DNA from: a virus | IMG/VR virus record: IMGVR_UViG_3300023281_001375 | Location: 1 to 34,302 of that record | DNA: 34,302 bases | Strand: one strand, 5' to 3' | Part shown: positions 1 to 34,302 of the stretch, piece by piece | How positions within the stretch are numbered: position 1 is the stretch's first letter | Layout: the number at the start of each line of letters is the position of its first letter | Notes under the pieces: model-generated | Told to the model about the DNA's origin: nothing | Databases searched by the model: none | Seen by the model: the letters and a program-made list of their open reading frames with translations, nothing else | Translations under genes and position numbers: made by a program

Positions 1-218
1 CACGTCGCATGTTTGTGCGGTCGAGATGTCTTATCCGGTTTCGGGTCGGGATGTTCGGTGTAGCAGTTCGGGTCGGCAGTGTCGGGATATTCGCAGAACC
101 AGATGCGGGACAGGCGGATGTCCCCCTGACCGTTAGTACACCAGACGTCCCCCGGCGACTGATGTCCCCAGCCTAGCCCATGTTCGCAGAGGGTGCGTGC
201 TGTGATCGTTTCCATCAT
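1..218 (-). CDS. Hypothetical protein, 5' part only (runs off window start)
   Basis: An open frame begins at ATGATG (218 or 215) and stays open to the window edge, giving at least 72 residues. A G-rich Shine-Dalgarno-like stretch (GGGGGGA) lies just upstream. The protein starts METITARTLCEHG and is rich in Cys, His, Trp and Pro; cysteines at about residues 11, 27, 44 and 53 could bind metal or form disulfides. It is the most downstream leftward gene visible and its start overlaps the stop of a 25-residue membrane peptide. I recognise no family. Frame support is good, function is unknown. Confidence 0.6.
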   Translation of the reverse strand, partial: MMETITARTLCEHGLGWGHQSPGDVWCTNGQGDIRLSRIWFCEYPDTADPNCYTEHPDPKPDKTSRPHKHAT

Positions 219-292
219 TCCCCCCAGAATGCGACAGCAACAATGATCGTCACCATCCCGACCAGAGCCCATAGGGCTACTTCCACTGCCAC
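215..292 (-). CDS. Possible 25-residue membrane micropeptide
   Basis: The frame starts at GTG 292, inside the last codons of the secreted-protein gene, and stops at TGA 215-217, which overlaps the ATG of the next gene. It encodes about 25 residues that are almost entirely hydrophobic (WALVGMVTIIVAVAFW), which would make one transmembrane helix. A second in-frame GTG at 286 is an alternative start. The exact fit between neighbours matches the overlap pattern of the operon, but no clear ribosome binding site is seen and the frame is short enough to occur by chance. Confidence 0.35.
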   Translation of the reverse strand: MAVEVALWALVGMVTIIVAVAFWGE

Positions 293-594
293 TTACCGTT
301 GCGGAAAAGGTCCCGTTCCACGGGATCTGCAACAGGCACATATTCTGCAACAGGGTCGGACAGGTTCACCGTGTCAGCGTCTACTGCCGGCCCCACATAG
401 GTTCCTTCACATACGTCGTCCATGACGTCAGTGTAGTGGACTACGGTGTCGTCGGTGACTTCGATGTAGAAGGTGACGATGACTGTCGAGTCGGTGCCAC
501 AGTCGATGCGGTTCTCTGTCACTTCGGTTGCTAATGCTAGGGTTGCTCCTAGCATGAAGACGATGACCGCTAGTGCGATCCGTACTGTTCTCAT
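277..594 (-). CDS. Small secreted protein with signal peptide
   Basis: 105 residues from ATG 594. This start is chosen because its ATGA overlaps the stop of the upstream gene and GAAGGGAAAG lies just upstream; an earlier in-frame ATG at 618 has no such support. The N-terminus (MRTVRIALAV followed by a hydrophobic run ending near LALA-TEV) is a typical Sec signal peptide. The mature part is acidic and has two cysteines (in DCGTDS and DDVCEG) that could form one disulfide. The predicted product would be exported by the infected cell or membrane anchored. No family is recognised. A role at the cell surface, such as superinfection exclusion, is conceivable but is only inference. Confidence 0.7.
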   Translation of the reverse strand: MRTVRIALAVIVFMLGATLALATEVTENRIDCGTDSTVIVTFYIEVTDDTVVHYTDVMDDVCEGTYVGPAVDADTVNLSDPVAEYVPVADPVERDLFRNGKWQWK

Positions 595-914
595 TTGTTC
601 TTTCCCTTCTTCCACCATTTCTTCTCTGACATTTCTAGGATCTGCCCTAGCGCATTGTTCTTCGATAGCAGATCGACCCGTTCGAAGTGTGCGAGTGCCA
701 AATATCGGGTGAGTGTGTCCACCTCTCGGGGTCGGAGCTGGTAGGATTTCTTGGTGCGGGAGAATACCTGTAGTTTTTTGATAATGTTGGCTATGATTGC
801 CCCGTCGTCGTCATCCCAGGGGATGGTTGGGCCTGTCTGGCCTGTCTGGTCTGGGACGGGCTCCTGAGTGATCTCAGGGGCTGTGGTGGGATCGTCTGCT
901 GTTACAGTGGCCAT
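591..914 (-). CDS. Hypothetical protein, 107 aa
   Basis: ATG 914 is preceded by GAGGA at good spacing, and the start overlaps the stop of the CxxC gene upstream. Residues 1-35 are acidic, Thr/Pro-rich and probably disordered. Residues 38-107 look helical and end in a very basic tail (KKWWKKGKNK). The middle has the pattern SYQLRPREVDTLTRYLALA, compatible with a helical DNA- or protein-binding domain, but no known family is recognised. Part of the leftward operon. Confidence 0.7.
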   Translation of the reverse strand: MATVTADDPTTAPEITQEPVPDQTGQTGPTIPWDDDDGAIIANIIKKLQVFSRTKKSYQLRPREVDTLTRYLALAHFERVDLLSKNNALGQILEMSEKKWWKKGKNK

Positions 915-1117
915 TTTGTCTGTTCCTCGTCGCCTTCTCGTGTAATCAGGTAGAATTTACCGTCTTTTTTGGTGATGTCGGACACTTTACGGTAGATCCC
1001 ACCCTTATCGGAGGTGATTCCTCCGCAGTTGTGGGTCATGCCGACCAGTCCACCTTCGTTGGGGTGGGAGTAGGGTTGGTTGCAGTCTTCGCATGCCCAG
1101 AGCTCACCGACAATCAT
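902..1117 (-). CDS. Small zinc-binding-like protein (CxxC), 71 aa
   Basis: ATG 1117 overlaps the upstream stop (ATGA). The sequence MIVGELWACEDCNQPYSH contains a CxxC at residues 9-12 and a second ligand-like pair (H-N-C, about residues 29-31), so one zinc site is plausible. The C-terminal half is charged and beta-like. It resembles the other short CxxC proteins in this operon in size and layout. Function is unknown. Confidence 0.7.
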   Translation of the reverse strand: MIVGELWACEDCNQPYSHPNEGGLVGMTHNCGGITSDKGGIYRKVSDITKKDGKFYLITREGDEEQTKWPL

Positions 1118-1446
1118 CGGCCGTCTTTCTTAGCCCACTGGGCCATCTGCCCCGACGCCTGCTGCCCCTCATCAGACGTGTCAGCCATCGCACGGAGCTC
1201 TTCAGCCGTCCAGCCGGCAGACATGTACTCCGAATGGACCGCCTGGACGAGGTGGGCTGGCACACCCAACATTTCGGCGCCTCGTAGTTTGGCGGTAGCG
1301 GCGTCGGGGGCGTACACGGTGTAGGAGATGGGCGACATGTCGGAGTAGCCTGGTTCTCGCTGCCCGCCGCCGGCTCCGAGTGCCCCTATTTTGGTGACGA
1401 CGTATGGGATCATGTTCTCTGCGCCGTCTTGCCTCTGATCGGTCAT
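1114..1446 (-). CDS. Hypothetical protein, 110 aa
   Basis: ATG 1446 overlaps the stop of the upstream gene by ATGA. An internal ATG (M12, MIPYVVTKIG) is an alternative start. The part around SYTVYAPDAATAKLRGAEML resembles the small alpha/beta modules in phage early proteins where a strand is followed by a helix beginning DAATAK. The C-terminus is rich in Ala, Gln and Met. No family assignment is possible by eye. Confidence 0.65.
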   Translation of the reverse strand: MTDQRQDGAENMIPYVVTKIGALGAGGGQREPGYSDMSPISYTVYAPDAATAKLRGAEMLGVPAHLVQAVHSEYMSAGWTAEELRAMADTSDEGQQASGQMAQWAKKDGR

Positions 1447-1628
1447 CGTATCCTCTCGATCTCTTCGTCAATTAGGTCCAGTTTCGCGTTCAATGATCTC
1501 CGCAGGTTGGCCTGGGCGAAATCGGCGATAGCTGTCAAGAACATGATCCTCTGGTCGAGCGTTATGCCGTCCGTCTCTTTGTAGGACATTTCCTCGGCGT
1601 TCACTCTGACGGTGATCTCTGACTTCAT
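1443..1628 (-). CDS. Hypothetical helical protein, 61 aa
   Basis: ATG 1628 has AAGGGG seven bases upstream and overlaps the exonuclease stop (ATGA). The first 20 residues look like beta strands (EITVRVNAEEMSY) and residues 24-61 like two amphipathic helices ending LIDEEIERIR. Translational coupling to the exonuclease gene is likely. Function is unknown. Confidence 0.65.
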   Translation of the reverse strand: MKSEITVRVNAEEMSYKETDGITLDQRIMFLTAIADFAQANLRRSLNAKLDLIDEEIERIR

Positions 1629-2458
1629 CTCATCACCCCTTCTGATTGTGGTTCGCGTCTCATGAACCTACTGTAAGACCCACACTTGTGGCATCGCCAC
1701 GTCTGATACTTCCCAGCGTTCGTGTAGTGGAAGCCACGTTTCTCACCCTTCGTATGCTCACATATCTTACATGCGAACCTGTCTGCGTACACTCCCAAGT
1801 TGGGCATGCCGCCCTGACCGGGCGCCGCAGCGAACGGCAACAACTTATCATACACCTTCTCCAACAGTTTCACATCCTGCCGGTTGTACCGCTCCATCAG
1901 CTTCCACCACTTCGCTTCGAAGTTCATACATCCCAGCCACATTTCGAAGCCGGGATGAGACACCTTGCCCTGCTCGATGCCGAAGAACTTGGCGACTTCC
2001 GCCAGGTTGTTCTTCATCAGACTCAGGTTGCGTCTCGCCATCTTAAGGGTGTCTACCGTCTGGTATGGGGCCGGCTGCGTCAGGCCGTGAGCTGCGAACC
2101 TGGCGTTCGACTTCTTACGGTCGAACCTGTCACCGTTGTGAGCGACGATTATGTCTGCCCTATCGAACAGCGCATGCAGATGTTCTGCTATAAACTGGTC
2201 GTCTACTGCGCCTGTGTCGTCAAGTTTGTAGACTCTGGCGAAGTCCACCTGGGCTTTGCCCTTCCACTTGTATGAGAACGAGAGGAGCCTCCACCCTGTG
2301 TGCATGTCGATGATGTTCGTGTCATACGCTGACCACACCCATGCTAGTGCAGGGGTGGTCTCGATGTCGTAGAACAGGACAGCCGGCCCTTTGGCGGGCG
2401 GCTCTAATAGTCCACGTTTACTCAGGGTTGGTGTAGGTGTATCCAATTTTTTTCGCAT
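1625..2458 (-). CDS. RNase H-like DEDD exonuclease with C-terminal zinc ribbon
   Basis: 277 residues. The three exonuclease motifs of the DnaQ/RNase H-like superfamily are visible: DIE at 31-33, HNGDRFD with Asp 110 and Asp 113, and YNRQD with Tyr 191 and Asp 195, the DEDDy form. The family cleaves DNA or RNA 3' to 5' with two metal ions. After about residue 225 come two cysteine pairs (CKIC and CHKC) making a zinc ribbon, which could hold nucleic acid. No polymerase domain is attached, so it resembles stand-alone RNase_H_2-type nucleases more than a polymerase proofreading domain. It lies downstream of primase and helicase genes. The start is uncertain: ATG 2458 sits 41 bases inside the upstream gene, and in-frame TTG 2446 is an alternative. 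Confidence 0.85.
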   Translation of the reverse strand: MRKKLDTPTPTLSKRGLLEPPAKGPAVLFYDIETTPALAWVWSAYDTNIIDMHTGWRLLSFSYKWKGKAQVDFARVYKLDDTGAVDDQFIAEHLHALFDRADIIVAHNGDRFDRKKSNARFAAHGLTQPAPYQTVDTLKMARRNLSLMKNNLAEVAKFFGIEQGKVSHPGFEMWLGCMNFEAKWWKLMERYNRQDVKLLEKVYDKLLPFAAAPGQGGMPNLGVYADRFACKICEHTKGEKRGFHYTNAGKYQTWRCHKCGSYSRFMRREPQSEGVMR

Positions 2459-2702
2459 CCTTCATGATGGCTGCTACGTTCTCCTCGGGGAGCCACGCCA
2501 TCGTAGCTTCCCTACTCCGCCTCAGTCCTCCGTCAAGATAGTGTTTGAATACGGTCGGCCAGCCGTCGAAGAAGAACCACCAGGGGAGTCCTACCTTATC
2601 AACGCTGCTGTGCACCAGGGTCTTCCGATGCTTGTGCAATGGTAGCCGCCGGCTCGCATAGTCGGGGTCCCCTCCATGTTCAGTAAGGTGGTCGGAGCAG
2701 AT
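2418..2702 (-). CDS. Hypothetical protein, about 94 aa
   Basis: The frame overlaps the end of the TOPRIM gene and the start of the exonuclease gene. ATG 2702 (MICSDHLTEHG) is chosen as the start nearest the upstream stop; 2735 and 2804 are alternative in-frame ATGs with longer overlaps. The protein has an aromatic core (GLPWWFFFDGWPTVFKHYL) and a C-terminal helix-rich part. No known domain is recognised. The large overlaps make the start uncertain, but the frame fills an otherwise empty 220-base interval between two conserved genes. Confidence 0.6.
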   Translation of the reverse strand: MCSDHLTEHGGDPDYASRRLPLHKHRKTLVHSSVDKVGLPWWFFFDGWPTVFKHYLDGGLRRSREATMAWLPEENVAAIMKDAKKIGYTYTNPE

Positions 2703-3399
2703 CATCTCCAACAGCAACGAGCGGCGGCATGACATCTCCGCCTGTTTGCAGAGCTGGCTTCTCGGGTTCAGGATGTTGTTCAGTTTGGGGTCGGTGCGTA
2801 TCAACTGCTGCTCTCAATCCCTCAGGGTCTTTCAACCACCAGTCGTTCAGGTCGTCGTAGTGTTCGTTCTCGAAGACGACGGCATGCGGCCATGCTACTT
2901 TGAGTCCTCGGGTTGCTTTCTGTCCGGCTTCGTCGGGGTCCATCGCTATGATGATGGGCCGGCACGACCAGAACAGGTGGACCCATGCCTTACGGAACCT
3001 GCCCTTCGTCTCGCCGTCCTCGTCGGGTGTCATCGTCCCTGTGCCCGGCAGGCCCACAGCGTTGACACCCAGGTTGATGAGGGTGAGCGTGTCGAACTCG
3101 CCTTCGGCTATCCACACTGATCCGACGTCGGGTCCGATCTGTTTCGGATTGTACAGGTGCGGTTCCGCACCCTTGGGTGACAGGTACTTGGGGTAGCCGG
3201 AGTATGGCATCTCTCTCTCGTACCATATGCCTGTCAGGTTGGGGTAGGGGATCTTGTAGCCGGTGTCCCCTGCGTATATGCCTACCTCGGATAGCAGGGT
3301 AGCGGGGAGTCCTCTCGCCTCGGCGAGCTCATCGAGCGAGGTGGTCCCGGCTGTTACGGGTGTCGGCTGTGCGGGTTCAGGGATACTGTTTATCGGCAT
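2680..3399 (-). CDS. TOPRIM-domain primase subunit
   Basis: 239 residues, started at ATG 3399 with GGAG just upstream. The TOPRIM signature is clear: WIAEGEFD (Glu 99) followed by a LPGTGT loop, then IIIAMDPDEAG with Asp 154 and Asp 156. These residues bind catalytic magnesium in DnaG-type primases. The N-terminal part corresponds to the region between the zinc finger and TOPRIM in DnaG (IPYPN...PKYLSPKG). The zinc-binding domain is missing here and is instead coded by the gene at 4278-4592, so the primase seems to be made of two polypeptides. It would prime lagging-strand synthesis with the helicase at 5068-5880. Confidence 0.88.
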   Translation of the reverse strand: MPINSIPEPAQPTPVTAGTTSLDELAEARGLPATLLSEVGIYAGDTGYKIPYPNLTGIWYEREMPYSGYPKYLSPKGAEPHLYNPKQIGPDVGSVWIAEGEFDTLTLINLGVNAVGLPGTGTMTPDEDGETKGRFRKAWVHLFWSCRPIIIAMDPDEAGQKATRGLKVAWPHAVVFENEHYDDLNDWWLKDPEGLRAAVDTHRPQTEQHPEPEKPALQTGGDVMPPLVAVGDDLLRPPY

Positions 3400-4276
3400 G
3401 GTTCTCCTTCACCCACAGTATGTTCGCCCACTTCGCATCGTAGAAGCAGGTCTGACATGTGGTGGCGGTGGCGAAACGTTTGTGACCGTCCTTGTCGCAG
3501 TTGCGTCGGGACTGGTTGTTGGGCAGTTCGATCCGGTTGGCTTTGACCCACCCTGCGAACGGGCCCCGTTGTATTTCAGACGGGGATAGGCTGCCGATGG
3601 TGCCGGGCTTGCCGTCGATGGCATGTTTACGTTTGAATGCGTAGTCTCGTTTCCCTATGTTGCGGCCGGGTTTGTCGGGTGAGCGTACTTCGGCCATGAT
3701 GTCGGGGTCGGCTGCGAGTAGGGCGAACTTGTTGGCCCGGTCGTTGAAGTTGATGCCGCCCCACACTCCTGCCGGCTGCTTGGTGTCGTAGGCCTGTGCC
3801 GCGCATTTGGCTTTGACCGGGCAGCGGCCGCAGATTTCTTTGGCTGCTTCGTAGGCTGTGGCGTTGATCCTCCCTTCGGGGAAGAACGTCGAGGTCGGAT
3901 GACCTTCGGTCACGCAGGTGGCTTGGTCCCACATGGCTGATAGTTCTTCGTCTGTCCACATGCCGGCGCAGTGGTGGCACCATTTCCACTGGGTGACAGC
4001 TCCTGGCGTCCACGAGTTGTATACGACTTCTCGGTCTTGTTGGGTGGGTGTTTTGGCTAGTACTTGTCCGTGTTCTTCGGTGTCGATGATGGTGACTAGG
4101 TAGGGGGAGGGGTTTGGTTTGGAGGTGATGGTGGTGCAGTTCGCTTCTCGATGTACGACCGCTCCTGTGGTGAGGTTCTGTTGTCCGTTGAGCCACCCGG
4201 TTTCGAATGGTCGAGGTTTGAACTCTCGGGGGGGTAGGGTCTGGTTGATGCCGCCCTTGAGGCGGTGTACTACCAT
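3377..4276 (-). CDS. WhiB-like iron-sulfur protein, unusually long
   Basis: 299 residues. The centre (about 115-180) matches the WhiB pattern: Cys 121, an FFPEG segment, CGRCPVKAKC (Cys 149, 152, 158) and GVWGG at 170-174. WhiB proteins bind a [4Fe-4S] cluster through these cysteines and control transcription through the principal sigma factor of Actinobacteria. The usual length is 80-130 residues, so this is two to three times longer. It adds an N-terminal 100 residues ending in a CHHC pair and a basic C-terminal 110 residues with CxxC (TCQTC), possibly extra metal-binding DNA contacts. It lies between the two primase genes. It could redirect host transcription, or have been recruited to replication. 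WhiB motif certain, role inferred. Confidence 0.85.
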   Translation of the reverse strand: MVVHRLKGGINQTLPPREFKPRPFETGWLNGQQNLTTGAVVHREANCTTITSKPNPSPYLVTIIDTEEHGQVLAKTPTQQDREVVYNSWTPGAVTQWKWCHHCAGMWTDEELSAMWDQATCVTEGHPTSTFFPEGRINATAYEAAKEICGRCPVKAKCAAQAYDTKQPAGVWGGINFNDRANKFALLAADPDIMAEVRSPDKPGRNIGKRDYAFKRKHAIDGKPGTIGSLSPSEIQRGPFAGWVKANRIELPNNQSRRNCDKDGHKRFATATTCQTCFYDAKWANILWVKENHADKQYP

Positions 4277-4277
4277 T

Positions 4278-4592
4278 TTAGAATAGCCATGTGTCGTCAG
4301 CTCCCTCTTTCGCCCCTTCCAGGCCGAACATTTCGTTCACGTTCTTCGCAGTGTACCCGTGCATCTCTTCCATCAGGTCATATCCGTCGCCTCGCATGCC
4401 GCAGGCGAAACAGGTGAACATACCATCGGTCATGTTGACGGAGGCGGATGGGTGCCGGTCTCCGTTGGCGTGCATGGGGCCGGGGCAGGATATCTTCTGA
4501 TATCCGTGCCGGCCGTCATGGTAGTGGACGTTGTGGTGGTCAAGGACGAGGCGCATCAGTAGTGGTTTGTCCGTCGTATACAAACTCGACAT
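4278..4592 (-). CDS. CHC2-type zinc-finger primase subunit
   Basis: 104 residues. The zinc-binding pattern is Cys 36, His 41, Cys 61 and Cys 64 in the context SCPGPMHANGDRHPSASV and FTCFACG, as in the N-terminal zinc domain of DnaG primases that reads the template. GDGYDLMEEMHGYT continues the usual CHC2 fold. Length is that of the isolated domain. ATG 4592 has GGAGG four bases upstream. The catalytic TOPRIM half is encoded at 2680-3399, with the WhiB-like gene between. Confidence 0.87.
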   Translation of the reverse strand: MSSLYTTDKPLLMRLVLDHHNVHYHDGRHGYQKISCPGPMHANGDRHPSASVNMTDGMFTCFACGMRGDGYDLMEEMHGYTAKNVNEMFGLEGAKEGADDTWLF

Positions 4593-4905
4593 TACGCCTC
4601 CAGTCTCGGTAGTTGGATTCGGAGCGGCGTGCTCCGAATAGCGGGTAGTAGGTGTGGATGGGGTGTATGTCGTGGCTGTTTCTCCAGGACGTTACCCCGT
4701 AGGATGTGTAGTATGGGGCTCCGGTGATTCTTTGTGTGAGGTATTGGCCTTTTTGGTGTATGCCTGGGTAGTCGTATCGGTAGTCGTAGATGATGACGGG
4801 TTGGAAGATGGCGGTTTCGTATCCTTGGATGGTCATGGCGTTTTCTACTACGAGGGCTATGTCTCCGCCTGTGAATTTGCGGGGTCGGCCCGGACCTCTG
4901 CTCAT
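4540..4905 (-). CDS. Hypothetical protein, 121 aa, AT-hook-like N-terminus
   Basis: ATG 4905 is chosen because AGGAGG lies seven bases upstream and its ATGA overlaps the stop of the 54-residue membrane gene. The protein begins MSRGPGRPRKF, resembling an AT-hook (GRPRK), then has a tyrosine-rich region (IYDYRYDYPGIHQKGQYL). It overlaps the CHC2 gene by 53 bases at its end. No family is recognised. DNA binding is suggested only by the short basic motif. Confidence 0.65.
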   Translation of the reverse strand: MSRGPGRPRKFTGGDIALVVENAMTIQGYETAIFQPVIIYDYRYDYPGIHQKGQYLTQRITGAPYYTSYGVTSWRNSHDIHPIHTYYPLFGARRSESNYRDWRRNVEFVYDGQTTTDAPRP

Positions 4906-5066
4906 ATCCGATCCTCCTGCCAGTAGAGCACTCCTGCATTGACTCCCATCGCCACGCTGACGACAGTCCAGAGCGGCCACTTGGCAGGTTCGTAGAGCCA
5001 TCCGGCCCATGCCATGCCGGCTACTGCCCAGACTGCGGCGGTGTTGATCCGTATTACTAGCTTCAT
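4902..5066 (-). CDS. Small two-helix membrane protein, 54 aa
   Basis: The frame starts at ATG 5066 with GGAGG about nine bases upstream and ends at a TGA overlapping the next ATG. The product starts MKLVIRINTAAVWAVAG and has two hydrophobic segments (about residues 8-24 and 31-48) split by EPAKWP, ending QEDRI, consistent with a two-span membrane protein. It lies directly after the helicase gene. Function is unknown. A lysis or membrane-anchoring role is possible but unsupported. Confidence 0.7.
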   Translation of the reverse strand: MKLVIRINTAAVWAVAGMAWAGWLYEPAKWPLWTVVSVAMGVNAGVLYWQEDRI

Positions 5067-5067
5067 A

Positions 5068-5880
5068 TCATCTTCCTCCGTTTTCTAACCGGCCCATAGC
5101 CGGATGCCACGTCAACGGAAACGACAGGCTACCATCGGCCTTCGCCTCACCATCCCGCTGCTTCAACACCTGCACCCATATCTGATCGCGTATACCACCC
5201 TTCGTATGGTAGACACCCCACACATGTGCCGCCTCCCGCTCCCCAGCATACAACAGGTCGGTCATCTTCATAGGCTTAGACCCCAGGCCGGCATCGTCGT
5301 CGCCCTTACGGACGACATGGTGGAGTGCCATGACTAGGACGTCCTGTTCCTCGGCCATCGTCTTGAGCATGGGGAGCTGTTCGGCGTAGAACGATGTGTC
5401 GTGGTGGTTCTTGCCGGGGATGATCGAGTCGATGATGTTGTCGATGATGACTAGGGGCGGCGAGTAGCCGATCCATTCACGCATCGCTTCGATCCTCTCT
5501 GACATGTGGTCGGGGTGGAGTTTACCGCCCTGCACTACCAACGTTTTGCGGACTTTCCGTTTGAGCTCGGTCGATAGTTTGTTTCGGCCTTCTGGTGTCT
5601 GTGTGAGTTCGTAGATCCGATCTGTTTTCTCTGCCATGCCTAGGGCGGAGAGGCGGGAGAGGATCTGTGGTACTTGGTCTTGTGCGAAGTAGAGTACGGG
5701 GTAGTCTACTTGCATGGCGATGTTGACTGCGAGTGTGGACTTGCCTCCGCCTGGCCCGCCGGCTGCGACGATGAGTTCTTTGGTGTGTGCTTTGACACGG
5801 GATTGTAGGTCCCAGTAGGGTAGTCGTAGGCGGGTGCCTACGGTGCCTTTGGTGGACATTGCTTGGGCTAGTGATTGCAT
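5068..5880 (-). CDS. Replicative helicase-like ATPase (DnaB/RecA fold)
   Basis: 270 residues, ATG 5880 preceded by GAGAGGAGAG. Walker A is GGPGGGKST at 41-49, Walker B is LVIIDN in the PPLVIIDNIID segment, and VLVMALHHVVRK then LLYAGEREAAHVWG follow as in the motif 3 and arginine-finger parts of DnaB-family C-terminal domains. The protein lacks the DnaB N-terminal domain, so it is a single RecA-like core, similar to short phage helicases or RadA/RepA-type ATPases. Gene order (helicase, primase zinc domain, TOPRIM) supports a replication role. It is the first gene after the RNA array and starts 14 bases past the tRNA. Confidence 0.85.
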   Translation of the reverse strand: MQSLAQAMSTKGTVGTRLRLPYWDLQSRVKAHTKELIVAAGGPGGGKSTLAVNIAMQVDYPVLYFAQDQVPQILSRLSALGMAEKTDRIYELTQTPEGRNKLSTELKRKVRKTLVVQGGKLHPDHMSERIEAMREWIGYSPPLVIIDNIIDSIIPGKNHHDTSFYAEQLPMLKTMAEEQDVLVMALHHVVRKGDDDAGLGSKPMKMTDLLYAGEREAAHVWGVYHTKGGIRDQIWVQVLKQRDGEAKADGSLSFPLTWHPAMGRLENGGR

Positions 5881-5894
5881 GCTCTCCTCTCAAA

Positions 5895-5977
5895 TGGTAC
5901 TAGGAGCAGGAGTCGAACCTGCAATAGCCTTCTGGCACCGGAGTTACAGTCCAGCTCGGTCACCTATCCGCCCTAGC
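5895..5977 (-). tRNA. tRNA-Tyr (anticodon GTA), CCA encoded
   Basis: Read on the minus strand: acceptor GCTAGGG pairs with TCCTAGT (with G-T pairs), D-arm CGG/CCG, anticodon arm CTGGA-CTGTAAC-TCCGG giving anticodon GTA, a long variable region typical of bacterial tRNA-Tyr, and T-arm GCAGG-TTCGACT-CCTGC. Discriminator A is followed by an encoded CCA (5895-5897). It is embedded in the leftward operon between the structured RNA modules and the helicase gene, so it needs processing out of the mRNA. Confidence 0.9.
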
Positions 5978-5986
5978 TTGTAAAGG

Positions 5987-6051
5987 CTGGCACCCTAGTC
6001 TCGTACTGTGGATACTTGGGCTTCCACAACGCCCATCTCCTAGGGTGCCAG
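5987..6051 (-). ncRNA. Structured RNA module 3: 12-bp stem enclosing a pseudoknot
   Basis: On the minus strand CTGGCACCCTAG (6051-6040) pairs perfectly with CTAGGGTGCCAG (5998-5987). Inside, GGGC (6034-6031) pairs with GCCC (6021-6018), and TGTGGA (6028-6023) pairs with TCCACA (6012-6007). The two pairings interleave, as in an H-type pseudoknot. The element lies nine bases from tRNA-Tyr and touches module 2. There is no poly-U tail, so a plain terminator is unlikely. It matches no RNA family I recognise. Confidence 0.55.
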
Positions 6052-6052
6052 T

Positions 6053-6152
6053 ACCACCGGCCCGACTCGAACGGGACTTCCTTAGCAGTCGCCTACTCTG
6101 CATGCCTCGGGATACCCACCCTTCAACGGGTTGGTCCCTTCATGGCGGTGGT
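6053..6152 (-). ncRNA. Structured RNA module 2: tRNA-like, with T-arm
   Basis: The ends ACCACCG (6152-6146) and CGGTGGT (6059-6053) form a perfect 7-bp acceptor-like stem followed by an A. Next to the 3' strand is CCCG-TTCGAGT-CGGG, with the canonical tRNA T-loop. Inside are two more hairpins: ACC-ACCC around GTTGAA (6135-6114) and GCAG/CTGC (6101-6085). I could not fold a normal D-arm and a 7-base anticodon loop, so this is either a very divergent class II tRNA or a tRNA mimic. CCA is not encoded. Confidence 0.5.
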
Positions 6153-6155
6153 TAA

Positions 6156-6249
6156 TGTGGGTAGCCAGCCTTTAACTGGTCGAGTAGCCAACTCCGTCCG
6201 CAACCCTAAGGTCGCTTGCAAGCGTATACGTCGGAGCCTCTTACCCACA
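6156..6249 (-). ncRNA. Structured RNA module 1: cloverleaf-like, unknown
   Basis: TGTGGGTA (6249-6242) and TACCCACA (6163-6156) form an 8-bp closing stem for a 94-base element. Inside, CTCCG/CGGAG (6236-6232 with 6196-6192) encloses a hairpin GCGACC-TTAG-GGTTGC (one G-U pair), and CCAG-TTAAAGG-CTGG lies next to the 3' strand where a T-arm would be. The T-loop consensus TTCRA is absent. It begins six bases after the stop of the upstream gene. The shape recalls tRNA, but no anticodon can be assigned. Confidence 0.45.
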
Positions 6250-6255
6250 AACTTG

Positions 6256-6729
6256 TTAGACGCCTGCGATAGCCTTCAACTCGCCGATCAACTCAGTCAC
6301 AGTCTTCCGCTTCCAAGTACCAATCGTACCCATGTCAGGCTGACCATCAGGCAGATACAGGCTCCCCTTCACCGGGCCGATCTTCTGACCGTGGTCGGTC
6401 AACAGGAGGCTAATGTAGTTGAGCTGCTTCTCGGTTGGGTTGTCGCCCGGAATGGGCACGTACCTTTCTGGGGTGCCGTTAGACTGTGGTGTAGCTGATG
6501 CCTGCCCTCCCCAGTTCCCGCTCGGCTGCGGCGTAGGGTTTGCCGGCGCTGCCTGACCCACAGCGGCGGCACCTTCGATCTGGACGAACCTGTCAGCCAC
6601 CAGCAGACGGGACAGTGTGGCCACTGCGTCTGCGAATGCTTCGAGCGACGCCCATTCTTGGCTGGCTAGTGCGTTGGCTGCTGCCGTATGGCTGTCGTTG
6701 ATTGCGATTTGTTTGTCTGTCGGTGTCAC
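6256..6729 (-). CDS. Hypothetical protein, 157 aa
   Basis: GTG 6729 is the likely start: GGAGGAG lies just upstream and its GTGA overlaps the RNA ligase stop. Residues 1-75 look helical, 80-115 are rich in Ala, Pro, Gln and Gly (linker), and the C-terminal 55 residues (TEKQLNYISLLL ... TVTELIGELKAI) form a compact helical domain of a kind seen at the C-termini of phage DNA-metabolism proteins. The layout resembles a single-strand DNA-binding or recombination accessory protein, but this is not shown by any motif. The RNA array starts six bases after its stop. Confidence 0.65.
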   Translation of the reverse strand: MTPTDKQIAINDSHTAAANALASQEWASLEAFADAVATLSRLLVADRFVQIEGAAAVGQAAPANPTPQPSGNWGGQASATPQSNGTPERYVPIPGDNPTEKQLNYISLLLTDHGQKIGPVKGSLYLPDGQPDMGTIGTWKRKTVTELIGELKAIAGV

Positions 6730-7676
6730 GATGACTCCTCCTGTGTTGCGAACTGTCGTTCGGCGAGCTTCTGCTTGTACCATTCTGGCAGGCCACGTCC
6801 CAGGCCCCGCATGATCTGAGGCGACGACCAGTTCCACACTTGGGCCATCATCCAGTGCTTCTCTTCGTTGAAGGCGTCGTCCTTGACGGCCTTCATGAGG
6901 AGGCCGATGTCTTTCGGCGTGTGAGTGAGTAGCCCATCCTCGGCGAGGTGCTGCACCGCTTTCTCCCAGCGGGCTTCAGTATTGACCGACTCCACTATTT
7001 GTCCAACCACATCCTGGCCACCAGGATTCCGTCCCTTCCAATCTTTCTTATGTGCCTCTTTGAACGCCTCGGACACGTACTTCCCGGCGAGCATCTTACC
7101 ATCTGCTCCGAACCGGGTCCGGTTCTTGATAACGATACCTTCAACTTTCGACCCTCCAAGGAACGAGTCCCGGTCGAGATAGTTGTCGAGTGCTTTCATG
7201 TTGACGAACGAGCCGTGTTCGTTGGCGAACTCTGGCACGTAGCTGATGCCGAGAGCGCCAGCCCAAGCGTAGAGGGCCACGTCGGTTTGGAATCTGTCCT
7301 GTCCGTACTCTACGTCGAAGAGAGCGAGCCCGTTGTGCGGCATCTCATCGTAGGCGATGGTGTTGTGTTTCGGTTTCGACATGTACTCTGCCCGGAAGAT
7401 GGTTGGTCCCCGTTCGAGTTGGGGGTCGATGGAGGCGAGGCCGGAGAGGTAGTCTATCGCCGGCTGGAACATCTTGTCTGTTTCGATGCCGGGGCCGGCC
7501 TGCATCTTACCCTTCGACCGTGCCCACAGTGTGCCGCTCTCGTCCCACATGAATGAGAATTGGGAGCCGTCTACTTTCTCTTGGATGGTAATGGGCCCGT
7601 CGAGGAGGCCGTCGATGTCTGGGTGGCCTAGGTTGCGGACTTTGGGGTATGATGGGATGTTCATGTGGTTGTCCAT
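6726..7676 (-). CDS. T4 Rnl2-type RNA ligase
   Basis: 316 residues. Nucleotidyltransferase motifs are in order: EKVDGSQF (motif I, Lys 34 is the adenylated lysine), IFRAEYM (motif III-like), VEGIVIKN (motif IV) and AGKYVS (motif V). The family joins 3'-OH and 5'-phosphate RNA ends using ATP. The C-terminal 100 residues are helical, as in Rnl2. ATG 7676 or ATG 7664 may be the start; the latter forms an ATGA overlap with the nuclease stop. Its position beside a tRNA and tRNA-like elements suggests RNA repair or circularisation. No polynucleotide kinase/phosphatase is seen in the window. Confidence 0.88.
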   Translation of the reverse strand: MDNHMNIPSYPKVRNLGHPDIDGLLDGPITIQEKVDGSQFSFMWDESGTLWARSKGKMQAGPGIETDKMFQPAIDYLSGLASIDPQLERGPTIFRAEYMSKPKHNTIAYDEMPHNGLALFDVEYGQDRFQTDVALYAWAGALGISYVPEFANEHGSFVNMKALDNYLDRDSFLGGSKVEGIVIKNRTRFGADGKMLAGKYVSEAFKEAHKKDWKGRNPGGQDVVGQIVESVNTEARWEKAVQHLAEDGLLTHTPKDIGLLMKAVKDDAFNEEKHWMMAQVWNWSSPQIMRGLGRGLPEWYKQKLAERQFATQEESS

Positions 7677-8527
7677 TCTGCCCGCTTGTGACGGTTCATG
7701 TAGTCGGTCCAGTTACCGTCGAAGACGGGGCATCTCTTCTTCGATGCACAGTAGTTGCACCACCAGTCGGTGGCTGGCAGGTAGCCGTTGTCCTTCCCAT
7801 GTTTCTTGTAGGCTATGGTCCGTTCGATCCACCGTTCGATTACGTCGTCTCCCCAGTAGCCGCCTGCGTCTGCTGCTTTGCCTAGGGTGGTGTATTGGAA
7901 GTGGCCGACTGATGCCGGCGTAGATGTGACCGCATATGGGTCATTCATCATTTTCTTCCAGGTGTAGTAGTAGAATTGGAGTTGCATGGGCCGGCCAGAC
8001 TTGGACGATCCGGTCTTCCAGTCCACGAAGTAGGGGTCTTGGGTGTCGAGTGTGTGGAAGAGGGCGTCGGACTGCGTTTTGATAGGGTACTGTGGCCCGC
8101 CTGTCAGCTTCAGCCATGTCTCTGTGCGGGGAGGCCACGACAGATTCGAATAGAGGAGGTCACGGTTCGGAGCTCCCGGCGGCACAGTATCGAACCATCC
8201 TCGGATGTTCAGCTCGGCATCTTCGAAGATGGTGGCCAGGCTGCGTTTGGCACGGGCAGATCCCGATTCTGTGATGTTCTCTCTGCCGACATCTGATATC
8301 CAATCGGATATAACGGTGAAGGTGTAGTCGATGGTTTCTGCCAGGCCGGCTTCCATGTCTATCGCATACTCGATACCAGCATGGCAGCCGGTACCCAGGC
8401 CGAACCATGTAGCCTCGAATACGTCTTCAGGGTACAGGTAGGGGATCATTGACTGTGCCTGGCAGTCTACCATTCCGGTGTGTACGTCTGATGCTCTGAC
8501 GAATGAGGGTATGAGGATCTGTGTCAT
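7661..8527 (-). CDS. Cas4/RecB-like PD-(D/E)XK nuclease with Fe-S cysteines
   Basis: 288 residues from ATG 8527, whose ATGA overlaps the upstream stop. The RecB-type nuclease motifs are visible: GTGCHAG with His 49, Asp 154 (TQSDALF), and VDWKTG with Asp 169 and Lys 171, followed by QLQFYYY (about 182-188). Cys 22 near the N-terminus plus Cys 257, 260 and 266 (CNYCASKKRC) match the one-plus-three cysteine layout of Cas4/AddB iron-sulfur nucleases. The family trims DNA ends in recombination or host DNA breakdown. No cas1/cas2 or repeats are present, so it is a phage recombination or replication nuclease. Confidence 0.85.
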   Translation of the reverse strand: MTQILIPSFVRASDVHTGMVDCQAQSMIPYLYPEDVFEATWFGLGTGCHAGIEYAIDMEAGLAETIDYTFTVISDWISDVGRENITESGSARAKRSLATIFEDAELNIRGWFDTVPPGAPNRDLLYSNLSWPPRTETWLKLTGGPQYPIKTQSDALFHTLDTQDPYFVDWKTGSSKSGRPMQLQFYYYTWKKMMNDPYAVTSTPASVGHFQYTTLGKAADAGGYWGDDVIERWIERTIAYKKHGKDNGYLPATDWWCNYCASKKRCPVFDGNWTDYMNRHKRAEWTTT

Positions 8528-8715
8528 GTGCTCTCTCTGTCCAGGTACCAGGGTTGGATGCTCTGGTTCTTGGGTATCGTATCGCCTTCGGCGAGGGTTG
8601 TCAAGCCTTTGTTTACTTTTCTTGTGAGGAACCACATGCGGTAGCAGTTCTCGGTGCAGGTGTCGCCTTTGTCTGCGACGGGTGCGAGGCATTGGGGGCA
8701 GAACCAGGGTGTCAT
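8524..8715 (-). CDS. Small zinc-ribbon protein, 63 aa
   Basis: ATG 8715 overlaps the stop of the kinase gene (ATGA). The sequence MTPWFCPQCLAPVADKGDTCTENC has CxxC at residues 6-9 and a second cysteine pair near 20-24, a small zinc ribbon. The rest is basic then neutral and ends DREST. Part of the leftward operon between kinase and nuclease genes. Possible nucleic-acid binding, function unknown. Confidence 0.72.
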   Translation of the reverse strand: MTPWFCPQCLAPVADKGDTCTENCYRMWFLTRKVNKGLTTLAEGDTIPKNQSIQPWYLDREST

Positions 8716-9296
8716 TCGGCTGGTCCTAGGATGCCCAACCATTCGGCCATGTCCAACGGCAACACCATCGGGCCTTGCCGACTGCCTGTGTCGTTGTCGA
8801 TCAGGTAGTCGGCAAGGCCAAGGTGGAGTTGTTCTGACTGGTGGGAGCTCGCCGCTACCAGCTCATCCCATCCGAGACCCAGCCTGGCGGCTCTTGTACG
8901 TACAGAGGCTTGTACCATTGCTACCTTCCCGCCCATTTCTTGGATCATCTTCGCTTCGTTGTCGTAGCGGACGTCGGTGATACACACTACGCCGTCGATG
9001 TCTCTCGCGGACTCCTCAATCTGGACCCGCAACCGGTCAACCCAGTAGTCCGGGTCTACCTTACGTCGCAGGTCTGTGCCCCACCACTGCATCAGAGCTC
9101 GCACCGTAGGCGAATACGGTTTGTTGTACAGTGCCGACAGGTGCCGGCCACCGTTGAGTTCTTCCATGATCTCGAATCGGATCTCGTCTGCGAACGCTAG
9201 GCGTGCCACATTCCCAGGCCATTTGATGCCGGCGATCTGTTCGTATAGGGTGTCTTTGCCGGCGCCCATGTAGCCGGTGATGCCAAGAACTTTCAT
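8712..9296 (-). CDS. Deoxynucleoside monophosphate kinase
   Basis: 194 residues. A P-loop GYMGAGKD lies at 8-15. FADEIRFEIMEELNGG, the WWGTDLRR segment and CITDVRYDNEAKMI are hallmarks of phage dNMP kinases of the T4 gp1 type, which phosphorylate dNMPs to dNDPs with ATP. Length is in the usual 180-240 range. It would supply nucleotides for phage DNA synthesis, including those released by host DNA degradation. The start at ATG 9296 overlaps the upstream stop. Confidence 0.88.
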   Translation of the reverse strand: MKVLGITGYMGAGKDTLYEQIAGIKWPGNVARLAFADEIRFEIMEELNGGRHLSALYNKPYSPTVRALMQWWGTDLRRKVDPDYWVDRLRVQIEESARDIDGVVCITDVRYDNEAKMIQEMGGKVAMVQASVRTRAARLGLGWDELVAASSHQSEQLHLGLADYLIDNDTGSRQGPMVLPLDMAEWLGILGPAE

Positions 9297-9688
9297 CCGT
9301 AAATCTCCCCTATCCCCTTACGCAGCCCATCCAAAGTGCGGGTCACGTTCAGCTTCTCTGTCCACTTGTTCTGCGCCATCACGGTCGGCGCTTCACCATG
9401 TACCGAAGTGTACATGTGTATCAGGTACATGAAGTCTTCGGCTCGCATGATTACTACGTCACGTTCTCCGTCTGGCCGACGTTTCTTCTGTCCTGGTTTC
9501 TTAGATGCGAGTCGTTTCCATGCGACCACGGGGATGACGTCGTATACGCTGTCGGGGTGCGGGTTGCCGATTACCGTGTCGGGTTCGCCGGCCACGCCCT
9601 GCTTCACGAGTCGCATTGCGGGTAGGGCATGGTCTTTGGCTAGTTGGCACCATTCGGTTTCCCATTCTGTCCCTTGCGGGTTGGTCAT
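9293..9688 (-). CDS. Putative resolvase-like PD-(D/E)XK protein
   Basis: 131 residues from ATG 9688, with ATGA overlap. The layout GTEWETEWCQLAKDH...KQGVAGEPDTVIGNP...VVAWKR recalls Holliday-junction resolvase and VRR-NUC-like nucleases: an N-terminal Glu helix, a Gly-x-Pro-Asp strand turn (Asp 37), then a strand ending in Lys. The usual Glu-x-Lys is Ala-Trp-Lys here, so one metal ligand is missing or supplied elsewhere. A strongly basic stretch KKPGQKKRR follows. The assignment is by pattern only. Other readings are a DNA-binding protein of unknown role. Confidence 0.45.
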   Translation of the reverse strand: MTNPQGTEWETEWCQLAKDHALPAMRLVKQGVAGEPDTVIGNPHPDSVYDVIPVVAWKRLASKKPGQKKRRPDGERDVVIMRAEDFMYLIHMYTSVHGEAPTVMAQNKWTEKLNVTRTLDGLRKGIGEIYG

Positions 9689-9981
9689 CTGTTGTCGGGG
9701 TCTAGGTGGTCGAGGATGGCTGACAGGCAGTTGATGATGGCGGTTGATCGGATGTTCTGGTTGTTGGATTCTACGAATCCGCCTCGGTCATGTGCTGCTG
9801 ATGCGGTGGCGTATGCTGCCTGTGCGAGTAGCAGTGCCGGCGCTGGAGCTCGGGTGAATTGTCCTGGTTCGCTGTCTTCGAATGCCCTTTCGATCTCACG
9901 TTCGGAGGTCTCGGTCGGCTCGGTGTGGATAGTTTCGGTGGAGATGAAACCGGGATCGACCGGCCGTTCGTTCTTGGCCAT
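9685..9981 (-). CDS. Hypothetical protein, 98 aa
   Basis: ATG 9981 is chosen because GGAGG lies nine bases upstream; the earlier in-frame ATG 10011 has less support. Residues 1-50 are rich in Glu, Thr and Pro (disordered), and residues 52-98 form two probable helices (ALLLAQAAYATASAA and IRSTAIINCLSAILDHL). No family is recognised. Confidence 0.65.
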   Translation of the reverse strand: MAKNERPVDPGFISTETIHTEPTETSEREIERAFEDSEPGQFTRAPAPALLLAQAAYATASAAHDRGGFVESNNQNIRSTAIINCLSAILDHLDPDNR

Positions 9982-9985
9982 AGGG

Positions 9986-10198
9986 TTATGCCTCCATGTG
10001 TTGGGATTCATTGACGATGAAGTCTGCGGATCGGATCAGGTTACGGGTAGAACCGTAGCCTAGAGCGGAGCCGGGGAATGGTTCGATGTAGATGAGAGAG
10101 GATGCTTCGGCTGCCTCGGCTATTTCTTCTGCCTCGGCTAGAGATCCTGCCTGGATCTCCATAGTGTAGGTGCCTCTGATGGTGTAGATGGATTGCAT
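9986..10198 (-). CDS. Hypothetical protein, 70 aa
   Basis: ATG 10198 is preceded by AGAGGAG at good spacing. The N-terminus (MQSIYTIRGTYTMEIQAGSLAEAEEIAEAAE) is a strand-strand-helix module of the kind found in many short phage proteins. It is the first gene after the inverted-repeat element at 10211-10286, whose right-hand arm ends only a few bases before the ribosome binding site. Confidence 0.65.
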   Translation of the reverse strand: MQSIYTIRGTYTMEIQAGSLAEAEEIAEAAEASSLIYIEPFPGSALGYGSTRNLIRSADFIVNESQHMEA

Positions 10199-10210
10199 TG
10201 TTCTCCTCTT

Positions 10211-10286
10211 GCAAACGCTTAACCTAGTTAGGTTAACCTAGTTAACTGGGGGTCGCCTCGCGACCCTTAACCTAACCTACGTTTGC
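10211..10286. repeat. Inverted-repeat element with tandem 14-mers and a strong hairpin
   Basis: GCAAACG (10211-10217) and CGTTTGC (10280-10286) bound a 76-base element. At the centre GGGTCGC-CTC-GCGACCC (10250-10266) is a perfect 7-bp hairpin. The left arm holds two tandem 14-mers, TTAACCTAGTTAGG (10219-10232) and TTAACCTAGTTAAC (10233-10246). The right arm TTAACCTAACCTA can pair with either. This is the only real intergenic gap between 9.3 and 12.2 kb. It could be a replication origin, a repressor operator, or an mRNA processing/regulatory hairpin. Confidence 0.75.
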
Positions 10287-10290
10287 AATC

Positions 10291-10491
10291 CTAGCGGGCG
10301 GTTCCGATTAGCACGGTGGGGTCACAGTCGTGACCGTAATACCATTCGTTGGCGTCGAGGTCGTCGTGCATGTCGAAGATTCGGCCGCACTCTACGCATT
10401 GTGATTGTCCGCTCGGGAGAATGTCTGCCATTGTTACCTCTGGTTCTGGTGGTATCCGGTCTAACGCATCCTGCCATGAGGTTCTGCTCAT
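10291..10491 (-). CDS. Small CxxC protein, 66 aa
   Basis: ATG 10491 has GGAG six bases upstream and overlaps the upstream stop (ATGA). The C-terminal half holds CVECG (CxxC) and HDCDP (HxC), a probable single zinc site. The first 30 residues (MSRTSWQDALDRIPPEPEVT) are acidic. It belongs with the other CxxC microproteins of this operon. Function is unknown. Confidence 0.68.
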   Translation of the reverse strand: MSRTSWQDALDRIPPEPEVTMADILPSGQSQCVECGRIFDMHDDLDANEWYYGHDCDPTVLIGTAR

Positions 10492-10700
10492 GGGAGCTCC
10501 AGCAGCCGGTAGCCGGCCCTGTCGTAGTCTTCGGCTGTCCATTGCCCTTCGATCAGGTACTCCAGGTTGGCGGTCTGTTCGGCGTGGTTGGCGCGGATCT
10601 CTCGCATCACCATCATCTGATTGAAGACGATCAGCAGCAGCATGACGGTGACGAATCCCCGCCAGTCTGTGAGACTGATATGCTTTCCGGTTGCTGTCAT
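10488..10700 (-). CDS. Small single-span membrane protein, 70 aa
   Basis: ATG 10700 overlaps the upstream stop (ATGA). Residues 14-30 (RGFVTVMLLLIVFNQMM) form a hydrophobic helix; the C-terminal 40 residues are charged and helical (REIRANHAEQTANLEYLIEG). The layout is a short cytoplasmic N-terminus, one membrane span and a soluble tail. Function is unknown. Confidence 0.68.
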   Translation of the reverse strand: MTATGKHISLTDWRGFVTVMLLLIVFNQMMVMREIRANHAEQTANLEYLIEGQWTAEDYDRAGYRLLELP

Positions 10701-10873
10701 GTCAAGTCCTCCTCGTAGATGGGCATTGCCGGCGGGATCGTATCAGTCTGCTCCGCCAACAGGTGAGCCTCCACCAACATGAGATCCAATAGTCCGTCGA
10801 TTATGGCCATGTCGTGCCGGCCTTCGAAGTGCGCCCAGAACTCTCGGTCGGTCATCGGCGTTCCGTTAATCAT
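10697..10873 (-). CDS. Hypothetical acidic protein, 58 aa
   Basis: ATG 10873 is chosen over upstream 11005 because GGAGG lies six bases before it and it overlaps the stop of the 32-residue frame. The protein begins MINGTPMTDREFWAHFEGR, then a hydrophobic helix IIDGLLDLMLVEAHLLAEQ and an acidic end. It may be a small helical dimer. No family is recognised. Confidence 0.62.
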   Translation of the reverse strand: MINGTPMTDREFWAHFEGRHDMAIIDGLLDLMLVEAHLLAEQTDTIPPAMPIYEEDLT

Positions 10874-10968
10874 AGCCAGCCTCCAATGTGACCGTGGCCG
10901 GCATGCGCCACCAGTGCCTGACACAGTGCACACCAGTGTGCTGCGTGTACATACAATAGCTCCCTCAT
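10870..10968 (-). CDS. 32-residue Cys/His-rich microprotein
   Basis: The frame begins at ATG 10968, which overlaps the TGA of the upstream gene, and ends at TGA 10870-10872, which overlaps the next ATG. The sequence carries WCALC (CxxC) and four histidines in HAGHGHIGG plus the earlier VHAAHW, so metal binding is plausible. The perfect chaining of starts and stops supports it as a gene, but its size limits certainty. Confidence 0.45.
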   Translation of the reverse strand: MRELLYVHAAHWCALCQALVAHAGHGHIGGWL

Positions 10969-11138
10969 GCTCGGCCCTTCCAATCTCTGATCCATCTAGG
11001 ATCAACCCATACGTTCTGGTTGGCGTCGGTCAGATGGTATTGGACCCTCCCCTGACGGGCGGGATCGTCTCTGCTGATGACCCTGTACGGGCCGACCCAT
11101 CGGCCGCTGACCGCTTTAACTTCTATGTATTCGCCCAT
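10965..11138 (-). CDS. Hypothetical protein, 57 aa
   Basis: ATG 11138 overlaps the TGA of the zinc-ribbon gene (TGATG), and GAGGGAG lies just upstream. The product MGEYIEVKAVSGRWVGPYRV ... WVDPRWIRDW looks like a small all-beta barrel similar in pattern to chromo/KOW-like modules that read YRV and W residues, but no family can be named. Confidence 0.6.
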   Translation of the reverse strand: MGEYIEVKAVSGRWVGPYRVISRDDPARQGRVQYHLTDANQNVWVDPRWIRDWKGRA

Positions 11139-11287
11139 CACACTCCCTCATATTCGATCAGGTCATCCTGGTTTGAATCTGCCCCACACTGCCGGCATCG
11201 GTACCATCGCAGGTCACCCAGCATGCCTAGTGGCACGAGCTCGACAAACCCGCATTCGGGGCATGCGTCCACTGGGTTTAACGTCAT
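11138..11287 (-). CDS. Zinc-ribbon microprotein, 49 aa
   Basis: ATG 11287 overlaps the upstream stop (ATGA). The two CxxC knuckles CPEC (residues 9-12) and CRQC (31-34) are 18 residues apart, the spacing of a classic zinc ribbon. The tail is acidic (NQDDLIEYEGV). It may bind nucleic acid or RNA polymerase. No specific family is recognised. Confidence 0.7.
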   Translation of the reverse strand: MTLNPVDACPECGFVELVPLGMLGDLRWYRCRQCGADSNQDDLIEYEGV

Positions 11288-11583
11288 GCGATGGCCCTCC
11301 TCACAATATTCTGATGTTTGCTAGTGGTCGGCGAGTACTTCACATCCGGCACTGTCCACCCTTCACCCCTATACCACCAGGCTATCGGCGTGTCATAAGA
11401 CAGGACAATATACCGTGGCTTAAAGTACATGTCGGGCACCTCCCAGCTTTCATCGGCCGGTAGATATCCCTGGGTTACGCTTTCGTCGTTACCCTCCACC
11501 CCTCGCAGGTTTGACCCTTGAAACGGTACACGCATCCTGATAGCTTTGCCGGCCTCCCGATTAGACACTCTCATGGCCCTCAT
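11284..11583 (-). CDS. Conserved-looking phage protein, 99 aa
   Basis: ATG 11583 overlaps the upstream stop (ATGA); ATG 11574 is an alternative. The C-terminal part PRYIVLSYDTPIAWWYRGEGW ends in YSPTTSKHQ, a pattern seen in a family of small phage and plasmid proteins of unknown function (DUF8033-like; recalled from memory, not searched). The N-terminal part is basic (NREAGKAIRMRVPFQGSNLRGV). The role is unknown. Confidence 0.68.
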   Translation of the reverse strand: MRAMRVSNREAGKAIRMRVPFQGSNLRGVEGNDESVTQGYLPADESWEVPDMYFKPRYIVLSYDTPIAWWYRGEGWTVPDVKYSPTTSKHQNIVRRAIA

Positions 11584-11753
11584 GAGTGGCCAATCGGCCG
11601 GCCGCATTCGCATCGGCCGTCATCCGGCATTGTGGCCCCACATCCGCAGGAGCAGACGATCATCCGCTGCTCATGCTTCCGCCGCTGTCCGATCTCCTCA
11701 CATGCAAAGCAGAACTCTCCTGCATGGTCGGTGTGCTTTAGTTCGTTTCTCAC
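11580..11753 (-). CDS. Cysteine-rich zinc-binding-like protein, 57 aa
   Basis: GTG 11753 is the likely start because GTGA overlaps the TGA of the gene upstream. Within 57 residues there are eight cysteines: CFAC, CSCGC and CECG, plus nearby histidines, enough for two zinc sites. The final stop overlaps the next ATG. It is the richest in cysteine of the CxxC set in this operon. Confidence 0.65.
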   Translation of the reverse strand: MRNELKHTDHAGEFCFACEEIGQRRKHEQRMIVCSCGCGATMPDDGRCECGRPIGHS

Positions 11754-11920
11754 AATACTCCTGCTCTTTCTAGAACGTCCGCACGGCCGGCTATCGCACC
11801 GCACTCCCAACAATCAACCTCCGACCATTCCGCCTCAATCTGGTCAGACTGAGCGTCGATCCCACAGAACGTGGTTCGCCCGTACTCTGGATGAAACGAT
11901 TCCTTGTGTATTGCGTCCAT
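11750..11920 (-). CDS. Small acidic CxxC protein, 56 aa
   Basis: ATG 11920 follows AAAGG and overlaps the upstream TAA (TAATG). The sequence has FCGIDAQ and DCWECG, giving three cysteines around an acidic helix, and ends DVLERAGVL. A degenerate zinc ribbon is likely. No family is recognised. Confidence 0.62.
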   Translation of the reverse strand: MDAIHKESFHPEYGRTTFCGIDAQSDQIEAEWSEVDCWECGAIAGRADVLERAGVL

Positions 11921-12018
11921 TACTTGCTACCTTTCTCTGGCCGGCGAAGTTCGAACTCTTGCCATACGCCGTCATCTTTCGCAATCTGCCACCAAGATCT
12001 CCGGTCACTTTGTCGCAT
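11920..12018 (-). CDS. 32-residue microprotein
   Basis: ATG 12018 has AGGAAG upstream at good spacing and the stop TAA overlaps the next ATG. The product is MRQSDRRSWWQIAKDDGVWQ followed by a basic tail. Without this frame the interval would be an unexplained 100-base gap in a chain of overlapping genes. No function can be assigned. Confidence 0.5.
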   Translation of the reverse strand: MRQSDRRSWWQIAKDDGVWQEFELRRPEKGSK

Positions 12019-12019
12019 G

Positions 12020-12172
12020 CTACTTCCTAACCTTGAATGTTTCACCGGTCTCCTGGTCGCGTACCACTAGTACGATAGCGTCCCATTGTTCGACTCGCAC
12101 AATGTCCAAAGTACGCGTCCAATCTCCTGCTCCGATGGTAACTGTATTGTCTTCCCAACATATAGCTTGCAT
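12020..12172 (-). CDS. Hypothetical beta-rich protein, 50 aa
   Basis: ATG 12172 is preceded by GAGGGGAGCAGGAG, two possible ribosome binding sites. It is the first gene behind the promoter at 12202-12230. The product alternates polar and hydrophobic residues (TVTIGAGDWTRTLDIVRVEQW, AIVLVVRDQETGETFKV), suggesting a small beta barrel. Function is unknown. Confidence 0.62.
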   Translation of the reverse strand: MQAICWEDNTVTIGAGDWTRTLDIVRVEQWDAIVLVVRDQETGETFKVRK

Positions 12173-12201
12173 GCTCCTGCTCCCCTCTGGTCGATAGTGT
12201 C

Positions 12202-12230
12202 ATCGTATCATCACCCTAAACCATTGTCAA
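12202..12230 (-). promoter_or_regulatory. Sigma-70-like leftward promoter
   Basis: On the minus strand a perfect -35 box TTGACA (12230-12225) is followed by a 17-base spacer and the -10 box TACGAT (12207-12202). A start near 12195 would leave a leader of about 23 bases with a strong ribosome binding site for the gene at 12020-12172. It lies between two coding regions and would drive the rest of the leftward operon. Confidence 0.75.
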
Positions 12231-12233
12231 GTC

Positions 12234-12866
12234 CTATTCTGCCGATCCCCTCCAAACAATCCACAAGATAGCCTGCAAAGCACTAGGCGATATGGCATGC
12301 CGATCCGCAGCTACCCTAACTCCATCCGATATCGCATCATACGAACCTCGCACGTATAGCAGTTTCGCGCAGCGTGTAGGCGAAAGATCCGATAATCCGC
12401 TAGTAGCCTCTAGGGCTCCCCTAAACCCCGTAGCCATCCAACCGTCCAAAGTAACGTCTAAGCTATTGTTAGGGTAACGGATGTTCCGCCAGAACGACCG
12501 AACCTTTCGACCGCCAACAATACCATTGATCGTATCGGTATCGGTAGCCTCTAGAATGTTCCAAGCTTTCACAAGGTTCGGCCCTAAAGCTGCCACGTTA
12601 TCGGAAGACCCATGAGCCACCCTATCAGCATCGTCTAGGTTATGTTGCCAGCGTAGCCTAGGCGATAGGACGGCCATGATGGCACTAGCTTGGTCGATAC
12701 TAATGCCGGCAGAGTACGCGAGATCACGCGCGAACCTATACGCTCTAGGATACCATTCGACCCCTTCGCGTATCGTATCGACATCGGCACTATGTAGCGT
12801 ATCGCACGCGACATCAGCCACCCTAGACGCGAGATCGCCTAGGGTATCGGATGGGAAGATTCTCAT
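12234..12866 (-). CDS. Conserved phage protein, 210 aa (DUF7178-like)
   Basis: ATG 12866 overlaps the upstream stop (ATGA). The protein is helical throughout. Segments such as WYPRAYRFARDLA, AIMAVLSPRLRWQHN, the VGGRKVRSFWRNIR stretch, LDVTLDGWMATG and LQAILWIVWR match a pattern I associate with a phage family of unknown function; the placement of GGRKVRSF and D-x-W recalls helix-hairpin-helix DNA glycosylases, but the catalytic residue cannot be identified by eye. The leftward promoter at 12202-12230 lies directly after its stop. Confidence 0.7.
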   Translation of the reverse strand: MRIFPSDTLGDLASRVADVACDTLHSADVDTIREGVEWYPRAYRFARDLAYSAGISIDQASAIMAVLSPRLRWQHNLDDADRVAHGSSDNVAALGPNLVKAWNILEATDTDTINGIVGGRKVRSFWRNIRYPNNSLDVTLDGWMATGFRGALEATSGLSDLSPTRCAKLLYVRGSYDAISDGVRVAADRHAISPSALQAILWIVWRGSAE

Positions 12867-13216
12867 GAGATCGGCCGATCATTAGTTGAGAGCTCTATCC
12901 AACCACCATGAGACTTTTTGCGATAATCGTCAAACCAAACTACGCTCGGCTCTATCGTCGCAATCTGCGAATGATTCACATAGAAGCCCGCATCTTCATC
13001 CGGCCAGTTACGGGCGACGGACGTTACAATCTGGCGCCAATCGTCCGAACTAGAATAGGACGTTAGGGTAACAGACGGATTAACGCTACCCTCCCACGTC
13101 CCGACCCCATAGGGTGTCAGCGTGTAGGGGAGATCCGCGCCTATAATCTCAGCTAGTTCATGTAGGGGAATCTCCTCCCCGTGAGTTTCGAATGTAATCG
13201 ATCTCAGATCTTTCAT
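12863..13216 (-). CDS. Hypothetical protein, 117 aa
   Basis: ATG 13216 overlaps the upstream TAA (TAATG) and is preceded by GAGGAGGATGATAGCTA. The protein is mostly beta (RSITFETHGEEIPLHEL, GVGTWEGSVNPSVTLTSY) with an acidic centre (NWPDEDAGFYV). No family is recognised. Cotranscribed with the 210-residue gene downstream. Confidence 0.65.
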   Translation of the reverse strand: MKDLRSITFETHGEEIPLHELAEIIGADLPYTLTPYGVGTWEGSVNPSVTLTSYSSSDDWRQIVTSVARNWPDEDAGFYVNHSQIATIEPSVVWFDDYRKKSHGGWIELSTNDRPIS

Positions 13217-13335
13217 TAGCTATCATCCTCCTCAAGCCCGTAAGCATCTGCGCAATCTGTACACACTATGAACAATCTGCCATCCCAATCTTGAAACCGT
13301 CCACTAGGTTGCCCGCAACTACAAGTTATTACCAT
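13216..13335 (-). CDS. 39-residue zinc-knuckle protein
   Basis: ATG 13335 overlaps the end of the upstream gene and the stop TAA overlaps the next start. CSCG at residues 5-8 and CTDC at 25-28 form a small zinc ribbon; the tail is acidic (GLEEDDS). It is among the shortest of the CxxC proteins in this arm. Confidence 0.6.
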   Translation of the reverse strand: MVITCSCGQPSGRFQDWDGRLFIVCTDCADAYGLEEDDS

Positions 13336-13589
13336 GCTATTGGCTCCTCTGTTATCGTAATGCTCGCGCCTCCGTCAAAAGCCTCCTCATGGTTGACCCT
13401 AGCTAGCATCATTCTAGCCTCTGCCAAATCGTCGGTATTACCGTCAACAGGATGACCCATCACTGTCACCGTGTACCACCGTTCCCTATCCTCTGTATGA
13501 TCAGTGACGCCTTCACAGAAGATAGTGTCACCCTGTTCTACTCGCATCGGATGATCTTTGTGGGGAGTAGCCTTTGCACATTGTTCCAT
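13329..13589 (-). CDS. Hypothetical protein, 86 aa, first gene of the leftward arm
   Basis: ATG 13589 is preferred: GAGGAG lies seven bases upstream, whereas ATG 13595 is too close to it and ATG 13673 would lie upstream of the promoter's predicted start. The product begins MEQCAKATPHKDHPMRVEQGD and contains TIFCEGVTDHTEDRERWYTVTV, a beta-rich core, and ends in an acidic stretch. It would be the earliest translated gene from the promoter at 13635-13663. Function is unknown. Confidence 0.65.
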   Translation of the reverse strand: MEQCAKATPHKDHPMRVEQGDTIFCEGVTDHTEDRERWYTVTVMGHPVDGNTDDLAEARMMLARVNHEEAFDGGASITITEEPIAW

Positions 13590-13634
13590 TGCCATTCTCC
13601 TCTTGTATGGTCGATTCACTCGGCCACTATCTAC

Positions 13635-13663
13635 AGAATGCCACACCATGCCACCAATGTCAA
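13635..13663 (-). promoter_or_regulatory. Leftward promoter of the early arm
   Basis: On the minus strand a perfect -35 box TTGACA (13663-13658), a 17-base spacer, and a weaker -10 box CATTCT (13640-13635). The predicted start near 13628 leaves a leader of about 40 bases before ATG 13589. Its strength rests mainly on the -35 box. Confidence 0.6.
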
Positions 13664-13683
13664 CACATATCACACATATACCC

Positions 13684-13695
13684 GTGATATATCAC
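13684..13695. promoter_or_regulatory. 12-base palindrome, possible operator
   Basis: GTGATATATCAC is a perfect palindrome 21 bases upstream of the leftward -35 box. A related half-site, ATATCACA, occurs at 13668-13675. Paired sites beside a promoter suggest binding of a dimeric regulator. No regulator gene can be tied to it. Confidence 0.45.
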
Positions 13696-13839
13696 ACTGG
13701 CCAACACCGACGCCACCCCACACCCTAGACCCTATACTAAACACAAGACTAGACAAGCGTCCAAACATATGTAACGCGCCAACCTACCCGACCCACCCGA
13801 CCCCCCTTGAGGTCGAATAGTAGCTTTAGTAGCGTATGA

Positions 13840-13864
13840 CCCCTATTATTTGGCTGAATAGGGG
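13840..13864. repeat. 8-bp inverted repeat (hairpin)
   Basis: CCCCTATT (13840-13847) and AATAGGGG (13857-13864) form a perfect 8-bp stem with a 9-base loop. There is no T-run on either side, so it is not an obvious terminator. Confidence 0.6.
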
Positions 13865-13880
13865 CCTTAGTGATGATATT

Positions 13881-13901
13881 CAAGCACACTGGGTGTGCTT
13901 G
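13881..13901. repeat. 9-bp inverted repeat with 3-base loop
   Basis: CAAGCACAC (13881-13889), loop TGG, GTGTGCTTG (13893-13901). It is followed on the plus strand by TACTGTTGTTT, which is T-rich but not a continuous run. It may be a weak terminator, a cruciform or a protein-binding site. Confidence 0.6.
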
Positions 13902-13997
13902 TACTGTTGTTTGTACCATTCTGGCCTTTTTTAGGTGTTGTCCTTGTTTTGTGGAATGTTTGGTTGTTCAGTTGGGTTGCTCCAGGCGCAGCCGTGA

Positions 13998-14044
13998 AGC
14001 CACCTTGGCGGTGGCTGAGGGGTCGGAGCCCCCTTTGGGGGGCT
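13998..14044. repeat. Tandem hairpins upstream of the rightward promoter
   Basis: AGCCACC (13998-14004) pairs with GGTGGCT (14010-14016), and AGCCCCC (14027-14033) pairs with GGGGGCT (14038-14044), each with a 4-5 base loop. The second is followed by TTGATCC. Together they could insulate the rightward operon from upstream read-through. Confidence 0.5.
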
Positions 14045-14085
14045 TTGATCCTGTAGGGACGTTGGGCAGGGCAAGCCTGGGGGTG

Positions 14086-14114
14086 TTGTCCTATTTTTTT
14101 TGGTGTGTTATGGT
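14086..14114 (+). promoter_or_regulatory. Rightward promoter, possibly leaderless
   Basis: TTGTCC (14086-14091), a 17-base spacer containing eight consecutive T, and TATGGT (14109-14114). Transcription would start about seven bases after the -10 box, at the ATG of the first rightward gene (14121). Boxes are moderate (4 of 6 each). Confidence 0.5.
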
Positions 14115-14120
14115 GGTGAG

Positions 14121-14342
14121 ATGTCTGTAGCGTTGTTTGGGTTTTGGTTGAAGGTCGTGTTGGGTGCGACGACTTTCGGTCTTGCTGTGTGGCTGTTGTG
14201 GACGGCGAACTCTCCTGAGTATGCGGAACGTAACCGACTGTATTTGGAGTGTTGGAACGTTCAGGTGTTGGATGCGGTGGAGTCTGGTAGGGATGTGGAG
14301 ACTGCCCGCTGGTTGGCTAAGAGGAGATGTTCTGATGTTTAG
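14121..14342 (+). CDS. Small membrane protein, 73 aa
   Basis: ATG 14121 (MSVALFGFWLK) is chosen over 14100, which lies within the promoter. Residues 3-27 are a hydrophobic membrane span (VVLGATTFGLAVWLLW); the remainder is a charged helical tail with two cysteines. There is no Shine-Dalgarno at ideal spacing (only GGTGGTGAG), consistent with a leaderless start. It is the first gene of the rightward arm. Function is unknown. Confidence 0.65.
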   Translation: MSVALFGFWLKVVLGATTFGLAVWLLWTANSPEYAERNRLYLECWNVQVLDAVESGRDVETARWLAKRRCSDV

Positions 14343-14538
14343 CGGTCCTGGCGATCATGTGCAGATGGGCGAACCGGTCGTCTTTGACGATGAGCTGTTT
14401 GTGAAGTATCGGATTCCGACGCAGGGTGACCGCGACTTCTGGTATCTTAACAGTATGGAGGTTTGGTATGAGGATGAGCGGTTCTATGGTGCGTTGGATG
14501 AGATCCAACGGTTAGACGCGGAGGCTGCCAATGTTTGA
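14335..14538 (+). CDS. Hypothetical acidic protein, 67 aa
   Basis: ATG 14335 overlaps the previous stop and has AGAGGAG eight bases upstream. The product begins MFSGPGDHVQMGEPVVFDDE and is rich in Asp, Glu, Tyr and Trp, with a beta-like front (PVVFDDELFVKYRI) and a helical end. No family is recognised. Confidence 0.68.
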   Translation: MFSGPGDHVQMGEPVVFDDELFVKYRIPTQGDRDFWYLNSMEVWYEDERFYGALDEIQRLDAEAANV

Positions 14539-14728
14539 GTTCGGCCCTGACGTTGTGATGGCGGGGGCTACTGACGGTATGGTGAGCGGGTTCTCTACTA
14601 CGATGCGCGGGTGGCGGGAACTGTTGGAGTCTGACCCTGTTCTCCGGCAGGTGGTGGAGGAGCGGGTGCAGGCGTTCCATGAGGAGCTGGCGGTTCTGTT
14701 GTCCGATGCAGATTATGCGAGGCGCTGA
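14531..14728 (+). CDS. Hypothetical helical protein, 65 aa
   Basis: ATG 14531 overlaps the previous stop and GGAGG lies seven bases upstream. After a Gly-rich start the protein is one long amphipathic helical region (LLESDPVLRQVVEERVQAFH). Its stop overlaps the next start (TGATG). Function is unknown. Confidence 0.68.
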   Translation: MFEFGPDVVMAGATDGMVSGFSTTMRGWRELLESDPVLRQVVEERVQAFHEELAVLLSDADYARR

Positions 14729-14934
14729 TGGGTGAGTATGCTGATTCTTATGTTGGCCGGCATCGGCGTTCCGGTTCTATCTTGGTGGAGGCTATCGGTT
14801 TGACTGAGACGTTGAAGGCGGAGACGCCTGGTAGGCGTCGGATGGGTGTGTGGTCGTTGGAGCCTTGGTATGTCGCTCAGAAGCAGAAGCTGGTTGATGA
14901 TTTGAATTTGCTCGCCAAGGGTTTCGTTGAGTAG
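14728..14934 (+). CDS. Hypothetical protein, 68 aa
   Basis: ATG 14728 overlaps the previous stop (TGATG). The product begins MGEYADSYVGRHRRSGSILV and ends with a helix QKQKLVDDLNLLAKGF. Basic residues cluster at 11-14 and 36-38. No family is recognised. It may be involved in packaging or head assembly because of its location just before terminase, but there is no direct support. Confidence 0.65.
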   Translation: MGEYADSYVGRHRRSGSILVEAIGLTETLKAETPGRRRMGVWSLEPWYVAQKQKLVDDLNLLAKGFVE

Positions 14935-15127
14935 GCCCGGCCGGCGCACGACTTCGCTTGAACGTCGTGTGGCTGTGGCATATGAGAACGCCCGCTATCC
15001 GATAGAGACCGTGAAATACAGGTTCGCCCCTGACGACCCCCGCCGTTACGACAGCCTCTCGAAGCTCGTACTGGCATCCTACCAGCGGGCAGCGATGGAC
15101 AAGTTCCGGTTCGACCCGTTTGAGTAG
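14927..15127 (+). CDS. Hypothetical basic protein, 66 aa (TTG start)
   Basis: TTG 14927 is the start, eight bases before the end of the preceding gene, with AAGGG five bases upstream. The product is strongly basic (MSRPGRRTTSLERRVAVAYE ... RFAPDDPRRYDSLSKLV) and helical. The overlap signature TTGAGTAG recurs at the next gene. A small terminase role is possible from gene order but no helix-turn-helix is evident. Confidence 0.62.
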   Translation: MSRPGRRTTSLERRVAVAYENARYPIETVKYRFAPDDPRRYDSLSKLVLASYQRAAMDKFRFDPFE

Positions 15128-15323
15128 ACAGTTCCCCCACGACCGGCACAAACGGGCCAAACTCCTCCTCAAAGATTTCGACGCTTACATGGATACGCTA
15201 AAAGAACCGGACTATGATAGACTGTTGGCTGCGCTGCAACGGGTCCCCGTAACAGCGGAAATGGTCGCAGAATGGGAACAGGAAAAGAAGGAGTTGGAGT
15301 GGAACGAATCGCAGGAGAGCTGA
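15120..15323 (+). CDS. Hypothetical charged protein, 67 aa (TTG start)
   Basis: TTG 15120 overlaps the previous stop in the same TTGAGTAG arrangement as the gene before it. The product begins MSRQFPHDRHKRAKLLLKDF and ends acidic (EWEQEKKELEWNESQES), with helices throughout and probable coiled-coil character. The C-terminal end overlaps the next gene. Confidence 0.6.
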   Translation: MSRQFPHDRHKRAKLLLKDFDAYMDTLKEPDYDRLLAALQRVPVTAEMVAEWEQEKKELEWNESQES

Positions 15324-15688
15324 AAGCTCTCATACCGAACCTTGTCGCAGCTTTGACGCAGGGGCTTCCCCGGATGTTGAACAAGGCGGTCACGTCACGT
15401 AAGGCGATGGTCCTGGTCGGGTCAGCGTATCTGCTGGCGAACGACGTATTGGAGACCGGACTGGTCCTCTGGGGTGCCGGCGTGTACATCGTCTCGCAGG
15501 CTCTCGTGGACGCAGCCGACTTCACCGCTCAGGGGAAGGTCCAGGTCCAGGCGGTCATCAACGAGGGACAGAAGGCCGCTGAGGAACGGTATCACGAATG
15601 GAACGAAAAGAGCGCAGACAAGTTGGAGAGTGTGGCCGACCTGTTGGCCGGCATTGACATCCCTGACGCTGCGGAGATCACTGACTAG
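15299..15688 (+). CDS. Two-helix membrane protein, holin candidate
   Basis: GTG 15299 has AAGGAG about six bases upstream; ATG 15272 in the same frame is an alternative without one. The 129-residue product has an amphipathic N-terminus, a hydrophobic segment around residues 36-48 (KAMVLVGSAYLLA), a second around 54-70 (TGLVLWGAGVYIVSQAL) and a charged, helical C-terminal half (AAEERYHEWNEKSADKLES). Two spans plus a charged tail fit class II holins, though no endolysin is in the window. It could also be a structural or packaging accessory protein. Confidence 0.6.
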   Translation: MERIAGELKALIPNLVAALTQGLPRMLNKAVTSRKAMVLVGSAYLLANDVLETGLVLWGAGVYIVSQALVDAADFTAQGKVQVQAVINEGQKAAEERYHEWNEKSADKLESVADLLAGIDIPDAAEITD

Positions 15689-15713
15689 AGTACGCTCCTC
15701 CTCTAGCACAGGG

Positions 15714-15741
15714 AAGAACCCCCCATTCCGGGGGGTTCTTT
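15714..15741 (+). terminator. Terminator-like hairpin before terminase
   Basis: AAGAACCCCCC (15714-15724), loop ATTCC, GGGGGGTTCTT (15730-15740), then a short T-containing tail. The 11-bp stem is very stable. The terminase GTG start lies only six bases after it, so the hairpin may also act on terminase translation or mRNA stability. Confidence 0.65.
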
Positions 15742-15746
15742 CGTAT

Positions 15747-17804
15747 GTGACTTCAGGTTTCCCCTTCTACTCTCGGCAGACCCGCATCGAGTACATCGAG
15801 CGGATGCTGCCCACCCGCTACAACTACCATCAGGACTTCGTGAAGCGGACTGACGGTACGTCGTGGTCGATGAAACAGATCGCGTTCGACGTGTTCACCT
15901 ATTTCGGCGAACCGAAGAACCATGCCGGCGCGAACCGGCCGGTGTCGCCTGCTACAATCAAGAAGGACATGGAGATCATCCGCGACCGGTTCGAGTCGGA
16001 ACGTGACGCCCGTCTGAAAGGCGAACACCCCGACGACATCCTCGACCCGCACAATTTCGCTACGTGGCGTGGCAACGCTTTCACCGACAGGACAACCGGC
16101 AACAAGTTCGTCACCCCCATGCATCAGATGGCATGGTTCTGGATCATCGCAGCGGTAGCGTTGAAGAACCGTCATGCCGTGGAGATCCCCCAATGGGTCA
16201 TCTCATATTTGGACCTCCCACCTGACATCAACTCGAACATCCTCGACATGAAGACGATGATGTCGTTCATCCTGTTGGGACCGCCCCGGCATGGGAAGAC
16301 AGAGTTGGCGTTGCATACGATGATGTGGCTGATGTGCCGTGATAAGGGCATCCGCATCATCTTCAACAACGGCCCGTTGAAGACGACGAAACAGCAGATC
16401 GAACATATGAAATGGCACCTCGAACACAACGAATATCTGATCGCAGGTTGGGGGCCCTTCAAAGACGACGAGGTGAAATGGGCACAAGACGAATTCGACA
16501 TCGTAGGGGCGGAGGTCCAGGCGAAGGCCAGAACGGTGAGAGGCGTGGGTACCGGCACGAACGTCAACTCGCTCGACGCCGACGTAATCTTCGTGGACGA
16601 CCCCCAAGGACCCAAAGAGGCGATGTCCGAAACACAGACGGACTCTGACTACCATTGGATGGCGACCGGACTTATGTCCCGCCGCGAACCACACACCGGC
16701 TTCATCGGGTTGGGCTCACACCAGCCGTCCCCTACCGGGGACCTGTGGACGAAGATCGAGTCTGCTGCGGAGGAGCTGACTATCGGCAACCATGTGCTTG
16801 TGATCCGCAAAGTGAAAGCGCATGACTATAATCTGTGCGATGAGGACAAGGACCCCGATCATACGGAGTGTGTGCTGTGGCACGAGCTAAGACCTTTTCA
16901 CTATTTGGAAGCGTTGCGCGCCTTGTTGGGCGACGACACCCTGTTCGAAGCGGTGTACAATCAGCAGCCCCGGTCGAAGGAGATGGAACACTTCCCGACA
17001 GAAATTCTCGATTCCACATACACACAGCCGCAGACGGTCAACGGTACTACACCAGTGTATACGGGACACGATATCGGCTCGGGGATGGTGGAGTTTCTAC
17101 CAGGGGTATTAGACCGCTCAAGGGCGTGGAAGAGGATACCCGTGAAGTGCTGCTCGACCCCGTTGATGGTCGTAGCGGGAGTGGACCCGGCGGGTGGTGG
17201 GAAGACGAAACGGGCTTCGTTCACTGCTGTGATTGTGCTCGCTGCCTGTCCGAAATGCCGGCGAAGATATTTGGTAGACTATGGCGCCAAGAGGATGTCG
17301 CCAGAGCAAATCCCTCTCTTCGTAGAAGGATTCTTGAAGTCCTATCCAGCCGTAACACGCATCCAGTTCGAGTCGAACGCCTACCAGAAGGCCCTATCCC
17401 GCGACCCGCGGGTGAAGGCGATGGGCATGAAATACAGGGTGACGATAGCGGAGTGGAACACCGACGAACGGAAACACGACCCCGATCTCGGCATCCCAGT
17501 GCTCGGCCGGTATGTGAAAGCGGGCATGCTCTCTATACCTGCTGCCGGGGTGGAATCTGTTGTATATGCCAAGAACCTCATCGCCACGCTGAAACGTTGG
17601 CCGGCACCCCCTAACGACATTGCGATGGCCCTCTGGCTCGCCGACCTCCTCCTCATGAAAATGATCGACAACTACTGGTTCCAGCAGGAAGCCCCCGACG
17701 TCATGCCCGGACATCACATCTCCGAACATGGCAAACAATCCTACATCGAAATCCCCCTTGCGCCTGCGGAGGAATATCAGGGGGTCGAAATAGCGTTTCA
17801 ATAG
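15747..17804 (+). CDS. terL: Terminase large subunit
   Basis: 685 residues from GTG 15747; the frame is open further upstream but the residues before it are not protein-like and run through the terminator, so the start is here or at ATG 15804. ATPase motifs: Walker A GPPRHGKT at 178-185 and Walker B ADVIFVDD at 278-285. The nuclease domain has AGVDPAGGG (Asp 480), IQFESNAY (Glu 542) and NDIAMALWLAD (Asp 624), the three metal ligands of the RNase H-like terminase fold. A CPKC pair follows the first nuclease motif. The enzyme cuts concatemeric phage DNA and drives it into proheads through the portal encoded next. Confidence 0.93.
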   Translation: MTSGFPFYSRQTRIEYIERMLPTRYNYHQDFVKRTDGTSWSMKQIAFDVFTYFGEPKNHAGANRPVSPATIKKDMEIIRDRFESERDARLKGEHPDDILDPHNFATWRGNAFTDRTTGNKFVTPMHQMAWFWIIAAVALKNRHAVEIPQWVISYLDLPPDINSNILDMKTMMSFILLGPPRHGKTELALHTMMWLMCRDKGIRIIFNNGPLKTTKQQIEHMKWHLEHNEYLIAGWGPFKDDEVKWAQDEFDIVGAEVQAKARTVRGVGTGTNVNSLDADVIFVDDPQGPKEAMSETQTDSDYHWMATGLMSRREPHTGFIGLGSHQPSPTGDLWTKIESAAEELTIGNHVLVIRKVKAHDYNLCDEDKDPDHTECVLWHELRPFHYLEALRALLGDDTLFEAVYNQQPRSKEMEHFPTEILDSTYTQPQTVNGTTPVYTGHDIGSGMVEFLPGVLDRSRAWKRIPVKCCSTPLMVVAGVDPAGGGKTKRASFTAVIVLAACPKCRRRYLVDYGAKRMSPEQIPLFVEGFLKSYPAVTRIQFESNAYQKALSRDPRVKAMGMKYRVTIAEWNTDERKHDPDLGIPVLGRYVKAGMLSIPAAGVESVVYAKNLIATLKRWPAPPNDIAMALWLADLLLMKMIDNYWFQQEAPDVMPGHHISEHGKQSYIEIPLAPAEEYQGVEIAFQ

Positions 17805-17836
17805 GAGATACTTGATTCGCGATAAAGAGGCTCCGA

Positions 17837-19567
17837 TTGGCTAACGCTGGCTTTGATAAGCTCAGTTCAATGTGGCTCGAAAGAGCCGACTGGAACGACG
17901 ACGAGATCGACACTATGGTCGGTCTGTGGGAGGGGGAAATCCCCGGCGAGTTCAAATCTCGATTCCCCAATGCTGAAGTTGGCACCCTCGTCAACATGGT
18001 GCGTCTCGCCTGGTCCGACCTGGCTACCACGGCCGGCCGCATACCCGACCTGAAGTCCATCCCTTACAACGAAACCAAGAACGAGATGGTTCGCACTGCG
18101 AAGCACGAGATGATTGGCTATTCGTATCTGCGTGAAGCAGAACCGTCAGGGAAGATTTTCATGTGGCTGCTGCTGTGGTGGCTCATCGGCGCAGGCCGTG
18201 CCGTAGCGTTGGTACGTCCCAATTTCAAAGATAAGAAACCGTCGCTGACCCTCCGCGACCCTCGGACCTGCCGTCCGACGTTCGCCCGCACCTCCTCGGG
18301 GATGCCCGTCGAACTCGACTCTCTCCTCTTCCGCCGGGAAATCTCCCGTGAGGAAGCACGCAATTTGGGACTCGTCGTACATAAGGCGTCCACGCAAGGC
18401 GCGCCTATCGGCGGTCCCACCACCGGCATGTCATCCGCCACCTCCTCGACCAAGGACGAAACGAAGACGGTAGTCGTCCACGAATACATAGACAAGAAAT
18501 GGTGGATGCTCGCCTCCGAAGGTTCGATGGTCTCCTCAGAACACGGCCTCGGCGAGGTGCCGGGGTGGTTCTTCAAGTCGCATGGCGGCGACCGCAAGGG
18601 CGGCATCTCCCTGTTCAAAGACCAAATCTCCCTGATGATGGCCGTCTCCCTCCTCGTCTCATACAAGATTTCCGCGGCAGACCGTTCCCTCAACCCGATC
18701 TACTGGGCGAAAGGTCTCGAATCTTCTCTGAAGATCGGACCTGCCGTCATCAACAAGCTGGCAGACGACGGCGAGATCGGACGGCTCGACCCGCCCAACC
18801 AGTTGCAGGTTGACCGTGACATCGAAATGCTCACCCAGTTCCAGAGGGTCCTCAACCGCAACCCCGAAACACGTCAGGGCGAGATCGCGAACAAGGGCTC
18901 CTACGTTTCGGCGAAGACAGTCGAACAGCTCGCCGAAGCGGTAGACACCGTAGTCGGACAGTATTGGGATCTGGTGTCGGTCGGCATGCAGAACCTCCTC
19001 CGTGTCGCATTCAAGATGGACGAGAAACTTTGGCGCAACGTCGAGAAGACAGTCATCCCGCTGGTCAAGGGCAAATACCAGCGGACAGATTATACGCCGG
19101 GCGAAGACATCGACGGTAACCATCACATCATGGTAGAGTACGGGTTCGGCCTGGGCGGCTACCAAGGGTTCTTGCAGATGATGCAGGCCAACCAGGCGAA
19201 AGTGATGTCACGGCGGCGTGTCATCGAGGAGATGCCTGGCGTCTCCGACGCTGAAACGCTGATGCGTGAGATCGACTTGGAGGACATGGACGATGCCGGT
19301 AAGGCCAACTTCCAGCAGCTCGCTGCTATGGGGCAGCTCGACATGATCTTGTGGGCTAAGCTGCGGGATGAGATGGCGAAGAAAGGGCTCCAGTTGTATG
19401 AGGTCATTGAGAAATATCAGGTTGAGATTCAGGAACAGGCCCAAGCCGCCGTTGAGGGTGGTGGGGCAGAAGCGATCACTGCTGCCCCAGGCGAGGGGGC
19501 CCCGCCACAAGAGGAGGCTGGCGCCCCGCCCGGCGTTCCTCCATCGGTACTTGCAGGAGTTGGATAA
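17837..19567 (+). CDS. Portal protein
   Basis: 576 residues from TTG 17837, with AAAGAGG six bases upstream. Position right after terminase, length and composition fit portal proteins. The sequence has the usual N-terminal helical segment, an aromatic stretch (MWLLLWWLIGAGRAVALVRPN), a central domain with VHEYIDKKWWML, and a helical stem (SLLVSYKISAADRSLNP), with a C-terminal Ala/Gly/Pro-rich tail. A portal forms the dodecameric ring through which DNA passes and where the tail docks. Assignment rests on context and pattern. Confidence 0.85.
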   Translation: MANAGFDKLSSMWLERADWNDDEIDTMVGLWEGEIPGEFKSRFPNAEVGTLVNMVRLAWSDLATTAGRIPDLKSIPYNETKNEMVRTAKHEMIGYSYLREAEPSGKIFMWLLLWWLIGAGRAVALVRPNFKDKKPSLTLRDPRTCRPTFARTSSGMPVELDSLLFRREISREEARNLGLVVHKASTQGAPIGGPTTGMSSATSSTKDETKTVVVHEYIDKKWWMLASEGSMVSSEHGLGEVPGWFFKSHGGDRKGGISLFKDQISLMMAVSLLVSYKISAADRSLNPIYWAKGLESSLKIGPAVINKLADDGEIGRLDPPNQLQVDRDIEMLTQFQRVLNRNPETRQGEIANKGSYVSAKTVEQLAEAVDTVVGQYWDLVSVGMQNLLRVAFKMDEKLWRNVEKTVIPLVKGKYQRTDYTPGEDIDGNHHIMVEYGFGLGGYQGFLQMMQANQAKVMSRRRVIEEMPGVSDAETLMREIDLEDMDDAGKANFQQLAAMGQLDMILWAKLRDEMAKKGLQLYEVIEKYQVEIQEQAQAAVEGGGAEAITAAPGEGAPPQEEAGAPPGVPPSVLAGVG

Positions 19568-20095
19568 ATGCCCAGAGGTGGACAGAATCAGCGGCCAGAC
19601 GGTCGGCAGGCCAGAGCCCCTGGAGTGGGGAAGACTGCGAGACGCCATGATTTGGAACAGCCGAAAACTCCGGGCCTTCACGGCTCGGACCTTCAACAGG
19701 GCGACGTTCAAGAGTTGGAGGCAGGGCAGAGGCAAATTCCTATCCGTCAGAAGCCTGCGCCCGCCGCACGACGTCCTGCCGCCGGGGGTAACAATCCTAG
19801 ACGATCTAGAGCAGCACAGTCCAGTAACGGCGGAGGCGTACCGTCGCCTGGTGATGTGGCACGCCAACGTCTCGGCGGGACCCTCAACCGCAACCAAGCG
19901 AGACAAGCCCACCAGTTGATCGACGGTCGCCCTTGGCTTCCGATTCTCCGTCAGATGGCTAACACGCCTACTACGTCGGGTCTGTTGACTTCGGCGTATG
20001 TCGCTGCCGGTTCTGAGGCTCTTAGGGGAAGTTACCGTCAGCCAGGACTCATAGAACTTGACGTCTTGGATCGCGCCTTCGATCAAGGACAATAG
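19568..20095 (+). CDS. Hypothetical disordered protein, 175 aa
   Basis: ATG 19568 directly follows the portal stop (TAAATG) with AGGAG eight bases upstream, and the stop lies just before the start of the giant gene. Residues 1-115 are rich in Arg, Gln, Pro and Gly and are probably disordered and nucleic-acid binding; residues 118-175 are ordered (LIDGRPWLPILRQM, GLLTSAYVAAGSEAL). A different frame at 19647-19919 within it also looks protein-like. Likely a small virion or assembly protein. No family is recognised. Confidence 0.6.
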   Translation: MPRGGQNQRPDGRQARAPGVGKTARRHDLEQPKTPGLHGSDLQQGDVQELEAGQRQIPIRQKPAPAARRPAAGGNNPRRSRAAQSSNGGGVPSPGDVARQRLGGTLNRNQARQAHQLIDGRPWLPILRQMANTPTTSGLLTSAYVAAGSEALRGSYRQPGLIELDVLDRAFDQGQ

Positions 20096-20096
20096 C

Positions 20097-23000
20097 ATGG
20101 TCGCACCTTTGACGGCGACCGGGTTGGGAGTGAACCCGTATGCTACCGGTCAGCCGGTAGGCGTTTCAATCTCTTCCGCCCCCAGCACGCCAACTCTCAT
20201 ATCCAATACGATCTCGGGTGTCACCACCGCCCTCGATCAGCTACCAATATTGAACCCGTTCGTGACGGGCAACCTCATGAACCAGCAGGCCCTGCTCATA
20301 GCAGCCCCTGAGATTTTGGCGACGACTAATACGCCGGCAGCAGGGTTCATGAACGAAGGCATAGGCGGCGAAGTCCTAGGAGCGTTAGTAGGTATCACTG
20401 CGACTTCGGGTACGCTCAGGGCGTATGCGTCCGTTTCGGACATGCTCGACCAAGAAGAAGGGTCACGCGCATTCTGGGACGAATTCGGCAAGTCTCTCCG
20501 CTCGCAAGAACGTGACGTCATATCGTCGCTGCTTATGCCGCTCAGTCATGATAAACGGAACAACGCTTCCGCCCTGTTCGTAGAATACTTGCGGAATCAG
20601 AAGATCGACACTGAAGAGGACCGCGACGACTTCCTTTTGTTCGTGTACAATGTTACGGCTAAAGGCGAAGAAGATATGCGGTCGGAAGCTTCCGGGTTCG
20701 GAAGGTTCGGAGCCATGTTGGCCGCACCCTACAGGGCCGTCGAAGGTGCGGTGTCCCGCCTGTGGGCCTCGTCTGCCGGTCCCGAAGATTACGCTCACCG
20801 ACAATACTTTACCATCGGACAGAACGCCGCGATCACTCTCGGCGTTGACCCATCAGACGAAACGGCATGGCGAAACACGTCAGGCGCAATCGACTTCGCT
20901 GCCAACCTGTCGCCCCTCGACCCCATCAACGCCGTCGCCGGTTTCATGACCGGCATCAAAGCAGCCAGGTCCATCCCCCGCCTCGAACAGTACGGCCGTG
21001 TCCGTTCATTCTTTCAGATAGGCAGGACAGCCCAAGGTCACATGCCGATCATGTCGAGAGGCATAACTTCCCGATTCGCATTCTCAATGTTCTCGAAAAA
21101 CTTAGATGACCTCAGCCGTTCGGGCAGGTCGATGGCGACGTGGGCTAGGATGGCGAAGATCGACAACCTTGGTCAGCTCATGGACGAGTTCCCCGAACTC
21201 CAACCTGTCATAGCTACTCTCGGCGAGTCTATCGTCAAGTCCGAAAACCCTGAACATATTCGAGAGACTATCGTCGCCGCAATGACCGGCAAACTTGCCG
21301 AAGCGGACGATGCAGCTCAAGCTCTCCGCGTGAATGCCCTGGCGGGCGACTACGACGAGTCTATAGCCGCTTTCGACAGGGCGACACGTCAGGCCGCCGA
21401 AGATGGACGTATCGGTATCGGCTCGTTGGATTCGGGCATCCATCCGATGACCGGGGCCGTATACGATATCGGTGAAGAAGGTTCGAAAGTTCTCACTAAG
21501 ACCACTGCGAACGGCGACGGAGCGCAGAAGCTCGCCACCCGTGTTGACATGGAAACGGCAGTCCTCGACCAAGAAGGGCTCGCCCAAGCGGTACAATGGC
21601 TCGCCAAACAAGACGACACAGCCGCCCAGGCAGTGGCAGCACGACTGACAAACAGGGGCACCTCCTCCGCAGGAGACCTCGCAGGCGACATCGGAGTTTT
21701 CGTAGACGACATAGACGACCTCAACGCTGGCCGCATGGTCATGGAAGGACTCAGCGAAGACGAAATCGTATGGCTCGAAAGGTACCTGGCATCAACCGGC
21801 AAACAGGCCCTCGAAGGCTCAGACGGGATAATCCTCACCGCACAGGGCAGACGAATGAGCATTCAAGCGGCAGACATCGCAGATGCTGTCCCGATGGAGA
21901 AAGTGCTCCGCGGAGAGAAACTGAACGCCGTCCGTGCGACCGCACTCCACACCCGTGCCAAATCGGCCAACCCGCAAGCATGGGTCATCACCAACCTGCC
22001 GCAGAACCGTACCGGAATCGGATCTCTCATCCGTGGACCGTGGAAACCGCACGCTCAGGGCGACGTCAAAACGTGGGGCTCCTATTTCCGCCGTAACATC
22101 TCTTCGGCTTTCAAACCTGGCGCCCCTCGGGCGATCAAACTCACCCATGCGGCCGAAGGCGCCGAAGACCTCAACCGGTTCCTCACCCGTGCCGGCGTCA
22201 GCCGCAACCAAAGGCAGACGTTCGTACACAGGTTCGTCCAGTCAGACACTTCTGAACGTATAGATGTCATCAACGACGCGATGCGCCACATCGGCGAAGA
22301 AGCAGGACATCCGCTGCTCGAAAATGGGCTCGTGAACTGGTCTACGAAGGATGGCGCTGCGAAGTATATACTCGACGGCGACGGCAACGAAGTGGCAATG
22401 GTGGCATCGTCTCGTGTGGGAGCAGAGGGCAAGGTGGCCGTGCCGCTCACAAGAGCTCACCTGGCCGAGTCGTTCCCGCTGCCCGGAGACGACTTCTTCC
22501 GCATGCTCAACCGGTTCCAAACCTCACAATCCTCCAAGACTCTGACCTTCTCGAAGGGCCTGTTGGGGGGTACCCGCACCCGCCGTGCTGAGATTGGTAG
22601 GCGGCTCCGCCGCCAGTACGAACGTCGGGCAGGCGAGTCCGCTAGGAAACTGACCGACGAAGACCTCGTTCATCTCGCATACGCGGACGTGGTTGGCGGA
22701 GCCGCAGGCCGACAGAACGGCCTAGGGGCCATGTCGCAGGTCCGTCAGGTAGCTTCTGCCGGCTGGCGTGGAGCGACACGGACGTTTTCGATTGCCATGC
22801 TCGCTTTCCGCCCGTTCGCATGGGCGGGCCGTGTCCTCTTGGAAGAGACGATCCGTGCTGAGTCCATGTCGCAGGTGTCAGTCCTTTCACGTCCGGGCAT
22901 GTATGTTAGCGCCCTGTGGGACGCCCACGGTTCACGCCATTACGCTTCCCGTGTTGGGAAACAGATCGACGCCGTAGGGTCGATTGTCGATAATGCGTTC

Positions 23001-26000
23001 GCTAACACGTCACGTAATGTGGCGGGGGCACTTGCCGCGGGTGAAGAGCTCATACCGGGTTTCAAGGCGTTGGCGGAAGCTGAAGGCATTCTGAGCAACC
23101 CTCGCGCCATGCAAGACCTTGCAGGGCATCTCCTCGCCAAAGAACTTACGGGGGGAGGGGCGCTTAAGCTGGACGACGTGGGCGCTATCGGAGCGCGAGT
23201 TCTACGCCGTAGAGACCGCATCACTACTTCTGCTGCTCGCATGGAGAAGAGGGGCCTGACGCCCCACATGGACGTTTCAATGGACGTCCCCGAAATGCTC
23301 AACCGGTCCCTCGTCTCCGACTTCTATCGGGAGTCTAACGGGGCGCACGATACGGTGCATTGGGCGCCTAACATGTCGGGTCCCGCCCTCGAAGCCTATT
23401 CGAGAGGTTGGGGTCGTGCGGTCCATCAAGTGCTCGATGACGGTCAGGACGCGCCGATGTGGGCGCTCCGCCGGCTACGAGACAAGACGCGGGGCGGCTC
23501 TGTGCAAGTCGGTAACCGGGCACAGGACTTTATCGCTTCGCCTACGTTCCGTGATCTTCGCCGAAATATTGAACGGGTAGCACGAGATTACGAATGGGAA
23601 GAGCTCGGCGATACGGTGGCGATGGTCGAACGGTACTTCGATGAGATTATCGAACCTCACGTTGAGAACCTTTTCTCTCCGCTTATCAGCGGCGACAGCC
23701 GCCTCATGCAGCTCGATTCGATCATCGACCAGAAGGCCCTAACTCAGACTGCGGGTGGTAACACCCGGCAGATACGACATTCTTCGGGCAACCGGTATGA
23801 GTCGTTCCAGAAGGAAGTCCTCGAATTGGTCACGGACGCCCAGGTTGAGGGCGTCCAATTCCCCAATGCCATAGCGACAGTTCTCGATCCAAGGTTCGGC
23901 CGGCGGGACGACCTGAACCTGTTCAACAAGGCCATCAACGGGACTCTACAGATTTTCGGTGAGACACTTACCCAGCGGATGCACCGTCAGCCAGGATTCA
24001 TCGTCCAGAACCAACGGTACTTCAACCATTACCGCGGTCTGGGCATGTCTGCCGAAGTGGCTTCTGACCTCGCCAGGGAGATGGCTTGGAAACGAATCAA
24101 CTACGTATATTTCAACCAGGCGGAGATCCCCCGGTTCCTCCGGTCGATGAACGATGTGTCGCCGTTCTTCTCAGCCATGTGGGAAGTGGCTTCTACGTGG
24201 ATGTACAAGATCCCGATGGAGAACGGCGGGCTCGGCATGGGCCATGCGTTCATGCTCCGCAAACTTGACCGCGTATTCGACGGGTTCCGCAACGTGGGCT
24301 TGATAGAAGAGGGCGACCCTGACGCCTCCGGTGACCGACCCATGCAACTGGTGTTAGACCCTGACGCCCCCCTGCCTGCCTCACGTTGGGCGGCAGCAGT
24401 CGCCAGGTCACCGTTCAAAGTGATAGAGCATCTGTCGTCGCTGACAGGTCTGCTCCGCACCGACGATGACCCGATGACAGCAGAGGACGAGTCTGGTGGG
24501 CTTAACCTTCTCGCCAATGCTAAGGACGAGTGGCGTATCTCTATCGGTAACCCGATGAACCCGAACTCAAGGGGTGTCCTTTCAACGATGCAGTTGGGTG
24601 TCGGAGGTCAGCCGATCATACAGCCTGTCATAGCACGGATACAGAACAGACTGCCGTTTATGGCAGATAACCGTATCTCCGATACCGAATCGGAAACGAT
24701 GACAGCCTACTTCGCCCGTAACGAAGTGACCAACGAATCTGCGGTTCTCAGATGGAACGAAGACCTCCTCATTGAAGAGCTCGGTGATGAAGTGTACCGT
24801 CGCATGGTTGACGGGTCGCTCGACCCGATCCTCCCTGCCGGCCTCCAACTGCAACTCCCCGGTACATCCCTCATCAAGACCCTCACCGACCGTATCATCT
24901 TCCCATTTGAACGGGTAGAGACCACAACCGATGTCATGTGGGCTTACGTCCCCGACGTCTACAATCATCTGTTCCGCAGCATGGGCCTTTGGTTGGATGA
25001 TGGCGACGGTGAGGGCGGGTTCATGCCGATGGCGTTCGACGCGCCATCACAGTTCGCTATGGAAACGGAAACAGGATCTCAGTTGGCGCAGCTCGAAGCC
25101 AACGAAGGGCTCCTCTCACAGTTGGAGCTCGAATCTCAGCAACTCGCCTACCTCGCATCACAGATCGGCATATCGCAGGAAGACCTGGCGAAAATCGCCA
25201 ACCCAGCCGACCCGCGAGTCGTAGAGTATCAAGAGCAGCAGCGGAGAATCGAAGAGAAAGTCCAGATGATTCTCACCCGTGCCACCGACAACGCTGCGGG
25301 GACGATGCTCACAAGGTTCCTTATGGGCATGGTCATGCCCGCCACCCCCAGGTTCAAAAACTTTGAGGACGACATGCGGAGCGACTTCTACGTGGCCCGC
25401 GAATGGGCGGAAGCCGGCGATGCCCGCTATGCTCCCGGTCAGGCTGGCGAGTGGAAACCCGGACAGTATGTTGGGGCGCCAAAGGTCAGAACCAAAGAGG
25501 ATCTTATCAGGTTCGGCGCTACGGTCGAACGGTTCCTTGAAGACCCTTCCGGGTCGGCTTCGAAAGCATGGTTCAGGGAGAACTATCCTGGCGTTTACGC
25601 CTCGCTGCTGGGCCGGTCGTTCTGGGCTGGACTGGGTGAGCCTCCAGAGTTTACGTCGATTGACGAACATTTCCAACAGATCGAAGAGGGCCTGGTCGAA
25701 GCCTATTCGCCTGGCGTCCAATTGCAACGGATTCAGCGGTTCGGCGTGTCGGCCGACTTGGAGATAGCGTTGGCGGAAACGTTCGGTAACGTCCCTACGA
25801 CCTCTGCTGTGTCTATCCTTTGGAACCAACGCGACTATAAGGCGCTGAAAGACAAGGCTAACGAACGTTACGACGTGTTGGACACGATGGACGACATGTT
25901 CAACGACAGCGAGTACCAGCATCATCGCAACACTGCCTTCGAGGAAGAGGATTCGCTGACGATCCTTCAGGAGAAACGCCGGCAGATGGACATGTATTTG

Positions 26001-26993
26001 GATTCGGTTGACGAGATCCTGACTGCTATCGACACGTTAGATTTGGACCCGCAGAAAGAACGGGAACTGAATGCAGCGTTAGGTAATTTCTCTAGAAAGA
26101 TCCGTAACGGTTTGACCGCGTTGCGGGCAGACACAGATTTCAAACAGAACGACCGGGACAGGCTCCTGTCAATGTATTATGAGGAAGTGGTGACGCCATA
26201 TTATGAGCGTCTGTCCGTCATGTACGATGCGGCGTTCGACGCCGATTCTTCAACTACCCGCACACAGGTCTTTGAGGAGATCCGCCAGTTCAAGAACGCA
26301 GCATATATCAACTCGCCTCAGATGGCTGGCCTGAACGTCCCGTCCGAACAGGAACGCTATTGGAATTCTCTGTCGGTTGAGCAGCAGCAGCAGCGGATCG
26401 AGAAGTCTATCGGTCAGCCGCCTAACTGGCAGTCTCAGCATCTGATCGACCGGACGGTCGAGAAGTACCCGGATGCGGCACAGTATTTGCCGACGACGGA
26501 ACGTGAGATGAGTCCCCATTTGGAAGCGGCCCGCGTCAAAGCGGAGGCGGCGGCTTTGAACCGTTCGTTGAATCCGATTACGGGTGAGCTGATGTTGACG
26601 ACGGGGGACCGTAACAAGATTTACAAGCAGGCGGATGAGCGGCTGCGGGAGATACTGCATGAGACCGGCCGCGGGTCTGAGGCATGGTATTTGGATGCAC
26701 AGCCGATCCAGCGGCTGTCGGTTGTCGGCGCTTTGCCAGGCATTTTGGAGCCTGCCGTTGAGGGTGTGAATGCGATCATGGGACATTTGGAAGCGGTCGA
26801 TAAGGGCCCGAAGTCTGAGCTGGGTCAGCAGTTGTTCCTCATGTTGAGGAACCAGGAGACGGAACGGTGGGGTCAGGATGCCCGCGTGAGGGAAGCTTAC
26901 AAGTATCTTGGTATCAACATGTACGACGAGTCGTATGTGCCGGCCGTGCTGGCCCGGCTGTTCTATGGTGATTCGTTCGGAAGCTTAGGGTAA
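20097..26993 (+). CDS. Giant internal virion / DNA-ejection-type protein, 2298 aa
   Basis: ATG 20097 is used because AAGGAC lies upstream and the earlier ATG 20058 sits inside the preceding gene. The protein is mostly helical. A hydrophobic segment near residues 890-910 (FSIAMLAFRPFAWAGRVLLEE) and another near 1340-1375 (VSPFFSAMWEVASTWMY) may be amphipathic or membrane-active. Charged helical and Gln-rich coiled-coil parts fill residues 1670-1730 and 1930-2120. No polymerase, lysozyme or protease motif was found. Its place between portal and capsid genes and its size fit internal virion proteins that are ejected with DNA in podo-like phages. Function is inferred from context. Confidence 0.7.
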   Translation: MVAPLTATGLGVNPYATGQPVGVSISSAPSTPTLISNTISGVTTALDQLPILNPFVTGNLMNQQALLIAAPEILATTNTPAAGFMNEGIGGEVLGALVGITATSGTLRAYASVSDMLDQEEGSRAFWDEFGKSLRSQERDVISSLLMPLSHDKRNNASALFVEYLRNQKIDTEEDRDDFLLFVYNVTAKGEEDMRSEASGFGRFGAMLAAPYRAVEGAVSRLWASSAGPEDYAHRQYFTIGQNAAITLGVDPSDETAWRNTSGAIDFAANLSPLDPINAVAGFMTGIKAARSIPRLEQYGRVRSFFQIGRTAQGHMPIMSRGITSRFAFSMFSKNLDDLSRSGRSMATWARMAKIDNLGQLMDEFPELQPVIATLGESIVKSENPEHIRETIVAAMTGKLAEADDAAQALRVNALAGDYDESIAAFDRATRQAAEDGRIGIGSLDSGIHPMTGAVYDIGEEGSKVLTKTTANGDGAQKLATRVDMETAVLDQEGLAQAVQWLAKQDDTAAQAVAARLTNRGTSSAGDLAGDIGVFVDDIDDLNAGRMVMEGLSEDEIVWLERYLASTGKQALEGSDGIILTAQGRRMSIQAADIADAVPMEKVLRGEKLNAVRATALHTRAKSANPQAWVITNLPQNRTGIGSLIRGPWKPHAQGDVKTWGSYFRRNISSAFKPGAPRAIKLTHAAEGAEDLNRFLTRAGVSRNQRQTFVHRFVQSDTSERIDVINDAMRHIGEEAGHPLLENGLVNWSTKDGAAKYILDGDGNEVAMVASSRVGAEGKVAVPLTRAHLAESFPLPGDDFFRMLNRFQTSQSSKTLTFSKGLLGGTRTRRAEIGRRLRRQYERRAGESARKLTDEDLVHLAYADVVGGAAGRQNGLGAMSQVRQVASAGWRGATRTFSIAMLAFRPFAWAGRVLLEETIRAESMSQVSVLSRPGMYVSALWDAHGSRHYASRVGKQIDAVGSIVDNAFANTSRNVAGALAAGEELIPGFKALAEAEGILSNPRAMQDLAGHLLAKELTGGGALKLDDVGAIGARVLRRRDRITTSAARMEKRGLTPHMDVSMDVPEMLNRSLVSDFYRESNGAHDTVHWAPNMSGPALEAYSRGWGRAVHQVLDDGQDAPMWALRRLRDKTRGGSVQVGNRAQDFIASPTFRDLRRNIERVARDYEWEELGDTVAMVERYFDEIIEPHVENLFSPLISGDSRLMQLDSIIDQKALTQTAGGNTRQIRHSSGNRYESFQKEVLELVTDAQVEGVQFPNAIATVLDPRFGRRDDLNLFNKAINGTLQIFGETLTQRMHRQPGFIVQNQRYFNHYRGLGMSAEVASDLAREMAWKRINYVYFNQAEIPRFLRSMNDVSPFFSAMWEVASTWMYKIPMENGGLGMGHAFMLRKLDRVFDGFRNVGLIEEGDPDASGDRPMQLVLDPDAPLPASRWAAAVARSPFKVIEHLSSLTGLLRTDDDPMTAEDESGGLNLLANAKDEWRISIGNPMNPNSRGVLSTMQLGVGGQPIIQPVIARIQNRLPFMADNRISDTESETMTAYFARNEVTNESAVLRWNEDLLIEELGDEVYRRMVDGSLDPILPAGLQLQLPGTSLIKTLTDRIIFPFERVETTTDVMWAYVPDVYNHLFRSMGLWLDDGDGEGGFMPMAFDAPSQFAMETETGSQLAQLEANEGLLSQLELESQQLAYLASQIGISQEDLAKIANPADPRVVEYQEQQRRIEEKVQMILTRATDNAAGTMLTRFLMGMVMPATPRFKNFEDDMRSDFYVAREWAEAGDARYAPGQAGEWKPGQYVGAPKVRTKEDLIRFGATVERFLEDPSGSASKAWFRENYPGVYASLLGRSFWAGLGEPPEFTSIDEHFQQIEEGLVEAYSPGVQLQRIQRFGVSADLEIALAETFGNVPTTSAVSILWNQRDYKALKDKANERYDVLDTMDDMFNDSEYQHHRNTAFEEEDSLTILQEKRRQMDMYLDSVDEILTAIDTLDLDPQKERELNAALGNFSRKIRNGLTALRADTDFKQNDRDRLLSMYYEEVVTPYYERLSVMYDAAFDADSSTTRTQVFEEIRQFKNAAYINSPQMAGLNVPSEQERYWNSLSVEQQQQRIEKSIGQPPNWQSQHLIDRTVEKYPDAAQYLPTTEREMSPHLEAARVKAEAAALNRSLNPITGELMLTTGDRNKIYKQADERLREILHETGRGSEAWYLDAQPIQRLSVVGALPGILEPAVEGVNAIMGHLEAVDKGPKSELGQQLFLMLRNQETERWGQDARVREAYKYLGINMYDESYVPAVLARLFYGDSFGSLG

Positions 26994-27014
26994 ATGAGAG
27001 TGTTGGAGTAAGTA

Positions 27015-28526
27015 ATGCCTTACATGATGCCGCCTGGCGGCGACGAACCCGTTTACGTACCACCCGAACAGGTGGAAGCTCGTGAGAGTGTCGGTTGGAC
27101 GATTACCGATGCTCCTCGTGGCAGCCGGGTGCCGAAGAGGGGCGCCGAGTCTTCGGTTGTTCCTAAAGAACCAGAAGAGCCCATAGGGTTCGGAGGATTA
27201 GATCCGGCTGCCTTAACAGAAGAAGAACTGATGGGCCTCTACCCTGAGGGTACGGCTTTTGTCGATCCTGCAACGGGCGCACAGGTTATGGTCGATCCCG
27301 ACCATTACGGCTATTGGCTGAACGAAGGGTTCGTGGCGGCTGAACCGTTCTATGATAGCGGCCAGTGGATGAACCCCCCAGGGTCACACAGGTATGTGTG
27401 GGTTCCCAATCAGCAAGTCGGCGCTGCCCTGCGTGGAGAGCAGGTCACGCTTGACCCTACACAGTCGTTGGGTTTGGGTTCTGGTATCAATCAGGGCCCT
27501 GTCACTGGACGTTGGAGACAGGCTGCTGGTACGCAGCCGGCGCCGGGCGTCAAAGAAGATATCGAAGCCAGACCTGATATCACCGGGTTCGATTCGTTCT
27601 ACTCTGTTTTCCATACTACCTTGGCTTTAGACGAAGACGGCTTCCCGATATACAATCAAGAGACCGGCCTTTATGAGCGGACGGCAGAGTCCCGCGGGTT
27701 CGAAGACCTGTGGCAGACGCTAATCGAACGCGACCCGCAGACGCAAACTTGGTCAACGGGCAACACCCGAACGGGTTCGGCTCTAGACCTATTGTTGGAC
27801 GGGACGGAAGAACAAGGTATTACCCGCCCGGAGTATTTGATAGATGAAGAGGGTCGCGGCTCTGGCCGGCGTCAAGACCCCACTCAACGGGACACTGGCG
27901 GTACGGGAACGAAAGGTCAGGTTGTAGAAGGGGAGTCAACGTTCGGTTACGCTGCCCCTCCTCGGATGGTCCGCGAACAACAAGCCATCCAAGACAAAAA
28001 AGACAAAGACTTCATCGACAAACAGACCAAAGAAGCCGAGCAGGGAACTGGCCGTACCCGCGCACCCTACCAGGGTGTAGACGACCGTGAGGTCGATGAC
28101 GCCATCGGACAGCTCATGATGAACATGATCGGCAACAAAGACACTGCCCGCATCAAGATGCTGCGTGAAGCTTACAAGTCGGCCCATCGGAAAAACTATG
28201 ACCAGCCCGGACAGTACACGTCCCCCGCCGAAGAAGTCAAAGAAGTCATCCGCGGATACTCAGAATATAAGACCATCCACAAGCTCCGTCCCGACGACAT
28301 CGAAGACGACCAGTGGCTGCCCTCTTACAGAGGAGCACTCGCTAATGCTGGTCTACACCAGGCTGATGTGGGGGCTGCCTCTATCGACCTCGCTACGGCT
28401 GGCGCATCAGGAGATGCGGTCGCTGGAAATGCTGAAGGCCGTCAGACGGTTGCGGGCCGACGTTCAGTCGCACTCGTTGACCGGTTCAGAGATGCGGCGT
28501 CAGCCGCCGGAAGGCTGGTGAGATAA
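27015..28526 (+). CDS. Probable virion protein, 503 aa
   Basis: ATG 27015 has TTGGAG about six bases upstream. The product begins MPYMMPPGGDEPVYVPPEQV and has a Pro/Gly-rich acidic front, a mixed central part (DHYGYWLNEGFVAAEPFYDS), a charged helical segment (IQDKKDKDFIDKQTKEAEQ) and an Ala-rich C-terminus. No family is recognised. Position between the giant protein and the scaffold suggests an internal or neck protein. Its stop overlaps the next ATG. Confidence 0.65.
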   Translation: MPYMMPPGGDEPVYVPPEQVEARESVGWTITDAPRGSRVPKRGAESSVVPKEPEEPIGFGGLDPAALTEEELMGLYPEGTAFVDPATGAQVMVDPDHYGYWLNEGFVAAEPFYDSGQWMNPPGSHRYVWVPNQQVGAALRGEQVTLDPTQSLGLGSGINQGPVTGRWRQAAGTQPAPGVKEDIEARPDITGFDSFYSVFHTTLALDEDGFPIYNQETGLYERTAESRGFEDLWQTLIERDPQTQTWSTGNTRTGSALDLLLDGTEEQGITRPEYLIDEEGRGSGRRQDPTQRDTGGTGTKGQVVEGESTFGYAAPPRMVREQQAIQDKKDKDFIDKQTKEAEQGTGRTRAPYQGVDDREVDDAIGQLMMNMIGNKDTARIKMLREAYKSAHRKNYDQPGQYTSPAEEVKEVIRGYSEYKTIHKLRPDDIEDDQWLPSYRGALANAGLHQADVGAASIDLATAGASGDAVAGNAEGRQTVAGRRSVALVDRFRDAASAAGRLVR

Positions 28527-29938
28527 TGGGTTTGACGATTGAAGGGTTCGACGCGGACGATGTTCTAGAAGATTCGTCTATTCTCAACGCTCCGCCTCCG
28601 CCGCCTAGCGGCCGAGTGGACCCTGACACAGATCCGATCAACCCGCCTCGCGGTGGGACAGATCCTGTAGTAGATCCTGTAGTAGATCCCGTGGTGGAAG
28701 AAGAGGTAGCCGCCGTGGAGGCGCCCGTAGATGAGTCTCCTGCCATACCTTCTGATGGTGCCGGCACCGGCATCCTGGGCGGTGGCACGCTGACCCTCAT
28801 CAAACGCAAGGACGCAGACGACGTGTGGGTCCAATCCTACGAGTACCCTGCCGGTTCGGGCAGATTCTACACGTACACGTATGACAGCATCGAACAAGTA
28901 CAGCAGGTCCACGGCGACAACTTTCTCACCGAGACGTCTTTCGAACAGCAGACAGAAGAGTGGTACAATTCGGCTGACGTGTTTGTCACCGATTCTGCCG
29001 GCACCCTGATCGGAATGACCGGTTCCCTCCAGGTGATGATTGACGAGGCAGTACGCCAGTCTGCTACCGAACTGGGGATAACAGATCCTACCGTGTTGGG
29101 CAAGTTCTACAATGACCCTGAGATACAGGCCCTGTTGGGGTCTGCTGCCGTGTTCGGCTGGTCTGCCGAGTTCATACAGGGTGAGGTTCGTAATACGAGC
29201 TTCTATCAGGATGTGCTGTATCCTGGTATCGACAACTTTTTCGGTTCGTCGGCTGACCCTGAGGGCGAGTATTTGACTTATGTGAACAACGTGTCTCCCT
29301 GGTTGGAGGCGTTGGGTTATGAGAAAGATGAGAACGGTTCGTTCTCGTCTACTATCGGCGGCATGTTGGATGATGGCATTGACGATTCAGAGTTTGTCCT
29401 GTTCGCCCCTGTCTATCAGATGGCTACTACGAACCTCGATTTCATGCATGCCCTGTCGGAGTACACGAATGCTGACGGGAACAGCATCCGTACTGAGATC
29501 ACGTTTGACGACTGGCTTGACATCATGGCTGGCAATACGAACGCCGAGTTGTCTGATCTGGTTGAGGGTGCTTCGTTGCAGTGGGCGGCAGAGCAGCAGA
29601 ACGTCACGTTGACTAGAGCTCAGATTGACGACCTAGCAGGCCAGACTGCCTTGTCGATTCAGGAGGCGCAGCAACTGTTGGGTACGGTGGCGAACCAGCT
29701 TATCGCTTTGGGCGATGAGGGGCTGCGTCAGGGCGGCCTGTCTGTGGATCATCTGTTGGCTGCCGGCGCAGGTTTGGACTTCGGTGAGATGGGTGCGGCT
29801 GAGATCAATTTGAAGGCCGGCGAGGTTGCTACCGAGTTGGGGTTGGCTGACGATCAGCAGCGGAACGTGTTCGTGGACTTCCAGGGTGGCAGGCCGACTC
29901 GTCCTGGTTTGCGCGGTTTGGCGCCTGAGGGCGGATAG
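28526..29938 (+). CDS. Probable virion protein, 470 aa, with Asp-Pro-Val repeats
   Basis: ATG 28526 overlaps the previous stop (TAATG). Residues 1-80 are Pro/Asp-rich with a short tandem DPVV repeat, then come beta-rich and helical parts. Residues 90-130 read LTLIKRKDADDVWVQSYEYP ... YTYDSIEQV, and the C-terminal half is helical and acidic (LSIQEAQQLLGTVANQLIALG). No enzymatic motif is seen. Probably an internal or minor head protein, cotranscribed with the 503-residue gene. Confidence 0.62.
   Translation: MGLTIEGFDADDVLEDSSILNAPPPPPSGRVDPDTDPINPPRGGTDPVVDPVVDPVVEEEVAAVEAPVDESPAIPSDGAGTGILGGGTLTLIKRKDADDVWVQSYEYPAGSGRFYTYTYDSIEQVQQVHGDNFLTETSFEQQTEEWYNSADVFVTDSAGTLIGMTGSLQVMIDEAVRQSATELGITDPTVLGKFYNDPEIQALLGSAAVFGWSAEFIQGEVRNTSFYQDVLYPGIDNFFGSSADPEGEYLTYVNNVSPWLEALGYEKDENGSFSSTIGGMLDDGIDDSEFVLFAPVYQMATTNLDFMHALSEYTNADGNSIRTEITFDDWLDIMAGNTNAELSDLVEGASLQWAAEQQNVTLTRAQIDDLAGQTALSIQEAQQLLGTVANQLIALGDEGLRQGGLSVDHLLAAGAGLDFGEMGAAEINLKAGEVATELGLADDQQRNVFVDFQGGRPTRPGLRGLAPEGG
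28661..28696 (+). repeat. Short 12-base tandem repeat in coding sequence
   Basis: GATCCTGTAGTA occurs twice in tandem (28661-28672 and 28673-28684), followed by a diverged copy GATCCCGTGGTG. It encodes the DPVV repeats near the N-terminus of the 470-residue protein. The copies are nearly identical at DNA level, so the expansion is probably recent. Confidence 0.75.
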
Positions 29939-29963
29939 TTCATCAACCGGCCGGTTTGATGAA
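29939..29963 (+). terminator. Hairpin after the structural gene pair
   Basis: TTCATCAA (29939-29946) pairs with TTGATGAA (29956-29963), with CC/GG pairs extending the stem inward and one bulged T. It starts at the base after the stop codon. There is no long T-run, so it may be a weak terminator or an mRNA-stabilising hairpin. Confidence 0.5.
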
Positions 29964-30009
29964 TCATAGCTATACCTTGCAGTTTCGTTCCTAAATGCAA
30001 GCAATAGCT

Positions 30010-30038
30010 TTGAACGTTGCACTTATCACATCTATAGC
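30010..30038 (+). promoter_or_regulatory. Putative promoter for scaffold and capsid genes
   Basis: TTGAAC (30010-30015), a 17-base spacer and TATAGC (30033-30038). The -10 box lies within the 5' arm of the hairpin at 30032-30051. A transcript from here would cover scaffold, capsid and decoration genes, which need high expression. Confidence 0.5.
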
Positions 30039-30051
30039 GTTACCGCTATAG
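30032..30051 (+). repeat. Perfect 8-bp hairpin overlapping the promoter
   Basis: CTATAGCG (30032-30039), loop TTAC, CGCTATAG (30044-30051), followed by TTTAG. It could be an operator for the promoter it overlaps, or a weak terminator for upstream transcription. Confidence 0.6.
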
Positions 30052-30104
30052 TTTAGCTCTCTGGGAATACGTTTCCGCTATGTAGGGTTGTGCTAGATGC
30101 GACC

Positions 30105-30124
30105 GCCGCCAGCGATATGGCGGC
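30105..30124 (+). repeat. 7-bp hairpin in the capsid leader
   Basis: GCCGCCA (30105-30111), loop GCGATA, TGGCGGC (30118-30124). It lies about 70 bases before the scaffold ribosome binding site and would be part of the leader RNA, possibly protecting the message. Confidence 0.55.
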
Positions 30125-30205
30125 AACACAGGATTCGGTCACCTAATGGCCAGACAGACCGCCAGGCTTCTCCGGCCGGGCGAGTATCTACAGGAGGTAC
30201 AACCT

Positions 30206-30718
30206 ATGAATGACGTCACGAGTGCGCTCGACAGGATAGATGAGGTACTTGAGCAGGTGTCAGACGACGACGGCCCGGTGATGACCCAGGTCCGCAAGGT
30301 AGCTAATCAGCTATCGAAGCAGGCTAGGATCGACCAGGCCAGAATCGCAGAGCTGGAAGAGACCGTTAAGGGCGGTCGGACTTCAGCAGTTAAGGAAGCG
30401 TTGATCGACCTTGGCTTGCCATCTCTCAGCCCAGAAGTTTTGGACGGACGTATCGAGGGTGAGCCCACTGAGGAATCAGTGAAGGCAGCTCTCGAAGCGG
30501 CTGGCATACCTTACGGCCAGTCAGTTTCTCAGCCTGAAGGCGACGGGGACAACTCCCCCGAAGCCGACGCCAACGATCTTGAGAAGGTAGTCACTGCCGG
30601 TGACGCCGTGAACGAGGCAGCCTCCGCACAGGAGGGCAATGTCATGTCACGGCTCGGCGAGACAGAGACTCTGGAAGATATCGTTGCGATAATGGCGGAG
30701 ACCGACGAACTTTCATAG
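30206..30718 (+). CDS. Scaffold-like capsid assembly protein, 170 aa
   Basis: ATG 30206 is the start because a perfect AGGAGG (30192-30197) lies eight bases upstream; the longer frame from 30146 is unlikely. The product is acidic and helical with a coiled-coil stretch (VRKVANQLSKQARIDQARIA) followed by a disordered middle and an acidic C-terminus ending TDELS. Size, charge, coiled coil and position directly before the major capsid gene fit a scaffolding protein that shapes the prohead. There is no protease motif. Confidence 0.72.
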   Translation: MNDVTSALDRIDEVLEQVSDDDGPVMTQVRKVANQLSKQARIDQARIAELEETVKGGRTSAVKEALIDLGLPSLSPEVLDGRIEGEPTEESVKAALEAAGIPYGQSVSQPEGDGDNSPEADANDLEKVVTAGDAVNEAASAQEGNVMSRLGETETLEDIVAIMAETDELS

Positions 30719-30755
30719 CCGCAACTGTAGACGGTTTGAAAGGGTGATCTCGTAA

Positions 30756-31685
30756 ATGGCTGATGCTTTTACGACTACCACTGCACTTTCTGGCCAGGTA
30801 CTGACCGCCTATCAGCGGTCTGCCTATCTCGCACTTCGTGCGGGGGCCGTCTTCGACTCTGTGTACACGGTGAAGCCCGGCGATGTAACGTCGCCTGGTA
30901 ACCCTGTGAAGTTCACGGTGTGGACCGACATGGCCGCAGCTACCGCCACTCTCTCTGAGACAGTGGACGTTGACGCTGTTGCTGTTGCCGATTCGCAAAT
31001 TACCGTGACCCCTGCTGAAAAGGGTAACGCAGTGCTCGTGACTATCAAGATTAGGACCGACAGTTTTCTGATCGGTTTTGATGCTGATGTCGCAGGTCTT
31101 GTATCTTGGAACCTCACTGATTCTATTGACACTCTTGCTGCTACTGGCGTTGATGGCGCTGGCACGCAGATGACTGTCGATGATGGTCCTGAGGGTTCCC
31201 TGCTCGTGGCAGACGTTCTCACTGCTAATAAGGTGCGCCAAATGCGTGCCCTGTTGGCGTCGAATAACGTCATGCCGTTCTCGGGGAACAAGTACATGTC
31301 GCTGATTCACCCGAATACAGCGTATGACCTGAAGTCGGAGACAGGCGATGCCGCATGGCTCGCCTCGGCGATTCGCCAGAATCTGCCCGCAATTCAAAAC
31401 AGTTCTATCGGTTCTTTCGCAGGCTTCGAGTTTGCCGAGTCCAGCCGCTGTGACATTAATGTTGACGGTGGTACGACCACGGAGGACGTATACACTACGA
31501 ACTTCTTCGGCGCTCAAGCGTTTGCGAAGGCAGTCTCTATCGAGCCGCACATTGTGCCTGGCCCGGTAACTGACAAGCTGCGTAGGTTCATGCCACTTGG
31601 TTGGCACGCCTACCTCGGCCACGGTGAATTCCGTAGCGCAGCCTCGTACCGAATGCTCTCAGTATCTTCGATTGGAGCCAACTAG
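30756..31685 (+). CDS. Major capsid protein (HK97 fold, N4-gp56-like)
   Basis: 309 residues, ATG 30756, with GAAAGGG upstream. The pattern of an N-terminal helical/loop part, a mid-region QITVTPAEKGNAVLVTIKIR, a KYMSLIHPNTAYDL segment, and the late GSFAGFEFAESSR and LGWHAYLGHGEFRSAASYR resembles the N4-gp56 branch of HK97-type capsid proteins. It would form the icosahedral shell with the preceding scaffold and the following decoration-like protein. The assignment is from recalled pattern plus position; the length is in the normal 300-400 range. Confidence 0.85.
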   Translation: MADAFTTTTALSGQVLTAYQRSAYLALRAGAVFDSVYTVKPGDVTSPGNPVKFTVWTDMAAATATLSETVDVDAVAVADSQITVTPAEKGNAVLVTIKIRTDSFLIGFDADVAGLVSWNLTDSIDTLAATGVDGAGTQMTVDDGPEGSLLVADVLTANKVRQMRALLASNNVMPFSGNKYMSLIHPNTAYDLKSETGDAAWLASAIRQNLPAIQNSSIGSFAGFEFAESSRCDINVDGGTTTEDVYTTNFFGAQAFAKAVSIEPHIVPGPVTDKLRRFMPLGWHAYLGHGEFRSAASYRMLSVSSIGAN

Positions 31686-31955
31686 ATGAGTTCCGGTAGC
31701 AAAATCTTTGTTACCGCCACCATCGACGTGGGCAACATCACGGCAGTCGCTACGGTGACTGACGCTACGACTGCGGCCCCTGGGGCCAAGGTCGGAGATC
31801 CTGTAACTGTTTCTGCTACTGCTCTCGAAGCCGGCTTGTCGGCGCAGGCATACATTGCCGCGGTTGATGTTATCACACTTGCTGTGACTAACCCATCCGC
31901 TGGGGCAATCGACCCTGCATCGCAGTCGTATTCGTTCGTGGTGCATGCAAACTAA
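31686..31955 (+). CDS. Small beta-rich protein, capsid decoration candidate
   Basis: 89 residues, starting one base after the capsid stop. The sequence is nearly all beta strands (KIFVTATIDVGNITAVATVT, VGDPVTVSATAL, VITLAVTNPSAG) with few charges, typical of capsid-decoration or head-stabilising proteins. It is followed by a terminator-like hairpin. Alternative readings include a small tail or fibre subunit. Confidence 0.6.
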   Translation: MSSGSKIFVTATIDVGNITAVATVTDATTAAPGAKVGDPVTVSATALEAGLSAQAYIAAVDVITLAVTNPSAGAIDPASQSYSFVVHAN

Positions 31956-31991
31956 AGAGTAGTCCCTATCCGGGGGTGAATTATCTCGGCG

Positions 31992-32014
31992 AGGGCCCCC
32001 TATTGGGGGCCCTT
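31992..32014 (+). terminator. Terminator-like hairpin after the capsid genes
   Basis: AGGGCCCCC (31992-32000), loop TATT, GGGGGCCCT (32005-32013), then TTGTCG. A very stable 9-bp stem at the end of the scaffold-capsid-decoration unit. The short T-run makes it a modest intrinsic terminator. The rest of the gap up to 32087 shows no convincing promoter. Confidence 0.65.
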
Positions 32015-32087
32015 GTCGTGGAATGATCTCTTCGAATGTGATGTTGTTATGAGAGACGGTTTCCTACGAAGAGCAGAAAGATAAACT

Positions 32088-34169
32088 GTGGCCCTAATCA
32101 CCGATCCTGATGACCTGAATCAGGCGACAGAAGTAACAATCGCTACCGGACCTCGGACGATTGTCCTTGCTGTGGCCGGTAACCTGTCTGCTGATGGTGT
32201 GACCATGCAGGCCCTCTACTCGTTCCTGAAGGAAGAGTGGAAGTCGGATGCACTGCTGATTCCTCATCCTTTCCCGATGGTCGCTATCACGGACGAGTCA
32301 TACGAGTTCGTAGACGACTGGACCCTCTCTACGTTGGCTTCTCGGAAGCTTGTACGTACAGCCGGCTGGTCGGAGTTGGATGCTTCTTCGGTTCTGACGC
32401 AACAGTGGTTCGGTGCTGTATCTCTGGGCACGTTCGAGGATTCGGTCAACGACAACGCCTACTACCAGTTCGGCACTGACGTCCTCGTGGACGACACCGT
32501 TGACTTTACGTATGCCGGCCCTGTGAATGAGCCGGTGAAAACTTTCGAGGAGCTGGGCAACCCGGCTACCTGCGATTTCGCTTCTACTTCTACTATCACC
32601 CGCGCTTCCGGTTCGTTCATCACTGACGGTTACAAGGTTGGCGGTGCGGTCACTACCCGTCTGGCCACCACTGGCGGCAACGACGGCACCTTCGTTTTGA
32701 CCGCTGTTGCTGCTCTGACCTTGACGGTGACGGGTACCCCGTTTACTTCTGAGGTTGACACTGCTGTGCAGCTCGCAGTGGACAACCGTAGCTCTTTCAA
32801 GATGTCGTTGCGTGTCCGTGACGGCGACACGAACGGTAAGTCTTTCGCCCAGTCGGCTCTGGCCGACGCTGGTGTCACTACTCTGTCGAACAAGGTGGAA
32901 CGTTTCGGTCTGACGAACGTCACCGACTTGAAGATCCTTGAGACCGACGCGAACGTTGATGCTAACACTCCGTACACTCAGATTGATGTCAAGTTCTTCG
33001 ACGGCGTTTACAATAAGGATGTCGATTCGGCTACTGGCCGTGATTTCGGTGTGGTGATCGACGTTGGTACCCATTCGGGTATCGACGGTTCGTTCTCTGC
33101 TGCCGGTACGGTGCTGACCTCGGCTGACGGTGGCATACCCACGTCCACTTACGACTCTGGTACTCTCACTATCCATGAGGGGACCGACGAGGCAGCAACG
33201 TTCAACATTGTTTCGACTACTGCTACGACTGTAACCATCAACGGCGGCACATTCACTGCTACTGAGTCGGCTATCTCCTACTCGCTCCAGCGGGCTACAC
33301 CGGTTGTGGCTACTCTCATTGAGATTTATGAGAAGGTGCAGCGGTCGCTGCGTCTTCTGACTGACATGGACGATTCTGCTGCGGTCATTATCGGCCGTGC
33401 CGCTCCTGAGCTGTTGGAGTGGTCGGGCGATACGCTTAAGACTAAGATCATCACGAACCCGAACACGGGCACTACTGACGGTGTGATGATCGAAGGGTTC
33501 GACACGAACGACACGAACAGTCTCGTCTTCGTGGACAATCTTGGTACTGAGCGGACGTTCCCGTTTGTCGCTGCTGGGAACATCGTATCGAACGACAACC
33601 TTGTCAACGACGCCGGGCCTGCCGAGTACTTCATGTTCTTCACCTATACGACTCGTACTTCGGTCACCGACTTTGTTCTCACTTCGGGCACCGATGTGAT
33701 TTCGTCTGCCGGTTCTAACCTACCGGTCATATCTTCGGGCGATTACATTACCATCTCGGGTTTGACTGCTGGGGATGCTGCTATGAACGGAGTCTACTTG
33801 GCTTCGGGCACGCCTACGGCGGCTGCCATCGACGTGGCCAGGTATGACGGTGTGACTATCGTGTCGGTTGCTGCCGCTACGGTCAACTTTGATGAGAACC
33901 CGATTGACACTCCTGACGCCATTTTGGTGGACGATAACAGTGTGGTTGACATTACGGGGAACATCACTCAGACGAACACTGCGTTCGACTTCGACTATGA
34001 CAACAACGTTCAGGGTGGCCGTACTGCTGCTACTGACGCGGTTGTGACTGTCCGTGCGCTAGGTTTGGGCACCGCCCAGTATGTTGAGGCTACGGGTACG
34101 ATCACTCGTGCTACCGGCTTGTCGTTCTCGCTGGTTGCTGCTCTCGAACGTAACTACGAAAACCTCTAG
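32088..34169 (+). CDS. Large beta-repeat virion (tail or head) protein, 693 aa
   Basis: GTG 32088 with AGAAAG upstream. The N-terminal domain (about 40-110), including GVTMQALYSFLKEEWKSDAL and PHPFPMVAITDESYEF, resembles a virion protein found in many environmental phages (recalled, not searched). After it come repeated beta modules beginning STITRASGSFITDGY, a second around GTHSGIDGSFSAAGTVLT, a third around SGTDVISSAGSNL, and a last GTITRATG near the end. Such modules are common in tail and fibre proteins. No enzymatic motif is seen. It is expressed after the capsid unit. Confidence 0.75.
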   Translation: MALITDPDDLNQATEVTIATGPRTIVLAVAGNLSADGVTMQALYSFLKEEWKSDALLIPHPFPMVAITDESYEFVDDWTLSTLASRKLVRTAGWSELDASSVLTQQWFGAVSLGTFEDSVNDNAYYQFGTDVLVDDTVDFTYAGPVNEPVKTFEELGNPATCDFASTSTITRASGSFITDGYKVGGAVTTRLATTGGNDGTFVLTAVAALTLTVTGTPFTSEVDTAVQLAVDNRSSFKMSLRVRDGDTNGKSFAQSALADAGVTTLSNKVERFGLTNVTDLKILETDANVDANTPYTQIDVKFFDGVYNKDVDSATGRDFGVVIDVGTHSGIDGSFSAAGTVLTSADGGIPTSTYDSGTLTIHEGTDEAATFNIVSTTATTVTINGGTFTATESAISYSLQRATPVVATLIEIYEKVQRSLRLLTDMDDSAAVIIGRAAPELLEWSGDTLKTKIITNPNTGTTDGVMIEGFDTNDTNSLVFVDNLGTERTFPFVAAGNIVSNDNLVNDAGPAEYFMFFTYTTRTSVTDFVLTSGTDVISSAGSNLPVISSGDYITISGLTAGDAAMNGVYLASGTPTAAAIDVARYDGVTIVSVAAATVNFDENPIDTPDAILVDDNSVVDITGNITQTNTAFDFDYDNNVQGGRTAATDAVVTVRALGLGTAQYVEATGTITRATGLSFSLVAALERNYENL

Positions 34170-34185
34170 CACTGTGGGGTAGTCA

Positions 34186-34302
34186 ATGGCTATCACGGTC
34201 ACAGGCGTCACCGAAATCTACATGTCGGGCACCTCGTTGGAGGTGGCTGGCACGCTGGCTGGTGGTGCCACCAATGAGACTGGCCTGTACTTTGCAGGCG
34301 GC
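34186..34302 (+). CDS. Structural-region protein, N-terminal part only
   Basis: ATG 34186, 17 bases after the preceding stop, with GGGG upstream. The visible 39 residues (MAITVTGVTEIYMSGTSLE ...) are Thr/Gly/Ala-rich and beta-like, similar in composition to the preceding protein. It runs off the window end. Probably another tail or head component. Confidence 0.6.
   Translation, partial: MAITVTGVTEIYMSGTSLEVAGTLAGGATNETGLYFAGG

Follow-up and report, generated by a model that had tools for sequence, protein, structure and literature searches.

To our knowledge, RNA C of bacteriophage T4 has long been known without an assigned function. This RNA (species 1 RNA, rnaC) is 139 nt long, lies in the T4 tRNA cluster and has a T-arm that is plain in its sequence. 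It has been seen by Northern blot and is a confirmed late RNA of unknown function (PMC9697503). We found RNA C to be widespread in T4-like phages, with 718 phage records carrying it. Comparison of seven Tevenvirinae homologues revealed that 6 of the 17 base pairs in the acceptor stem, the short hairpin and the T-arm were changed on both sides, a number reached by none of 500 shuffles. In six of these seven homologues, U/U mismatches replace two pairs of the acceptor stem. RNA C gave nothing above chance against Rfam and is not a tRNA for that database. T4 RNA C and RNA D (locus L082, 1409-1672, minus strand) are conserved and have no family in Rfam 15.

A survey of phage tRNA arrays, covering six further phage records and six T4-like loci, revealed more tRNA-like RNAs that ARAGORN misses; in some, which reach 109-128 nt, the anticodon region is enlarged. 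Odd RNAs of this tRNA-like sort are hence no rarity in such arrays. Four RNAs of 109-128 nt that ARAGORN did not call lie at L085 896-1017, L083 1649-1776, L168 4075-4198 (reverse complement) and L172 5243-5351; their acceptor stem and T-arm are intact, the D-arm is mostly recognisable and the anticodon/variable region is enlarged. Further tRNA-like RNAs, of 113-121 nt, were observed in KVP40 (L168 8971-9091, 9102-9214, 7305-7417 (-)) and in an IMG/VR jumbo phage (L172 12523-12642, 13615-13735 (+)). These carry approximately 40-50 extra nt in the anticodon arm and score 46-56 bits with the Rfam tRNA model. The three KVP40 RNAs have in common an inserted hairpin with the loop UGA(C/U)AA followed by C(U/A)GC, on stems that differ (GATAC/GTATC, GAAGTC/GATTTC and GAATAC/GCATTC, the last with one mismatch). 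The extra sequence in the KVP40 and jumbo phage RNAs could represent small introns, or the anticodon arms may have been enlarged deliberately.

The locus described here lies in an IMG/VR virus record of 34,302 bases (the window, that is, the whole stretch of DNA analysed), the gene content of which is actinophage-like and includes a WhiB domain, a DnaB family protein (phrog_243), a polymerase exonuclease (phrog_403) and a terminase. Four RNA elements are arranged end to end on its minus strand: M1 (6249-6156, 94 nt, closed by a perfect 8-bp stem), M2 (6152-6053, 100 nt, closed by a perfect 7-bp acceptor stem), M3 (6051-5987, 65 nt, closed by a perfect 12-bp stem) and tRNA-Tyr (GTA) (5977-5895, 83 nt). 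The spacers between them are 3, 1 and 9 nt. These lengths and gaps had been given in a first-pass annotation and were confirmed to the base, the three closing stems proved as perfect as it had claimed, and the fourth element, described there as a normal tRNA-Tyr, was found by both ARAGORN at default settings and Rfam (30.4 bits). Directly upstream of M1 is a 157-aa ORF without a family match (6256..6729, minus), which is preceded by an RNA ligase gene (PF09414, phrog_548; 6726..7676, minus), and downstream of tRNA-Tyr is a DnaB-like helicase gene (phrog_243; 5068..5880, minus). The array wholly takes up the 375-nt interval between the co-oriented 157-aa ORF and DnaB-like gene, with 6 nt between the stop codon of the ORF and M1 and 14 nt between tRNA-Tyr and the ATG of the DnaB-like gene. 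Elsewhere in the window, the structural gene half contains a 2,311-codon open frame (20058-26993, +) with no Pfam or PHROGs match, beside which ORFs of 503, 470 and 693 aa are likewise matchless. At 8771-8819, 15707-15747 and 31987-32018 lie further inverted repeats, in which short loops join arms of 14-18 nt; these may be terminators or regulatory hairpins.

Thermodynamic folding of the whole array bore out the proposed modular organisation, in that the minimum-energy structure consisted of exactly the four domains. The acceptor/T-arm stack is a standard tRNA feature and was not tailored to this locus. The acceptor/T-arm and domain descriptors were picked after viewing the sequence, and the following shuffle figures are guides: 2 of 3,726 dinucleotide shuffles of M1-M3 gave at least three domains closed by at least 7 bp and covering 95% of the length; a 7-bp acceptor stem adjoining a T-arm with a TTNNANN loop is expected 1.1 times per shuffled 34-kb window, counting both strands; and an all-Watson-Crick element of this type arose once in 3 of 40,000 shuffles of M1-M3 and twice in none of 40,000. 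The same acceptor/T-arm scan of the real window returned M1, M2 and tRNA-Tyr in tandem and a few isolated, chance-like matches. Folding z-scores were -1.9 for M1, -1.4 for M2, -5.0 for M3 and -0.4 for tRNA-Tyr, and the folding energy of the array as a whole was unexceptional (z -1.04). Architecture is better evidence here than energy, which alone decides nothing. We regard this tandem of structured RNAs as genuine and unusual, and its anatomy as well supported.

Both M1 and M2 have the 7-bp acceptor stem and adjoining T-arm with a 7-nt loop that characterise tRNA; in each, the T-stem consists of four clean pairs and a mismatch or bulge. An anticodon arm with a 5-bp stem and a 7-nt loop is absent from the best folds of both. 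Each has an A after the acceptor stem and no encoded CCA, whereas the CCA of tRNA-Tyr is encoded. In M1 the T-arm, CCAG-TTAAAGG-CTGG, abuts the acceptor stem; with C56 missing from its loop and no D-loop GG apparent, it is doubtful whether M1 forms the usual L-shaped elbow. Two folds are available to the interior of M1, a longer hairpin and a class II cloverleaf. The latter comprises a D-like arm, an anticodon-like arm whose 6-nt loop contains UAG, a GAGU/ACUC variable arm and the T-arm, and the anticodon-like loop of the alternative fold has 4 or 6 nt. The statement that M1 does not fold into a standard tRNA is correct for its best fold, but M1 comes closer than claimed, since the class II cloverleaf costs only 3.8 kcal/mol more than that fold. 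The T-arm of M2, CCCG-TTCGAGT-CGGG, had been called canonical; this is true of the loop, but the stem has only four clean pairs, with a T/C mismatch or bulge at its base. M2 folds around a cloverleaf-like junction in which a long irregular hairpin takes the D/anticodon region and is followed by a short AGTAG-GCGA-CTGCT hairpin.

ARAGORN at default settings called tRNA-Tyr alone in the array. An Rfam search carried to E <= 10 likewise matched only tRNA-Tyr, leaving M1 and M2 unmatched by the tRNA model RF00005. The view that the array is not a run of ordinary tRNAs was thus upheld. A permissive ARAGORN search, which the annotation had proposed, gave nothing convincing, nor did the intron and tmRNA modes; the extra calls made with relaxed thresholds were of low quality and cut across the modules. 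The annotation's suggestion of tRNA mimics is apt for M1 and M2, in which the acceptor/T-arm half resembles tRNA much more than chance would allow, but not for M3, which has no T-arm. We considered and rejected a tmRNA, as neither ARAGORN nor Rfam reported one at default settings and the relaxed mode yielded an implausible permuted call. An attachment-site remnant was also rejected; no integrase was present in the subset of ORFs scanned, and a remnant leaves the matching 5' acceptor strand unexplained. The motif GAGTWGGCKACT, common to M1 and M2, had 69 IMG/VR matches when followed by a T-loop. It is not diagnostic, because four of the 69 coincide with tRNA calls, which are ordinary tRNAs, and the rest are chance-like.

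T4 RNA C is the closest known RNA to M1 and M2. Like them, it lies end to end with phage tRNAs and has an acceptor-like stem that abuts a T-arm. It further resembles M2 in having a short hairpin before the T-arm and a large hairpin region that replaces the D and anticodon arms. This layout of acceptor stem, large hairpin region, short hairpin and T-arm is clear in M2 and is present in M1 in one low-energy fold only. In contrast to M1 and M2, RNA C is 139 nt long, occurs as a single copy in a different phage group and has the U/U-mismatched acceptor stem in six of seven homologues, and no sequence or model match extends beyond the T-arm. When a covariance model of RNA C (R1, built from seven homologues) was run against the array, it matched only the T-arms of tRNA-Tyr (5.4 bits) and M2 (3.3 bits). 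The builds are therefore similar, while kinship is not shown. The RNAs of 109-128 nt from KVP40, KM16, IME523 and the IMG/VR jumbo phage share with M1 and M2 an altered middle, and most are missed by ARAGORN. Unlike M1 and M2, they keep a recognisable D-arm, and several score 45-55 bits with the Rfam tRNA model. The RNAs GOLLD and ROOL are much larger and have Rfam families. They resemble the array in being structured RNAs near phage tRNAs (PMC12286853); Rfam found no match to either in the array. Phage tRNAs are reported to counter tRNA-targeting defences (PMC10264068, PMC11555353), and the acceptor end of tRNA is the point of action of some defences (PMC11559606, PMC12851939). The defence-evading phage tRNAs decode in the ordinary way and differ in their anticodon loops, whereas M1 and M2 lack a normal anticodon arm.

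M3 is an element of another kind than M1 and M2, without a T-arm. Its 12-bp stem is not extraordinary by itself, as it is one of six inverted repeats of at least 11 nt within 120 nt in the window, two of which are perfect throughout. The 41-nt interior can form an H-type pseudoknot in which GGGC (6034-6031) pairs with GCCC (6021-6018) and TGTGGA (6028-6023) pairs with TCCACA (6012-6007), giving stems of 4 and 6 bp and loops of 2, 1 and 5 nt. A pseudoknot of this type arose in 51 of 200,000 shuffles of the interior, and a search of IMG/VR for the pattern returned no match. BLAST of the array against 50,697 phage records matched tRNA-Tyr only, and M1 and M2 alone gave no match at E <= 10. No relatives were found in IMG/VR through the DnaB, RNA ligase or terminase proteins. 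The polymerase exonuclease led to 80 IMG/VR loci, at identities of up to 44%, that had no other window gene in common. The RNA ligase found nothing in GTDB genomes and no match among PDB sequences. As these searches, from which very near relatives of the window may have been withheld, found no homologous array, the intact stems appear to be the sole sign of selection on M1-M3.

RNase P and other enzymes that act on tRNA ends read the acceptor/T-arm stack. We tentatively favour, at somewhat short of even confidence, a reading in which M1 and M2 are non-decoding tRNA-like RNAs that are excised as tRNAs are and serve most likely as mimics or decoys, with M3 a separate piece of the transcript. M1 and M2 would share a transcript with tRNA-Tyr, in the interval that separates the RNA ligase/157-aa ORF pair from the DnaB-like gene, and their 12-bp acceptor/T-arm stacks would cause them to be cut out and protected like a tRNA. 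The products would be small, presumably stable RNAs that carry other hairpins where a tRNA has its D/anticodon part. Their most probable use would be to mimic tRNA and, as decoys, to engage a host or defence protein that works on its acceptor/T-arm half; taken by itself, this decoy role is a conjecture and rather doubtful. M3 would be structured separately within that transcript and could serve as a spacer or in processing. The non-decoding, tRNA-like reading draws support from the lack of any shuffle with two acceptor/T-arm elements among 40,000, the four-module fold, the ARAGORN and Rfam non-calls, the filled intergenic space near the RNA ligase gene and the existence of RNA C with the same parts. 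Counting against it are the ordinary energy of the whole array, the lack of an array homologue in our searches and the doubtful elbow of M1. The upstream RNA ligase gene fits a phage that copes with damaged tRNA, which proves nothing.

The main rivals of the mimic reading are decayed tRNA genes and RNA-processing signals. M1 and M2 could be what remains of a longer tRNA array, tRNA genes that are decaying or scrambled and without a function of their own. The sequence GAGTAGGCGACTGCTAA...TTCGAGT of M2 resembles the D-arm/anticodon-arm junction of ordinary tRNAs from other phages minus one strand of the anticodon stem, and for M1 a class II cloverleaf can be drawn in which the anticodon-like loop has 6 nt. 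Decay would, however, be expected to strike all parts alike, whereas the acceptor stems (7/7 Watson-Crick pairs) and inner T-stems (4/4) are intact in both modules and the remainder departs from tRNA; the packed spacing has also been kept, and M3 is not visibly derived from a tRNA. We consider decay unlikely. The modules could also be processing signals (tRNA punctuation), in which case cuts by RNase P or related enzymes at M1, M2 and tRNA-Tyr would separate and protect the flanking mRNAs, and whatever is released would be a by-product. In favour of this, the array leaves only 6 and 14 nt free between its two co-oriented neighbours, M1, M2 and tRNA-Tyr all present acceptor/T-arm stacks, and mRNA ends can be protected by stable closed hairpins such as M3. 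tRNA-Tyr alone would nevertheless be enough for cutting, and two elaborate modules and a pseudoknot exceed that need, which makes punctuation a fairly improbable account.

M1 and M2 might instead be working but very divergent tRNAs, M1 for example being a class II tRNA with UAG in its 6-nt anticodon loop. The small cost of that cloverleaf would permit this, and tRNAs of non-canonical structure exist (PMC7609411). The failure to match any tRNA at E <= 10, the missing C56 and the 6- or 4-nt loop of M1, and best folds of M2 without a 5-bp/7-nt anticodon arm make this reading very unlikely. A single multi-domain switching RNA is suggested by a long-range complementarity, in which the 3' half of M1 (6174-6159), instead of pairing within M1, could form 15 bp, interrupted by one bulge, with the 3' strand of M3 and the linker that leads to tRNA-Tyr (5995-5981). 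This was found after several comparisons and was equalled in 15 of 20,000 shuffles. Forcing its 11-bp core cost only 5.8 kcal/mol relative to the best fold and left M2 closed and tRNA-Tyr untouched. The local fold, however, forms first during transcription and is favoured, the more so with the M3 pseudoknot, and we regard a switch as quite improbable. Besides reflecting a switch, the complementarity could have arisen by inverted duplication or, several comparisons having been made, by chance.

M1 and M2 belong to a kind of tRNA-like RNA at which T4 RNA C had already hinted. Such RNAs escape standard tRNA finders, and even a small survey gave several further odd ones of 109-128 nt. M1-M3 form a compact element of 263 nt that is amenable to testing in laboratory strains. 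A bolder proposal, which we consider unlikely, is that unrelated phages (T4-like phages and the actinophage-like virus described here) separately evolved non-decoding acceptor/T-arm mimics that inhibit host or defence enzymes acting on the acceptor end, with two such mimics and a pseudoknot RNA in tandem in this virus. A second, unrelated phage with two RNA C-like builds in tandem would suggest that half-tRNA mimicry is a general strategy of phages.
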